Positions 1 to 56,967 of a DNA stretch of 56,967 nt are shown in pieces. The first letter of the stretch is position 1; the number at the start of each line of letters is the position of its first letter. Below the pieces are notes generated by a model that saw only the letters and a program-made list of their open reading frames with translations, made no database searches and was not told the origin of the DNA. A program made the position numbers and the translations under genes. The DNA comes from Kiritimatiellia bacterium (GTDB lineage Bacteria; Verrucomicrobiota; Kiritimatiellia; RFP12; UBA1067): assembly GCA_017628025.1 (NCBI GenBank), contig JAGBZX010000030.1:1-56967 (forward strand). Direction: 5' to 3'.

Positions 1-50
1 CCCACACAACCTTTCCAAGGTTGCACCATCGACCACTCGGACACCCCTCC
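1..50 (-). tRNA. tRNA-Ser (GGA), 3' part cut off by the window edge
   Basis: The minus strand starts GGAGGGGTGTCCGAGTGG at position 50, a typical serine tRNA acceptor and D-arm. It continues into an anticodon stem CAACC/GGTTG whose 7-base loop TTGGAAA gives anticodon GGA (UCC codons). The variable arm, T-arm and 3' end lie outside the window. It is the last of three tRNAs in a row and probably shares the promoter at 264-292. Confidence 0.9.
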
Positions 51-74
51 GGATATCTAGTTCGCAATGATTAC

Positions 75-160
75 TGGTGCCAGGAGCGGGACTCGAACCC
101 GCACGTACTCGCGTACGGCAGATTTTGAGTCTGCTGCGGCTGCCATTACGCCACCCTGGC
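75..160 (-). tRNA. tRNA-Leu (CAA)
   Basis: The full cloverleaf is visible: acceptor GCCAGGG pairs with CCTGGC, anticodon stem GCAGA/TCTGC encloses the loop CTCAAAA (anticodon CAA, codon UUG). The long variable arm (CGTACGCGAGTACG) marks a class II leucine tRNA, and the T-arm has GGTTCGAGTCC. The 3' CCA is encoded at 75-77. It lies 6 bases downstream of tRNA-Gly. Confidence 0.95.
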
Positions 161-166
161 AATCCT

Positions 167-240
167 TGGAGCGGGCGAAGGGAATCGAACCCTCGTAGCC
201 AGCTTGGAAGGCTGGAGCTCTGCCATTGAGCTACGCCCGC
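167..240 (-). tRNA. tRNA-Gly (UCC)
   Basis: Acceptor GCGGGCG pairs with CGCCCGC. The anticodon stem CCAGC/GCTGG holds the loop CTTCCAA, giving anticodon TCC (GGA codons). The T-arm carries GGTTCGATTCC and the 3' CCA is encoded at 167-169. It is the first tRNA of the cluster, about 23 bases downstream of a strong -10 box. Confidence 0.95.
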
Positions 241-263
241 CCGCTATCCAAACGAACAAGAGT

Positions 264-292
264 ATTATATCATAAAATCTAAACAGAAACAA
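264..292 (-). promoter_or_regulatory. Sigma-70-type promoter of the tRNA cluster
   Basis: Minus strand reads TTGTTT (287-292), 17-base spacer, TATAAT (264-269), preceded by TGA so that it is an extended -10. The -35 lies inside the last codons of the upstream peptidase gene (stop at 279-281). It matches the TGATATAATA core seen at most other units here. Confidence 0.8.
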
Positions 293-2114
293 GCCCTTGT
301 TGACGAAGCATCGCTTCTATTTTCGGTTCTCGACCGACGAAAAGCTTAAAAATCTCATAAGCATCCATCGAACCGCCAAGGGAAAGCACTGTATCTTTAA
401 AACGTTTGCCGATTAATGGATACTCTTGACGAGGAGCATCCTCGAAAACTCCAAAAGCATCTGCGCTCATAACCTCTGCCCATTTATAGCCATAATAACC
501 AGCATCATATCCGCCAGCAAAGATATGGCAAAATGAACAAAGGAAAAGATCGTCACCCGTAGTCTTAATACCAAAATGCGAGAAAAGCTCATACTGAAGC
601 CTAATAGCATCTTCTCCTTTTTCGCATATCTGAGTATGTAATAGCCAATCTATTTTCGCAAACGCTAATTGACGCCGACAAAGAGAGCCTGCCATAAAAT
701 TCTTAGCCTTCTTAACTTTCTCAAGTAGCTCTTTTGGTAGATCATAGCCAGCAACAGGGTCTAAGACCCAATTCTCCATAAATTGACTGGCTAATTCTAC
801 AGCATCCCACTCTACTAAATTCAAACCTGCCGCCGCCTCTTCTTCAACGGTCGTTAACATGCATTGAAGCGCATGGCCGAACTCATGAAATAGAGTTTCA
901 ACATGTACCAAAGATAATTCGGTTTTGCCATTTTCATCAGGAGGATTAAAATTAGTTACTATTAAAGCAACAGGTTTTTTATTACGGCGCTTTGAGTAAT
1001 CAGAAAACTCATTCATCCAGGCACCGCCCTGCTTTAATCCATTTCTGACAAAAGGATCGAAATAAAAACCTGCGATTACGTTACTATCTTTGCTGATTTC
1101 AAAAAGCCTTACATCTTTATGCCACGCCTGTGGTGCTGAATCAACTTCTACAACATCTATATCAAATAAAGTTTTTACTGTGCGCCAAAGACCAGAAAGA
1201 ACCTTCTCTAAATCAAAAAACTTTTTTATATCAAAATCCGAGTAGGCATACTTTCTTTCTCTAAGTCGCTCTATCGCCCAAGCTCTATCCCAAGGCTCAA
1301 GATTTTCCCCGAGCTCTAATTCTTCTGCTTGAGAAACTTTTAAAGTAGCTTCATCAAGCTTATTTATCATATTAAGTACTGCTCGCTCAGACGGCGCACA
1401 CTTTTCGGCGAGTGATAACTCCGCGTGCGTTTTAAAACCTAGTAGCTCTGCCTTTTCCTGCCTAAGTTTAAGAATTTTCTCAATAAGCTCAAGATTACCA
1501 GGCGCACGAGAAACACGCGCCTTATAAAGATTCTCTCGTATCTCTCTATCTTCACAGTGCTTCATTGTCTCTAAGTATGAAGCATCATCTATCGTATAAG
1601 TTTTGCCACCCTTCTCATACTTGTAAGCATTTGTAGCATCTAGAACAGCGTTTGCAAAAGACGTTGATAGGCTAGTTAATTCTATATTAATCTCATTTAA
1701 GCGATTTCGCTTATCATCCTCAAGCGCCACACCAGAAAGTTTAGCAGACAAAAGCGATTTCTCTAGTATCCGACGGCGAACAGGGGAAATCTCGCTTTTA
1801 GAAAGCAAATCCTGCCTCTTTGAATAAAGAATTTTAGATTGCCCTGCCTTCATTGAGAATTCGACAATTTTGCCCTGCCATTGCTCTTTAAGCTCACGCC
1901 AAGAAGGATTATTCATAACAGATGTCATATGAACAACCTTCTTCCACACATCAAACAACTCACGAAGACCATCGTCTAAACGATACTCAATAGAATCCCA
2001 AGAAACTTCTTGTGATTCTTCAACTTCGCTAAGAACAGCTTCTGCTTGTTCAAAAAGCCGCGGCAAATCCGCCGCGGCTTTTTCAGGTGTAAACCTTGAC
2101 CAATCGTAAAACAT
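279..2114 (-). CDS. prlC: M3-family zinc oligopeptidase (oligopeptidase A-like)
   Basis: Cytoplasmic metallopeptidase that degrades short peptides such as cleaved signal peptides. The zinc site is clear: HEFGH at residues 410-414, with the third ligand E440 inside DAVELASQ, the DxxExxSQ block of the M3A (thimet/OpdA) branch. At 611 aa it is shorter than E. coli OpdA (about 680), and no signal peptide is seen. It follows purM by 2 bases and so is the last gene of the fba-purM-prlC unit; its ribosome site must lie within the end of purM. It ends in TAG, which shows that TAG is a normal stop in this genome. The family is certain; the symbol is a best match within M3A. Confidence 0.85.
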   Translation of the reverse strand: MFYDWSRFTPEKAAADLPRLFEQAEAVLSEVEESQEVSWDSIEYRLDDGLRELFDVWKKVVHMTSVMNNPSWRELKEQWQGKIVEFSMKAGQSKILYSKRQDLLSKSEISPVRRRILEKSLLSAKLSGVALEDDKRNRLNEINIELTSLSTSFANAVLDATNAYKYEKGGKTYTIDDASYLETMKHCEDREIRENLYKARVSRAPGNLELIEKILKLRQEKAELLGFKTHAELSLAEKCAPSERAVLNMINKLDEATLKVSQAEELELGENLEPWDRAWAIERLRERKYAYSDFDIKKFFDLEKVLSGLWRTVKTLFDIDVVEVDSAPQAWHKDVRLFEISKDSNVIAGFYFDPFVRNGLKQGGAWMNEFSDYSKRRNKKPVALIVTNFNPPDENGKTELSLVHVETLFHEFGHALQCMLTTVEEEAAAGLNLVEWDAVELASQFMENWVLDPVAGYDLPKELLEKVKKAKNFMAGSLCRRQLAFAKIDWLLHTQICEKGEDAIRLQYELFSHFGIKTTGDDLFLCSFCHIFAGGYDAGYYGYKWAEVMSADAFGVFEDAPRQEYPLIGKRFKDTVLSLGGSMDAYEIFKLFVGREPKIEAMLRQQGLVSV

Positions 2115-2116
2115 GA

Positions 2117-3154
2117 TTAGTTCTTAAACGTTACGATGCCTTTACCCTTGCGGATAACACCGATTTCGTGATACTTCTGGTGAACAGCATTAAGCACGTT
2201 CTTAGCCTTCTGAAGCTCGCGCTTAGGAACTATGACTATAAAGCCAATGCCCATGTTAAATACGCGATACATCTCATCACGATCAACCTTGCCCTGATTC
2301 TGGAGGAACCTAAAGATTGTAGGAACTTCCCAAGAAGCACGATCAATCTCAGCGTTAACGCACTTTGGCAGAACTCTCGGAATATTATCCTGAAAACCAC
2401 CACCAGTAATATGCGCCATGCCTGTAATTTTTACGCGCTCCATAAGAGCCTGAACGGGCTTAAGGAAGCTGCGATGAACAGCTAAAAGTGCGTCACCAAA
2501 CGTAATGTCAGTACCAGGCAAACGATCTGCAGGCGAATAACCGCAAATATCAAAAACGATCTTACGCGCAAGCGAAAAACCATTTGTCTGTAATCCACCT
2601 GAAGGGAAGCCTAAAATAACATCCCCAGCGCGGATAGACTTGCCAGTAACAAGGCGCTTTTTAGACACAGAACCAACAATGGTACCGACTAAATCATATT
2701 CACCTACAGGATAAAGACCTGGCATCTCAGCAGTTTCTCCGCCAAGAAGAGCCATTTTGTTTTCTTTACATGCTTTGCAAAGCCCCGAAACTACTGACTT
2801 AAACTGCGCCGGCATAACCTTTGATGTGCCGATGTAGTCCATAAAGAATAGAGGCTTAGCGCCCTGCACGAGAATATCGTTTACGCAGTGGTTAACAATA
2901 TCCTGCCCGACGGTGTCGTGACGATTCATCATCGCAGCGACTTTGAGCTTCGTGCCGACTCCGTCGGTGGAAGCGACAAGAATCTGATCCTTGCCTTCGG
3001 GGACCTTGTGCAGGCCGCCGAACGCGCCGATACCACCGATGGTGTATTTTGTTTTAGTCGACGAGACCATCTGTGCGATAGAGCCAACTGCGCTCATCTT
3101 GGTGTCAATATTGACACCAGCCTGAGCATATGCTGAAACGTTCTTTGCGGCCAT
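2117..3154 (-). CDS. purM: Phosphoribosylformylglycinamidine cyclo-ligase
   Basis: Fifth step of de novo purine synthesis: ATP-dependent closure of FGAM to AIR in the cytoplasm. Typical PurM signatures are AYAQAGVNID at the N-terminus, STDGVGTKLKVA, the VNHCVNDI block, GGETAEMPG and HITGGGFQDNIPR. From the ATG at 3154 it is 345 aa, the standard length. That ATG has GGGG about 6-9 bases upstream and gives the family's N-terminus. An upstream in-frame TTG at 3175 would add seven residues and overlap fba; I consider it less likely. It is cotranscribed with fba upstream and prlC downstream. No other pur gene is present in the window. Confidence 0.95.
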   Translation of the reverse strand: MAAKNVSAYAQAGVNIDTKMSAVGSIAQMVSSTKTKYTIGGIGAFGGLHKVPEGKDQILVASTDGVGTKLKVAAMMNRHDTVGQDIVNHCVNDILVQGAKPLFFMDYIGTSKVMPAQFKSVVSGLCKACKENKMALLGGETAEMPGLYPVGEYDLVGTIVGSVSKKRLVTGKSIRAGDVILGFPSGGLQTNGFSLARKIVFDICGYSPADRLPGTDITFGDALLAVHRSFLKPVQALMERVKITGMAHITGGGFQDNIPRVLPKCVNAEIDRASWEVPTIFRFLQNQGKVDRDEMYRVFNMGIGFIVIVPKRELQKAKNVLNAVHQKYHEIGVIRKGKGIVTFKN

Positions 3155-3171
3155 GAGTAACCCCAGTTTTA

Positions 3172-4170
3172 TCAAATCTTGTTATTAGAACCAAGAACCT
3201 TTACAATCTTGTGGACATACATCTTCTTCATCGCATCACGAGCAGGCGTGAGATACTGACGAGGATCGAAATGACCAGGATTCTCTGCAAAGTGCTTGCG
3301 GATAGCAGCTGTCATAGCAAGACGTGAGTCGCTATCGATGTTAATCTTGCAAACAGCACTCTTAGCAGCCTTTCTAAGCTGTGATTCAGGAATGCCAACT
3401 GCGTCAGGAAGCTTACCACCAAACTTGTTGATTGTATCAACTTCGTCTTGAGGAACGCTGGAAGACCCGTGAAGAACGATCGGAAATCCAGGGAGCTTCT
3501 TCTCGATAGCCTTAAGAATGTCAAATGCCAAAGGTGGCGGAACGAGCTTACCGGTCTTCTTGTCAAGAGTGCACTGTTCACGCGTAAACTTATATGCACC
3601 GTGGCTCGTACCAATGGAGATAGCTAAAGAATCGCAACCTGTCTTAGTAGCAAACTCAATGACTTCTTCTGGCTTCGTGTAGTGTGACTCTGCAGCAGAA
3701 ACCTCATCTTCAACACCTGCAAGAACACCGAGTTCTGCTTCAACAGTCACATCATGCTTGTGAGCATAGTTAACGACCTTCTTTGTAAGCTTGATGTTCT
3801 CTTGGAAAGAAAGATGAGAACCATCAATCATGACTGAGCTGAAACCAGAATCAATGCAGCTCTTGCATGTTTCAAAGCTATCACCGTGATCAAGGTGGAG
3901 AACGATCTGAGGCTTATTGCAACCAAGTTCTTTACCGTACTCAACTGCACCTACTGCCATATAGCGAAGAATCGTGGGGTTTGCATACTTACGAGCACCC
4001 TTAGAAACCTGCATAATAACGGGGCGGTTAGTCTCAACAGCGCACTGGACGATAGCCTGCATCTGTTCCATCGTGTTGAAATTGAAAGCGGGGATAGCGT
4101 AGCCGCCCTTAACCGCCTTTGCGAACATCTTCTTGGTATTTACCAAACCGATTTTTTTGTAGCTGACCAT
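3172..4170 (-). CDS. fba: Class II fructose-1,6-bisphosphate aldolase
   Basis: Glycolytic/gluconeogenic aldolase (FBP to DHAP and G3P), zinc-dependent and cytoplasmic. The N-terminus has AIPAFNFNT. The metal-binding HLDHGD is at residues 92-97, followed by SVMIDGSH, VEAELGVLAG, SIGTSHGAYK and VLHGSSS. Length 332 aa fits the class II family. A good Shine-Dalgarno (GGAG, 9 bases before ATG) lies in a leader of about 45 bases after the -10 at 4219-4224. It is the first gene of a three-gene unit with purM and prlC. No functional link between these three is evident beyond central metabolism. Confidence 0.95.
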   Translation of the reverse strand: MVSYKKIGLVNTKKMFAKAVKGGYAIPAFNFNTMEQMQAIVQCAVETNRPVIMQVSKGARKYANPTILRYMAVGAVEYGKELGCNKPQIVLHLDHGDSFETCKSCIDSGFSSVMIDGSHLSFQENIKLTKKVVNYAHKHDVTVEAELGVLAGVEDEVSAAESHYTKPEEVIEFATKTGCDSLAISIGTSHGAYKFTREQCTLDKKTGKLVPPPLAFDILKAIEKKLPGFPIVLHGSSSVPQDEVDTINKFGGKLPDAVGIPESQLRKAAKSAVCKINIDSDSRLAMTAAIRKHFAENPGHFDPRQYLTPARDAMKKMYVHKIVKVLGSNNKI

Positions 4171-4218
4171 TTCGTTTTACTCCTTGAGCTTTATTTCTAT
4201 TTTAAGAAATTTTTATGT

Positions 4219-4247
4219 ATTATATCAAAAAAACGCAAAAATGTCAT
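4219..4247 (-). promoter_or_regulatory. Promoter of fba-purM-prlC
   Basis: Minus strand: ATGACA (4242-4247), 17 bases, TATAAT (4219-4224) preceded by TTGA. The start codon of fba is 48 bases beyond the -10, leaving room for a leader with a ribosome site. Confidence 0.75.
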
Positions 4248-4251
4248 TAGT

Positions 4252-4280
4252 ATAGCCCTTTATGTCTAAAAACAGGCTAT
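4252..4280 (-). other. Inverted repeat between the ABC exporter gene and fba
   Basis: ATAGCC at 4252-4257 pairs with GGCTAT at 4275-4280 across a 17-base loop, between the ABC exporter stop (4305) and the fba promoter. In the minus direction it is not directly followed by a T-run, so it is a poor intrinsic terminator. It could pause RNA polymerase or be chance. Confidence 0.3.
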
Positions 4281-4304
4281 TTTTGGCGTTTTCTCCGATT
4301 GAAC

Positions 4305-6263
4305 TTAGGTTTCGTCCTTATTCAGTTGCATGTCACAAAGTTTACGATATGCGCCATTTTTAGCATACAACTCATCATGCGTGCCGCGCTCAATAATTTC
4401 TCCGTGATCCATAACTAGAATTAAATCTGCATTACGAATAGTCGAAAGACGATGAGCGATAGCAAAAACGGTACGATTCTTCATAAGATTTGTAAGGGCA
4501 TCTTGAACAAGACGCTCTGTAATCGTATCCAAGGCACTAGTAGCTTCGTCAAGAATAAGTATTGGTGGATTTTTTAGAATTGCGCGCGCAATAGCTATGC
4601 GTTGGCGCTCGCCTCCAGAAAGAGCGAAGCCTTTTTCTCCGCATAGTCGAGAATATCCCTCGCCTTGAGACATTATAAAATCATGCGCATTTGCTAATTT
4701 TGCCGCTGATACTATCTTTTCTTTTGTAACGTCTTGAACACCATAGCTAATATTAAATTCTATCGTGTCATTAAACAGCACAGTTTCCTGCATTACTGCA
4801 CCAACGAGATTACGCAAATCTGCAATAGCAATATCTTTTATATCAACGCCATCAATTAAAACTCGACCTTTTTGAGGATCATAAAATCTAGCCAATAATC
4901 CTGAAAGCGTTGTTTTACCACTACCCGTTCCGCCAACTACCGCTACAAAAGAACCTTTTTTTATCTCAAAAGTAGTTTGAGAAACTGCATCTCTTGCCGC
5001 GGTTTGATATTTAAAAGAAACATTATCAAACAAAATCTTTTCATCAAATGTAGATTTTTTAATAGCGTCAGGACTCTCCTTAATTTCTGGCTCTAAATCT
5101 AAGAGAGAAAATATACGAGACAAAGCTGCTAACGAATTTTGTAAATGAACTTGGAGTTTAGAGAATTCCTTAATAGGCTTATAAATAATAAGTAATGGCG
5201 CAACCATTGGAACAACATTTGAAAGAGGTATTTTGAATATAAAACACCAAACAATAAAAACACCTACCAAGATCAAACCGACCGTCTCAACGGTAGGCCC
5301 AACCATCAAACCAACACGAAGCGCTCGCATCATTGATTTAAGTTGATAACGGAATACGCTTTTAAAACTCGTATCTTCAAAATCTTCAGTATGATAGGCT
5401 TTAATTGTTCTAATGCCTGTTAATGTTTCATGAACACGAGAATCAATCATCGTGGAACGCTCTAAAGTACGCTTTGACCATTTGCGCATTTTACGCCCTA
5501 AAACGAGAATAGGAACTAAGAATACAGGCGCGCCTACTAGTAGCAAGAATAACGCATTTGTCATCTCGTTATCAATTGCAAACTTAATAATGAAGCCAAC
5601 AGAAACAAGTATCATAAATGGCGCAAGCGCCAACTCTGACAAGATGGTTGTCATGATAGTCTGAAGTTGCTGAGGATCTGCACTAATGCGGCCCATAATC
5701 TGCCCCATATCAACTCTTGAGAAGAACTGAAGAGACTGCTTTTGAGTATGCTCAAGCATTTCCCTTCGCAAATCTGCCACTGCATGAGTAGCTGCCCATG
5801 TAAGATAATATGTATTTAAATAACCAAGCAATAAACGAAGAACTGCAATAAGAGGAATAACACCAAGAACTAGAAGAAGCATCGCCCCTTGCATATGCCC
5901 TTTTTCATCAGTAAATTGAATACCAACCTTCGCCGCTGCTGCCTCTATTTTCGGATACCAAGACGGCAATTTTGCTGCCTTTGAAAGTTCCTTTTCATAC
6001 TTGTTTTTTTTCTTTTTTTCAATACTATCAACTTCTTTTGTAGGCGTAACCTCTTGAGTTAACTCAACCTTTTGCCCGCCAGCAGTTGCAACTGCAGGCT
6101 GAAGTATTTGATAAAAAGGGACGAGAGCGGCGGCATTTAAAAGACCACAAATTAGGCCAATTATAATCCTAAATTTATATCGATTAATATATTTACAAAC
6201 ACGACCATAGGATTGGCGAAAGCCATAGTCTTTATCAAAAAACTCTTTGACGTATTTTTTCAA
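4305..6263 (-). CDS. MsbA-like ABC exporter, fused permease/ATPase (second of pair)
   Basis: Half-transporter with an N-terminal six-helix exporter domain and a C-terminal ATPase. Walker A (GGTGSGKTT) lies near residue 440, the signature LSGGERQR near 548 and Walker B LILDEATSALD near 566, followed by the H-loop in AIAHRLST. I place the start at a TTG at 6263: AAAAGGA sits just upstream and the protein then begins MKKYVKEFFD, aligning with the neighbour's KKEFFDRSY. An upstream ATG would overlap the preceding gene by 77 bases. A charged Lys/Glu-rich segment follows the first membrane helix. It is cotranscribed with a close paralogue 19 bases upstream; the two probably form a heterodimer exporting a lipid or drug. 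The substrate is unknown; MsbA-type lipid A flipping is possible. Confidence 0.88.
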   Translation of the reverse strand: MKKYVKEFFDKDYGFRQSYGRVCKYINRYKFRIIIGLICGLLNAAALVPFYQILQPAVATAGGQKVELTQEVTPTKEVDSIEKKKKNKYEKELSKAAKLPSWYPKIEAAAAKVGIQFTDEKGHMQGAMLLLVLGVIPLIAVLRLLLGYLNTYYLTWAATHAVADLRREMLEHTQKQSLQFFSRVDMGQIMGRISADPQQLQTIMTTILSELALAPFMILVSVGFIIKFAIDNEMTNALFLLLVGAPVFLVPILVLGRKMRKWSKRTLERSTMIDSRVHETLTGIRTIKAYHTEDFEDTSFKSVFRYQLKSMMRALRVGLMVGPTVETVGLILVGVFIVWCFIFKIPLSNVVPMVAPLLIIYKPIKEFSKLQVHLQNSLAALSRIFSLLDLEPEIKESPDAIKKSTFDEKILFDNVSFKYQTAARDAVSQTTFEIKKGSFVAVVGGTGSGKTTLSGLLARFYDPQKGRVLIDGVDIKDIAIADLRNLVGAVMQETVLFNDTIEFNISYGVQDVTKEKIVSAAKLANAHDFIMSQGEGYSRLCGEKGFALSGGERQRIAIARAILKNPPILILDEATSALDTITERLVQDALTNLMKNRTVFAIAHRLSTIRNADLILVMDHGEIIERGTHDELYAKNGAYRKLCDMQLNKDET

Positions 6264-6282
6264 ATTATGCGTCCTTTTGATT

Positions 6283-8214
6283 TTACTCGCCTTGCATATC
6301 ACACAATGCTTTATATACGCCGCCCTTGGCATATAATGTATCGTGATTGCCGCTTTCAACTATCTGCCCATCTCGCATTACAAAAATTAGATCTGCATCC
6401 TTGATTGTTGAAAGCCTATGAGCAATAACAAATGTAGTGCGACTTTCCATTAAACGCTCTAACGCATCTTGAACTAATCGCTCCGTAACGTTATCAAGAG
6501 CACTTGTCGCTTCATCTAAGATTAATATGGGCAAGTTTCTTAAAACTGCTCTCGCAATTGAGATACGTTGACGCTCACCACCAGACAATGCAAAACCCTT
6601 CTCTCCACAAAGCCTCTCATACCCTTCAGGCTGCTCGATTATAAAATCGTGTGCATTTGCTATTTTAGCTGCATCAATTATTTGTTCGAGAGTAGCATTT
6701 TCAGATCCATACTTAATATTGTAGGCGATCGAATCGTTAAAAAGAAGCGCATCTTGCGTAACAACTCCAATAAACCTACGTAAATCTTCTATTGCAATAT
6801 CCTTAAGATCAACGCCATCAATAAAAATTTTACCACCCGTAGGATCCATAAAGCGTGCTAATAAAGACCCTAAAGTAGATTTGCCCGACCCTGTCCCACC
6901 TACTACAGCTACTTTTTGACCGCGCTTTATCTCAAACGAAACATTATGAACGGCATCTCTATCTTGTGTAGTGTAACGATACGAAACATTATCAAAGCAA
7001 ATCTTATCATTAAATGAATTTTTTCGTACTAAACTAGAAGACTCTGGCAATTCCATTTTCACATCTAGCAATGAAAATATACGACAAAGTGACGCCATAC
7101 TTGTTTCTAACGTAACCTGAATACGAGAAAGCTTCTTCACCGGTTTATAAATAACAAGCAATGGCGCCATCATAGGCAGGACTTGATCAAGTGTAATGTG
7201 TTTAACAAAGCACCAGCAGACAAAACCACAAAGCAGAAGCACTCCTGTTAATTCCATTACAACAGGCACAATACCTCCGAGCCGAACACTTCTTAAAATA
7301 CTTTTAACAAGAAAAGAATTGGCTTTTGAATAATTATCATTTTCAAACTTTTCTGTATTCGCAGATTTTACGAATTTAATACAAGTTAAAACTTCATGTA
7401 TACGAGAAAGCACTCGCGAAGCGCGCTCCATCGAGCGCTGCGACCAATTACGAATACGAGTTCCGATTGCTTTAAGAGAAATAGTAAATAGCGGAAACGC
7501 CACAGCTAAAATAACTAGCGTTGGAAGCATGTCGTTTTTAAAAGCGTGCCAAACCACAAAGGCAACTGATACAAAAATCTCAAAAGGTGATTCCGCCAAA
7601 TCCGATATTACAGAGTGTATAACAGTTCTAATTTCGCGAGGATCGCCACTAATTCGAGACATAACCTGTCCGACATCTGTGCGTGCATAAAACTCTAAGG
7701 ACTGTCTTTGAACATGACTCATCAAGTCACAGCTTAAATCCATGGTTGCTCTGGCACCAACCCATGAAAGCATATAGTGATTTAAGAAGCGAAGACCTAA
7801 TCTAACAAGGGCAACAAAAGGGACAACTATTAATGCCAATAAAATAACAGGCCCCTGCAACGCGCCAGATTCATCCATTATCGTTATCCCAAACCTGCGA
7901 GCTAACTTTTCTACCTTAGGATACCACGATGGCAGGTTGTTTGTCGCGACGCTAATTTTCTCATCTTCATTAGTAGAAGTAATTTCTGAACTCTTCTCTA
8001 CTATGTTTTGAACACGGCCAACCATCTCAATGCCGCCTACTGCAGGCTGGACCATCTGAAAGACAGGAACGAGCGTGCCAGCAGTCAGCAAACCGCTGAC
8101 TATACCTATTATCAATCTAACTCGATATGGTCGTATATATTTCCACAACCTAGAATACGCTTCCTTCCACGTATACGACCTATCAAAAAACTCTTTTTTA
8201 TACCCGTCTTTCAT
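6283..8214 (-). CDS. MsbA-like ABC exporter, fused permease/ATPase (first of pair)
   Basis: 643-aa half-transporter, paralogous over its whole length to the gene downstream. Walker A GGTGSGKST is near residue 437, LSGGERQR near 540 and Walker B LILDEATSALD near 558. Both paralogues keep the catalytic glutamate, so neither nucleotide site looks degenerate. The N-terminus has two hydrophobic helices separated by an extended hydrophilic loop, as in its partner. The ATG at 8214 is only 8 bases after TATAAT and has no Shine-Dalgarno, so the transcript is predicted to be leaderless. Outer-membrane lipid export is a reasonable guess from similarity to MsbA, not shown by context. Confidence 0.88.
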   Translation of the reverse strand: MKDGYKKEFFDRSYTWKEAYSRLWKYIRPYRVRLIIGIVSGLLTAGTLVPVFQMVQPAVGGIEMVGRVQNIVEKSSEITSTNEDEKISVATNNLPSWYPKVEKLARRFGITIMDESGALQGPVILLALIVVPFVALVRLGLRFLNHYMLSWVGARATMDLSCDLMSHVQRQSLEFYARTDVGQVMSRISGDPREIRTVIHSVISDLAESPFEIFVSVAFVVWHAFKNDMLPTLVILAVAFPLFTISLKAIGTRIRNWSQRSMERASRVLSRIHEVLTCIKFVKSANTEKFENDNYSKANSFLVKSILRSVRLGGIVPVVMELTGVLLLCGFVCWCFVKHITLDQVLPMMAPLLVIYKPVKKLSRIQVTLETSMASLCRIFSLLDVKMELPESSSLVRKNSFNDKICFDNVSYRYTTQDRDAVHNVSFEIKRGQKVAVVGGTGSGKSTLGSLLARFMDPTGGKIFIDGVDLKDIAIEDLRRFIGVVTQDALLFNDSIAYNIKYGSENATLEQIIDAAKIANAHDFIIEQPEGYERLCGEKGFALSGGERQRISIARAVLRNLPILILDEATSALDNVTERLVQDALERLMESRTTFVIAHRLSTIKDADLIFVMRDGQIVESGNHDTLYAKGGVYKALCDMQGE

Positions 8215-8222
8215 TTTGGAGT

Positions 8223-8251
8223 ATTATATCAAATTTCACCTTTAAACAACA
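8223..8251 (-). promoter_or_regulatory. Promoter of the ABC exporter pair (leaderless)
   Basis: TATAAT at 8223-8228 within TTGATATAATAC on the minus strand. The -35 is weak (TGTTGT with a 17-base spacer). Only ACTCCAAA separates the -10 from the ATG at 8214, so the transcript should start at or next to the start codon. Confidence 0.75.
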
Positions 8252-8307
8252 TAGGCAATATACGAGCGTCGAATTTAATAGCTTCAAAATTAATTTAGTA
8301 AACACAA

Positions 8308-8649
8308 CTACGGCAATGTAAAAGTAGCAGCCGTAAACACGACTCCTTTAACGCAGCCTGTTTTTTTAACCTTAACGCTAGCCGATTTAACATGTTCAAA
8401 AGTCATACAAACTTCACAGGCAAGCTTTGAGGCCTTCTCTATTAGCCTACATTGAGCTTGCTTAAGCACATTTCGTAATGAATCTGTTAATACAACATAA
8501 TCTACCGCATCTTCAATTCGGTCAGTATCAGCCGCTAAATCATCTATTTCTAAAGTTACATCTAGAAAAATAGTTTGCTCTTTTTCTCGTTCAAACTCAA
8601 GATCTCCAATAACGCAACTAACTTCAATTGAATTTATCTCAAGCGTCAT
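8308..8649 (-). CDS. folB: Dihydroneopterin aldolase
   Basis: Folate synthesis enzyme converting dihydroneopterin to 6-hydroxymethyl-dihydropterin. FolB features are visible in order: an N-terminal strand (EINSIEVSCVIGD), FEREKEQTIFLDV, DAVDYVVLTDSL, LIEKASKLACEV and the C-terminal VKVKKTG. From the ATG at 8649 it is 113 aa, close to the usual 115-120. GGGAGG 8 bases upstream supports this start over the ATG at 8664. It overlaps the 3' end of the TsaC-Maf gene by 11 bases and ends the pyrH-frr-...-folB unit. Confidence 0.85.
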   Translation of the reverse strand: MTLEINSIEVSCVIGDLEFEREKEQTIFLDVTLEIDDLAADTDRIEDAVDYVVLTDSLRNVLKQAQCRLIEKASKLACEVCMTFEHVKSASVKVKKTGCVKGVVFTAATFTLP

Positions 8650-9727
8650 CTTGTTTCCTCCCAAATCTCTCTTTTATGCCCCATTCTAAAATAGGCTCTA
8701 CTGGTAGCCCCATTATATTTTCATAGCTCCCTGTATATGATTCAACTATTAAAGAGCCAGATTCGTCTATATCGTATGCCCCTGCTCTATCTAAAGGCAT
8801 TACTTTTGCTATATATTCATCAATCTCAGAAATTGTGAGATTTCTAAATTTAACATCTGAACGAACAACTTTAACATCACCTTGCCATTGCACGGCTGTA
8901 TAAACGGAATGTACATTACCGCTCAACTCTGAAAGAAATTGCTTGGCCTGAATTATATCGCGAGGTTTGCCATAAATTTTACCGTTAAAATGCACAATCG
9001 TATCAGCAGAAAGAGTATTTTTTTCTCCACCACCTTTAATCAATGCATTTTCACGAACCGTCCGTTCTGGATCATCTGAATAAGAAACCTCGGGCGCGTC
9101 ACTTTTTGAAAGAGTAAAAAACAAACCCAAATCACTAAGTATTTTAGCCCTTCTTGGAGAAGCGGATCTAAGAGAGAAAAATTCTATTGGTCCTGGGCGT
9201 AAAACCTCTACAACTCCACCGCCAATGAATTTAACGACCGTTGAAGGCGTGCCACCTGGAGATATGCCATTGTCAAAAACAAAATCGCACCTCAAACCGA
9301 TTTCTTCTAACGCGTGAGCAGCATCTAAAGCAGGATTCGAACCTGAAATATTCGCACTTGTAACGCGAAGAGCGCCGCCACAACTAGATATAAGTCTTTT
9401 CGTCCATAGACAATTTGGGATACGAACTGCTTCTGAATTTGCCACTACTGTCAATGCGCCTGGCCAATAACAACCTCCAAATCGAGCAGCTTCTTCACCA
9501 ATGTAACGCCTTGCACTTTCAACACTGTCAGCAAGAATTGCAATCGGCTTAGATTTAGCTCTATCTTTTATTGAATAAAGTCGCTCTACAGCCTCTGGCA
9601 AAGAAGGACAAGCAGCTAGCCCATATACAGTATCTGTTGGTATGACACCTACAGAACCAGAAAGAAGTTTTTCTGCTGCATTTCTAAGTCCTTCTTCATC
9701 ACACTTAAATAAAGTTTTTACTGACAT
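8639..9727 (-). CDS. Fusion of TsaC/YrdC (threonylcarbamoyl-AMP synthase) and Maf pyrophosphatase
   Basis: The N-terminal half (about 1-185) is a YrdC/Sua5 domain: GVIPTDTVYGLA, IKDRAKSKPI, YWPGALTVV, RVTSANISG and TPSTVV. TsaC makes threonylcarbamoyl-AMP for t6A37 tRNA modification. The C-terminal half (about 187-355) is a Maf domain: LRSASPRRAKIL, LSADTIVHFNGKIYGKP, LSGNVHSVYTAV, LDRAGAYDI and GSYENIMGLP. Maf proteins hydrolyse non-canonical or modified nucleoside triphosphates. One uninterrupted 362-aa frame contains both with little linker. GGAG precedes the ATG, which overlaps the murI stop by 10 bases. Maf and Sua5 usually occur as separate genes, so the fusion is unusual. Confidence 0.9.
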   Translation of the reverse strand: MSVKTLFKCDEEGLRNAAEKLLSGSVGVIPTDTVYGLAACPSLPEAVERLYSIKDRAKSKPIAILADSVESARRYIGEEAARFGGCYWPGALTVVANSEAVRIPNCLWTKRLISSCGGALRVTSANISGSNPALDAAHALEEIGLRCDFVFDNGISPGGTPSTVVKFIGGGVVEVLRPGPIEFFSLRSASPRRAKILSDLGLFFTLSKSDAPEVSYSDDPERTVRENALIKGGGEKNTLSADTIVHFNGKIYGKPRDIIQAKQFLSELSGNVHSVYTAVQWQGDVKVVRSDVKFRNLTISEIDEYIAKVMPLDRAGAYDIDESGSLIVESYTGSYENIMGLPVEPILEWGIKERFGRKQDDA

Positions 9728-10407
9728 TTGTATAACTCCATTATATGCCTTGCGACCGCCTCTGAGGAATCTATAACTTGTGCTCGTTTATTACAAATGT
9801 TTTCAATTATATCTTTTAAATGCGGAAAATGCGTACACCCAAGCACAATCATATCAGCTCCTGCTGCTAGAAGCGGATTAATTTTTTCTCCAACAACTTT
9901 ATATAATCTTTCCTTTTGTTCGCCAGTTATTGCTGCAATCCCCCCAGGGGGAAGCTTTTCTACTTCAACTACGAAATCTTGAGCAACTACTTCTATAACA
10001 TTTATATTCGAGGCATATTGAGATTTCGTTTCTTTATATAAACGACCTTCAAAGGTTCCTTGAGTTGCTAATACTGCTACTGTATTTGTCCTAGTCTCTT
10101 TTGCAGCTGTCTTTATAGCTGGCTCTAACCCAACAAACTTTATAGAGGGATATTTTTTACGAAGATATTCTATAGATGCTGCCGTAGCGGTATTACATGC
10201 GATAACTATAATTTCGCAACCTGAATAAATAAGTTCAACAACAAATTTCTCTGTAAATGTGCGAACTTCATTTGCTGTCCTATTGCCGTACGGACAATGA
10301 GCAGAATCTGAAAGATAAATTGTCTTCGCATCTGGACATATAGATAAAAATGCATTCAAAATGCATCTACCGCCAACGCCTGAATCAAAAAAACCAACCT
10401 TTGTCAA
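9718..10407 (-). CDS. murI: Glutamate racemase
   Basis: Makes D-glutamate for peptidoglycan. The two catalytic cysteines are present: C71 in ACNTATA and C191 in GCTHFP, with D8/S9 in FFDSGVGG and CPYGNR near 38-43. At 229 aa it is shorter than E. coli MurI (285) and somewhat shorter than many others (about 255-270), but all active-site blocks remain. The start is a TTG at 10407 (MTKVGFF); GGCGGG about 7 bases upstream is the likely ribosome site. It follows an ABC-2 permease by 21 bases and overlaps the TsaC-Maf gene. Confidence 0.92.
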   Translation of the reverse strand: MTKVGFFDSGVGGRCILNAFLSICPDAKTIYLSDSAHCPYGNRTANEVRTFTEKFVVELIYSGCEIIVIACNTATAASIEYLRKKYPSIKFVGLEPAIKTAAKETRTNTVAVLATQGTFEGRLYKETKSQYASNINVIEVVAQDFVVEVEKLPPGGIAAITGEQKERLYKVVGEKINPLLAAGADMIVLGCTHFPHLKDIIENICNKRAQVIDSSEAVARHIMELYKCQ

Positions 10408-10422
10408 TTTAAGCCCGCCTAA

Positions 10423-10428
10423 AATATA
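10423..10428 (-). promoter_or_regulatory. Possible internal -10 element upstream of murI
   Basis: TTGATATATT immediately follows the stop of the ABC-2 permease and resembles the window's TTGATATAATA core (TATATT at 10423-10428, 15 bases before the TTG). No clear -35 is seen. It could give murI-tsaC/maf-folB their own transcript. Confidence 0.35.
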
Positions 10429-11658
10429 TCAAGTTTTCACTCTCTTCATCAAAAGAGAAGCAAATACCGCAAGTATAAAAGGAAGCAATACAGCATCTAT
10501 TGCTAACGCCATACTCATATGCAAATATTCAATACATTCGCCATTAGCAAGTGCATTAACGGGAGAGAATTGAGTAAGAGGATTTGTTATTGCTCCAACC
10601 GCACGGCTTAACGCTAATCCAATGGCATCTCCTAAGCCTATTTCTAAGGCATGAGGATACTGCTCAACAACAGCAGGAGATGCTAACGAAAGAAACAATG
10701 AAACTAATATTGTCCAAACTGCTACTGGCCGAGAAAGCCCAGCACCTAAAAAAACTCCAAACGACGCAACAAGTGCCATCATTGCCACAAGAACAACCCA
10801 GGCTCTAACATGATTTAAAACACTAGAATCTGCCTCAAAAAGCAGTTCAATATCACGGCGTGGCCTTAACATTAATTGAGATTCACCATCATTTATAAAT
10901 TTCAATTCTTCTCCCTGAGATGCCTTGCCTACAAGTGGCATCTCTACAACAGCTTGCGTAATATTCGTAACAAAAGCTGTTCTTCCACCGAACTCAAGCC
11001 TACCTTGAACATCTCTTCTTAAAGAGAAAGCATCAGAGAAACGAATCCTAACAGAAGCATTTTTAAGAGCATGCTCCTTCGGGACATTAAATTTCCAAGC
11101 CGCTCCACCCTTCTCTGGTACTGCCATATAATGATCATAGGCCTTCTGCGTTAAAATCGCAATCACTGAACTTTTACGAGCCTTTTTAATTTGCTCAGAA
11201 ACTGATGGATCAGCCATATACGCCTTATACATCCTCTCAGCTTCTTGACGAGGCGATTCCATCACAGGGGAATAAACATGTCTACAATTTTTATCGGCAT
11301 TTCTAAATGCTGATATTGAAACTGCTAGCCCAAGCGGAATAGATGCAATCAATGTTATGGCTAAAATTTTGCCTAAAGCAATTGACAAATATGACACAGG
11401 CTTTATTAATGTTAGCTGGAGACGTTTTGCTGCGCGTTCACTGGAAAGAGACGCTGCCGCCGCTGCTGCTACAGAAATAGCAACTATCGCTATTGCTCCA
11501 GCTAAAGAATAATAGGAAACAACATATCTAGCACCTTCTTCTGTACCATCGGTTCTAATAAAAAAAGGCACTGCAATCATCCAAAGCGTCACTGCCAAAA
11601 TCATAAGCAGTAACGTTTTAGACCGTATTAACGATTTAAGCTCTAGAAAAAAAGTCAT
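10429..11658 (-). CDS. ABC-2 type transporter permease with large extracytoplasmic domain
   Basis: 409-aa membrane protein. The first helix (about 15-35) is followed by a second hydrophobic, Ala-rich block around 50-70, a helix near 90-115, a roughly 160-residue hydrophilic segment, then four hydrophobic segments between about 285 and 405. This layout, one helix plus a large outside domain and a C-terminal helix bundle, is common in NatB/GldF-like ABC-2 permeases. Its start overlaps the ATPase gene by 4 bases (ATGA). It belongs with the ATPase at 11655 and the permease at 12416. The substrate is not recognisable. Confidence 0.75.
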   Translation of the reverse strand: MTFFLELKSLIRSKTLLLMILAVTLWMIAVPFFIRTDGTEEGARYVVSYYSLAGAIAIVAISVAAAAAASLSSERAAKRLQLTLIKPVSYLSIALGKILAITLIASIPLGLAVSISAFRNADKNCRHVYSPVMESPRQEAERMYKAYMADPSVSEQIKKARKSSVIAILTQKAYDHYMAVPEKGGAAWKFNVPKEHALKNASVRIRFSDAFSLRRDVQGRLEFGGRTAFVTNITQAVVEMPLVGKASQGEELKFINDGESQLMLRPRRDIELLFEADSSVLNHVRAWVVLVAMMALVASFGVFLGAGLSRPVAVWTILVSLFLSLASPAVVEQYPHALEIGLGDAIGLALSRAVGAITNPLTQFSPVNALANGECIEYLHMSMALAIDAVLLPFILAVFASLLMKRVKT

Positions 11659-12413
11659 TTTAAGAAATCAGCAAGAGTAAACTCAGCGACATTTCCAACC
11701 TTCGCCAAAAAGAACTCTTCTAAACTTTGTCCTAATTCACCAATTTTACCTTCTGCTATTTTGCAGCCTGAATCTAATATCGCAACTCTATCACAAATGT
11801 CTTCAGAGTCTGCAAGAAGATGGCTAGTAGTTAGAACTGTCATCCCACCCTCAGCAAGAGCTTTAACAAGAGTTTTTACTTCTTTTGTTGATACTGGGTC
11901 AAGCCCTGAGGTAGGCTCGTCTAAAATAAGAAGTTCTGGCTTTCCAACTAAGGAAGAAGCTAAAGATACTCTGCGGGACATGCCTTTCGAAAAATCACCA
12001 ACTCTTCTATTGGCAACCTTTGAAAGCCCTATCATTTCCAAAAGCTCATCAGTACGTTTAATAGCTGTCTTCCTATCTAAATTCGAGAGCCCTGCGTAAT
12101 ATAAAATTGTTTCGCGTGCGGTTAAAAAAGGATGTAGATAACTTTGTTCTGGCAAATATCCTATTTTAGCACGAACTAATGATGTTGATGGACTCTTGCC
12201 GAAAACTCTTATTTGACCAGCATCTGGTCTAGTTAACCCAAGCAACATTCGGATAGTTGTTGACTTACCGCTGCCATTTGGACCTAACAAACCAAACACC
12301 TCGCCTCGTTTAACTTCAAGAGAAAGCGTTTGAACAGCTTTAACAACAGGCTTTAACCAAAAATCTCTAAATGTTTTTGAAACATTATCAATTTCAATTA
12401 CAATATCACCCAT
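11655..12413 (-). CDS. ABC-2 system ATP-binding protein
   Basis: 252-aa ATPase: Walker A GPNGSGKST at 44-52, Q-loop region YLPEQSYLHP near 87-96, a variant signature FSKGMSRR at 141-148, Walker B LLILDEPTSGLD at 161-172 and the H-loop in TTSHLL. This is the CcmA/NatA/GldA type that drives ABC-2 permeases. The start is the ATG at 12413, preceded by GGAGG; longer upstream starts would extend deep into the permease gene at 12416-13294. It sits between two permeases of different sequence, suggesting a heteromeric transporter. Confidence 0.9.
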   Translation of the reverse strand: MGDIVIEIDNVSKTFRDFWLKPVVKAVQTLSLEVKRGEVFGLLGPNGSGKSTTIRMLLGLTRPDAGQIRVFGKSPSTSLVRAKIGYLPEQSYLHPFLTARETILYYAGLSNLDRKTAIKRTDELLEMIGLSKVANRRVGDFSKGMSRRVSLASSLVGKPELLILDEPTSGLDPVSTKEVKTLVKALAEGGMTVLTTSHLLADSEDICDRVAILDSGCKIAEGKIGELGQSLEEFFLAKVGNVAEFTLADFLK

Positions 12414-12415
12414 AC

Positions 12416-13294
12416 TTATACCTCCTTTCGACTCAAAAGTGCCGCGCCTGTTAATAGCGAGGCAAGAACCCAAGGTATTATAGAAAGAAAAGCCATTAAA
12501 GCATATGACCACCCAAGAGAGCCTCCTTTAGCAAGAGCCTCTGGCAAATAAAAAGACCCTACAAACGGAATAAAAACAACTGCTGAAAGCACTCCAGCTA
12601 AACTAGCAGCGTTCGATTTAAATCTTACAGCCATCGCACCAGCTGTTGCAGAAAAGAAAAGCTGAGGCAAGGAGGCGGTAAAAACTACAGGCAAAAACTT
12701 TAAAATAAAATTAAAATCAATCTTGTATGCTAGACTAATTAACGCTAAAAACATAAGAGTAAGATTTGCTGTTAGCACAAAACGAGACTTGAAAAATCTG
12801 TTCATAAAGCCAGCTATTGCAGGAGCAAGTATTACTACAGATGTAGCTATGGCAAATGAGATGCCATGCATTTTAGGAACATCACCAATTTTAGCAGCTG
12901 CCTCACCGCCAATTTTAGCACCTGTTATCATAACAAGCGACAACGAGGAAAGAGTTACAATAAAAACTAAATAAGAAAACAGCACTCCAAAATACTTTGC
13001 AAACAAAAAAGAATGCCGACAGACAGCACGAGATAAAACCATCTCTGCAGTTTTACTCTCAAATTCGCGGCGAATCGAACGCACAGCTCCTGTTATGCAA
13101 ATTATCGCACCGCCAAGAAAGATAGCTGATAGCCCAGCATCTCTAGCCATTCTTGTGCATTCACCAAATTGATGATAGTGCAATGTTGGCGCTAAAACCG
13201 ATAACGATGCAGCAGATAAAGAAACAAGAAGCGACAGCGGGTCGTCAAGCAATTCGACCGCCGTCGCATTTACTATCGATAAAAACCTTCTCAC
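12416..13294 (-). CDS. ABC-2 type transporter permease, six-helix
   Basis: 292-aa integral membrane protein with about six hydrophobic segments (near 22-42, 55-75, 100-125, 145-165, 170-195, 225-285) and no large outside domain. It overlaps the Pro/Ala-rich protein gene by 4 bases and ends 2 bases before the ATPase start; the ATPase ribosome site GGAGG lies in its last codons. Position and shape make it the second membrane subunit of the ABC-2 system. The transported molecule is unknown. Confidence 0.75.
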   Translation of the reverse strand: MRRFLSIVNATAVELLDDPLSLLVSLSAASLSVLAPTLHYHQFGECTRMARDAGLSAIFLGGAIICITGAVRSIRREFESKTAEMVLSRAVCRHSFLFAKYFGVLFSYLVFIVTLSSLSLVMITGAKIGGEAAAKIGDVPKMHGISFAIATSVVILAPAIAGFMNRFFKSRFVLTANLTLMFLALISLAYKIDFNFILKFLPVVFTASLPQLFFSATAGAMAVRFKSNAASLAGVLSAVVFIPFVGSFYLPEALAKGGSLGWSYALMAFLSIIPWVLASLLTGAALLSRKEV

Positions 13295-14124
13295 GGCATG
13301 CAGCCACCGCAGAAGAGCGGGAGTTGCGTGTCAAGATAAAGCTTATATGCCAATAAACCAATTACTGCGCAAGCAGCAAATTGGAGAATTAACCCTGTTA
13401 TTGCTACACCCTTTGAAACGGTAGGAATAACATCTGCAGGAAGTGGCTGAGCTTGATTTGGAACATTCGTAGGAATATCAGGAATATCTACGGGTTCTAA
13501 ATCTTTTACTTCGCCCTCTTCTGGAGACTTAACAGGAGCGGCTGCGATGGTAGCACCTGGCTTTTTAATGCCAATCTTAGGACGAGTCATAGGTCTAGCG
13601 ACCTTAATGGTACGCTTCTGAGTTATTGAAACATCAGAGTTAGCACCCTCGTTCTTTTCCTCTGCCGCTGGCGCCTCTGGAGCAACTGCAGCTGGGGGAG
13701 TTTTAATTTGAGGAGAAACTGCTGCTGGTGCTAAACCAGGTCTACGAGGCATCGCCTTCGGGCGCTGGATCTTGATTGTTTTAATTGGGTTTGCTGGCTC
13801 TTCTTTAACAGGCGCTACCCCAATGGCTTCAGAAAGAGCAATTCTAGAAGTACGCGCCTTAGCCGCGGCACGTTGTGCTTCTGTCATTTCTCTACCTGCA
13901 ATTGCACCAGTATTGCGCAAAATGGCTTGCTGAGGTATAGGAGCAGTGATGCTCTTAAGATTCTGAGTAACCTTTTTAAGTTGCTCAACCTTTGAATCAG
14001 CCCCTTGAGCTGTAGCGTCAGCTCCAGGTGTGCGAAGCTGAGGCTTTAACAATACAGGCTTCTCAGGCTCAGATTGGCCTAATGGATTAGCCTTCGGAGG
14101 TAGATTTGAAATTTCTTCACTCAT
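13291..14124 (-). CDS. Pro/Ala/Lys-rich protein with a single C-terminal membrane anchor, unknown function
   Basis: I do not recognise this 277-aa protein. Residues 1-235 are low-complexity and predicted disordered, rich in Pro, Ala and Lys, with repeated basic-proline motifs: IKIQRPKAMPRRPG, IKVARPMTRPKIG and IKKPGA. A single hydrophobic helix (GLILQFAACAVIGLLAYKLYL) lies near 245-265, followed by a short tail with CGGC. The long soluble region precedes the anchor, so a tail-anchored topology with the disordered part in the cytoplasm is likely. The ATG at 14124 is preferred to a GTG at 14130 that overlaps the frr stop. It lies between frr and the ABC-2 genes and may be an accessory of that transporter or bind nucleic acid; both are guesses. 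Confidence 0.6.
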   Translation of the reverse strand: MSEEISNLPPKANPLGQSEPEKPVLLKPQLRTPGADATAQGADSKVEQLKKVTQNLKSITAPIPQQAILRNTGAIAGREMTEAQRAAAKARTSRIALSEAIGVAPVKEEPANPIKTIKIQRPKAMPRRPGLAPAAVSPQIKTPPAAVAPEAPAAEEKNEGANSDVSITQKRTIKVARPMTRPKIGIKKPGATIAAAPVKSPEEGEVKDLEPVDIPDIPTNVPNQAQPLPADVIPTVSKGVAITGLILQFAACAVIGLLAYKLYLDTQLPLFCGGCMP

Positions 14125-14126
14125 TA

Positions 14127-14690
14127 TCACACCGCCATTACTTCTGCTTCTTTTGACTTAAGTTCTGCATCGATTTTAGCAATACCGTCATCGGTTGCCT
14201 TTTGAATTTTATCAAGACCGACTTTCATATCGTCTTCAGAAATCTTCTTATCTTTCTCAAGCTTTTTCACTGCGTCATTTGCATCGCGTCTTACATTACG
14301 CATCGCAACTTTTTGAGCCTCTGCCTGAGTTTTAGCAAGTTTTACGATTTCACGACGACGCTCTTCATTAAGTTCAGGAACGGTAATACGGAGAACCTTA
14401 CCGTCTGTCTGAGGTGTAACACCAATGTTAGCCGCGAGAATAGCCTTGTTCATCGCATCAAGAACAGTTGGATCAAAAGGCGTAATCTTAATCTGGCGAG
14501 GCTCTGGAGTGGAAATCGTGCCAAGATTTTTAATAGGCGTAGGAGCGCCATAGTAATCAACTTTTATTTGATCAACCATTGCGGGGGAAGCCTTGCCTGT
14601 GCGAAGACCAGCAAACTGCTGCTTGAGCGTATCGAAGCTCTTGCCGATTTTCGTGTTTGTGTCATTAAGTACTTCTGCTACCGTCTCCAT
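14127..14690 (-). CDS. frr: Ribosome recycling factor
   Basis: Splits post-termination ribosomes together with EF-G. 187 aa, standard size, with FAGLRTGKASPAMVDQIKV, IKNLGTISTPEPR, ITVPELNEERRREIVKLAK and VRRDANDAVKKLEKD. AAAGGA precedes the ATG. It is 17 bases downstream of pyrH, the conserved pyrH-frr order of many bacteria. Confidence 0.97.
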   Translation of the reverse strand: METVAEVLNDTNTKIGKSFDTLKQQFAGLRTGKASPAMVDQIKVDYYGAPTPIKNLGTISTPEPRQIKITPFDPTVLDAMNKAILAANIGVTPQTDGKVLRITVPELNEERRREIVKLAKTQAEAQKVAMRNVRRDANDAVKKLEKDKKISEDDMKVGLDKIQKATDDGIAKIDAELKSKEAEVMAV

Positions 14691-14707
14691 GATTTTCCTT
14701 TCGTCTC

Positions 14708-15436
14708 TTAACTGACTACCGTTCCTATATCATCACCCTTTACCACTCCTTCAAGAGCGCGGGGATTGAAGAAATCAAAAACAATAATTGGGATAGAATT
14801 ATCCATGCAAAGCGCAAATGCCGCGCTATCCATTACTTTTAGGCGCTTCTCAATAGCTGTTTCGTACTTAAGAGCGCCATACTTTTTAGCGTTAGGATCT
14901 TTCTTAGGATCTGCACTATAAATCCCATCAACCTTTGTCGCTTTAAGTAAAACATCAGCACCTATTTCGCTAGCTTTTAGCGCAGCAGCCGTATCCGTAG
15001 AGAAATATGGGTTGCCAGTGCCACCGCCAAAAATAACTACTCGCCCCTTTTCAAGATGACGCAAAGCCCTACGCTGAATAAAAGGCTCTGCTAGTTTAGG
15101 CATCTCGATAGCAGTCATAACGCGTGTATCAACACCGATAGATTCTAGGGCATTCATCATGGCTAATGCATTAATAACAGTAGCAAGCATACCCATGGAG
15201 TCACCAGTAATACGATTAACACCACGTTCAGAACCAGCTAGGCCGCGGAAAATATTACCGCCACCTAGGACTATGCCAACCTGAACACCTAACGCATGAA
15301 TTTTTTTTATACGCTCGGCCATAAAAGCAAGATTACCCGGATCTATACAATCACCGGTCTCTTTGTTGCCGAGTACTTCGCCCGAAAGCTTAAGTAATAT
15401 TCTACGATATTTAACTTTTGATGACTTTTTTTTCAT
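14708..15436 (-). CDS. pyrH: UMP kinase
   Basis: Hexameric amino-acid-kinase-fold enzyme phosphorylating UMP to UDP. Motifs: [73 protein letters not shown]. Using the ATG at 15436 it is 242 aa. An in-frame ATG at 15454 would lie inside the -10 region, so the shorter start is the right one. TATAAT at 15446-15451 is 9 bases before this ATG and no Shine-Dalgarno fits, so the mRNA should be leaderless. It heads the long pyrH-frr-ABC-murI-folB unit. Confidence 0.95.
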
Positions 15437-15445
15437 CTTGTTTGT

Positions 15446-15474
15446 ATTATACAAAATATCTTATTAGAATTCAA
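15446..15474 (-). promoter_or_regulatory. Promoter of pyrH unit (leaderless)
   Basis: TTGAAT (15469-15474), 17 bases, TATAAT (15446-15451). The -35 overlaps the last codons and stop of the glycyl-tRNA synthetase gene. ACAAACAAG separates the -10 from the pyrH ATG. Confidence 0.8.
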
Positions 15475-17047
15475 GTGCATCATACATCATCTCAAGGAAT
15501 TGAGAGTACGTCATGCGCTTTTGTTCCATCGAGTCACGCTCGCGCACAGTAAAGGTGCCGTCTTCAACCGACTGCTGGTCAACCGTAATGCACCATGGAG
15601 TGCCGGCCTCATCTTGGCGACGATAACGACGACCAATTGCACCAGAAACATCCCACATAACATTTACTTTTTTCTGGAGCTTTGTGAAAATTTCACGCGC
15701 TAATTTATCCTGAGCTTCATCTTTCTTAATAAGAGGAAAGATGGCAACTTTTATTGGCGCAACCTTGGGGCTAAAACGTAAAACGGTACGGATATCCTCC
15801 TTACCCTTCTCGTCAACAAGCTTCTCTTCTTCATACGCCTCACAAAGTAACGCTAGCATAAGGCGATCAACACCTGCCGAAGGTTCAATAACATGCGGGA
15901 CATATTTACCTTCAAAAAGCGCCAAGCAGAATTTCTCAGCCTCTAGAGCATCTTTGCCGCGGGAGACCCAATCAGCTTGAACTTTCTCGACAAAGGCCTT
16001 CTTTGCGGCGTCATCCATCTTCTTGGCTGCCTGTTTAAGAGGGTCATCAAAAACCATCTGCGACTGGCCAGAGTGCTTCTGGTGCTGAGAAAGGTCAAAG
16101 TCACTTCTCGCAGCAATACCTTCTAGCTCCTGACGCCCGAAGGGGAAATCATACTCAATATCAACGCAAGCGCGAGCATAATGAGCTAACTCATCAGGCT
16201 TTTGCCAATATTCAACGAAACGCTCAGTAGGAAGACCAACAGCATTAAGAAACTTTTTGCGCTGCTCTACCCAATACTTATGCCAAACTTCCCAGCCCCA
16301 GTCATCCTGAACAGGACCATCTAAATTAGGATTATCTGCCAAAGTAACAACCTTGCCATACATAATCTCAACAGCCTCATCTGGGCGAATAAAGAACTCG
16401 AGCTCCATCTGCTCAAACTCACGACTGCGGAAAATATAATTGCGAGGAGTTACTTCATTACGGAAGCTCTTACCCATTTGAGCTATACCATAAGGAACGC
16501 TCTGGCGAGAGGTTGACGTAACATTTTGAAATTGAGCGAAAATAGCTTGAGCCGTTTCAGGTCTAAGATACGCCGTATTAGCTGCGTCTTCAATTGGTCC
16601 AACTACCGTCTTAAACATAAGATTAAACGGTTTTGGCTCAGTAAGCTCACCGCCACAATACGGACAAAAGAAATCACTGCCTGCTATTTTAGGCTGGGGC
16701 TTTTTCTTTTGATCTTCGTAGATATCCTTTATTTGATCAGAGCGCATAAGCTTTTTGCACTCTTTACACATCGTCATGGGATCAGCAAACGTATCGAGAT
16801 GGCCAGAAGCCTTCCAGATTTTTGGGTGCATGATAATGGTAGCGTCAAGGCCTGCGACATCTTCACGACCACGAACAGTAAACTGCCACCAAGCTTCTTT
16901 AACATTTTTCTTTAGCTCCGAACCCAAAGGGCCGTAATCCCAAAAGCCAGGCATACCGCCATAAATTTCAGAGCTGTGGTAAATAAAACCGCGTCTCTTG
17001 CAGAGAGCGCTTAACTGATCAAGTGATGATTTATTTTCTTCTGACAT
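15464..17047 (-). CDS. glyS: Glycyl-tRNA synthetase, class II dimeric type
   Basis: Charges tRNA-Gly. This is the single-chain (archaeal/eukaryotic/Gram-positive type) enzyme, not the alpha2beta2 form. Blocks include GGMPGFWDYGPLGSELKKN, RPETAQAIFAQF, FRNEVTPRNYIFRSREFEQME (motif 2), a zinc site with CPYC near 132-135 paired with CKEC near 98, and EPSAGVDRLMLALL (motif 3); the C-terminal anticodon-binding domain starts near 420. Length 527 aa. The ATG at 17047 lies 9 bases after TATAAT with no ribosome site, so a leaderless mRNA is predicted. It appears to be a single-gene unit between tonB and pyrH. Confidence 0.96.
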   Translation of the reverse strand: MSEENKSSLDQLSALCKRRGFIYHSSEIYGGMPGFWDYGPLGSELKKNVKEAWWQFTVRGREDVAGLDATIIMHPKIWKASGHLDTFADPMTMCKECKKLMRSDQIKDIYEDQKKKPQPKIAGSDFFCPYCGGELTEPKPFNLMFKTVVGPIEDAANTAYLRPETAQAIFAQFQNVTSTSRQSVPYGIAQMGKSFRNEVTPRNYIFRSREFEQMELEFFIRPDEAVEIMYGKVVTLADNPNLDGPVQDDWGWEVWHKYWVEQRKKFLNAVGLPTERFVEYWQKPDELAHYARACVDIEYDFPFGRQELEGIAARSDFDLSQHQKHSGQSQMVFDDPLKQAAKKMDDAAKKAFVEKVQADWVSRGKDALEAEKFCLALFEGKYVPHVIEPSAGVDRLMLALLCEAYEEEKLVDEKGKEDIRTVLRFSPKVAPIKVAIFPLIKKDEAQDKLAREIFTKLQKKVNVMWDVSGAIGRRYRRQDEAGTPWCITVDQQSVEDGTFTVRERDSMEQKRMTYSQFLEMMYDALEF

Positions 17048-17056
17048 AGTTCTTGT

Positions 17057-17087
17057 ATTATATCATATTTTCGCTTAAATTTGGCAA
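17057..17087 (-). promoter_or_regulatory. Promoter of glyS (leaderless)
   Basis: TATAAT at 17057-17062 within ATGATATAATAC on the minus strand. The best -35 is TTGCCA at 17082-17087 with a long 19-base spacer, which the extended -10 may compensate. Nine bases separate the -10 from the ATG at 17047. Confidence 0.7.
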
Positions 17088-17112
17088 CACTATCACACAG
17101 GCAACATTTTAA

Positions 17113-17739
17113 TTAACGTGTTTTATTTAGTTTGAACTCTATTGGTAAGCGTATTTGCGAAGATACATTAGTGCCATCTAAAATAGCTGGATCAAACTTT
17201 GCTTTTCTTATTGCATTTATCGCCTCAATATCAAGAATTTTGTGTCCGCTTGAAACTACTATAATAGGATTTTTCACTACTCCAAATTTATCTACTTCAA
17301 ACTCAAGAAGCGTTGTCCCTTCAATATTTCTTTTAATTGCACTTGCCGGATACTTTGGTAAAACTGATTTTAAAAGCTTTGCTGGAAATGTTGAGATTTT
17401 TCTTGCAGAGTTTGTTTTTATATTCCCATTAAATTCAATTTTTAAAAAATCTACTGTTGGGAGTATTGCCAACTTATTAGCATGAGGTGGAGAAACTTCA
17501 AAATTACTACATTTTTTTATATTAACAAACTCAGGAAATTTTGGTTCCAAAAACTTTTCACTCTCATGATTTTTTCCTAAACTCTCTAATAACGAATCCT
17601 CCTTCGATTCAGTTTTAAAAACATCTATTTCTATCGGCGGATTCTCTTCAAGTTCAGAACGGAAAATGACAACTCGTGCTAAGATAAAAAAAAGAAGCGC
17701 GTGAACTATAACCGACGCGATAAGCGGTAAAGCCTTCAC
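17113..17739 (-). CDS. TonB-like energy transducer
   Basis: 208-aa protein with a single N-terminal membrane helix (IASVIVHALLFFILARVVIF, residues 7-26) preceded by MKALPL, and a C-terminal TonB domain of about 85 residues: LPKYPASAIKRNIEGTTLLE, FGVVKNPIIVVSSGHKILD and AINAIRKAKFDPA. TonB couples the proton-motive force, through ExbB/ExbD, to outer-membrane transporters. The linker is only weakly proline-rich and short. It overlaps nothing but is 2 bases downstream of the epimerase. No exbB, exbD or TonB-dependent receptor gene is in the window, apart from the ExbD-like domain in the AzlD fusion at 22241. Confidence 0.85.
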   Translation of the reverse strand: MKALPLIASVIVHALLFFILARVVIFRSELEENPPIEIDVFKTESKEDSLLESLGKNHESEKFLEPKFPEFVNIKKCSNFEVSPPHANKLAILPTVDFLKIEFNGNIKTNSARKISTFPAKLLKSVLPKYPASAIKRNIEGTTLLEFEVDKFGVVKNPIIVVSSGHKILDIEAINAIRKAKFDPAILDGTNVSSQIRLPIEFKLNKTR

Positions 17740-17741
17740 TC

Positions 17742-18785
17742 TTAAAAGAAAATTTTAGCTATTTTTAGCACACCCTGCTTCCAAGGAACACGATGAGAAA
17801 CACCACTTTTGCCCCTGAAATCTTCAATGTGTTCTACATACCAATCGTAGTTTCGTAGAAGAGCATCTTTGTTTGAGTATTTTGGCTTATAGTCTAAAAG
17901 GCGTTCTGCCTTCTCTATTGACACAAAACTATCAGTAGAAGCTGTCTCGTATACCCAAGGATAAAGCGGAGAGAGATGAAGTTTTTCAAGTATTTTTAAA
18001 ATAAATATTAGAGGCTTTATAGGCATTGCTTTTATTTTTTTACCATAGCCTGCTCGATCAAGGACTGCCTGATAATCCTCTTTCATTGTCGTGAATTCTT
18101 TTGCACCAATATTGAATTCTGTTGAAACGATTTCTTTTGGATATGTCATGGCATTCCAAATCGCTTGATCAAGATCGTCTACATCCATTAACTGATAACG
18201 ATTTTCACCACTACCAATCATCGGAAAACCACGTCCAGTATATGCCCAATCATAAAATAGCGCAAAAACGCCTAATCTTTCAGGCCCAATGAATGATTTG
18301 GGTCTAATAATAGAAACAGTGTATCCATCTTTAATAGCTTCGCGACAAATGTTCTCAGCGTCAATTTTAGCCTGCCCATATGGGCCAACTCCTACTAAGG
18401 GATCTGTTTCGTAGATTGGATGCTTTTTAGGAACACCATAAACAGCAGTTGACGAGATTTGTATCATGCGGTCAAGCTTAAATTTTCTAGCTGCATTTAA
18501 TACATTTCTACACCCGTCAACTTCTGTTGTAAATATATCTTCTTCACTGTAAAGAGGTAAAGCCGCGGCACAATGAACTACAACATCGCAGCCTTCTGTA
18601 ATTTTTTCAACGGCAGGTATGTCGCGAACATCGCCTAGTGTAAATTTAAGCCACGGCTCATTTTTTTCAGGATAATCAAAATCGGCTATATCAAGTACGC
18701 GAATTTCTTCAACACCCTTTGTCCGCAAAAAACGAATTAGATTAATGCCAAGAAATCCGCTACCACCTGTTACAAGAACCTTCAT
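17742..18785 (-). CDS. NAD-dependent epimerase/dehydratase (extended SDR family)
   Basis: 347-aa Rossmann-fold sugar-nucleotide or sterol-type dehydrogenase. The nucleotide motif TGGSGFLG is at residues 6-13, the acidic D of VLDIADF follows strand 2, and the catalytic pair is Y/K in YGQAK with ISSTAVYG upstream. The C-terminal tail has a hydrophobic LIFILKILEKL stretch, seen in 3-beta-HSD-like SDRs that associate with membranes. It lies between thrS (20 bases upstream) and tonB. The substrate cannot be told; a sugar nucleotide for envelope glycans is plausible. Confidence 0.8.
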   Translation of the reverse strand: MKVLVTGGSGFLGINLIRFLRTKGVEEIRVLDIADFDYPEKNEPWLKFTLGDVRDIPAVEKITEGCDVVVHCAAALPLYSEEDIFTTEVDGCRNVLNAARKFKLDRMIQISSTAVYGVPKKHPIYETDPLVGVGPYGQAKIDAENICREAIKDGYTVSIIRPKSFIGPERLGVFALFYDWAYTGRGFPMIGSGENRYQLMDVDDLDQAIWNAMTYPKEIVSTEFNIGAKEFTTMKEDYQAVLDRAGYGKKIKAMPIKPLIFILKILEKLHLSPLYPWVYETASTDSFVSIEKAERLLDYKPKYSNKDALLRNYDWYVEHIEDFRGKSGVSHRVPWKQGVLKIAKIFF

Positions 18786-18805
18786 ATGAATACCCTTAAA
18801 GCCAA

Positions 18806-20545
18806 TTAGCCTTCAATCTCTTTACTAAGTGTTTGAATAAATGATTCTACATTCATCTGCCCAAGATCGCCAGCAGTGCGACTACGAACAGAAATTACAT
18901 TTGCCGCCTCGTCGCGAGGTCCAACTACGACTTGATATGGAACTTTCTGCATCGTTGCTTCGCGAATTTTTGCGCCAAGTTTTTCAGCAGAAACATCTAC
19001 ATCAACTCTAAAGCCGGCCGCGCGCAACTGTGCCTGGACTGTTTTAGCGTAATCTAAAGCCTTATCAGAGATTGGCAAAATTCTAATTTGTTCAGGCGCA
19101 AGCCAAAGTGGGAATGCACCAGCATAATGTTCAATTAAAATACCAAAGAAGCGCTCAATTGAACCTAAAAGCGCACGGTGCACCATGTATGGCTGGTGGT
19201 CTTTACCGTCATCTCCTACATATGTAAGGTTAAAGCGTTCAGGCAAGTTAAAGTCAAACTGAACAGTTCCTAGCTGCCATGGACGGCCAAGAGCATCTTT
19301 AATTTTCATGTCGATTTTTGGACCGTAGAACGCGCCACCACCCTCATCGACTTCGTAAGAAAGGCCTTCTTCTTCTAATGCCGCCTTAAGTGAATTTGTT
19401 GCTTGCTCCCAACGAGCTGGATCGCCAACAGCCTTTTCGGGCTTTGTGGAAAGATAAGCCTGGATATCGTGGAAGCCAAACTTACCAAGCATTGCCTTTG
19501 CAAAATTGACAGTATCTTTGATTTCTTTTACAATCTGTTCAGGAGTGCAGAGAATATGGGCATCGTCCTGTGTAAAACCACGCACACGGAAAAGACCGTG
19601 CCTTACACCGTCTTTTTCATAACGATATACCGTGCCTAATTCTGCCATACGCATAGGCAAGTCTCTGTAGCTGCGTTTCTTAGCCTGATATATCTGAATA
19701 TGGAATGGGCAGTTCATAGGCTTTACGTAATATTCTTCAACGTAAGAACCTTCGCCTTCACCCTCTTGGACTTTCATAGGAGGGAACATACCTTCTTTAT
19801 AAAAGCCAAGGTGACCAGAGGTTTGCCAAAGATTTGAACGACCGACATGAGGAGTGTAAACTATTTCGTAACCAGCCTCATAATGTTTCTTGCGCCAATA
19901 ATCTTCAATAGCAACGCGAATACGCGCGCCCTTCGGCAACCAGTGCGCCAGCCCAGGACCAACAGAATCAGTAATAGTAAAAAGTTCTAGTTGTCTACCA
20001 AGAACACGATGATCGCGTTTTCTGGCTTCCTCTTCACGAGCAATTATAGCATCTAACTGAGCCTGATCCTTAGCAACAATTCCATATACGCGCTGAAGCA
20101 TCTTGTTTTTCTCGTCGCCGCGATAATAACTGCCAGCAACTCGTGTTAGTTTAACAACGCCAATTTGAGAGGAGCGTTCAACATGAGGACCGCGGCACAT
20201 TTCAACATAATCACCTACAGTGTAGGTAGAAATATCTTCACCTTCAGGTATGTCGTCTAAACGCTCAAGTTTGTATTTCTGACCAGCAAGCATCTCTTTG
20301 CATTCTGCACGAGAGACGACCTTTTTAACGAAAGGTTCATCAAGTTGAATAAGACGAGCAATTTCTTTTTCGATAAGAGGAAAATCATCTGTAGAGATAC
20401 GATGTGGCAAATCAAAATCGTAATAGAAACCATCATCTGTCGCTGGACCAATATCAACTTGTACTTCTTCAAAAACATTCATAACAGCGCGAGCCATCAA
20501 ATGTGCCGCGCTATGGCGTCTTGCCTGTTCACTAATTTCGACCAT
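18806..20545 (-). CDS. thrS: Threonyl-tRNA synthetase lacking the N-terminal TGS domain
   Basis: Charges tRNA-Thr and edits Ser-tRNA-Thr. The protein begins directly at the editing domain: HSAAH at 11-15 and GPATDDGFYYDFD, then YTVGDYVEMCRGPH and RVAGSYYRGDE. The catalytic core has KPMNCPFHI (zinc Cys), RYEKDGVRHGLFRVRGFTQDDAH and HRALLGSIERFFGILIEH, and the anticodon-binding domain covers about 485-575. At 579 aa it is about 60 residues shorter than E. coli ThrS, matching loss of the TGS domain. AAGGAG 6 bases before the ATG and the -10 at 20571 just upstream rule out a hidden N-terminal extension. Confidence 0.95.
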   Translation of the reverse strand: MVEISEQARRHSAAHLMARAVMNVFEEVQVDIGPATDDGFYYDFDLPHRISTDDFPLIEKEIARLIQLDEPFVKKVVSRAECKEMLAGQKYKLERLDDIPEGEDISTYTVGDYVEMCRGPHVERSSQIGVVKLTRVAGSYYRGDEKNKMLQRVYGIVAKDQAQLDAIIAREEEARKRDHRVLGRQLELFTITDSVGPGLAHWLPKGARIRVAIEDYWRKKHYEAGYEIVYTPHVGRSNLWQTSGHLGFYKEGMFPPMKVQEGEGEGSYVEEYYVKPMNCPFHIQIYQAKKRSYRDLPMRMAELGTVYRYEKDGVRHGLFRVRGFTQDDAHILCTPEQIVKEIKDTVNFAKAMLGKFGFHDIQAYLSTKPEKAVGDPARWEQATNSLKAALEEEGLSYEVDEGGGAFYGPKIDMKIKDALGRPWQLGTVQFDFNLPERFNLTYVGDDGKDHQPYMVHRALLGSIERFFGILIEHYAGAFPLWLAPEQIRILPISDKALDYAKTVQAQLRAAGFRVDVDVSAEKLGAKIREATMQKVPYQVVVGPRDEAANVISVRSRTAGDLGQMNVESFIQTLSKEIEG

Positions 20546-20570
20546 AATTCTCCTTTTTTAGGTTCTGTAT

Positions 20571-20599
20571 ATTATATCATTTTCTGGCGAAAGAAATCG
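20571..20599 (-). promoter_or_regulatory. Promoter of thrS-epimerase-tonB
   Basis: TATAAT at 20571-20576 in TGATATAATA, one base from the stop codon of the Na/Pi cotransporter gene. The -35 region lies inside that gene's last codons and is weak. The -10 is 25 bases before the thrS ATG, whose AAGGAG ribosome site lies between. Confidence 0.75.
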
Positions 20600-22244
20600 T
20601 CTCTGCTATATTCATATAGTATTCACACATTCTGTTGAATGCATTAAAAACATCAAGCTTAGAAAGCGTATGCAATGCCGCACTCTCCCCACAGCCCGCT
20701 GCCATAAGCGCTTCATGGCGAGCATTACGAACAAGCGTACGAATTTCAGTCCTTATAGATTGCGCATTTTCTACAGGTTTTTCCCCCATCTTTGATTCAC
20801 AGCATTTAAGCGAACCATTGATAATAGTAGAAAAAGATGAAATCTTCTGATGGATATCAAGAATGGTATTTAAATCCTTTTCTTCCAATCCGCCATTTTC
20901 ACGCGTTCTTCGCATAGACTTTACTATTACACAAGCCTCATCAGAAATAGACTCTAACTCGTCTGTTATTCGTAATAAAGAGCGAGCTTGATCTGCTACT
21001 GCTTCAGGCAATCTAGAACGCATGACCTTGCCTAAAAACTCTGTAATTTCTCTTTGTATTTTATCGAGAAGTCTTTCTTTGTCAGAGACGAATTCTTCAT
21101 TTTTCTGACTCTCTTCGCCAGAGATAATAGCACGAAGAGAATCTAATAACTCATTATTCGTAGATGACATAAAACAAACTTCACTAAATGCTTGCGTCGT
21201 TGCTATCTGAGGAGATAAGCGTATATGCTCGTCAATATACTTTAAAGCAGGACGCTCAGTTTCTTTAGTCTTAGTTGATATTGGAACTAAACGAGAAATC
21301 AATCTAGAAAATGGTTTTACATAAGGCAAAAATATCAAAGTAGTAATAATATTAAAGGCTGTATGTATTGCCGCCATTGGTGTTGCTGGCGATGTAGCCC
21401 AATTTGGAAACATCTCTTTTGTGATAGGTAATATTACAGGAATAAAAAATGGAATAATAACAAGAGTTCCAATAACATTAAAGAGCGTATGTGCTAACGC
21501 AGTTTGTTTGCCTTCTTTAGTTCCTCCTAGCGCTGCAAGCCACGCTGTAACAGTTGTTCCGATATTCATACCAAAAACAGTAGCGGCTGCCGTCTCAAAA
21601 GTAATTATTTGCTGAGTAGCGAGCGTCATAGCTATAGCAGTAGTGGCTGCAGAGCTTTGTACAATTGCAGTAAAAATAAGCGAGGCTAGAAAAGTTTTAG
21701 CTAAACCAAATAAAGTACCAGCATCAAGCGTAGCAAAAGCCTGTTTAATAGAGGCATGTGTTTTTATTGGTGCAACACCAGCATTCATCCAATATAAACC
21801 CATAAAAATCAATCCCAGCCCCATAAGTGCTAAGCCTATGTTATGAGGAAACTCTTTGTTAAAAAAGAAATAAAGGATCGCACCAATGGCAACAATACTC
21901 AAACCTAGAATACCAACATCGGGAATAGATGCTATAAGCCAGGCGGTTGCAGTAGTTCCAATATTTGAGCCTATTATAACATTAATAGCTTGTGTCAAGT
22001 TTAGCAACCCAGAGGAAACAAAACCTACTGCCATTACTGTAATAATCGAGCTAGACTGAACGATAATAGTTGAGATGCACCCCGTTGCAACACCAGCAAG
22101 ACGATGAGTTGTCGTTGCTGCCATAAAACGCCTAAGACCACTGCCGCTTACAGCTTGAAGACCTTCAGAAAGATGCTTCATGCCTAGCAGGAAAGTTCCA
22201 AGCCCTCCTGCTACAGTTAATAGTATTGATAGTATTTCTTTCAT
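20577..22244 (-). CDS. Na/Pi cotransporter family protein with PhoU-like C-terminal domain
   Basis: 555-aa protein. Residues 1-310 hold about eight membrane segments with two inverted QSSS-type repeats typical of the family: GCISTIIVQSSSIITVMAVGF and FTAIVQSSAATTAIAMTLA (cut to key residues QSSSI and QSSAA), each followed by IGSNIGTT or FGMNIGTT. Residues about 340-550 are helical and PhoU-like. Homologues (NptA/YjbB) move phosphate with sodium. It overlaps the AzlD-fusion gene by 4 bases (ATGA) and ends its operon. The PhoU-like domain may sense or gate phosphate flux. Confidence 0.88.
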   Translation of the reverse strand: MKEILSILLTVAGGLGTFLLGMKHLSEGLQAVSGSGLRRFMAATTTHRLAGVATGCISTIIVQSSSIITVMAVGFVSSGLLNLTQAINVIIGSNIGTTATAWLIASIPDVGILGLSIVAIGAILYFFFNKEFPHNIGLALMGLGLIFMGLYWMNAGVAPIKTHASIKQAFATLDAGTLFGLAKTFLASLIFTAIVQSSAATTAIAMTLATQQIITFETAAATVFGMNIGTTVTAWLAALGGTKEGKQTALAHTLFNVIGTLVIIPFFIPVILPITKEMFPNWATSPATPMAAIHTAFNIITTLIFLPYVKPFSRLISRLVPISTKTKETERPALKYIDEHIRLSPQIATTQAFSEVCFMSSTNNELLDSLRAIISGEESQKNEEFVSDKERLLDKIQREITEFLGKVMRSRLPEAVADQARSLLRITDELESISDEACVIVKSMRRTRENGGLEEKDLNTILDIHQKISSFSTIINGSLKCCESKMGEKPVENAQSIRTEIRTLVRNARHEALMAAGCGESAALHTLSKLDVFNAFNRMCEYYMNIAETISFARK

Positions 22245-22903
22245 AAAGAACGTCTTATGTTGTTCTTATTATTTGGAGTTTGATTAACGGTATGAGAATG
22301 AGCTTTTCGTTCAGTCACGATAACTGGTCTTCGATAGCCAGCCTTGCAAAGAATCGCCATAAGTTGCCTAGCAGGTCTTAAATCACGAAGGCTGCCAGTT
22401 GCTAAAATATGTATCGTTCGTTCTTTGGGAATATCGTATTTGCGCAAAAGTTTTGGAACCTTGTATGGATCTACAAGACGACCAGCAAAACTAACACCGA
22501 CTTCAGAAATATGAAGAACTGGCTTTCTAGCATCAAATTCTATCGTTGTTGGTAGAGAACTACAACCACAAAATGCAATTAGAATCATATAAAGAGCCGT
22601 TCCGCCCGCAATACTAGCAAGGGAATTTCTAAATAAAAGATGTAATACAACCGTAAAGGCTGTCGCGATATATGGCCACAATGTATTCCACGCAGGTTTT
22701 GAGTCTATCTTTAGGGTTGAAAAGGAATAAACTATAAGTGCGCCAATTATTATTGGAGAAATAATGTCGCCAACTTTTGGCAACCACTTTGGCGTGTTAT
22801 TTGCTTTGCGAGCAAATATAGCAAAAGGCAAGGCTCTTAAAATAAAAGTTACTAGCCAGCCGACAGCAACAACAGAAAAAAGATATATTAGCTTTTCTTG
22901 CAT
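22241..22903 (-). CDS. AzlD-family membrane protein fused to an ExbD/TolR-like periplasmic domain
   Basis: Residues 1-112 match AzlD, the small partner of AzlC in branched-chain amino-acid export: four hydrophobic segments with FILRALPFAIF, SPIIIGALIVYS and a last helix GGTALYMILIAF. AzlD normally ends there. This frame continues for about 108 residues, and residues 125-205 resemble the periplasmic domain of ExbD/TolR: VDPYKVPKLLRKYD, RTIHILATGSL, ARQLMAILCKAGY and RPVIVTERKAHS. The order strand, helix, strand, helix and terminal strand fits, without ExbD's own membrane helix. The start has GAGG 6 bases upstream and overlaps azlC by 16 bases. The AzlD part is well supported; the ExbD likeness is from pattern only. 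Confidence 0.75.
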   Translation of the reverse strand: MQEKLIYLFSVVAVGWLVTFILRALPFAIFARKANNTPKWLPKVGDIISPIIIGALIVYSFSTLKIDSKPAWNTLWPYIATAFTVVLHLLFRNSLASIAGGTALYMILIAFCGCSSLPTTIEFDARKPVLHISEVGVSFAGRLVDPYKVPKLLRKYDIPKERTIHILATGSLRDLRPARQLMAILCKAGYRRPVIVTERKAHSHTVNQTPNNKNNIRRSL

Positions 22904-23487
22904 AGATACCTCATTTGATCTGTAAAAATAACGACAAAAAGCGCTACCATAGCAAACTCAATACCTTTAGATGGCATAGGCAAGCTTGATCCAATAATTC
23001 CTCCTGATGTTGTGCCAATCACCCAATATAACACACATAATACATGGTTACATAGACAATAGAAATTATTATCATCTTTATTCTTTATTCGGCAAGCAAC
23101 ATCAAGAGCATAGATTTCATCTGCTAGCGAATGGATTAAAAACCATTTTTTTAATAACGAAACTCCGCGCCATCTTTCAACCATAGAGATGCCGTAAAAA
23201 GCATATCTAAAATTAATACATAGTGTCAATAGCGCGATTTGCGCAAGGTTAGCGCCTAGCGCCAACTGTGGAACTATCGCAAAAGACAATGTCCCAGAAA
23301 CAAAGGCAAAACCGCAAAAGCCAGCCCAAAATGGAGGGAATGGCACAGAACCATGCGCCGCCATTAATACACCGGCAGCAAAGCCCATTGTTACATAGCC
23401 CATTAATACAGGCAATGTATCTATGAGAGCTCGTCTTATAAGAGCTTTTTTTCTCTTACTTGCGAGAAGAGAGAATTGCCGCGACAC
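22888..23487 (-). CDS. azlC: AzlC-family branched-chain amino-acid exporter subunit
   Basis: 199-aa membrane protein of the AzlC family: ALIDTLPVLMGYVTMGFAAG, FAFVSGTLSFAIV, TLCINFRYAFYGISM and HSLADEIYAL are characteristic, with about five hydrophobic segments. AzlC with AzlD exports branched-chain amino acids or analogues. The start is a GTG at 23487, 32 bases inside kdsB; AAGGAGG lies 9 bases before it and no other start codon occurs before the first helix. It is somewhat short (usual 220-240 aa) because the region between the last helices is reduced. Confidence 0.85.
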   Translation of the reverse strand: MSRQFSLLASKRKKALIRRALIDTLPVLMGYVTMGFAAGVLMAAHGSVPFPPFWAGFCGFAFVSGTLSFAIVPQLALGANLAQIALLTLCINFRYAFYGISMVERWRGVSLLKKWFLIHSLADEIYALDVACRIKNKDDNNFYCLCNHVLCVLYWVIGTTSGGIIGSSLPMPSKGIEFAMVALFVVIFTDQMRYLCKKS

Positions 23488-24214
23488 GTTCGGCGTCCTC
23501 CTTGGTATCTACGCCAATACCTTCATCAATCGTACGAACGACAGCTATCCTCTGCCCCATCCAGAGCGCCCGAAGCTGCTCAAGCTTTTCGCAAAGCTCT
23601 AATGGACAAGGCTGAGCCTTGGTAAAGAGCTTTAAGAAAGCACCTCTATAAGCATAAATACCTAAATGACGCAAGCATAAATCATTAGTTATTCCGCCTT
23701 TATCTCTATTTAAAGGAATGGAGGATCTTGAAAAATAAAGAGCACCATCCTCTCCATCAAGAACAACTTTCACGACATTTTTATCGTTAAACTCCGCATC
23801 ACTTTTTATTGGCGTAGCAGCGGTAGCCATTGCCCATTTCTGATTTGAAACAAGCTTCCGTGCAAGAGAAGCAATAAGCTCTGGATCAACAAGAGGCTCG
23901 TCACCTTGAACATTAACAATTATGTCATCATCGTCGAAATCGCGACCAAGCCGATTTTTAAGTGCGCACGCAACTCTATCCGTTCCACTCGGCAGTTCAG
24001 ATGGAGTCATTACTGCTTTGCAAAGACCTGTTTTAGAAACAGCGTCAACAATTCTTTCATCATCAGTAGCGACGATTACTTCATCAATACCGTGGGCTTT
24101 AACAACCTGCTCCACGACCCATGCGATAAGGGGTTTACCTGCTATTATTGCGAGAGGTTTGCCAGGAAATCTTGACGAACCATATCTACTAGGAATAACT
24201 GCGTATATTTTCAT
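23456..24214 (-). CDS. kdsB: 3-deoxy-manno-octulosonate cytidylyltransferase (CMP-KDO synthetase)
   Basis: Activates KDO with CTP for lipopolysaccharide inner core, hence evidence for a Gram-negative outer membrane. 252 aa with IPSRYGSSRFPGKPL, EVIVATDDERI, SGTDRVACAL, VNVQGDEPLV and YFSRSSIPLNRD. Its ATG overlaps the upstream 691-aa gene by 4 bases, and its 3' end carries the start of azlC. It sits in an envelope-centred operon with a MurU-AmgK fusion. Confidence 0.96.
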   Translation of the reverse strand: MKIYAVIPSRYGSSRFPGKPLAIIAGKPLIAWVVEQVVKAHGIDEVIVATDDERIVDAVSKTGLCKAVMTPSELPSGTDRVACALKNRLGRDFDDDDIIVNVQGDEPLVDPELIASLARKLVSNQKWAMATAATPIKSDAEFNDKNVVKVVLDGEDGALYFSRSSIPLNRDKGGITNDLCLRHLGIYAYRGAFLKLFTKAQPCPLELCEKLEQLRALWMGQRIAVVRTIDEGIGVDTKEDAERVAAILSSRK

Positions 24215-26286
24215 TTGCTCTTTCTTTGAAGTACAAAAGTTTTAAATAACGATGATATCAATGGTAGTTCACGTTTTTGACGCTCTAAAGACCACATTGC
24301 GAAACGCCATTTGGCATCAAAAGCATATTGAGATGGTAGTTTAGGCTGAAAACTATTAAATTTATCTGCCATTACCGATCTACGCCATTCCATTGCTTCT
24401 GTTCGAGCGGCAAAGCCATCAAGAAATTTATCTGCCAAGATATCTATGCTTACAGTATGCTTTGCTGCAAAAGCCGCTAATGCCTTGGCATAGTGCCTTA
24501 AATAATAAGATGTCAATGCAGCAAAATTATCATCGGTAGTCGCTAAATCATCCCAGCCGAAACTACATCTTAATGAACAAATTGAAACAGCTCGTGGGAT
24601 GTGACGACGACGTGCTATATCATATGAAAATTCGTAAATTTCTTTTCCCACACCAAAGACTGGCTCGCCAGTAGCCGGGTCATACTTTTTCATCACCATG
24701 TTCTGCGCGGCGGCATCACCAATAAGTTGAGCCATCTCAGTTACAACATTGGCATCTTCAGTATTAGAATCTTCTTGATTTAAATAATAATGCGCTGGAA
24801 TTGAATCAATCGGTTCTCCTTCACAACGCGTACGAATATAAAAATCTACAAGCTTGCCAGTGCGCCCAGCAGAGCGACGGAGAATTTTGTATTCCGCAAG
24901 CGCAACACCTAAAGCTTTAAAACCCTCAACTCGAGAAAGCATATATCCTGCATAACCGCGCGCACACCGCGAAAGAGCTTTTTCTACCATTGCCCTTTCT
25001 AGCGGGCGACGATTTGTTTTAAAGGCTATTTCACGCGTCGTACCCATGCCAATTGGCACATCTTCGCCCTCTTCTCCTCTTAACTCATAGATATTTGCAT
25101 ACTCAATCGTTTCATCTTTTGAAAGCAAATCTTTCAGATTAGAAAGGAGCATCCTTGTGCGAGCATCTGCTCCTGGATGATATTTTGGCTTATTAGCCTT
25201 AAATGAAGCACCTGGTAGCGCAGTTCTACGGTCATCAAATGCTGGAGTTGAAACTTCACCTGCAACTGCATATACTTCACCAGTAATATACATGTACATC
25301 GTTTCAATAAACCCAAGCGAATTTTCATCGGCTAATTCTGGGCGAGTTAAAAGCTTTTCATATGTAGCAACTATCTCTTGAATGCGTTGGATCGTATCAA
25401 GACGACTAATGCGATCTAACGCGATATCTTCAGCTAGTCGCTCAAGCATGGGCACAATATTCTCATGAGATACGCCGCGAACAAGACCAAATAGTTCAAT
25501 CTCGTGGTGGCCACGATGGCGATGAAGGCGCATAAACGAAACTTTATTGCCTTCAAAGACACCAACTAATTCATGGAGAGCAATTTTAAAAGCTTTTAAA
25601 TCAGTTGAGGCTAACTCGGCAAAACGATTAAATTCTGTAAATGAAAGAATATGAATACCGCGCGCAGTGTGATAATACACAATAGACGAGGAAATACGCC
25701 TACGAGAGGCTCCAAGAGCTACTCTCATTTCTTTTTCTGTCCACGCAAGCGGTTTAACGCGCCAATCTTGACCAAGTGAACGATAGTGTTCTAATGTATG
25801 TAGATTTCTATCAATAAAAACTATGGCATTCATCGGCAGATGTAACTTTTCTAAAAGCCAAGCGTCTGCTTTCTCTAAACGTTGCGAAGACACATCTCGT
25901 TGTGATAGCTCTAGTCGCCCTTCAACAATATTTGCACAAAGGATTTCTTCCATCAAAACAGAGCTTCGTTTTTCTGACGGGATTGACGAGATTCGCCAAA
26001 ATCTACCATCAAGGAGCGGGAATGCTGCGGTAGAGTGATTGCCACTTGAAATAGTCATTACCCAGCCTGTTGCGCCGCGGCGGAGCGATGATTTAGGAGT
26101 TATTAAAACACTTGGCCTATCGCAATAATATTTAACCAGCCCCTCTTCAATGATAAAAGTATCACCAGCAATATCAAAGGCTCTAAATATCCGCTTACGC
26201 CCCATTGAGCCTACTTCTATCGTTTCTTGCCTAAGGCGCCCTTTTGATTTTACACGGCGTAAGAACGAATATAGAGGCCCTGTCAT
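24211..26286 (-). CDS. Large protein of unknown function (691 aa) in the envelope operon
   Basis: I do not recognise the family. The sequence is soluble, basic and Arg-rich, with no signal peptide or membrane helix. It looks multi-domain: a beta-rich N-terminal part (1-110) including FDIAGDTFIIEEG, a mixed central part (110-330) with EKADAWLLEKLHL and HRHRGHHEIELFGL, and an alpha/beta C-terminal part (380-690) with MGTTREIAFKTNRRPLERAM, FGVGKEIYEFSYDIARRRH, ICSLRCSFGWDDL and YYLRHYAKAL. Met/Cys/His-rich spots do not form an obvious metal motif. It starts 3 bases after the MurU-AmgK stop and overlaps kdsB (ATGA), so tight coupling argues for a role in envelope or sugar metabolism. The GKEIYEFSYD region is only weakly kinase-like; I would not assign it. 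Confidence 0.6.
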   Translation of the reverse strand: MTGPLYSFLRRVKSKGRLRQETIEVGSMGRKRIFRAFDIAGDTFIIEEGLVKYYCDRPSVLITPKSSLRRGATGWVMTISSGNHSTAAFPLLDGRFWRISSIPSEKRSSVLMEEILCANIVEGRLELSQRDVSSQRLEKADAWLLEKLHLPMNAIVFIDRNLHTLEHYRSLGQDWRVKPLAWTEKEMRVALGASRRRISSSIVYYHTARGIHILSFTEFNRFAELASTDLKAFKIALHELVGVFEGNKVSFMRLHRHRGHHEIELFGLVRGVSHENIVPMLERLAEDIALDRISRLDTIQRIQEIVATYEKLLTRPELADENSLGFIETMYMYITGEVYAVAGEVSTPAFDDRRTALPGASFKANKPKYHPGADARTRMLLSNLKDLLSKDETIEYANIYELRGEEGEDVPIGMGTTREIAFKTNRRPLERAMVEKALSRCARGYAGYMLSRVEGFKALGVALAEYKILRRSAGRTGKLVDFYIRTRCEGEPIDSIPAHYYLNQEDSNTEDANVVTEMAQLIGDAAAQNMVMKKYDPATGEPVFGVGKEIYEFSYDIARRRHIPRAVSICSLRCSFGWDDLATTDDNFAALTSYYLRHYAKALAAFAAKHTVSIDILADKFLDGFAARTEAMEWRRSVMADKFNSFQPKLPSQYAFDAKWRFAMWSLERQKRELPLISSLFKTFVLQRKSK

Positions 26287-26289
26287 GCT

Positions 26290-27966
26290 TTAGCCCTCGT
26301 GATGGTGATGACTCGAACAAGAACACTTGCCATTTGCGTGTTCTAAAAGATGCACTGCAAATTTTTCTGTTTCAACGAGCGAAGCTTTTCGTGCAGCTTG
26401 GGCGAGATTTTTTAGAGCAGGCTTAATATATTGTTTAAAGGATGGCTGACCTGCCGCCTCTAATCTAGCATATGCGCCTATACACTGTAATAGCCTTTGA
26501 ACTGCGGCAATGTGGACAACATTTGAAACCTCAGGTCGTGATACAGCATTGGCGTAACATTCAGTTATTTTATCTCGCATTTCACAACTCATATCAACAT
26601 ATGGGTCATAAATAAGAGAGGCTAAATCGTAGACCGCTGGCCCAAGGCGCATTCCTTGAAAGTCAATTATTCGCGGCTCATCATTTAGCCAGAGAATATT
26701 TGTAGATTGGAAATCTCGATGCACTAGTTCTACTGGCTCATTTTGAAGTGTATTAGCAACATTCTCTAGCTCTGTTAAAACTTCATTAGGCATTTGAAGC
26801 ATAAGCTTAGCTGATAGATAATGCTTTATAAACAAATCGCGCTCCCATTTCCATAACTCAGGACCAAATGCCGTTACTAGATTAATGGAATTAATTTCAG
26901 ATAAGGAGCCTAATTTATTAAACTGCGCAAGAAGCTTTATTACCTTAATGTAATCATCTTCAGACATCTTGCGTTCAACGCCAGCAAACTCCATTACGAG
27001 AGTTTTCATCGCTGGCAAATCTGCAAGAATCTTAGGAACAGGTATGCTGTTCTTAGCTAAAAAGCGAGCGTGGCCAGCATATAATGCATTTTCTTGACGA
27101 GTTGTATCGTCATAAAGAATTGCAATGCCCTTGTCGCATTTGAAGAAAACGCGCTCAGAACCTCTTGCTGACATAAATACGAATGACTTTTCGTCGATCT
27201 TGGCCTCTTTACACGCGGCAGAAAGCTGCGGAAATGAACCAAACGCATTTTCGTCGCCATCTTTATTAAGTTCGATGTAATCTGGTATCGTGCCAGCATC
27301 GGCCCAAAGAAACGACGTGTCTTCAGAGGTCTTAACAAAAAGCCCCTCTTTCATTGCGTTTTCAAACGCGGTTATAATAGAAGAAAAGCCTTCCTTCTTT
27401 ACAAAGTCAAGTATACAAGGCTTTAAGCAGGCTATACCAGAATATGTATATGTGCCATTATCACCAGGGGAAATACTTCTATACTCTGTAATGTATCTAG
27501 AAGAAGGCTCAACTTCAATAGTTCTTGGTCCTTCTAAGCTAACTAACGCCGAAGCAATTACATTAGGGTCGTTATCAAACCCTTCTAGTAAGGCTGGATT
27601 AGGCGCATTAGCGAATACCACATCACCATTTACAAGATAAAAATTCTCTTCGCCTATCCAAGATCTTAGAGGATTTAAAACTCCTCCTGTACCTAAAATT
27701 TCAGGCTCATACGAAACCTTAAGAGAAAACGACTCACCTTCTTCTTTACAACATTTCTCGTAATCCTTGGCCCATTGTGAAATTTGCTCGTGCAACGTAT
27801 GAGAATTGCAAACGATATCATCAACTCCCCATGAACGAAGGATTTCAATAGTACGTTCTAAAATAGGAACACCCCAAACCGGCATAAGCGGTTTAGGTGT
27901 TACACAAGTAAAAGGTTTAAGCCTTGTGCCGAAGCCGGCAGCTAAAACGATTGCTTTACGAACCAT
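26290..27966 (-). CDS. MurU-AmgK fusion: sugar-1-phosphate nucleotidyltransferase plus sugar kinase (peptidoglycan recycling)
   Basis: Residues 1-235 are a nucleotidyltransferase: LAAGFGTRLKPFT near 8-20, TPKPLMPVWG, ILGTGGVL, LVNGDVVF and WADAGTIPDY. Residues about 265-500 are an aminoglycoside-phosphotransferase-fold kinase: catalytic HRDFQSTN near 412 and metal-binding IDFQGMRLGPAVYDLASL near 433. In Pseudomonas, AmgK phosphorylates MurNAc/GlcNAc at the anomeric position and MurU adds UMP, feeding UDP-MurNAc without de novo synthesis and so bypassing fosfomycin. Here both lie on one 558-aa chain. The C-terminus has a Cys/His-rich tail (CSCSSHHHHEG) that could bind metal. Assignment is by domain pattern; the exact sugar is inferred. 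Confidence 0.82.
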   Translation of the reverse strand: MVRKAIVLAAGFGTRLKPFTCVTPKPLMPVWGVPILERTIEILRSWGVDDIVCNSHTLHEQISQWAKDYEKCCKEEGESFSLKVSYEPEILGTGGVLNPLRSWIGEENFYLVNGDVVFANAPNPALLEGFDNDPNVIASALVSLEGPRTIEVEPSSRYITEYRSISPGDNGTYTYSGIACLKPCILDFVKKEGFSSIITAFENAMKEGLFVKTSEDTSFLWADAGTIPDYIELNKDGDENAFGSFPQLSAACKEAKIDEKSFVFMSARGSERVFFKCDKGIAILYDDTTRQENALYAGHARFLAKNSIPVPKILADLPAMKTLVMEFAGVERKMSEDDYIKVIKLLAQFNKLGSLSEINSINLVTAFGPELWKWERDLFIKHYLSAKLMLQMPNEVLTELENVANTLQNEPVELVHRDFQSTNILWLNDEPRIIDFQGMRLGPAVYDLASLIYDPYVDMSCEMRDKITECYANAVSRPEVSNVVHIAAVQRLLQCIGAYARLEAAGQPSFKQYIKPALKNLAQAARKASLVETEKFAVHLLEHANGKCSCSSHHHHEG

Positions 27967-27968
27967 GA

Positions 27969-28778
27969 TTAACGATAAACTTGATGTTGTCTTTGTGTAC
28001 GATAGCGCGGCTCTTCAAGATAAAGAGTATACCATTGGTCACCTAAGGCAGAATTAGAAAAATGCCCTGGGCACTTATTTTGAAGCGTCAAAAGATTTGC
28101 TTTCAACGTTTTATCATCGCTTGATTTTAACGCTTCATTAAGTACCTTTTGCGCTTCTTCATCTTTGCCGCGTTTAACAAGCATCCAACTCCAAGTAGAA
28201 GCGAGAAGAACATTTTGATTATATCTAAGCCTCCTAACAGCTTTTTTATAGATTTTTTCTATCTCTTCAAGAGGTTTTTCAAGCGTATACATACGCGCCA
28301 TTTTGATAGCAGAAAGAGATGGATCTAAAAATAGTGCTTTTGGCATTAATTCATCAACGGCCTTAAAATTCTTAATCATCCAATTAAGCTGTAATTGCGC
28401 AGTCGCTTTTTGGCGCTCGATCATCGGGACAAAATACTTATATTTAGAAAGAATCTCTGTCTCTTTAAGCGCGGCTTTGACAAAAACTTTCGTATCTTCG
28501 AAAATTTCTTTTTGAGCAGCTTTCATTGAGCCAGGAGGTGAAATTTGCCAACGCTGCATTTTAGCTTGAAGCTTTTTCTGGCCTTCTAAGAGAATATATT
28601 GAACAGCTTCCATATCGCGCTTTATGCGCTTTTGGATAAGAAAGCCAATTAAAGCTTGAATAACGCCAAAGCCAAGTAGAGCAAAGAAGATGCTCCAGCC
28701 AAGCGAAACACCAGCAACAAAGTAAACTAGCGAAAATAAAATCGCGCCAATAACTAAAGATGAAATAATTGTAATCAT
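27969..28778 (-). CDS. Membrane-anchored TPR-like protein, unknown function
   Basis: 269 aa. Two hydrophobic helices at the N-terminus (about 5-27 and 30-50) are followed by a cytoplasmic, Lys-rich helical region. From about 130 on it shows TPR-like helix pairs: NWMIKNFKAVDELMPKALFLDP, LEEIEKIYKKAVRRLRYNQN and GKDEEAQKVLNEALKSSDD (key positions AL-LDP, Y-KAV, EAQ-VL-EAL). The gene starts 8 bases after the acyltransferase stop and ends 2 bases before the MurU-AmgK start. A scaffold role at the inner membrane for the sugar/envelope enzymes beside it is plausible but unproven. Confidence 0.6.
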   Translation of the reverse strand: MITIISSLVIGAILFSLVYFVAGVSLGWSIFFALLGFGVIQALIGFLIQKRIKRDMEAVQYILLEGQKKLQAKMQRWQISPPGSMKAAQKEIFEDTKVFVKAALKETEILSKYKYFVPMIERQKATAQLQLNWMIKNFKAVDELMPKALFLDPSLSAIKMARMYTLEKPLEEIEKIYKKAVRRLRYNQNVLLASTWSWMLVKRGKDEEAQKVLNEALKSSDDKTLKANLLTLQNKCPGHFSNSALGDQWYTLYLEEPRYRTQRQHQVYR

Positions 28779-28786
28779 ATTAAACC

Positions 28787-29935
28787 TCAGACTTTAAGAT
28801 ATACCTTCTTTTTATCTAGATATGCAAGAACTGCCCATGCAGCAATAAAAAATGTAAGATGAACAGCAAACTGCCTCCATTGGCCTGCGTTAGCGTGAAC
28901 ACCCTTGAAAATCCAGCGACTTATTGAGCCAGTAACACCAGTCATATTCATCAAGTAAACAAGTATAGAGTTGCGACCAATTGAGCGGAATAAAACGCCC
29001 CACTTAGACCACCCTTTAACATCAATAACAAAATAAAATAATGCAAGCATGAAAAACGAATATGACGCAGCATACAAGACAAATGACGATGTCCAAAGCG
29101 CTTTAACTACCACATCACCTAAGACATACGTAAAGAAAGCGCCAAGAAGAAGCGCTCCTACAGAGCAAAGAAAGAGCGATAGAGCTTTTTTGGAAGGTGT
29201 AATCGAGGTGCTTTTAAGTAAGGTTCCTGCCATCATACCGATAAGAGCGTGAGCGGCACCATTAGTTACTGCAAAAAGAGATTCTGGCTCATACAAGAAG
29301 CCTTTGCCAACTTTTACCATAAGATGATTTGGATATACCATGCGATCAAACCAAGTGACAATATTAGTTTCCTTGGCAAAACTCCCTAATGGCCCAAGGA
29401 GAAGCTCCTGAGAGGCGTCTGGGGCATGAAAGAATCTAAGAAGCGCCCAATATGCGGTTAAAAGCGCAAAAATACTTATAATGCGAATTGAGTTTTTCTT
29501 TACATGCAAATAAATTAAAGCAGCCACCCCCCACGCTAAGCCAATAAAGCCAAGTACACTCATTAACCTAAAATCAGGGCGAAACATCATAATACCGCCG
29601 AAAGAAAGCCCTAATAAGAAAAGCGTAATTACACGTTGAAAAAGTTTTAAATGAATTTGTAAAACAGAGCGATTGCGCTTTAACTGACTAGAAAGCGAAA
29701 ATGGCCAACTAACGCCTGCTAAAAAGAGAAATAGCGGAAATATCGTATCGTGATGAGCAAGACCTTGCCAATCAACATGCCTCATCTGTTGAGCTAACCA
29801 TGGACAGCAATTAAGAGCAGCACAAAGCCCAACAATCATAGCTGCGCCGCCAGTAATAAAAAACATATCAAAACCACGAAGAACATCAAGGGAATCAAGC
29901 CTTCCAAGATTTTGAGCATCATTGTCTTTTTTCAT
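28787..29935 (-). CDS. Heparan-alpha-glucosaminide N-acetyltransferase-like membrane protein (NagX/DUF5009 type)
   Basis: 382-aa integral membrane protein with about ten hydrophobic segments. The N-terminal SLDVLRGFDMFFI near 15-27, HHDTIFPLFLFLAGVSWPFS near 75-95 (key residues H, F-P-LFLFLAG) and GRNSILVYLMNM near the C-terminus are hallmarks of the HGSNAT/NagX group, which transfers acetyl from cytoplasmic acetyl-CoA to amino sugars across the membrane. The start at 29935 (MKKDND) has GTGGAG upstream in a 28-base leader; upstream starts lie between this and the -10. First gene of the operon that includes MurU-AmgK, which fits amino-sugar uptake or recycling. Confidence 0.82.
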   Translation of the reverse strand: MKKDNDAQNLGRLDSLDVLRGFDMFFITGGAAMIVGLCAALNCCPWLAQQMRHVDWQGLAHHDTIFPLFLFLAGVSWPFSLSSQLKRNRSVLQIHLKLFQRVITLFLLGLSFGGIMMFRPDFRLMSVLGFIGLAWGVAALIYLHVKKNSIRIISIFALLTAYWALLRFFHAPDASQELLLGPLGSFAKETNIVTWFDRMVYPNHLMVKVGKGFLYEPESLFAVTNGAAHALIGMMAGTLLKSTSITPSKKALSLFLCSVGALLLGAFFTYVLGDVVVKALWTSSFVLYAASYSFFMLALFYFVIDVKGWSKWGVLFRSIGRNSILVYLMNMTGVTGSISRWIFKGVHANAGQWRQFAVHLTFFIAAWAVLAYLDKKKVYLKV

Positions 29936-29963
29936 ATAAATCTCCACTAAATTAGTTATGTGT

Positions 29964-29992
29964 ATTATATCATAAAAGCACATAATACACGT
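29964..29992 (-). promoter_or_regulatory. Promoter of the envelope operon (NagX-like to Na/Pi transporter)
   Basis: TATAAT at 29964-29969 in ATGATATAATAC; -35 region ACGTGT at 17-base spacing is poor. The next 87 bases up to the glycosyltransferase stop at 30080 hold nothing else recognisable. Confidence 0.7.
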
Positions 29993-30079
29993 TAGAAAAA
30001 CAACACTATCTTCAAATTCAAAGATAAGAATTGTTTACGAAAATCTAATGAAATAATCTCACAGGCTAGCAAGAGCTAT

Positions 30080-31105
30080 CTATATCTTAAGCAAAAAATC
30101 TATGCTTTCAATAAATTTTGATTTATTAATCTTTTTTGCTACTTGTATAGATGAATCATGAGCAAGTTCTAAATCTCTATCATCCATTCGAAAGACTTTT
30201 TGCATTGCCGAGACCATGGATTTCTTAGAGCATGGATCAAACAAAACTCCATTCTCTAAAGTAAGCAAATCTTCACTCGCTCCCACTCTGTCGCTTAATA
30301 AAAGAACACACCCAGAAAGTGCTGCCTCATGAACAACAACTCCCCATGGTTCTTCAAAACTAGCTAGTGCAAAACACCTTGCGTTCTTATAAACATTTGA
30401 TAAATCTTTAGGCTGGAGAAATTCATGCACTTTTATAGCCGGATTTATTTTACATAAAGCATCCTTTAAAGGGCCACAACCATAAAGTTCAAGCGTCCAT
30501 CCATTCTCTGGCCCTCCAGCAGCACAAAATGCTTCAGAAAGTCCTAATACATTTTTTCTTTCGCAGAATTGTCCAACATAAATCATTTTTTTTGGCCGAG
30601 ACAAAATATCATCTCCGTCAGAAAATAGAGAATCATCCGCGGCATAAACACCTTGAATAATTCTTTGGCGACGAATTCCGTAAATTCTCATCGCTCGTGC
30701 CGATGCTTCTCCTGGGACAAAAAAAGCATCATATCTATGACGGATAAAAAGCCTAAATCTTATTATCTTTAAAATATCTATTAAAGAATACTTAAAAAGT
30801 ATATCGTTTTGCAATATTACTTTACCACCTGCTCGTTTAACCTCTTTCGCAATATAATTAAACGAAGCAACCGACCAGCCTGAAGAAAAAAGGCATGATG
30901 GAATCTCGCCTAAAAGCTTTACTGTATCGATTTTTTCTTTTTCGTCTACCCAGTAAACAGTACAATTACAAAAACACTCCATCCCTTCTATTGGAACTTG
31001 TGGCCTAGTAGCTACAACTACAACTTTCTCCTTTGTATTGGCTACAAAAGCACCAATACAACGTGCCGCATATTGCGGAAACCCATTCCAAGTAAAACAA
31101 ATCAC
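30080..31105 (-). CDS. Glycosyltransferase, GT4-like
   Basis: 341-aa GT-B fold protein. The C-terminal half carries the nucleotide-sugar site: KKMIYVGQFCERKNVLGL near 172-189, LELYGCGPLKDAL, VHEFLQPKDLSNVYKNARCF and the EX7E-type block SFEEPWGVVVHEAALSGC near 258-275 with both glutamates. No membrane helix. Such enzymes usually build surface polysaccharide or LPS. Its ATG overlaps the miaB stop (ATGA), and it ends the GH2-GH97-methyltransferase-miaB-GT unit. The acceptor is unknown. Confidence 0.85.
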   Translation of the reverse strand: MICFTWNGFPQYAARCIGAFVANTKEKVVVVATRPQVPIEGMECFCNCTVYWVDEKEKIDTVKLLGEIPSCLFSSGWSVASFNYIAKEVKRAGGKVILQNDILFKYSLIDILKIIRFRLFIRHRYDAFFVPGEASARAMRIYGIRRQRIIQGVYAADDSLFSDGDDILSRPKKMIYVGQFCERKNVLGLSEAFCAAGGPENGWTLELYGCGPLKDALCKINPAIKVHEFLQPKDLSNVYKNARCFALASFEEPWGVVVHEAALSGCVLLLSDRVGASEDLLTLENGVLFDPCSKKSMVSAMQKVFRMDDRDLELAHDSSIQVAKKINKSKFIESIDFLLKI

Positions 31106-32328
31106 GCTAATTCGCCAAAAAGAGTTTGCGCATGAGCATCTAAAATTTTAACATTTACAAATGAGCCTTTTTCAGGGAGATTCTCGCACTTTGGCCAAAT
31201 AACTATTCTATTACCACTATCTCTTCCAGAAAGCCGAGTTTTGTTTCGTTTCGATTCTCCTTCAACAAGAACTTCACGAACACTTCCAACTAACGCCAAA
31301 TTACGAGCAAGGCCTCGCTTTTCTTGGTCGTCTAAAAGTACAGCATTTCGCCGCTGCTTTTCTTCATTAGTAACATCATCAGCTAACTCTGCACTTCTTG
31401 TGCCAGGACGAGGAGAATACTTAAAAATAAATGAATTGTCAAAAAGCGCCTCATTCATTAACGAGCGAGTTTCTTCAAAATCTTCTTCTGTCTCACCAGG
31501 ATAACCAACAATAACATCTGTCGTAATGGCAAACGTATCATCAAACGCTCTAAGTTTAGCAATTGCTTCTAGATACTGCTCTCGCGTATATCTACGCCCC
31601 ATTTGACTTAAAATTTTATTTGAACCTGACTGAACAGGCAAATGAATATGGCGACAAACTTTGTCACATTCATTATACGCTTTAAGAAGTTCATCAGTAC
31701 ACCCGCCAGGATGAGCAGAAGTAAAACGAATACGTTTTAGCTTATCTATCTGCTGTAGGCGTCTTAGTAATTGAGGAAAATTTGGATACTTTAGTACACT
31801 CTGGCCTAAAAGCGTTACCTCTTTTATGCCTGTACTTGCTAAATGTTCCACTTCTTGTACGATATCGTCAAAAGGTCTTGATTTTTCAGGCCCTCTTACC
31901 TTAGGCACAATACAGTAACTACAAAAATTATTGCACCCTGTCATTACAGTAACAAAAGCAGAAAATGCATCTGTCGGTGGATGCTCTGCTAAAGGATCGT
32001 TTGAAGATGCTAAATATTTAATCTTTGTAAATTCCCCTGGCTTTACGGCGAAATCAAGACGCGGCAATTTTTTAAATATATCATCTCCTAAACGAGCTAC
32101 TGCGCATCCAGCAATGCCAACTTTTTTACCAGTTGAAAGAAGATATCCCGCCTTGCCTAGCGCTTTATCTTCAGCCTTTTGACGAACTGTGCAACTGTTT
32201 ATAATAACTAAATCGGCATCTGACTCTGATAGTGCTTTTTGATGACCAGCTCCAAGAAGCAACGATTCCATCGCCTCTGAATCGCGTACATTCATCTGAC
32301 AACCGTATGTATGAAGCCAAAATTTCAC
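31102..32328 (-). CDS. miaB: tRNA-2-methylthio-N6-dimethylallyladenosine synthase
   Basis: Radical SAM methylthiotransferase modifying i6A37 of tRNAs. The auxiliary-cluster cysteines are C10 (YGCQMN), C46 (NSCTVR) and C75 (AGCAVAR); the radical SAM cysteines are C132, C136, C139 in GCNNFCSYCIVP, followed by the MiaB-typical VRGPEKSR. A C-terminal TRAM-like domain ends the protein. At 408 aa it is slightly short (E. coli 474) through shorter loops. The CNNFC-YCIVP pattern favours MiaB over RimO or MtaB. It overlaps both neighbours by 4 bases. Confidence 0.9.
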   Translation of the reverse strand: MKFWLHTYGCQMNVRDSEAMESLLLGAGHQKALSESDADLVIINSCTVRQKAEDKALGKAGYLLSTGKKVGIAGCAVARLGDDIFKKLPRLDFAVKPGEFTKIKYLASSNDPLAEHPPTDAFSAFVTVMTGCNNFCSYCIVPKVRGPEKSRPFDDIVQEVEHLASTGIKEVTLLGQSVLKYPNFPQLLRRLQQIDKLKRIRFTSAHPGGCTDELLKAYNECDKVCRHIHLPVQSGSNKILSQMGRRYTREQYLEAIAKLRAFDDTFAITTDVIVGYPGETEEDFEETRSLMNEALFDNSFIFKYSPRPGTRSAELADDVTNEEKQRRNAVLLDDQEKRGLARNLALVGSVREVLVEGESKRNKTRLSGRDSGNRIVIWPKCENLPEKGSFVNVKILDAHAQTLFGELA

Positions 32329-33518
32329 TTTTTCCTCAATAATATCATTGTTTCAAAACGAGCGGTACGCGGAAACATATCAAACCAATCGGCTTTTTCT
32401 ACTTGATAACCACGAACCAATACACGTAAATCACGGACCAAAGTTGCAGGATCACAACTTACATAAAGAATATAACTAGCACCAAAGTTCAAAATACGCT
32501 CTGGGACACCCTTCTCAAGCCCTCCCCTTGGGGGATCTAGAATCAAGAATGTCCCATCTGATTGTTTAACTCTTTGGAAAAGAGAACGAACTTCTCCAGA
32601 AAGAAAACGCGCATTTTCTATTTTGTTTAAGATAGCATTTGATTGGGCAAACTTAACAGCCCGCCTACCTGACTCTATGCCAAATAATTCAAGATTTGTT
32701 GCCTTTGCTGCAACTATTCCTAAAACCCCAACACCACAATAAAGGTCTACTATGCGTTTTAATGGTAGCGACTTTGCTATCTCTTTAATAGTATTGGCAA
32801 GGTGATTGGCAACATCAACATTTATCTGATAAAACCCACCTGCAGGAACTTCGAAATCAAGCCCTGTTGTAGTTTCTTTTAAAACAACATCTGCCGATGG
32901 CTCACCTATCCACCACTTTACCCCAGTTTTATTCGTCCAACGAACAGTGAGAGTACCCTTTTTTAGCGTCTCTTTTCTGATACTTATTGGACCAGTGGTT
33001 AATAAAGTTTTAACAGTTTTGCGGATTTCTGGCAATGCCGCATTAATTTCAGGTCTAGCAAGAGGATCAAAAGGCGTATCTATTATTTTATGACATTTTT
33101 CTAGCATATAGCCAATTACTACATCGCCAGAATTAGTCAAATCATAATGATAAACAGCTTTGTTACGATAATTCAAACTAGGTCCAAATTCATGAACTCT
33201 TGAATAAATCGGCAAAGGAATTTTAGCTCTAGAGAAAAACTCTTCAAGCTGAGCAGCTTTAGCAGCTATCTCGCCTTTGCGCGAAAGAGATGCGTATACC
33301 ATGCCTGGAATTACAGAGGTCTCTTTAATACGTTCTGGCGATGGCTCTACAATTTCAACTAATCGTGCCTTTACGAAATTGCGTTTTTCTTCAATAATCT
33401 CAGCCTTTACTTGTTCTCCAGCCCAAGCACCAGGAACAAATACTACTCGACCATCACCGAGGCGCCCTAGACCATCCCCGCCGTAGACATTCTTAGCGAT
33501 GTAAACAGTAGATATCAT
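32325..33518 (-). CDS. RNA m5U methyltransferase (TrmA/RlmC/RlmD family), Fe-S cysteines absent
   Basis: 397 aa: an N-terminal TRAM domain (1-60), a central region, and a SAM-dependent methyltransferase core with VDLYCGVGVLGIVAA (motif I), LDPPRGGLEKG (motif IV) and YVSCDPATLVRDL, where the cysteine of SCDP is the catalytic nucleophile. It methylates uridine C5 in rRNA or tRNA. Most family members carry a CX5CX2C...C cluster just after the TRAM domain; here that stretch (about 65-95, SVIPGMVYASLSRKG) has no cysteine, so the Fe-S cluster is missing. The target (23S U747/U1939 or tRNA U54) cannot be told. It overlaps GH97 and miaB by 4 bases each. Confidence 0.85.
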   Translation of the reverse strand: MISTVYIAKNVYGGDGLGRLGDGRVVFVPGAWAGEQVKAEIIEEKRNFVKARLVEIVEPSPERIKETSVIPGMVYASLSRKGEIAAKAAQLEEFFSRAKIPLPIYSRVHEFGPSLNYRNKAVYHYDLTNSGDVVIGYMLEKCHKIIDTPFDPLARPEINAALPEIRKTVKTLLTTGPISIRKETLKKGTLTVRWTNKTGVKWWIGEPSADVVLKETTTGLDFEVPAGGFYQINVDVANHLANTIKEIAKSLPLKRIVDLYCGVGVLGIVAAKATNLELFGIESGRRAVKFAQSNAILNKIENARFLSGEVRSLFQRVKQSDGTFLILDPPRGGLEKGVPERILNFGASYILYVSCDPATLVRDLRVLVRGYQVEKADWFDMFPRTARFETMILLRKK

Positions 33519-35551
33519 TTATCTAGCTTGATAAATTTCACCGCAAAACCGCCGCCAGAGGCTAAGTCAAACTTGAGAATATCGCCGCGTTTAACCTTAA
33601 GTGTTTGGCAAATATAATGCTGTGGATTTTCTGAGCAATCAGGGGCGTCTTTAAAAATTTGAGCCTCCCAATTTTCGCCATCTAAAAATGATGTATTTAA
33701 ATCATAAGAACGCTTTTGTGAATTATTGATAGCAGCAACATACCAATTGCCGCTCTTGGTCTTTCGAGCTACACCTGCCATCGTATCAAGCGTAATATCT
33801 CCAGGAAGAGATTTTGTATCAGCCCAAACGACAGGGGTTTCTGCCATAAACTTAAAAGATTCTATATTTGCTTCATAATGTGTCGGACTATCACAAAGCA
33901 TTTGCAGTGGCGCCTCAAAAAGCGACATCATAGCTATCTGGCGGCAACGTGTTCCAATTGAACCAGGATAAGTGTTGTCTTTATTTACATATTTACCAAT
34001 TGGAAAGTTAAGCATAGCTCCAGGAGTATAATCCATAGCTCCTAATGTTTGGCGCATAAAAAACGCCCTAACATCGCTAAGCATAAAATCATAGTTATTG
34101 GAATACCATTTAGTCTGCTCTAACCCATGTATGCCTTCATAATTTAAGACATTAGGGAATGCTCTTGATAAACCTGTTGGTCTATGAACACCGTGATAAT
34201 CAATAACGAGTTTATGATTAGCGCAAGACTTAGCAAATTTCCAAAGGAAACGCTCGGCATCTGCATCAGCACGATCCATAAAATCAACCTTAAAGCCCTT
34301 AACTCCGAGTTTAGCAAAATGAGAGGCCACTTCGTCTTCTCGCCCATAGACTTGAGCCCATGCCATCCATAAAATAATTCCAACGCCTTTTTTATCAGCA
34401 TACGAAATTAAATGTGGAACATCAACGTCAGGATGAAACTTCCAAATATTTAACTTCTCACTCCAACCTTCATCAAAAATGACATACTCTATTTTGTTTT
34501 GCGAAGCAAAATCAATAAATCTTTCATAGGTTTTTGTATTACATCCACCGTTTTGAGGTATTTTCTTATTATCAAAACAGTTCCACCAATCCCAAGCAAC
34601 CTTGCCAGGCTTTACCCACGAAAAGTCAGAACGAGGTTCTGCTGGGCGAGCAAGCGCCATGATAAGATCATTCTCGCAAAACTTGTTTGGAGAGTCAGCA
34701 AGCATAAAGCAACGCCATGGAAATGATCTATTACCAGAAGTTTTAACAATATAATCTTCGCTTTCGATTATTTTGAGCCATCTACCACCCTCTTTAAGAT
34801 AGTCAATACCTTTTGCTCCCCATGTTGATCTAACTGTCTTTTTGGGGAAACGCTCAAATTTAGATTCAAATCTAGGCTCATCTATCTTTTGGTCGCGAAC
34901 AATATTCCACACTGGATAATCATAAACATCACTATCAGAAGCTACAACATATTTGCCTTCAATACTATAAACAAAAGGCATATACAAAATTCTCCTGTTC
35001 TTGGAGTTGATTGTATATATATCAATAGCGGGCATACTTCTTGCAACTTCTTCTTCATATCCTGCACCATCTGCAGAATAATACCAACATTGGGCGGATT
35101 TATTTGGAACGACTATATCAGCCTTCTCGTCGTCTATTGTAATCTCGTTGTCAAAATGAGTTCTAAACCTATAGGCAACACCATCATTGCGGGCAATTAA
35201 ATCGACACCCCAAACACCATTATCAGCCATCACCATTGTAGCAGAAAGATCTATCTTATCTTTCTTGTAAATGGCCATTGGCTCATAGCCTTTTAACGTG
35301 CGCTTAACTACACTTGTGAAATTATTTGTAGATAAAAGCCATTTTGCGTTAACCTTCAAACCAATCTCAGACTTGCCGACAACTAGCACGCCGTCACGAA
35401 AAACCTCATAAGAAAGAGGATTACTATAAAGACGAATCTCATTTCTACCATCGGGAGATTTAGCAGAAATTATTGATTTGTTTTGGCAACAGCCACTTAT
35501 CGCCGCAACCGCAGCGATAAGCATAAGAATTTTTATTTTTTTCATAGTCAT
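33515..35551 (-). CDS. GH97 glycoside hydrolase, retaining type (alpha-galactosidase-like), lipoprotein
   Basis: 678 aa. The N-terminus MKKIKILMLIAAVAAISGC is a lipoprotein signal, with the lipidated cysteine after ISG. Residues 25-270 are the GH97 N-terminal beta-sandwich (SPDGRNEIRLY, NDGVAYRF). The TIM barrel includes AWDWWN, DEGWSEK, GFKVDFMDR with D423 at the nucleophile position of retaining GH97s, and NYEGIHGLEQTKW (E472, possible acid/base); a C-terminal beta domain follows. Retaining GH97s are mostly alpha-galactosidases; inverting SusB-type lack this aspartate. GTGAG before an in-frame ATG at 35545 makes that start equally possible. It is 1 base downstream of the GH2 beta-galactosidase, so both probably work on one galactose-containing glycan. 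Confidence 0.87.
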   Translation of the reverse strand: MTMKKIKILMLIAAVAAISGCCQNKSIISAKSPDGRNEIRLYSNPLSYEVFRDGVLVVGKSEIGLKVNAKWLLSTNNFTSVVKRTLKGYEPMAIYKKDKIDLSATMVMADNGVWGVDLIARNDGVAYRFRTHFDNEITIDDEKADIVVPNKSAQCWYYSADGAGYEEEVARSMPAIDIYTINSKNRRILYMPFVYSIEGKYVVASDSDVYDYPVWNIVRDQKIDEPRFESKFERFPKKTVRSTWGAKGIDYLKEGGRWLKIIESEDYIVKTSGNRSFPWRCFMLADSPNKFCENDLIMALARPAEPRSDFSWVKPGKVAWDWWNCFDNKKIPQNGGCNTKTYERFIDFASQNKIEYVIFDEGWSEKLNIWKFHPDVDVPHLISYADKKGVGIILWMAWAQVYGREDEVASHFAKLGVKGFKVDFMDRADADAERFLWKFAKSCANHKLVIDYHGVHRPTGLSRAFPNVLNYEGIHGLEQTKWYSNNYDFMLSDVRAFFMRQTLGAMDYTPGAMLNFPIGKYVNKDNTYPGSIGTRCRQIAMMSLFEAPLQMLCDSPTHYEANIESFKFMAETPVVWADTKSLPGDITLDTMAGVARKTKSGNWYVAAINNSQKRSYDLNTSFLDGENWEAQIFKDAPDCSENPQHYICQTLKVKRGDILKFDLASGGGFAVKFIKLDK

Positions 35552-35552
35552 C

Positions 35553-38500
35553 TCACTTCTTTACAGGACGAGCGACTGGAGACATGCGCATTGTCCACGT
35601 AACACGATCATTAGGATTAAATAAATATTTACTAATTGGACGAGGTCCGCAAGAATTGCCGCCCAAGCCAGTTTGTCTTACGTCGAGTTTTAAGAAAATA
35701 TCATCTTTAAACTCTACGCTCTTGATGCGGCGAATTTCGCCACTCCAATGACGAGCCCATTCTAGATCTTGATCTGTGCAATGAAGCGCCTGCATAAATA
35801 GCGGCACATCTGCTTCGAAACGAACGCCTGCCCCGCTCTTATCAAGGAACTCTGCCCAACGAACATCGCTCTTATAACCGTTGTCCTGGGGACGAACATA
35901 GTCAACATACTGGTCTTTAACTTTTGAATTCCAAATACCAAGGAAGGAACCAGTGCAGCGGTCAATATAGTTCTCCCATGGGCCACGACCATAATAACGC
36001 ATCGTTTCTAGGTTACGCTGTAGTATCATAGAAAGGCCAAGGCGAGGAATAACTGGAGGCATCGTACCAAATGGTTTTACATCATTAGCGATATCAATAG
36101 AACCGTCCTTTGAGAAAGTCCAACGCGCCTCATGAACGAAACCAGCAGATTTAGAACCCTGAACGAGAGTTACTATTTTGATGCCATTTGAAATTACTTC
36201 AATAGGTTCGGGGTGATATTTAAGTTGTGAAAGGCCAGAATGATAAAAGTTATCTTTTGCCATTTTAGTATCTGGGTTTCTCATATACTTGTCATTATCG
36301 ACAAATGCTCTAAAACAAGTTAACTGAGGACCTGCCGCAATGCCTTTAGCGGGATCTACAATAACTTGAACACCACGCATCACAAGACGAGAAAGCGTGC
36401 CAGATTTGCGACAAAATATAGCCGTTGTGCGGCCCGAGCCAACTGTTACCGTCTTATCATCTTGGGTAATTACAACCTCTTGATCACCGTCAGCTACAAA
36501 TGTCTTTTTTACGCAATCTGAAAGTCTAATCTCATTTCTAGCAACAACCCACCCCTTGTCAGCCCAAGGCGTTGACTTGCGTGTTGTAGTAGTAAAATTA
36601 AGTATAACTTCAGATTTTTTATAAACGCTCTTATCTAACGCTAGTTCTGCATCAATATCGAAGCCTAGAGGGGCCTTCGAAAGAGGTTTAACATCAGGAA
36701 GATCAAGCTTACCTTCCTTTACAACGACACCATCAACAAGACACTTCCAAGTGCAGTCAAATTCTGCCGGCGAAGTAAAGCCGTAGCGATTTATTAGTTG
36801 AAGCTTGCCTGTAGCGTCCTTTTCTATGAAAATTGAACGATAGACGTGTCCAACTTCGATAAGTTTATCTGTCACATTTCTAAGTGGGCCAATGATACCA
36901 TTACAGCAGAACGGACCAAGATTGGGTTGATCATCAAAGTCACCACCGAAAGCTAAGAATCGCTTGCGAAGGCCTGTTTTTTCATCAATCTCATCAGTAT
37001 ATTTCCAGATTGCCTGGTCAATCCAATCCCAAATGCAACCGCCAAGCATACCAGCACGAGAGTAAACGATATCCCAGTATTCCTGAAGGTTTCCAATTGC
37101 ATTACCCATAGCATGAGCATATTCACACATAAAGTAAGGCTTACCAGGTGAATGCTGCGCTCTTTCAAGGCTTGGGTGAATTCTTTTCTTTGGCTTATCC
37201 GTTGGTTTTTCATCAAAGATAGTTAATCTTTCTTGGAGCCAAGCAATCGAAGGGTACATAGAGGAGTCAACATCGGCATCTTTATTGCCCTGTTCCCAAT
37301 GAATTGGACGCGAAAGAGGGTCTAAATCTCTAACAGCAGCATAAGCCTTACGGAAGCCATCTCCATGCCCAGTTTCGTTGCCTAGCGACCACATCGTGAT
37401 AGATGGAGTATTCTTAAATGCCTGAACGTGTCTTGCATTACGCTCAACAATTGTATGATCCCATTCACGGAAACGGCCTAAACCTCTATTTCCATAGCCT
37501 GGCTCATGGCCCTCTACATTTGCTTCTGCTACAACATAAAGTCCATAGCGGTCACAAAGATCATACCAAAGCCTGTGGTTAGGATAGTGAGATGTACGAA
37601 CTGTATCTATATTATAACGCTTCATAAGCGTTATGTCTTTAATCATATCCTCAATCGTGACGGTTCTACCATTATCAGGATTCGTCTCGTGTCTATTGAC
37701 GCCACGAAGCTTGACGGGGTTGCCGTTTATATAAAATATTTCACCAACAATCTTTTGCTCCTTAAAGCCAATTTTCTTCGTGCGAATATCACCGCCCTTG
37801 TTAAGAATAAGCGTGTAAAGATTTGGCTTCTCAGCTGACCAAAGAGCGACATTTTTAACTTCTTTCATCGCACTAGCAGATTCAGAAGTAAACTGCGCCA
37901 CTTTTGTATTTTCTGAATCGTAAAGCGCGCCGTTCCACTTTCCTTCAATGCCCTCAACAGAAATATAGCCTTTCTTGTAATCGGAAGAAAGCTGAGTTTT
38001 AACATTAAAATCCCAAATGCCGTCTTTAGGGCAGGACCATATAGAAACATCACGGAAAATACCGGAATAACGGAACATGTCTTGGTCTTCAAGAAAACTA
38101 CCATCGCACCACTTATAGACTCTTACAGCTATTGTGTTTTCTGATTTTTCTGAAACGAATTTTGTGATGTCAAATTCAGAAGCGAGTTTTGAATCTTCTG
38201 CATAACCAACAAGATTACCATTGACCCAAACATAAAAAGCACTACCAACACCTTCAAAACGAAGAATAGTCTTTCTACCTGCCCAATTTGCTGGAATAGT
38301 AAATTTACGACGATATGACGAAACAGGATTGAAATCGTGTTCTCTTGTAAACCTGTCTAAAATCTTAGCAAAATCAGCGTTAGAAGGATTGCTTGTATCA
38401 CGATGAGGATAAAGAACATTTGTGTAAATTGGCGCGCCAAAACCGCGCATCTCAACACAAGAAGGAACATCTATGAAGTCCCACTTTGAATCATCAAAAT

Positions 38501-38747
38501 CAACCGCCCAGAAATTATCTGTAACTTGCTTTGGGTTTCCGACCCAACGGAAACGCCAATTGCCATTAAGCGTCATTGTATACGGGCTAGAAGGCTCTAG
38601 CGCCTTAGTAAAGGCATTCTCCTCTGCTTGCAAAGGAACTGTATATGTACGAGCGGGTAAGCGATTTATTGAATTAACTTTTGGATTTTCCCAATCATTT
38701 GTAACTACCGCTACAGCAGTTAATATTATTGCTCCTATTGTTGTCAT
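35553..38747 (-). CDS. GH2 beta-galactosidase (LacZ type)
   Basis: 1064 aa, five-domain LacZ layout: sugar-binding jelly roll (SPYTMTLNGNWRFRW), immunoglobulin-like domains, TIM barrel and a C-terminal Bgal_small_N domain (about 790-1055). Acid/base E458 in WSLGNETGHGDG and nucleophile E542 in FMCEYAHAMGN are intact. The extreme N-terminus (MTTIGAIILTAVAVVTND) is short and hydrophobic, consistent with export. The ATG at 38747 is preferred over a GTG at 38750 because of AAGGAAG spacing. It heads a unit with GH97, an RNA methyltransferase, miaB and a glycosyltransferase. Hydrolysis of terminal beta-galactosides, for example from host or plant glycans, is the likely role. Confidence 0.92.
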   Translation of the reverse strand: MTTIGAIILTAVAVVTNDWENPKVNSINRLPARTYTVPLQAEENAFTKALEPSSPYTMTLNGNWRFRWVGNPKQVTDNFWAVDFDDSKWDFIDVPSCVEMRGFGAPIYTNVLYPHRDTSNPSNADFAKILDRFTREHDFNPVSSYRRKFTIPANWAGRKTILRFEGVGSAFYVWVNGNLVGYAEDSKLASEFDITKFVSEKSENTIAVRVYKWCDGSFLEDQDMFRYSGIFRDVSIWSCPKDGIWDFNVKTQLSSDYKKGYISVEGIEGKWNGALYDSENTKVAQFTSESASAMKEVKNVALWSAEKPNLYTLILNKGGDIRTKKIGFKEQKIVGEIFYINGNPVKLRGVNRHETNPDNGRTVTIEDMIKDITLMKRYNIDTVRTSHYPNHRLWYDLCDRYGLYVVAEANVEGHEPGYGNRGLGRFREWDHTIVERNARHVQAFKNTPSITMWSLGNETGHGDGFRKAYAAVRDLDPLSRPIHWEQGNKDADVDSSMYPSIAWLQERLTIFDEKPTDKPKKRIHPSLERAQHSPGKPYFMCEYAHAMGNAIGNLQEYWDIVYSRAGMLGGCIWDWIDQAIWKYTDEIDEKTGLRKRFLAFGGDFDDQPNLGPFCCNGIIGPLRNVTDKLIEVGHVYRSIFIEKDATGKLQLINRYGFTSPAEFDCTWKCLVDGVVVKEGKLDLPDVKPLSKAPLGFDIDAELALDKSVYKKSEVILNFTTTTRKSTPWADKGWVVARNEIRLSDCVKKTFVADGDQEVVITQDDKTVTVGSGRTTAIFCRKSGTLSRLVMRGVQVIVDPAKGIAAGPQLTCFRAFVDNDKYMRNPDTKMAKDNFYHSGLSQLKYHPEPIEVISNGIKIVTLVQGSKSAGFVHEARWTFSKDGSIDIANDVKPFGTMPPVIPRLGLSMILQRNLETMRYYGRGPWENYIDRCTGSFLGIWNSKVKDQYVDYVRPQDNGYKSDVRWAEFLDKSGAGVRFEADVPLFMQALHCTDQDLEWARHWSGEIRRIKSVEFKDDIFLKLDVRQTGLGGNSCGPRPISKYLFNPNDRVTWTMRMSPVARPVKK

Positions 38748-38756
38748 CACAATCTT

Positions 38757-38768
38757 CCTTTCCTAGTA
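38757..38768 (-). promoter_or_regulatory. Possible weak promoter of the GH2 unit
   Basis: Just after the M20 peptidase stop the minus strand reads AAATTTAATACTAGG, resembling the window's GATATAATAC core (TTTAAT in place of TATAAT). It lies about 15 bases before the GH2 start. No good -35 is visible, so the GH2 unit could equally be cotranscribed from potD. Confidence 0.35.
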
Positions 38769-38775
38769 TTAAATT

Positions 38776-40134
38776 TTAACATCCCATATATTGGTCTAGC
38801 GCAGAAAGAATTAGTTCGCCCCACTTTGAAGCTTTATCAAATTGTTCATATGAAAAGCTCTCATTAGGCGAATGAATAGCATCTTCTTTTTGCCCCCATC
38901 CAACTAAAAGCGGAGAAGCGCCAGATATACGCGAAAGCATCGATACACATGGAATTGACGCTCCCTCCCAAAGGAACCCAGCACCACGTGAATCAATTTC
39001 TTCTAAAACTCCCTCTGCCAATCTAAATAGTGGCGTATCGAGAGGTAACCTAAAGCCTTCTGAAAAACCTGAAGCGTCTTCAACCGAAAGTTTCATCCCT
39101 TGAGGACAATTCTTTTCAAGATGTGTTTTTACCGCCTCAAAGGCCGCTTTTGGAGACTGTCCTGGCACTAAACGCATTGAAATTTTAGCTAGGGCAAAAT
39201 TAGGTATTACTGTTTTTGAGCCAGGTCCACCATAACCAGAATGAACTCCATTAATTTCAATGGTTGGATGGAATGAATTTCTAACAACTAGACTTTTATT
39301 TTTCTCTCCACCACAAGGCTCACAACCAATATCCTCTTCTATTTGAGTCTTAGTTGGTGCAAATTTCTCTGCTAATTGAAGTTCTTGTTCAGTTGGCTCT
39401 TGGATGTGGTCTAAAAAGCCATCAACAGCAATTGCTCCATTCTTGTCGTGCAAGGTATTTAGCAGTTCTATTATCCCTTGCGCAGCGTTAGGTGCAACAC
39501 CACCGTAAATACCACTATGAAGATCGCGATTAGCACCAGTAAGCTTAATCGTAAAGTGAGTTACGCCTCTTAATCCAGCTATTACCGTAGGCTTTAATTC
39601 CGGTAGAGCAGTTGTATCACTTACTAAAAGAACATCTGCCTTTAGGCGGCGAGACATCATTTCTGCTACATGATAAATAATTTGCCCGCCAGATTCTTCT
39701 TGACCCTCAAGCAAAACTTTAATATTTACTTTAGATGTGGCATTGGCAGCTAAATAACGGCGCATTCCACAAAACAGCGCAAAAAACTGCCCTTTGTCAT
39801 CTTGTGCACCGCGGCAATATACGCGGCCATCCTTCTCTGTTGGCACAAATGGATCTGTCAGCCACAGTTCTAATGGATCTGGTGGCTGAACATCATAATG
39901 CCCGTAGATAAGAACGGTCGGCGCATCTTCTGCAACAATTCTCTCTGCATAGACACAAGGAGGACCATTCTCACCTTCGGGCAGAACTAGTTGAGCTGAA
40001 AAACCGATATCTGAAAACTTTGATTTAAACCACATTGCGGTTTCGACACAATCCTTAAGACAGGATGTATCGACCCCAATGCTTTTAAATTTTAAAAGTT
40101 CGAAATATTCGGATTTCTCAGCTTCAGTCATCAT
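38776..40134 (-). CDS. M20-family dinuclear zinc peptidase (dipeptidase-like)
   Basis: 452-aa cytoplasmic peptidase. Metal-site blocks: YGHYDVQPPDPLELW (first His and catalytic Asp), CRGAQDDKGQ (bridging Asp), EGQEESG (catalytic/metal Glu) and a late His in EDAIHSPNE. A dimerisation insert lies between about 180 and 310. The ATG overlaps the last base of the potD stop codon (TAATG), so the two are translationally coupled. Coupling of an M20 enzyme to a PotD-type binding protein suggests use of small peptides or amine conjugates, but this is inference. Confidence 0.88.
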   Translation of the reverse strand: MMTEAEKSEYFELLKFKSIGVDTSCLKDCVETAMWFKSKFSDIGFSAQLVLPEGENGPPCVYAERIVAEDAPTVLIYGHYDVQPPDPLELWLTDPFVPTEKDGRVYCRGAQDDKGQFFALFCGMRRYLAANATSKVNIKVLLEGQEESGGQIIYHVAEMMSRRLKADVLLVSDTTALPELKPTVIAGLRGVTHFTIKLTGANRDLHSGIYGGVAPNAAQGIIELLNTLHDKNGAIAVDGFLDHIQEPTEQELQLAEKFAPTKTQIEEDIGCEPCGGEKNKSLVVRNSFHPTIEINGVHSGYGGPGSKTVIPNFALAKISMRLVPGQSPKAAFEAVKTHLEKNCPQGMKLSVEDASGFSEGFRLPLDTPLFRLAEGVLEEIDSRGAGFLWEGASIPCVSMLSRISGASPLLVGWGQKEDAIHSPNESFSYEQFDKASKWGELILSALDQYMGC

Positions 40135-41180
40135 TACTTTGACTCCGTAGCTTTAATCCTGTCCCAAGCCTTTACGTAAAGATCGCGAACCTGAGGATTA
40201 TCGGTAAAGTCGCGAAGAACTTCGCCGCGCTTAAGCGTCTCAGCAGGAACAACGACCTTTTCCTTTACATCATCTTCAAGAGCTTCTAGCGCAGGTTTAA
40301 CAGGCATTGGTGCCATAACATATTCCATGTTGCGCTTGGCGATAGTTTCATCGTAAAGGAAGTTAATAAACTTGTGAGCGAGTTCTACATTCGGTGCTTC
40401 AGAACTTATGACCATTTCGTCACAAGCAATTACAAAGCCTTCACGAGGCAATACGAAACCTACATTTTCACTATCTTCCATTATCTGCGTCGAGTCGGAA
40501 GAATAGCCATGACCGACAAACCATTCAGCAGAGGCAACGGCTGTCTTATATTGTTCGTTATCAAATTTGGCGATATTACGCTTCCACTTAATTATCTGAT
40601 CTGCAGCAGCATTAATTTCATCAGGATTAGTCGTATTTATCGAATAGCCAAGATACTTCAATGCGCCACCTATTGTCTCTCGCATATCAGAGAGAAGTGC
40701 CATACGACCTTTCATCGCGTCAGTTTCAAAGACTTTCCATGTGTCAACTGGAACCGAGCCAACTTTGTCTTTACGGTAAGCAAAACCTGTATAAGTTACA
40801 GCGTATGGAACGTTGTAATCCATCTCCTTATCGAGAATAGCAGAATAATAAGCAGGATCAAAATTCTTCGCTACATTTGGCAAAAGGCTCTTATCAAGTT
40901 TGCGGACTAAACCGTTTTTGACCATAAGCTGAATCTGGTAAGAGCTAGGCATAATAATATCGTAGCCAGTGGAGCCTGCCTGAAGTTTAGCATACATTGA
41001 TTCATTAGAATCAAATGTATCTACTTCTACTGAACAACCAAAACGAGACTCAAATTCTGCGAGCACCTCAGGATCAATGTAATCTGCCCATGTGTACACA
41101 TGCAACACTGGTCCATTATTACCACATCCAGCCATTAGCCCTAACGCAGCAGATGCTGCTAACACCTTGAGTTTATTCAT
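40134..41180 (-). CDS. PotD-like spermidine/putrescine-binding lipoprotein
   Basis: 348 aa with a lipoprotein signal: hydrophobic LKVLAASAALGLMAGC, lipidated cysteine at about 19. The mature part begins VLHVYTWADYIDPEVLAEFE, typical of PotD/PotF, and contains YDIIMPSSYQIQLMVKNG, NVPYAVTYTGFAYR and a C-terminal FINFLYDETIAKRN. Such proteins deliver polyamines to PotABC. No potA, potB or potC is in the window. A GGGAGGGGG ribosome site lies 5-12 bases before the ATG. It is coupled to the M20 peptidase downstream. Confidence 0.88.
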   Translation of the reverse strand: MNKLKVLAASAALGLMAGCGNNGPVLHVYTWADYIDPEVLAEFESRFGCSVEVDTFDSNESMYAKLQAGSTGYDIIMPSSYQIQLMVKNGLVRKLDKSLLPNVAKNFDPAYYSAILDKEMDYNVPYAVTYTGFAYRKDKVGSVPVDTWKVFETDAMKGRMALLSDMRETIGGALKYLGYSINTTNPDEINAAADQIIKWKRNIAKFDNEQYKTAVASAEWFVGHGYSSDSTQIMEDSENVGFVLPREGFVIACDEMVISSEAPNVELAHKFINFLYDETIAKRNMEYVMAPMPVKPALEALEDDVKEKVVVPAETLKRGEVLRDFTDNPQVRDLYVKAWDRIKATESK

Positions 41181-41214
41181 TTTTACCCCCTCCCTTTTTT
41201 TCGTTTGTTTTTTA

Positions 41215-41240
41215 CCTGCCTAGGTTTCTTTTCCTAGCAC
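41215..41240 (-). other. Short hairpin in the potD leader
   Basis: On the minus strand TGCTAGG pairs with CCTAGGCA around an A-rich loop (one-base bulge), between the GH84-like stop at 41246 and the potD ribosome site. It is followed by an A-rich stretch, not T, so it is not an intrinsic terminator. It may separate expression of the two genes or regulate potD. Confidence 0.4.
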
Positions 41241-41245
41241 AGAAA

Positions 41246-43897
41246 TTATTCATCAAGCGTCAACTCATCAAGTTCATTTTTAGGACGCATTTCTTCTTCA
41301 AATGTTTTCTTAACTTTAGGCATTAGAATCGCCGCATAGTTAACTCGTATGGGGAACCAATCTTCTCCAATAGCGGTAATTTTTAAAACATTCTCTCCCT
41401 TAACAATGTATGAAGAAGGAAATTCCCATTGATATTTTGAGTATGGTCCATTCCAACCATTATTGCAAGGGTTGCGCCCTTCATAAATTAATTTGTCATT
41501 AAGTACGATTTTTACCTTTGGACAAGCGCCCTGGGCGTACATATTAAACTTGCACTTACCCTTGAGCGGTAAAAACTTAACATTAGCCTTCGCTATAGCA
41601 GTACGCCCTGGACCAATATATGCGGCTAATCGTGAGCCAATCGTGCGACCTGTATCATGTTCGGGCTGCGGATACAGAGCAGCAGAAACAAGATGGAAGT
41701 CAATAGCATCAAAAAGTATATCGCCTTCTTTCTTCTCATATCCAGAGGAGAGTGCCGCATCTTCCGTTTGCTTTAACCAAACAGTGAACTGTGAACGGAA
41801 ATCAGGCGGATTACAGACAGCCCTATAAATGCCCTCTGCCCAATTTACTGCTCGCATCCACGCGCCCATTTCATGCATTTTTGCACTGCCAACGACTTGT
41901 GTTGCATTCTTTGTAGCATGACGAACCTTTTCAAGATGCCCTAATACTTCTTTGGGGTCTTCGTCTCGAACAAGCGTATCAACTTTACCATACATGTATT
42001 TATCGAAATAAGTCAAAGAACCTAGTGCTGGGGCAAGCGCTTCATAAAGGCCTTTTCCAGCATATTGATCTAAGCCTCTCTTAATGCCGCGCTCCATATC
42101 ATAGGCCTTAACATTCCAAAGGCAATCTGCCAAAGATGTAATCTGAGGGCATTCCATCGGTGTGTGTGAGTTTTTCTGATAGCCTATTACGTCCTCTTCG
42201 AAAAAGCCAGGATAGTGCCAACCGTTCCAGTCTGTCAAATCTACGATATAAGAAAGTCTGTAATGAGGGCCTGTTTTGTTCTGGAAAAGGATTGGCTTTC
42301 GTCCAATAAGATCAGCGTACCATTTTACTGCCCATTTGCGTTTCTTGAACGAACAAACGCGTTCACCAGTCCAGCAAATGAGAACTTCTGGTGGGAGAAT
42401 ACGTAAGCTACGAAGATATTTTTCACGACTGTCCGGATATGGGTGTTTTGCAGTCGGCCCCCAATAGAACGGTGGACAGTACTGGAACTTGAAATCGGGA
42501 TAGTCTTTCTTGATAGCTAAATACCACTTAAGAAGATGCTTCGCGTCGTAGTCAGAAGGTTTAAGACCAGTAGCTTCATCTTGTTTTGTTATAACTGCAT
42601 ATCGGCTATCGTCATTTGGATAATAAATATTTGCACCAAGCGCGGCAATCTTTTTACCAGCCTCAATCTGCATACCTAAATAACTGTTCCAGCAATATGG
42701 CCAACCCATATTCATAGTATAAGTTAGAAAGCCTAAATAAAGATCTAACCCAAGAGTCTTGAACTCCCTAGCCATTGAGCCAGCCATCATCATATTTAAT
42801 GGAGTATATCTGCCGCTAGTAAGAACATGCCCTTGATGCGTGACACTGTTCATCTTATTAAAAATAGTGTATTCTGTGCAGTGTGGCCAAAATCCGCCTA
42901 GATATCCGCGTAATTTCGTGTTAGGCCAGTCGTCAATGCGACAATTACGCATTTGTTTTGATTGTGGGTCTAGAATTTGAATAAACGAAACGATGCCCCA
43001 CAGAATACCTTGCTTATCGCGAGCTGCAATTTTAGTCCCCGAGCCATCAGCATCTAAACTATAACCTTCTCTTTGCTCAACACGTGCAGATGGATCAAGG
43101 CTAATACTAAGGGTATAGACGCCACTTTTACCAAATTTATACTTAAACCCACGTGATTTAAGTTTTTTCTCAAGAACATACTCGATACGAGCGTCTTTTC
43201 TATCTACTCCTGAAAGGTTAATAGTAATTTCTGGACATGGGGTAAAAGTCTCTGAATATTCGGCTTTTTGAGCCTCAGGAAATGTTTTAAAGCCAGTATA
43301 ACGAGGTAGTCCCAATGCATCAGCAGAAGAATCGGTTAAATATACAATAGAATATCTAGCCCATGCCGAATAATTATACATATTCTTGCCATGTGTTCTA
43401 ATTTTAGCATCGACTAATTCCTGAAGAACTTTTACGCACTCATTAGTTTTGCCCATAGCAAAAAGCGCCTCAGCATGACCATATTTAGCACGCGCATACT
43501 GATAGTCGCGAAGGCGAGAATTCTTTACTGCTTTAGCATATGCATTTTCAGCTTCAGCCCATCTTTCGCGATAAAGTAACGCATCACCCAATGTAGACCA
43601 TGCATTAACACCATGAGGACGCTCTTCAGCTAATCTGCGACATTTTTCAATATATTTGTCGCTCATTTCATCGCACTTCTCTTTTGGCAAAGGCTCTAAC
43701 GAATCTGTGGGGACATCGTGCCAACGCCTAAGAACACCTTCTGCCCAAGCATAATGATAGAACGCCGGCACATCATCTTTCATTTCTTTCATATTATCGC
43801 GTTTAGCAATAATCGGCAAATCAGGATCAATCATGTCGTCTGCAAAAATGTTGCACGCGACAAACGACACGAAAACCGCTACTACAAGTTTTTTCAT
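41246..43897 (-). CDS. Secreted GH84-like glycosidase with GH20b-type domain and N-terminal TPR-like region
   Basis: 883 aa. A signal peptide (MKKLVVAVFVSFVACNIFA) is followed by TPR-like helices (about 60-200: GVNAWSTLGDALLYRERWAEAENAY). A GH20b/GH84-type N-terminal domain comes next (about 215-330: YSLDADGSGTKIAARDKQGILWG region), then a TIM barrel. In the barrel YYPNDDSRY near 424 supplies paired aspartates, and PPEVLICWTGERV near 504 resembles the WTG block of GH84 O-GlcNAcases/hyaluronidases; KPILFQNKTG corresponds to the family's Asn-containing strand. A C-terminal beta domain ends the chain. The start has GGAG in a leader behind the -10 at 43932; the longer upstream frame would overlap rsmE. 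Beta-N-acetylglucosaminidase activity is likely but the family match is distant. Confidence 0.7.
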   Translation of the reverse strand: MKKLVVAVFVSFVACNIFADDMIDPDLPIIAKRDNMKEMKDDVPAFYHYAWAEGVLRRWHDVPTDSLEPLPKEKCDEMSDKYIEKCRRLAEERPHGVNAWSTLGDALLYRERWAEAENAYAKAVKNSRLRDYQYARAKYGHAEALFAMGKTNECVKVLQELVDAKIRTHGKNMYNYSAWARYSIVYLTDSSADALGLPRYTGFKTFPEAQKAEYSETFTPCPEITINLSGVDRKDARIEYVLEKKLKSRGFKYKFGKSGVYTLSISLDPSARVEQREGYSLDADGSGTKIAARDKQGILWGIVSFIQILDPQSKQMRNCRIDDWPNTKLRGYLGGFWPHCTEYTIFNKMNSVTHQGHVLTSGRYTPLNMMMAGSMAREFKTLGLDLYLGFLTYTMNMGWPYCWNSYLGMQIEAGKKIAALGANIYYPNDDSRYAVITKQDEATGLKPSDYDAKHLLKWYLAIKKDYPDFKFQYCPPFYWGPTAKHPYPDSREKYLRSLRILPPEVLICWTGERVCSFKKRKWAVKWYADLIGRKPILFQNKTGPHYRLSYIVDLTDWNGWHYPGFFEEDVIGYQKNSHTPMECPQITSLADCLWNVKAYDMERGIKRGLDQYAGKGLYEALAPALGSLTYFDKYMYGKVDTLVRDEDPKEVLGHLEKVRHATKNATQVVGSAKMHEMGAWMRAVNWAEGIYRAVCNPPDFRSQFTVWLKQTEDAALSSGYEKKEGDILFDAIDFHLVSAALYPQPEHDTGRTIGSRLAAYIGPGRTAIAKANVKFLPLKGKCKFNMYAQGACPKVKIVLNDKLIYEGRNPCNNGWNGPYSKYQWEFPSSYIVKGENVLKITAIGEDWFPIRVNYAAILMPKVKKTFEEEMRPKNELDELTLDE

Positions 43898-43931
43898 TAT
43901 TTTCTCCTTACGCGATGATTTAATTTCAAGT

Positions 43932-43960
43932 ATTATATCATAAATTCTCTCTACTGTGTG
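43932..43960 (-). promoter_or_regulatory. Promoter of the GH84-like/potD/M20 unit
   Basis: TATAAT at 43932-43937 in ATGATATAATAC; it follows the rsmE stop codon directly and its -35 region (weak, CACACA) lies inside rsmE. The -10 is 34 bases before the GH84-like ATG. Confidence 0.7.
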
Positions 43961-44669
43961 CACACCTAAAAGCCGATAGAACACTTAGACCGTAAATTGA
44001 TGCTGTTTCAGCTCTAAGCACAGTTTCTCCAAGATTAACAGGTTTAGAGACCGCCAAAAGCTTATCTAATTCTTCTGGAGTAAAATCGCCTTCTGGCCCT
44101 ATAAACACCGCTAAATTCCGCTTTATTGAGGCGTTTTGAAGTGCAGTTAAAAGCGATGGTGGCGAAGGAGTCGTTAACGCCCCAGTAAAACATTCATACG
44201 AACTTAATAAGTTTAATGCCTCATCAAAATCTACTGGCATATTAATTTTAGGGGCAAACCTTGCACCCGATTGGCCAACTGCTTCTATTGCAATTCTATA
44301 CCAGCGCTCGCGCTTAGCCTGGCGCTCTGAAGATGGAATTCGAACAATCGTGCGACTTGAAATAACAGGAACAATTAAATCAACACCTAACTCTGTAGCC
44401 TTCTCTATAGTCCAATCCCAACGCGATGACTTCGTAACACACGCAAAAAGCGCTATTTCTCGCTTGTGCCTAGTTGCTATACTTAATGACGAAATAGGCA
44501 ACAAACCTAAGCCATTAAACTCATAAACTCTCCACGCACCTAGCGCGTCGAAAAGTTCAAATTGCTCACCCTTCTGAGGTCTTAAAACTTTTAAATGCCT
44601 TGATGCTTCTTTTGAGAGAATTGGCACCTCTGCCTCAAGAACTGAGGTTTCTACATAAAGCCTATGCAT
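43938..44669 (-). CDS. rsmE: 16S rRNA (uracil1498-N3)-methyltransferase
   Basis: SPOUT-family (knotted) methyltransferase, 243 aa. An N-terminal PUA-like part (HRLYVETSVLE, HLKVLRPQKGE) is followed by KSSRWDWTIEKATELGVD, the SAM-binding FIGPEGDFTPEELD and the knot NLGETVLRAETASIYGL. All RsmE blocks are intact. It overlaps the C_GCAxxG gene by 8 bases and ends the GH97-cysK-nadA unit. Confidence 0.95.
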   Translation of the reverse strand: MHRLYVETSVLEAEVPILSKEASRHLKVLRPQKGEQFELFDALGAWRVYEFNGLGLLPISSLSIATRHKREIALFACVTKSSRWDWTIEKATELGVDLIVPVISSRTIVRIPSSERQAKRERWYRIAIEAVGQSGARFAPKINMPVDFDEALNLLSSYECFTGALTTPSPPSLLTALQNASIKRNLAVFIGPEGDFTPEELDKLLAVSKPVNLGETVLRAETASIYGLSVLSAFRCAHSRENL

Positions 44670-45072
44670 TTTTCAATATTCTAACTGCTAATGCTACTAG
44701 TTCTACACAAGGACGCTTCTTGTAATATTCTTGAGTTCTTTTCTCTGCAATCCCTCCCGAACTTGCCCCAGTTCCATCAAGAAGTTCTCTACAAATAATA
44801 GAAGAAGCCTCTTCCTTAAACGCCTCAATAAACTTCTGTACTTTAGGATACACAATATCCTTGTCAGAACCATAGCGCATGCCGATAACTAATGTTGCGC
44901 CAGTTACCGCGCCACACACCTCTCGTGAACGGCCTACTCCCCCGCCTAAACCGCACGAGATTTTAGCAGCCGTTTCTTTATCTATGCCTAACTCATCAGC
45001 AAAAGCAACAAATACTGCCTGCGCGCAATTCAAGCCAGACTTAAAAAGTTCTATAGCATTTTGTTCGCTCAT
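44662..45072 (-). CDS. C_GCAxxG_C_C family redox-like protein
   Basis: 136 aa. The family's conserved cysteines are visible in FKSGLNCAQAVF, KISCGLGGGVGRSREVCGAVTGA and IICRELLDG, plus one near RPCVELV. This family is thought to bind an Fe-S or other metal centre and often occurs with redox or metal-handling genes; its reaction is unknown. It follows nadA by 9 bases, and NadA is itself a 4Fe-4S enzyme. Confidence 0.85.
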   Translation of the reverse strand: MSEQNAIELFKSGLNCAQAVFVAFADELGIDKETAAKISCGLGGGVGRSREVCGAVTGATLVIGMRYGSDKDIVYPKVQKFIEAFKEEASSIICRELLDGTGASSGGIAEKRTQEYYKKRPCVELVALAVRILKNA

Positions 45073-45081
45073 AAAACTCCC

Positions 45082-45993
45082 TTATGACAATTCAAGCATA
45101 GCTTGAATAGCATTCTTTGCTCTTAAAGCAACAGCCTCATCAACTTGAACGCGGTCTTTCATATACTTTAGCGAATCTCGTAGGCTCTCTAAAGTTGTCA
45201 ACTTCATATCTTCACAAACTATATCCTCGCGAACTGGATAGAATTTAGCATCTGGATTTTCATTTCTAAGTCTATGAAGTATGCCAACCTCTGTGCCAAC
45301 TATAAATTCTCTGACCTTAGAATCGCGTGCAAAAGCACACATTCCGCCTGTTGAGAGTTTCTCGTCTGAAGCATCTCGAACATCCTTAGGACATTCTGGA
45401 TGAACTAATACTATCGCAGATGGGTGCGCTTTTCGCGCTTCTTCAATATCAGACTTAGTAATCTTTGCATGAACTGGACAAAAACCAGGCCATAAAATAT
45501 AATCTCTACCTAATAAATCAGAAATATGAGAGCCCAAATTACAATCTGGAACAAATATTACTTTTCGATCTTGTGGAAGCTGCGAAAGCACCTTCTTAGC
45601 ATTACCAGAAGTTACTGTAACATCACACTCAGCTTTAACCTCAGCCGTTGAATTTACATAACAAACAGCTATAGCGCCAGGATGCTCTGCTTTGAGTTTC
45701 CTCAACTCTGAAGCCTTTATCATATCTGCCATCGGACATCCAGCAACTCTATCTGGTATTAAAACTGTTTTTGTTGGATTTAAAACCGCCGCTGTCTCAG
45801 CCATGAAGTAAACGCCACAAAACACAATAACATCAGCGTCTATTTCTGTAGCCTTTCTGGCCAATTCTAATGAGTCGCCCGTGAAATCAGCCACTTCTTG
45901 AACTTCAGCACGCTGATAATTATGAGCTAAAATAACTGCACCACGTTCAGCCTTTAATTTTTTTATCTCTTCAATGATATTTAGATTACTCAT
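45082..45993 (-). CDS. nadA: Quinolinate synthase
   Basis: Condenses iminoaspartate and DHAP to quinolinate in NAD synthesis. 303 aa from the ATG at 45993, which has GAGGG upstream; a TTG four codons earlier overlaps cysK. The three 4Fe-4S ligands are C86 (GCPMAD), C172 (GFCPVH) and C260 (IVCEDMK). Other marks are AHNYQRAEVQ, GDSLELA, VNSTAEVKA and VPDCNLG. No nadB or nadC is in the window. Cotranscription with cysteine synthase could serve Fe-S assembly, but that is inference. Confidence 0.95.
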   Translation of the reverse strand: MSNLNIIEEIKKLKAERGAVILAHNYQRAEVQEVADFTGDSLELARKATEIDADVIVFCGVYFMAETAAVLNPTKTVLIPDRVAGCPMADMIKASELRKLKAEHPGAIAVCYVNSTAEVKAECDVTVTSGNAKKVLSQLPQDRKVIFVPDCNLGSHISDLLGRDYILWPGFCPVHAKITKSDIEEARKAHPSAIVLVHPECPKDVRDASDEKLSTGGMCAFARDSKVREFIVGTEVGILHRLRNENPDAKFYPVREDIVCEDMKLTTLESLRDSLKYMKDRVQVDEAVALRAKNAIQAMLELS

Positions 45994-45994
45994 A

Positions 45995-46924
45995 TTAACC
46001 CTCAAACAATGGCGTTGAAAAATATCTCTCTGCCGTATCAGGCAGTACTGTTACAACCGTTTTACCAGGACCTAATTCTTTAGCTAATTTTCTAGCTGCA
46101 AAAACATTCGTTCCTGATGAAATCCCGGCTAATATGCCTTCTAGCCTTGCTAAATCTCGAGCTGTCTGTAAAGCTTCTTCATCAGAAACAATACAGATAT
46201 TCGAATAAATTGACGTATTTAAATTTTCTGGAATAAGACCATCGCCAATACCCATTTGCAAATGCGTACCAACAGTGCCACCAGCAAGAATAGCAGCATT
46301 TTCTGGCTCTACAGCCCAAATTTTAATATCGGGATTTTGAGCCTTTAACACCTCACCTATGCCAGAAAGCGTCCCACCAGTACCCACTCCAGAACAAAAA
46401 CCATCAATACGCTTTGCTGCTTCTTGAAGAATCTCTAAAGCAGTGTGGTGCTTGTGTGCATCTGGGTTCATTGGGTTAACAAACTGTTGAGGAACATAAA
46501 CCCTACTATCAAGCCTGGCTAATTCTTCAGCTTTTTTTACACAATCATCGATAGCTTTTCCAATATTACCCTCATCATGTATTAAAATAACTTCTGCACC
46601 ATAATGACGCATTAACTTTCGCCTTTCCTCAGAAACAGAGTCAGGCATTACTATAATAACTTTATAGCCCTTAACAGCTCCTACAAGCGCAAGCCCAATA
46701 CCTTGATTACCGCTAGTTGGCTCAACGATTATTGAGCCAGGCCCAATAAGCCCTTTGACTTCAGCATCTGCGATCATATTGGCGGCTGTACGTGTTTTTA
46801 TAGAACCGCCGACATTCAAACCTTCAAACTTTACCAACACTTCTGCCATATCATCTGTAACCATACGATTAAGGCGCACAAGAGGCGTATGACCTAAGGC
46901 ATCTAAAATATTATCACAAATCAT
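45995..46924 (-). CDS. cysK: Cysteine synthase (O-acetylserine sulfhydrylase), PLP-dependent
   Basis: 309 aa, fold type II PLP enzyme. K43 in GGSIKTRTA binds PLP; PTSGNQGIGLA binds the substrate carboxylate; GTGGTLSG holds the PLP phosphate; QMGIGDGLIPENL and GISSGTN follow the CysK pattern. The lysine block reads GGSIKTRTA instead of the common PGGSVKDR, so the substrate may differ (for example a CysM- or OPS-type enzyme). The ATG at 46924 has GAGG 8 bases upstream; the in-frame TTG at 46927 is unlikely. Second gene in the GH97-cysK-nadA unit. Confidence 0.88.
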   Translation of the reverse strand: MICDNILDALGHTPLVRLNRMVTDDMAEVLVKFEGLNVGGSIKTRTAANMIADAEVKGLIGPGSIIVEPTSGNQGIGLALVGAVKGYKVIIVMPDSVSEERRKLMRHYGAEVILIHDEGNIGKAIDDCVKKAEELARLDSRVYVPQQFVNPMNPDAHKHHTALEILQEAAKRIDGFCSGVGTGGTLSGIGEVLKAQNPDIKIWAVEPENAAILAGGTVGTHLQMGIGDGLIPENLNTSIYSNICIVSDEEALQTARDLARLEGILAGISSGTNVFAARKLAKELGPGKTVVTVLPDTAERYFSTPLFEG

Positions 46925-46938
46925 CAATTTAACCTCAA

Positions 46939-48945
46939 TTATTTTACTGGAGTAAATTTAGCTGTCCAACCGCCACCACCAGCAATTTTAAGCTTGATAA
47001 CATCACCGCTTTTTACAAGTTGAGTTTTATGCCTGTAATCACTAGCATCATATCCGCTTGCAAGCGGTCCATCTTCAAACACATCTAATGACCAAGTACC
47101 TTGAGAAAGGAAATCTAATTTTACATGAACCTCAACTGGTTGTCTATCACCAATTGCTCCCACCCACCATTGTAAACCCTTACGCCTAGCAACAACAGCA
47201 AATTTATCCATTTGTCCAACTAATCCTACAGTGTCATCCCAAACAGTAGGAACTTCACGAATAAACTTAGTACACTCAAGATTTTCTCTATACATCGTAG
47301 GCGAATCTGAAAGCATTTGAAGCGGAGCTTCATAAAGCGTATAAAGCGCCATTTGATGAACTCTTGTTGTCATTGACTCAGGAGTAGCGTTAGATGGGCG
47401 ATAAGTTTTTTTCGTAGCATTGCGCATAGCACCAGGTGTATAATCAACAGGACCTGCTGTCATACGACAGAAAAACACAGACAAATCTGTCTTTGCGAAA
47501 TCATATCCTGGCACAGGCCATTTAACTTGCTCTAACCCAAAAACACCTTCATAATTAAGTACATTTGGATATGTTCTAGTTAATCCAGTCGGTTTATGCA
47601 TCCCATGATACAAAAGAACTAATTTGTACTTTTGAGCAAGCTCAGCAGTAGAAACTAAAAACCTTTCAACCTCTGCGTCATCGCGATCAAAGAAGTCTAT
47701 TTTAAAACCTGCTACCCCCATCTGAGAATAGTACTTAAATACGTGCTCTCTTAAATCTACGCCACCATTAAAGAACGCTCCCCAGCCTGCCCAAAGAATA
47801 ATCTTAACTTTTTTCTCTTTTGCATATTGAAGCACATCTTTTAAATCAACGCTTTTAACAACATTAGTTAAATCATCTTTATAGGCCCAACCAGCATCGA
47901 TAACATAATACTTTAACGAATGTTCTGCAGCAAAATCAATAAAATGCTTAAAAGTCTTCGTGTTTGTACCAGGTGTAAAATCTAAATTACCTCTTAATAC
48001 GCGTGCACACCAAAAATCCCACGCAGCTAAGCCAGGTTCTACCCAAGAAAAGTCGCCCTTCTCAGAATCAGAAAGCGCCCAAACAGCATCATTTTCACAA
48101 AGTTTAATTGGCTCATCTGCAAACATAAAAACGCGCCAAGGGTAAGATCTTTGACCATCGGTTTGAACGAGATAATCTTCTCGCCCATCAACCCAAATAT
48201 GAGTTAAATCATTTCTTAACTTTGTAGAATCGGGCATTTTAGCAAATGCACCTCTAAGACAGGAAGTTTCGCTCGCGCGGCGCTTCAGATTCCATCCTGG
48301 GTAATCAATTAAATTAGCCTCACTTACAGCCATTACTTGTAAGTCTTTGTATTTAACAATTAGTGGCAAACAAACTAACGAAGATTTTTTTAAATCCTTT
48401 ATTTCCATTTTTTCATGTGGGAATTCCCATGAGTTTTGAAAAACATCTTTTTTAGTCATAGGACCTGGCCACTCTTTTGAGATATATGTCTGTTCACCAT
48501 CTGAAGGCAAAACCACATCTGCTACTTCTGATAAAACTTTAAGTTGCTTATCTTTATACTTAGTAACAAATCTATACGCTATAGCATCATTTCTTAAACA
48601 AAGCTCTAAACTAATGGAGTTTTTAAAGTTAAAAGTAGCAGTATTAGCTGAAATATCTACTTTTGATTTTTTGTAGACTCTTGCTTTTGCTTCACCAGAA
48701 AGCGTTGATGTTTTCATTTCTATAAAATCACCCATGCCGCCCTTGCCTTGAATTTCTAATTTAGGCGATACTGGGCCCATGCGAAGTTTACCATCACGGA
48801 AAAGCGAAATCGACAAACCAGTCTCCACAATTTCCACATCTGCACGATTCCTCCCGTCTGGAGAAAGCAAGCTAAAGCTTTGAGCATTACAAATAACTGT
48901 GAGAAACAAAAATGCAAATAAAATAACTTTCATAACACCTCTCAT
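46939..48945 (-). CDS. GH97 glycoside hydrolase, retaining type (second copy), secreted
   Basis: 668 aa with a signal peptide (MKVILFAFLFLTVICNAQ) and no lipobox. The GH97 N-terminal domain has SPDGRNRADVEIVE and NDAIAYRF. The barrel has AWDFWC, VIDAGWAYKDD, GFKIDFFDR with D417 as putative nucleophile, YHGMHKPTGL and NYEGVFGLEQ. It is a clear paralogue of the GH97 at 33515 but lacks its lipoprotein anchor. Two starts are possible: ATG 48945, 8 bases after TATAAT (leaderless), and ATG 48933, preceded by GAGG. They differ by four residues and either leaves the signal peptide intact. Alpha-galactosidase-like action is the best guess. Confidence 0.87.
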   Translation of the reverse strand: MRGVMKVILFAFLFLTVICNAQSFSLLSPDGRNRADVEIVETGLSISLFRDGKLRMGPVSPKLEIQGKGGMGDFIEMKTSTLSGEAKARVYKKSKVDISANTATFNFKNSISLELCLRNDAIAYRFVTKYKDKQLKVLSEVADVVLPSDGEQTYISKEWPGPMTKKDVFQNSWEFPHEKMEIKDLKKSSLVCLPLIVKYKDLQVMAVSEANLIDYPGWNLKRRASETSCLRGAFAKMPDSTKLRNDLTHIWVDGREDYLVQTDGQRSYPWRVFMFADEPIKLCENDAVWALSDSEKGDFSWVEPGLAAWDFWCARVLRGNLDFTPGTNTKTFKHFIDFAAEHSLKYYVIDAGWAYKDDLTNVVKSVDLKDVLQYAKEKKVKIILWAGWGAFFNGGVDLREHVFKYYSQMGVAGFKIDFFDRDDAEVERFLVSTAELAQKYKLVLLYHGMHKPTGLTRTYPNVLNYEGVFGLEQVKWPVPGYDFAKTDLSVFFCRMTAGPVDYTPGAMRNATKKTYRPSNATPESMTTRVHQMALYTLYEAPLQMLSDSPTMYRENLECTKFIREVPTVWDDTVGLVGQMDKFAVVARRKGLQWWVGAIGDRQPVEVHVKLDFLSQGTWSLDVFEDGPLASGYDASDYRHKTQLVKSGDVIKLKIAGGGGWTAKFTPVK

Positions 48946-48953
48946 TTTTCAGT

Positions 48954-48982
48954 ATTATATCATTTAATCATATTATAAACAA
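48954..48982 (-). promoter_or_regulatory. Promoter of the GH97-cysK-nadA-rsmE unit
   Basis: TTGTTT (48977-48982), 17 bases, TATAAT (48954-48959) with TGA before it; the -35 begins directly after the rluD stop codon. A second TATAAT sits at 48972-48977. The -10 lies 8 bases before ATG 48945. Confidence 0.8.
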
Positions 48983-49906
48983 TTAATCCATTTGCTCTAG
49001 ATTTGGCAAATACTCTAACATATCTTTCGGTATTGGCGCGTTAAAAGTCATTGTCTTACCTGTGCATGGATGACGAATGACTAACTTGCGAGCATGAAGC
49101 ATTTGCCGCTTTGGACGAGGCGAAAACTTTGAATCAAGCGACGACTTTCCGTATACACTATCTCCCAAAATCGGCCTACCAATATTTGAAAGATGCACTC
49201 GTATTTGATGTGTGCGTCCAGTTTCAATACGGCACTCTATTGGTGTAAGTGCGCTATTGGCACCTTGTAAAACGCGCCAATTTGTTACTGCTCGTTTACC
49301 ATTATTAGTAACTATCGCCATTTTCTTGCGATCAACCTTATGCCTACCGATTAAATTTTCTATTCGCCCAGAAAGAATGCCATGCGAAGGAGCTCCTTTT
49401 GGGGCGTCATGAGATATTGCTAGATAAATTTTCTCCAAAGATGTATGAGTTGAAAAGTCAGAAACCAATCTATCCATAGCGCGTTGAGATTTGGCAATAA
49501 TCATAACTCCAGACGTATCTTGATCAAGTCTATGCACTAAACCAGGTCTAGCAACTCCACCAATTCCAGAAAGATTTGGGCAATGATGAAGTAGAGCATT
49601 AACTAAAGTACCAGTAAAATGACCAGGAGCAGGATGAACTACCATACCAGGAGCTTTATTAATTACAATCATATCATCATCTTCAAAAATAACGTCTAAA
49701 GGAATATCCTCTGGCTCTGGCACAGCTGGAACTGGCGGCGGTATATCCACCACAACTTCATCGGACTTGGTAATTTTCATGCCAGCCTTTGAAGCTTGAG
49801 CACCATTTACCGTGACAAAGCCTGCTTTAATAAGGCCTTCAATCCTAGAGCGCGAAAACTCAGGATTAAGATCTAGGATATATTTATCTAGCCGCACGCT
49901 TGGCAC
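48983..49906 (-). CDS. rluD: 23S rRNA pseudouridine synthase, RluA/RluD family
   Basis: 307 aa: an S4 RNA-binding domain (residues 4-60) and a pseudouridine synthase domain with catalytic D128 in HRLDQDTSG, plus NKAPGMVVHPAPGH and RIETGRTHQIRVHL. It modifies uridines in 23S rRNA; the RluD subtype (U1911/1915/1917) is the usual owner of an S4 domain. It overlaps folD by 23 bases and ends the gsp-folD unit. Confidence 0.88.
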   Translation of the reverse strand: MPSVRLDKYILDLNPEFSRSRIEGLIKAGFVTVNGAQASKAGMKITKSDEVVVDIPPPVPAVPEPEDIPLDVIFEDDDMIVINKAPGMVVHPAPGHFTGTLVNALLHHCPNLSGIGGVARPGLVHRLDQDTSGVMIIAKSQRAMDRLVSDFSTHTSLEKIYLAISHDAPKGAPSHGILSGRIENLIGRHKVDRKKMAIVTNNGKRAVTNWRVLQGANSALTPIECRIETGRTHQIRVHLSNIGRPILGDSVYGKSSLDSKFSPRPKRQMLHARKLVIRHPCTGKTMTFNAPIPKDMLEYLPNLEQMD

Positions 49907-50762
49907 TTTCTAGAGTATTAAATAAAAGCATCGTTATTGTAAGCGGACCAACACCACCTGGTACTGGAGTAATAGCAGAAGCAACTTTTGAACATGACTC
50001 AAAGTCGGCATCACCTACAAGTTTATACCCTCTAGTTGTTTCGGGACATGGGACTCTATTAACACCTACATCAATAACAACAGCACCCTCTTTAATCATA
50101 TCGCCTGTTAGAGTCATCGGTCTACCTGCCGCAACGATAATAATATCGGCTTCTTTAGTAAATTTAGATATATCTTTAGTGCCTGTATGGCAAAGCGTTA
50201 CTGTCGCATTTGTTTCTTTTCGAGAAAGTAGCACCGCAACTGGCTTACCAACAATATTAGATCTCCCAATCACAACAGCGTGCTTACCTCTTATATCCAT
50301 ACCGGAAAACTCAATAAGTTTTATTATCCCATGAGGAGTACAAGGCAGGAAACACTCTTCACCAATAAGCATTTTACCAACATTAACAGGAGTAAAGCCA
50401 TCAACGTCCTTTTCTGGAGCAATAGCATTAATAACGGCTTTATCACTAATATGTTTAGGCACTGGCAACTGAACTAAAATACCATGAATTAAAGGATCGC
50501 TATTAAGCTCTTTTACTAGAGAGACAAGTTCTTGCTCAGTTGTAGATTCTGGCAAACGTATTTCTTTGGAATACATTCCTGCCTCTTGTGAGGCTTTTTC
50601 TTTTGCTGTTACATAACTTACAGAAGCCGGATTATCACCAACTAAAATAACGGCAAGCCCGGGAACTATGCCTTTTTCTTCTTTGAGCCTAGAAACACCA
50701 TCTGCAATTTCTGACCTAAGCTGAGCAGCTAATTCCTTACCATCAATTATTTTGCCTGACAT
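49884..50762 (-). CDS. folD: Bifunctional methylene-THF dehydrogenase/methenyl-THF cyclohydrolase
   Basis: One-carbon enzyme interconverting 5,10-methylene- and 10-formyl-THF. 292 aa from ATG 50762, with GGAGG 6 bases upstream. Family blocks: SVSYVTAKEKASQEAGM (catalytic K), GILVQLPVPKHI, DVDGFTPVNVGKM, VIGRSNIVGKPVAVLL (NADP), and PVPGGVGPLT near the end. It sits 1 base after gspK in the same transcription unit, although it is unrelated to secretion. Confidence 0.96.
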   Translation of the reverse strand: MSGKIIDGKELAAQLRSEIADGVSRLKEEKGIVPGLAVILVGDNPASVSYVTAKEKASQEAGMYSKEIRLPESTTEQELVSLVKELNSDPLIHGILVQLPVPKHISDKAVINAIAPEKDVDGFTPVNVGKMLIGEECFLPCTPHGIIKLIEFSGMDIRGKHAVVIGRSNIVGKPVAVLLSRKETNATVTLCHTGTKDISKFTKEADIIIVAAGRPMTLTGDMIKEGAVVIDVGVNRVPCPETTRGYKLVGDADFESCSKVASAITPVPGGVGPLTITMLLFNTLESAKRAAR

Positions 50763-50763
50763 A

Positions 50764-51993
50764 TTAATCCTCCCTCCATTCAATATATCGTATTTTTTTA
50801 TCTTTCACATATCCCTTGGCGTTGACGACTCGAGTCATACCAAGTGATTCACAAGTAATTTTTATTCTAAAAACTGAATTTTCTTCTGTCGCAAAAACTA
50901 AATAATTGCGAGCCTCATCTCCAATATTTTCATTAACGCGATAACAAAGATCCTCAAAATCTTTAAACGGCCACCATGTTCGATTTTCATCAATGCCCGT
51001 TTGATTTTCTGGCATCTCAGCACGAGCAGCAATAATGGCTTCTGCAATGATTTTACTCTCTTCCAAATCTTCTACATCACATATCCCAGGAACTGTTAAT
51101 AATTCATCTACACCGCAAGTGTTTGGATTTATTTTCGTTCCTCCCGTAACGCCAAATATATTGACTATCCCTCTGACTCTAGGATTATCTTCGCTTTCAT
51201 TCTCTTCTGGATACAACAAACCACCAGTCAAAACTGACGGATACATTCTAAAGCCTCGAATTCTAGCTAATTCTTCAACGCTAGGTATAGAACCATTGCG
51301 TGGTTTAATGCGATCTTCTTCTGCGACTCTTTTATCTTCATCATCTTTCTCATACCAATCTTCCTCTGCGCCTTGCGCTTCTTCAACTTTCCCCTGAGAA
51401 TTATCTTCGTCTCGCCAATCATTCCAGCAAGCAATAAGCCAATTAGCAAGAACTACGCTTCGACCTTCATCGTCCTTTACTTCAAGCTCTGGATCAATGC
51501 CATGGCTATAAAGGATCATTTCTAGACGCAGACGATAATTGGCATCACCACACCCTTCATAAAGCTCATTTATATTTATCGATTTTTCTGAACCACCGCC
51601 ATCAACTGATATCTCTACTGTAACTGTCGAAGGATTCTTATATGCCCCTGTGTCATCCTTTGAATCATCTAATAAAATCGGCCCAATCTTACATTTTGAT
51701 TCTTTTTTTAACGCTCGTTTTTCCATGAGCCATCTATCATCCTCGTCAAGGATTTTTTGTGTATCCTCGTCTTCCGACCAGTCCGTAACGTCCTTATACG
51801 AAGACAGGACAACTTCTGCAAGAATTTTACCAGACTCAACTAATCTATCTACACGATTGCGCTCACGAACATAAAAATTCACACCGCTTTGAAGACGCGC
51901 CTCAAGAGAAAACGCAAGCACCATAATCGATAGCACTGCTATCGTCCATAATGCCATTATTAGCGCACTGCCCTTATGTGAAGAGTTTCTCAT
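50764..51993 (-). CDS. gspK: Type II secretion minor pseudopilin GspK
   Basis: 409 aa. A short leader with Gly before SALIMALWTIAVLSIMVLAF, the hydrophobic pilin helix (residues 9-28), is followed by a large extracytoplasmic domain rich in Asp/Glu. GspK caps the pseudopilus tip with GspI/J and, unlike other pseudopilins, lacks the Glu at mature position 5, as here. The helix-hairpin-like NPNTCGVDELLTVPGI, a standard GspK feature, is present near 290. It has an acidic, low-complexity insert (about 190-230). It overlaps gspJ by 4 bases. Confidence 0.85.
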   Translation of the reverse strand: MRNSSHKGSALIMALWTIAVLSIMVLAFSLEARLQSGVNFYVRERNRVDRLVESGKILAEVVLSSYKDVTDWSEDEDTQKILDEDDRWLMEKRALKKESKCKIGPILLDDSKDDTGAYKNPSTVTVEISVDGGGSEKSININELYEGCGDANYRLRLEMILYSHGIDPELEVKDDEGRSVVLANWLIACWNDWRDEDNSQGKVEEAQGAEEDWYEKDDEDKRVAEEDRIKPRNGSIPSVEELARIRGFRMYPSVLTGGLLYPEENESEDNPRVRGIVNIFGVTGGTKINPNTCGVDELLTVPGICDVEDLEESKIIAEAIIAARAEMPENQTGIDENRTWWPFKDFEDLCYRVNENIGDEARNYLVFATEENSVFRIKITCESLGMTRVVNAKGYVKDKKIRYIEWRED

Positions 51994-52817
51994 CGTCCTC
52001 TAGGACCCCTTGTAGAGGAGCCTGCTGGCGCAGTTTCTTCATCCGTTGGTGTTGGCGAACCATCAAGCGATTGTTCATGTATAGGAATACGAATAATCTT
52101 AACCATTGGCGGCGGCCCACTTTGATATGAGCGAGTTTCGGAATTGACCATTTTAAACGAAAGTTCAACCTTATACGGAACAGAATTAGATTTATCAAAA
52201 GTATCTTCGAATTTTTTGACATCATTCTCTGCATCATCTGCTGAAAGCGAAGAAGTATCTTTCTCGCTTATAACGCGGCAGTTAAACCCGCAAATTGAAG
52301 CACTAATCAATACTGGCGCATACATTTTGTCATTTGAAAACGAAAAATCAACATCTTCCTTTTCTGGGCGAAGTGCCACATCAGGACAAAGTCTAGCGTA
52401 TAAACCCGTTTGTTCAATAGGCTTTGGCCAATCTCTACTGGTATCACCTTCTTCAAGTATCATAACTTGAACTCGATGAACCGTATCAGCAACAGAGGAT
52501 TTATTACCAACAATAGCCTTGCCCATTTTAGACCATTCAATAACATCTGACGAATCTGGATCTTCGCCCTTACCGTTATCTACCAACACAAAGCCATATC
52601 GTTCATCAACTTTACCGTCATGCGGATAATACATACTACGCAAAGCACCAACAACTTGAGAAAGCGCAAAATCTGTTCTTTGCATTTTATCGAGGTAATC
52701 AGTAGAAACTTGCCACGCGCTAGAAACGGCATTAAATGTCAATACACTCAATGTCGTTATGACGCCGAGAATAAAAACAGCCATCATCATTTCTAGCATT
52801 GTAAAAGCTCGTTTCAT
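51990..52817 (-). CDS. gspJ: Type II secretion minor pseudopilin GspJ-like
   Basis: 275 aa with an N-terminal prepilin motif KRAFTMLEMMMAVFILGV: Glu at mature +5 is present but the residue before the cleavage site is Ala instead of the usual Gly. The rest is a beta-rich globular domain with long acidic loops, and a C-terminal Pro/Thr/Arg-rich tail (SPTPTDEETAPAGSS). Position between gspI and gspK and length fit GspJ. It overlaps both neighbours by 4 bases. Confidence 0.8.
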   Translation of the reverse strand: MKRAFTMLEMMMAVFILGVITTLSVLTFNAVSSAWQVSTDYLDKMQRTDFALSQVVGALRSMYYPHDGKVDERYGFVLVDNGKGEDPDSSDVIEWSKMGKAIVGNKSSVADTVHRVQVMILEEGDTSRDWPKPIEQTGLYARLCPDVALRPEKEDVDFSFSNDKMYAPVLISASICGFNCRVISEKDTSSLSADDAENDVKKFEDTFDKSNSVPYKVELSFKMVNSETRSYQSGPPPMVKIIRIPIHEQSLDGSPTPTDEETAPAGSSTRGPRGR

Positions 52818-53263
52818 TCAGCAGGTTGCCTCCAAAAAGTTATATAAGACTCTTCTTGATGATCACCGCGGCGATTATCTGCCCACTTAACTGTTATGCG
52901 CACAGGCACAATCCCTCCTAGGCGAGCAATTTCATCAGAATCCATATTTTCGTCTACTCTCTCACGCATCCAAGTGTAACCATAGAACTTTTCTTCTTGT
53001 TCGTTTGTTAGGCGTTCCTCTGAAATCATTGCCCAAAGTTCTTCTGCTTTAGTTTCTTCAATATCAATATCGTCAATATCAGTCACCTCTTCGAGAGGAT
53101 AAGCCATTTCTCCCCAATCCATAACCTCATGCGATGTTTCTGAACCAACAGAGACGAGCATAAGCTTTTGCGCCTGCGACATCGATACTAATATAGTTGA
53201 TAAGCCCACACCTAAAAGAAGCGCAGCTAATAATACTTCAATAAGTGTAAAGCCTCTTCTCAT
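52814..53263 (-). CDS. gspI: Type II secretion minor pseudopilin GspI-like
   Basis: 149 aa. The prepilin motif RRGFTLIEVLLAALLLGVG has Gly at -1 and Glu at +5. The globular part contains an acidic insert (EEVTDIDDIDIEETKAEE, near 58-75) and ends with VRITVKWADNRRGDHQEES, like the GspI strand. Overlaps of 4 bases with gspH and gspJ show coupling. Confidence 0.8.
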   Translation of the reverse strand: MRRGFTLIEVLLAALLLGVGLSTILVSMSQAQKLMLVSVGSETSHEVMDWGEMAYPLEEVTDIDDIDIEETKAEELWAMISEERLTNEQEEKFYGYTWMRERVDENMDSDEIARLGGIVPVRITVKWADNRRGDHQEESYITFWRQPAE

Positions 53264-54099
53264 CTTAGATTCATCAACTCCTCTGCGGTAAGAACTTTAA
53301 CACCACCAAACATATCAACATTTATTACTAGACCACTTTCCTTTTCTGCCCCATCTAAATAAACCCATATCCGATGAGGATCGCACATTCCATTTGCCTG
53401 CCAGACGATTTTTACTGGCTCTGGCAGAGGCTCTTCTTGAGTATCTAATGGATCATCAAACTCGCTACCAAACAAATCTTCTTCAGTAGAATCTTGGGCC
53501 TCATCTTTTGCTTGCTGATATTTACCTAATAAATAATCAACATTAGAAAATGCAGAGATGTTACTACGCTTCATGCCGCGATCATCAACAAGATCAGAGC
53601 CATCACCAGTCATTTCAACTAAAATACGAACATCTGTTAAAACATCTTCTGAAACGGTTTCAAAAAGGTAATCTTCTACAGAAAGTCCTTTAGACTCTTC
53701 TGCCACCATCTCTTCACCGATGTCTTCAAAATCATCATAGTTTGATTCTTTTTCGATTTCCTTTTCTTCTTCTGGTTTATTTAATCTCACATATGCTCCA
53801 TAAATTGTTTGAACAGTGTCATTCTGTGAGCCAGAAAGCTTTTTCGATGCGACAATCTCAATTTTAGAAACGACAGAGCTATCTTTATAAGAAGAGGAAA
53901 AAGTAATAATACTCGGTTCTTCACTAACTAAAGCAACGCTACGCGCATGGCGAATAACAGCAAAAACATCTCGCGCGGCGCCTCGTTGCCTAGCAGCTCC
54001 TTGCCCTTGGCGAATCGAGACAACCGCGACAGTTACCATCGTAGCGATTATCCCGATGATAACAAGCAGCTCTACAAGCGTAAAACCGCTTCTTTTCAC
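53260..54099 (-). CDS. gspH: Type II secretion pseudopilin GspH-like
   Basis: 279 aa, long for GspH (usually about 150-200). The prepilin motif RSGFTLVELLVIIGIIATM has Gly -1 and Glu +5, followed by GAARDVFAVIRHARSVAL, typical of GspH/FimT. The extra length comes from acidic stretches at about 105-150 and 195-220. It begins 1 base after the gspG stop and its function as a minor pseudopilin joining tip and shaft is inferred from position. Confidence 0.78.
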   Translation of the reverse strand: MKRSGFTLVELLVIIGIIATMVTVAVVSIRQGQGAARQRGAARDVFAVIRHARSVALVSEEPSIITFSSSYKDSSVVSKIEIVASKKLSGSQNDTVQTIYGAYVRLNKPEEEKEIEKESNYDDFEDIGEEMVAEESKGLSVEDYLFETVSEDVLTDVRILVEMTGDGSDLVDDRGMKRSNISAFSNVDYLLGKYQQAKDEAQDSTEEDLFGSEFDDPLDTQEEPLPEPVKIVWQANGMCDPHRIWVYLDGAEKESGLVINVDMFGGVKVLTAEELMNLR

Positions 54100-54100
54100 A

Positions 54101-54514
54101 TTATTTCTTTTTATCGCTTCTAATATCGTCTTCTGTGCCGAATTCCATATCTTCGCCAGCAGAAATTACAGCAAAGCGTCTACCACGAACTTCAAACTTA
54201 AGTTCAGTGTCCCATGGGTCATAAAGAGCTTTTTCTCCGCCCTCCAAAATTGGAGGATCATCATCAGTTCCTTCTACAAGTTGAACTAAAGAAGAAGGCA
54301 TTTTTTTATTCTTAATATAGTAAGATGTAACGCCATCGCTAACTGCCTTAACAGTAGCCTCTGCAGCTGTCACATTAGCCTTTTTAAGATGTTCTACAAC
54401 GTTCTGAATAGCGATAGTACCAAGAATACCGATAATTGCAACTACGACAAGAAGTTCAACAAGCGTAAAACCTTTGCGCACTTGAGACAACACTTTTTTC
54501 TCAACTTTATTCAT
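54101..54514 (-). CDS. gspG: Type II secretion major pseudopilin GspG
   Basis: 137 aa. KGFTLVELLVVVAIIGILG is the prepilin helix, with leader peptide MNKVEKKVLSQVRKG and Glu +5. The C-terminal part has LYDPWDTELKFEV and SAGEDMEFGTEDDIRS, the calcium-site/loop block typical of GspG. AAGGAGGGG precedes the ATG in a 29-base leader after the -10 at 54545. First gene of gspGHIJK-folD-rluD. The secretin, ATPase and inner-membrane parts are not in the window. Confidence 0.93.
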   Translation of the reverse strand: MNKVEKKVLSQVRKGFTLVELLVVVAIIGILGTIAIQNVVEHLKKANVTAAEATVKAVSDGVTSYYIKNKKMPSSLVQLVEGTDDDPPILEGGEKALYDPWDTELKFEVRGRRFAVISAGEDMEFGTEDDIRSDKKK

Positions 54515-54544
54515 ATTAATCCCCTCCTTATTAATTTAAGAAAT

Positions 54545-54573
54545 ATTATATCATTTTACATTAACTCTTACAA
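54545..54573 (-). promoter_or_regulatory. Promoter of the gsp pseudopilin unit
   Basis: TTGTAA (54568-54573), 17 bases, TATAAT (54545-54550) in ATGATATAATAT. The -10 is 30 bases before the gspG ATG. It marks the boundary between the GC-rich rhs debris and the AT-rich backbone. Confidence 0.8.
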
Positions 54574-54654
54574 GGCACCCAAAAATTGTACAATTAAATG
54601 AGTCAAATCGGAAAGGCAAGGTGGCGAGGTGGCAAGGTGAAGAGAGGATAGTTT

Positions 54655-54699
54655 GAGTGAGGGAGTTGGGAGTGAGGGAGTTGGGAGTGAGGGAGTTTG
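54655..54699. repeat. 15-bp tandem repeat, three copies
   Basis: Three adjacent copies of GAGTGAGGGAGTTGG (the last ends GTTTG) at 54655, 54670 and 54685. In the rhs remnant frame they encode repeats of PTPSL, in the neighbouring frame TPNSL. Similar G-rich sequence (GGCAAGGTGGCGAGG) lies just to the left at 54616-54637. Confidence 0.85.
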
Positions 54700-54787
54700 T
54701 GGAGATGGTTTGCCATAGGATTGGACGGTTCTCGCCGTTGCAGGTGACGGACCAGATGCCAGTGGCGGTTTTGATAAGAGTTTGGTT

Positions 54788-54865
54788 GCGCGGCCTCTTG
54801 CGACCACTTCGCGGCTCAGTCGCTTCGCTCCTTCGGGCAACCCGACGCCTTTGGCGCGGGCGCAT
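54788..54865. repeat. Palindrome-rich insertion in the rhs remnant (78 bp, in frame)
   Basis: A GC-rich segment splits the Rhs peptide between FDDD and NQTL without changing that frame. It contains hairpins with 3-base loops: CGGG-CAA-CCCG (54835-54845) and CGCC-TTT-GGCG (54846-54856), and a longer GCGAC/GTCGC pair. It adds 26 mostly Arg/Pro/Ala/Ser residues unlike Rhs sequence. Borders are inferred from the Rhs reading frame. Confidence 0.55.
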
Positions 54866-54902
54866 ATCGTCGTCAAAATGGGGAATAAATCCTCCCGCAG
54901 AG

Positions 54903-54991
54903 ACGAAATGCACCGAAGAAGCTCTGCTTCGGAGGGTAGATTCGGCGTAGCCGAACCCGAAGGGTGCGCAAGCATCTGCGAGGCTGCAGAG
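54903..54991. repeat. Palindrome-rich insertion in the rhs remnant (about 89 bp, frame-shifting)
   Basis: Flanked by direct repeats GCAGAG (54897-54902 and 54986-54991), it contains GAAGC-TCT-GCTTC (54918-54930) and TTCGGC-GTA-GCCGAA (54941-54955). Removing one repeat plus the insert joins YTSIFNSA directly to GGFIPHFDDD in one frame. The pattern of short GC-rich arms with 3-base loops is shared with the segment at 54788-54865. Confidence 0.6.
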
Positions 54992-55361
54992 TTGAAGATT
55001 GAAGTATATTGGTTGAGGTTATTAGCCGCGTAGACGGAATTGGTGCCGCGCTCGGACGAGCTCTCGCGGTTGCCGATGTCGTCAAATTCGTATGCGTAGC
55101 GATAGTTGGTATTGACTGCTGCAACTGCATTGGTCAGTTCGCTCTTTTCGTTGTAGCCGTACGAGAGAGTGTCGTTCTGCGCGAATGCGCTGCCGGACTT
55201 AGCACACGTGATACGGCGACCAGCTACATCATAAGTGTAGTCGTATTGAGAAATGATGTTCGTCGGGAATGCGTTGCGGACCTGAAGCAGCTGATCATTG
55301 GCGTCATAGGCCCAAGATGCCGTTAGACCATTGGGATAGACCACCCGAACCATCAACTTCT

Positions 55362-55838
55362 TCACTGCGCGAGCTCCTTTCCGTCAATCAAAGCAAGTGC
55401 GCGTCTGGCAGAAAGGCGCAATACGGCAGGTATCGAAGGAATGCCGCTAATCGCCTCAAGCGCGGGACGGGACGATCTGACGCGGCGCTCACCGCAGAGC
55501 TGGACGGCCATCGCACGTGAGGCGGGATCGGAAGATGCGTCGGCGGTGCAAGCTGCGAGAAGATTCATTCTTTCTTCGGATTCAATCTGTGATGCAACGT
55601 GCCGCGCCACTGTAGGTGCTTGCAACATTTTGCGATGTGGGGGACTTGGAATTTTGCGATTGATTACAGGCGGCTGCAATTTTTCGACCTGAGACTGCGC
55701 CACGACATCATCGTCTGACGATCCACACCATTTGCCAGATACATACTGCAAAATAGAACTCACAACGAGCACATATTCGAAGACAAATATAACACAAAGC
55801 GCCAACCAGCAAGAAGCGATAAACCACTTTCTTTTCAC
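55362..55838 (-). CDS. Small membrane-anchored protein with HEAT-like C-terminus
   Basis: 158 aa from a GTG at 55838, which has GGGGA 6 bases upstream; a TTG at 55856 is possible but lacks a ribosome site. One N-terminal helix (FIASCWLALCVIFVFEYVLVV, about 5-25) is followed by a Pro-rich linker and a helical domain with HEAT-like repeats: DPASRAMAVQLCGERR and SIPAVLRLSARRALALI. It overlaps the rhs remnant by 4 bases (GTGA). GC-rich like the rhs parts. No function recognised; the context suggests it travels with rhs genes. Confidence 0.55.
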   Translation of the reverse strand: MKRKWFIASCWLALCVIFVFEYVLVVSSILQYVSGKWCGSSDDDVVAQSQVEKLQPPVINRKIPSPPHRKMLQAPTVARHVASQIESEERMNLLAACTADASSDPASRAMAVQLCGERRVRSSRPALEAISGIPSIPAVLRLSARRALALIDGKELAQ

Positions 55839-55870
55839 CTTATTCCCCAAAGACAAAATTTATCGACCGA

Positions 55871-56317
55871 TCATAAAACGGGGCAACACACAAGATGCTT
55901 TATCTTTCTCACTAACGAGTCAATGATTCCGCGCCAATTCTTATGTTCAGACTGATCATCCCAATAAAATCCATGTCCACTTTTATACCAAATGCCTTCT
56001 TCAGATGGGTCTTGGAGAAGGATAACAGAACCATAGTTCTCATCCATAAATCTACTTACTTCATCAGGACACATTTCCTCCACCTCATCAACTGCAATTT
56101 CGTCAATCACATCATTATGTCCGATTAGATATGGGTCTTCTTTAACATGTTTAATAATAACATCACTTGCATCTTCAAATGTAGCCGCCGTACATCCAAG
56201 CACTTGAAAATATCCACTAACTCCTTTGCTATCCAACTCGTCCCTTTTAGCCAGAACGGAGACTACAGGCATTTGAAGCTTAAACACAACTTCAATTCTA
56301 AGGTGATAAGACTGCAT
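55871..56317 (-). CDS. Immunity-like protein downstream of the rhs tail, unknown family
   Basis: 148 aa, acidic, soluble, no signal peptide. Visible features: an N-terminal beta strand region (YHLRIEVVFKLQMPVVSVLA), an acidic helix (DVIDEIAVDEVEEMCPDEV) and an aromatic C-terminal part (GIWYKSGHGFYWDDQSEH). GAGGAA about 9 bases before the ATG lies in the last codons of the rhs tail ORF, so the two are coupled. Position right after an rhs C-terminal tail, small size and acidic charge are the usual properties of Rhs immunity proteins. I do not recognise a family. Confidence 0.55.
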   Translation of the reverse strand: MQSYHLRIEVVFKLQMPVVSVLAKRDELDSKGVSGYFQVLGCTAATFEDASDVIIKHVKEDPYLIGHNDVIDEIAVDEVEEMCPDEVSRFMDENYGSVILLQDPSEEGIWYKSGHGFYWDDQSEHKNWRGIIDSLVRKIKHLVCCPVL

Positions 56318-56322
56318 CTTGT

Positions 56323-56655
56323 TTATTCCTCTTCATCTTCAAATAGCTCTATTATATCCACCACATCAGACACAGGATTAAAAATATCCAAAGCCTCGGC
56401 ATACCAACAATCACCGATAAGCCCAACAGCTGTGAATTTCTTCAAAATAAAACCATGTCCGCCCTTTGTCCCATAAATCGTCTTACGCCCTGGCGGATGG
56501 TAATGCTCATAACCACTACCGCACTCATCACTATGAACTTCTACTTTAGGTTTCTTATACCCTTTCCTTTTTGACATCTTCTTTGTCATCTGCTTTGAAC
56601 CGTTTATATCCTTACCCCTCTTGCGATACAATCGCCGTGCAACATCGTTTGACAC
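56323..56655 (-). pseudogene. Detached Rhs C-terminal (toxin-like) domain
   Basis: 110 aa, in the same frame as the rhs core upstream but separated from it by TAG at 56677-56679. It is basic at the N-terminus (ARRLYRKRGKDINGSKQM, KKMSKRKGYKK) and has a His-rich centre (SGYEHYHPPGRKT, KGGHGF), like many Rhs nuclease toxins, but no family can be named. AT-rich, unlike the core. A GTG at 56655 could start it, but with no good ribosome site. Most likely it was the variable toxin tail before the nonsense change. Confidence 0.6.
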
Positions 56656-56676
56656 ATTCTTAACAACTTTTATCCC

Positions 56677-56967
56677 CTATTTCCCGACCTTAATAACAAT
56701 TCCTGCTTTACCGCAACCATAAGAGTCAACATAATTCAATGCATCGTCATCACATAAAACATACAGGTTCAATCCTCCGCTCAACCCTATCGGATCTTTG
56801 GAGAGCCACCGGCCGGTTTCTGCATCGTACCACCGCATGCGGAAGTTGACGAGGCCTGTCGCCGCCGACCACTCGCGGCACTGGAAGCGGTAGCGGAGCG
56901 AAGCGAGCGCAGGGACGGCAACTTCCTCGCCCAAGACGTTGCCCCATGCGTCGTACTGCCAACGGGC
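56677..56967 (-). CDS. Rhs protein, 3' end of core domain (5' part outside the window)
   Basis: The frame is open to the window edge (ARWQYDAWGNVLGEE). It carries the conserved Rhs-associated core end: FRMRWYDAETGRWLSKDPIGL, then SGGLNLYVLCDDDALNYVDSYG, after which Rhs proteins switch to a variable toxin. Here only 12 residues follow (CGKAGIVIKVGK) before TAG. Base composition changes from GC-rich to AT-rich just after LSGGLN, i.e. at the core/tail junction. Confidence 0.85.
   Translation of the reverse strand, partial: ARWQYDAWGNVLGEEVAVPALASLRYRFQCREWSAATGLVNFRMRWYDAETGRWLSKDPIGLSGGLNLYVLCDDDALNYVDSYGCGKAGIVIKVGK

Follow-up and report, generated by a model that had tools for sequence, protein, structure and literature searches.

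A dispersed family of folded multi-hairpin DNA repeats in Kiritimatiellae, with copies inside protein-coding genes and a 5S rRNA gene

Two short palindrome-rich segments (inserts A and B) that interrupt a decayed rhs gene of a Kiritimatiellia bacterium belong to a dispersed family of folded DNA repeats, each about 68–90 bp long, that had not been described before. That the family was once mobile, and that its fold is conserved, is near certain. Both inserts lie in a contig of 56,967 nucleotides, here called the window (Table 1); no description of such an element family in Kiritimatiellae was found in the literature searched, mainly open-access papers.

Both segments are present where the initial annotation of the window had placed them, and the open reading frames bear out its statement that one keeps the rhs frame and the other shifts it. 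Insert B, 78 bp long, is sense to rhs and is translated in ORF 54551–54913 as ...GGFIPHFDDD[MRPRQRRRVARRSEATEPRSGRKRPR]NQTLIKTATGIW..., while insert A is antisense to rhs and displaces the frame, with AANNLNQYTS read in ORF 54568–55365 and GGFIPHFDDD in ORF 54551–54913. Insert A consists of a closing stem and four hairpins, the central one being the TTCGGC-GTA-GCCGAA hairpin already singled out in the annotation, at 54941–54955. If the extra residues were an ordinary part of Rhs proteins they should be found in intact homologues; instead, an intact homologue from the same genus (L152) lacks insert B and reads NNLNQYMAVDDFTPQFDDDGNQALIKTATGIWSVTYNGENR, and the site itself is FDDDGNQALIKTATG in the intact homologue versus FDDD[26 aa]NQTLIKTATG in the window. 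The two inserts, one of each subtype, in opposite orientation and 42 bp apart, would have landed in an rhs sequence that was already decaying. Other repeats are found nearby: tandem 15-bp repeats (GAGTGAGGGAGTTGG) occupy 54655–54708, just past the rhs fragment, and 8-bp repeats of the GGCAAGGT type occupy 54615–54644.

Table 1. Coordinates of the rhs fragment, the two inserts and the adjoining repeats in the window.
Feature	Position	Strand	Basis
Degenerate rhs fragment, host of both inserts	54568..55365	minus	RHS_repeat PF05593, E 7.9e-7; same-genus intact homologues
Insert B, subtype-B hairpin element, 26 codons (MRPRQRRRVARRSEATEPRSGRKRPR), rhs frame kept	54788..54865	minus	R1 model, 85.8 bits, E 1e-16
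Insert A, subtype-A hairpin element, rhs frame shifted	54908..54983	plus	R2 model, 91.1 bits, E 5e-20
Left GCAGAG beside insert A	54897..54902	plus	Probably part of older 9-bp rhs repeat, not target-site duplication
Right GCAGAG beside insert A, same 9-bp repeat	54986..54991	plus	As left copy

The direct GCAGAG repeats reported on either side of insert A do exist, but judging from related sequences they most likely represent a 9-bp tandem repeat that was present before the insert. In an rhs fragment related to this one but free of insert A, the insert site reads GACTCTGTGACTCTGCGG, and at one site of an MmeI-type gene one relative (L257) carries the GCAGAG repeat alone, another (L255) the repeat plus the element. 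Because the repeat occurs without the element in both genes, it was read as the older feature, and a target-site duplication was rejected. Of 107 elements, 9 have the motif RCAGAG no more than 25 nt away, compared with 3.1% at random (p 0.006), and insert A would have landed inside such a repeat. The MmeI-type genes (L255–L266) are variable at this place: in the linker before YIMGNPPF, relatives differ in the in-frame repeats found at one site, which may be hairpin elements, GCAGAG 9-mers, CACAGAGGC repeats, CACAAAGGA/CACAAAGAG repeats, GGGAA-rich sequence or nothing.

Neither insert is a single-copy sequence, an outcome that would have spoken against a dispersed element. DNA searches of the draft genome (1.45 Mb in 45 contigs, 71% complete) returned further copies co-extensive with each insert, and at least eight copies were located on seven contigs, every one within 2.2 kb of a contig end; since repeats break assemblies, hence these positions, eight is a lower bound. 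Covariance models were built from 28 subtype-B copies (R1) and 20 subtype-A copies (R2). In the window R1 also finds insert A (28.5 bits, E 2.7e-4) and R2 finds insert B (25 bits, E 4e-4), so that A and B are regarded as two subtypes of one family; furthermore, a chimera of the subtypes (L045/L105) scores with both models. Homologues of insert B at the DNA level occur in 38 of the 58 genomes of the genus and those of an A-type copy in 28 of the 58, with R2 matching 25 of 39. At 86 dissimilar sites the flanks are unrelated; the dispersal proposed from the window alone is borne out by multiple copies and, as described below, by empty sites.

The lineage is indeed unrelated to Rickettsia, as had been stated: among 288 genomes sampled across the phylum, strong hits were confined to one family of Kiritimatiellae (genera g1, g2, g4 and g7), with one weak hit outside the family, elsewhere in the order. 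The named records matched by an A-type pattern were, two chance matches aside, MAGs of the Kiritimatiellae/Verrucomicrobia type from the gut, mostly that of ruminants and including one unclassified MAG, and the organism of the window is therefore probably a bacterium of this kind; the two exceptions, from Burkholderiales (L094 and L106), were discarded as chance coding matches lacking hairpins. A phage origin was likewise set aside, three patterns having no exact matches in viral contigs. Many projects, each with its own assemblies, have yielded MAGs that contain this family. Together with the covariation and empty sites presented below, this refutes the suspicion that the segments arose by assembly error or are GC-rich palindromes formed by chance; the ordinary folding energy of insert B and the position of all draft-genome copies near contig ends would fit such a reading, to which we attach practically no probability.

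To assess the genomic setting of the copies, a codon model was trained on long ORFs; with it 97 elements could be classified. Only four have coding DNA on both sides (three in frame, one shifted), versus about 34% of random points, about 33% of random points being in-frame coding; no coding signal was detected on either side of 69 elements (71%), versus 28% of random points. The family is depleted from coding DNA and its copies are mostly found between genes, and the picture of an element mainly of coding sequences, given by the two rhs inserts, does not hold. In-frame insertion into genes is nevertheless possible, as the annotation had supposed. In one gene (L119/L240) the element lies in frame within a macro domain (PF01661), in the conserved Gly-rich loop, where 12 relatives have MLGGGGVDGAIHR and one has MLG[28 aa]GGVDGAIHR; in another (L043) it lies in frame in the methyltransferase domain of an MmeI protein and is absent from the solved MmeI structure and from relatives. 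A subtype-B copy also occurs in frame near the N-terminus of an MNT nucleotidyltransferase-like ORF of the draft genome (KLWVFGSCARKEETPES; L002 1–198, G000:C30).

One copy is carried by a 5S rRNA gene of the draft genome (G000:C23:1-160 and G000:C8:30275-30415). Read backwards from the 3′ end of the 5S sense strand, the contig shows CGTGCGAGAGTAGGACGTCACCGGC, the element and AGTGCAGGACTCG, and the corresponding empty site in relatives is GGACTCG-CC-CGTGCGAGAG. Contigs C23 and C8 have a 141-nt end in common, probably an assembly overlap, and the gene runs off the contig, for which reason the Rfam 5S model gives no hit in the draft genome. Comparison with relatives, the check called for initially, yields clear empty sites for the macro gene, the MmeI gene and the 5S rRNA gene. 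The defined empty sites reveal no duplication, with zero to a few target bases missing, and direct repeats did not exceed permutation at the 86 sites.

These gene copies bear on whether the family is a coding-sequence palindromic element in the sense of the Rickettsia elements (RPEs), maintained mainly by in-frame translation. The copies in MmeI and macro domain proteins, the nearly identical element peptides of L006 and L008, which are different genes, and the copy in an RNA gene would all suit this explanation; against them stand the strong depletion from coding DNA and the frame-shifting of several gene copies (window insert A, L004), and we regard it as very unlikely. Inverted flanks of 5–6 nt were above permutation. 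Several elements (L023, L066, L091, L111, L068 and L086) are enclosed by the two arms of a longer inverted repeat, as though a hairpin loop had been their target. The possibility that paired inverted elements form the ends of a larger transposon was examined at L096, where two inverted copies lie 3 kb apart, and was dropped, no recognisable transposase being present among the intervening ORFs.

The description of the segments as hairpin-built stands in its essentials. Both subtypes comprise a closing stem of three pairs (ATKCG...CGMG), a first hairpin and two or three further hairpins, and the arms vary in sequence and length but remain complementary. The terminal K/M pair of the closing stem co-varies (G-C 57, T-A 18, other 11), and paired changes affect 11 of 19 pairs in subtype A and 13 of 19 in subtype B, counts reached in none of 500 shuffles and collapsing once the partners are slid. 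What does not stand out is the folding energy of a single copy, which for insert B is within chance (z about −0.1 as DNA and +0.1 as RNA) and for insert A is modest (z −1.4 to −2.3). Long-range pairs outside the hairpins co-vary too (columns 3–80 and 31–76 of A2), from which it follows that the constraint is on the fold of the whole strand and not on local palindromes alone. This is also what weighs against a reading in which arm complementarity is kept up by quasi-palindrome correction while the sequence spreads only by recombination or horizontal transfer of flanking DNA. Such a process would account for arms that differ yet remain complementary, for the L045/L105 chimera and for L007, which holds insert B together with rhs flanks in common with the window; it leaves unexplained the co-varying pairs outside the arms, and recombination of flanks cannot give clean edges at many unrelated sites, so that we consider it distinctly improbable.

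The loops are also far from random. A set of 70 non-redundant copies contains 140 triloop hairpins whose arms measure 4 bp or more, compared with 25 in shuffles, and of these triloops, read on one strand, 96 are GNA and 3 TNC, with 120 closed by C-G; some loops of subtype A are non-GNA (TTT, TCT, TAC). The sequences d(C-GNA-G) and d(C-GNNA-G), of which d(GCGAAGC) and d(GCGAAAGC) are the types, form extraordinarily stable DNA mini-hairpins. The GNA preference points to selection on single-stranded DNA, and an RNA alternative is retained beside it: a mobile element that acts or spreads as RNA, either through a folded transcript that is copied back or as a signal for mRNA processing or stability. 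The compensatory changes would fit RNA pairing, GAAA and GCAA tetraloops, which would also suit RNA, do occur, the copy in the 5S rRNA gene would be transcribed, and the orientation of the elements follows the main coding strand in 30 of 41 loci. We nonetheless hold an RNA element to be unlikely, since most loops are GNA triloops, which confer stability on DNA but no particular stability on RNA, copies antisense to genes occur (window insert A) and Rfam gave no match in the window or at nine loci.

Movement as folded single-stranded DNA, preferred here, is suggested by the lack of target duplication, by the strand that bears the GNA loops and by a copy number that tracks Y1 transposase genes. 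In 32 of 41 loci of about 20 kb (p 4e-4), and in 57 of 91 shorter loci (p 0.02), the strand with the GNA loops is also the richer in G. In most bacteria the G-rich strand is the lagging-strand template. As the G-rich and main coding strands coincide (r 0.78), the orientation bias could reflect genes or transcription and not replication. Y1_Tnp genes are common in the genus, and their number correlates with that of the elements after adjustment for the size and completeness of the genomes (partial r 0.60, p 5e-5), a correlation that has no control family and ignores phylogeny. None of 30 Y1_Tnp loci is flanked by the element, two having only weak partial matches of 30 nt, and a flanking Y1 transposase gene was accordingly discarded. 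Several of these loci (L172, L174 and others) contain RAYT-type genes ringed by palindromes of their own (GACGCGGC..., GACGCGACA...), apparently a separate REP system.

From this pattern we infer a single-stranded intermediate and an enzyme acting on it. One strand of the element would fold into a closing stem around three or four short hairpins whose loops, mostly GNA triloops or else GNNA tetraloops, have C-G as the closing pair, the GNA strand being exposed on the lagging-strand template before folding. IS200/IS605 elements act at this template (PMC6006769). An enzyme acting in trans, most plausibly a Y1/HUH transposase of the TnpA(REP) type, would then cut and paste the folded strand without duplicating the target; most copies would survive between genes and a few within proteins, in frame and at loops that tolerate them, or in a variable arm of 5S rRNA. 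We put the chance that the family is a non-autonomous mobile element of this kind, moving as folded single-stranded DNA and possibly mobilised in trans by Y1/HUH enzymes, at about even.

These observations imply that palindromic micro-elements have come to insert into genes not only in Rickettsia and Wolbachia, where the phenomenon is best known, but also, with an architecture of their own, in a phylum unrelated to them. Moreover, GNA loops, the absence of target duplication and the orientation bias together make movement as folded single-stranded DNA a testable proposition, and the genus offers natural experiments, such as the differing repeats at one MmeI site and a macro gene interrupted in its conserved Gly-rich loop.

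Among known systems, the non-autonomous small repeats of bacteria grouped as MITEs (Correia/NEMIS, RUP, ERIC) are bounded by terminal inverted repeats, usually with a duplication of the target site (PMC2229807), whereas the present element has no duplication and no terminal repeats beyond the 3-bp closing stem. The RHE and DHE of fungal and sponge mitochondria, compared here by description, are apparently mobile multi-hairpin units, free of flanking duplication in fungi, that are tolerated within genes and in the variable regions of rRNA (PMC2800124); unlike our family, they belong to organelle genomes, have fewer hairpins and share no known sequence relation with it. REPs are palindromes of 20–40 bp that mostly bear a GTAG or CGTC tag (PMC3733652), and the IS200/IS605 relatives of TnpA-REP target the lagging-strand template (PMC6006769). 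REP/REPIN with their Y1 transposases (TnpA-REP, RAYT) are likewise short extragenic hairpins without target duplication; here copy number tracks Y1 genes and the element is predominantly extragenic (71% without coding signal versus 28% at random), but REPs flank their transposase, whereas here a four-hairpin unit of 68–90 bp does not flank the 30 Y1 genes examined. RPEs are found in frame in genes, between genes and also in tmRNA and RNase P RNA (PMC2229807). The likeness to Rickettsia drawn initially is sound in so far as RPEs and the Wolbachia coding palindromes are also small dispersed palindromic elements with intergenic, in-frame and RNA-gene copies (5S rRNA in our case); it breaks down in that RPEs measure 105–146 bp, end in 12-bp inverted repeats and form long stem-loops, as opposed to 68–90 bp, a 3-bp closing stem and short GNA hairpins in mostly extragenic copies of another phylum that are strongly depleted from coding DNA, so that length, fold and setting separate the two. 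The element therefore resembles RPEs, REPs and the mitochondrial hairpin elements, departs from RPE, REP/RAYT and MITE each in a defining feature and may, as a tentative assignment that we rate somewhat below even, represent a new class of single-stranded DNA mobile micro-element, with a multi-hairpin d(C-GNA-G) fold, spread across one gut-bacterial family and carried in proteins and 5S rRNA.
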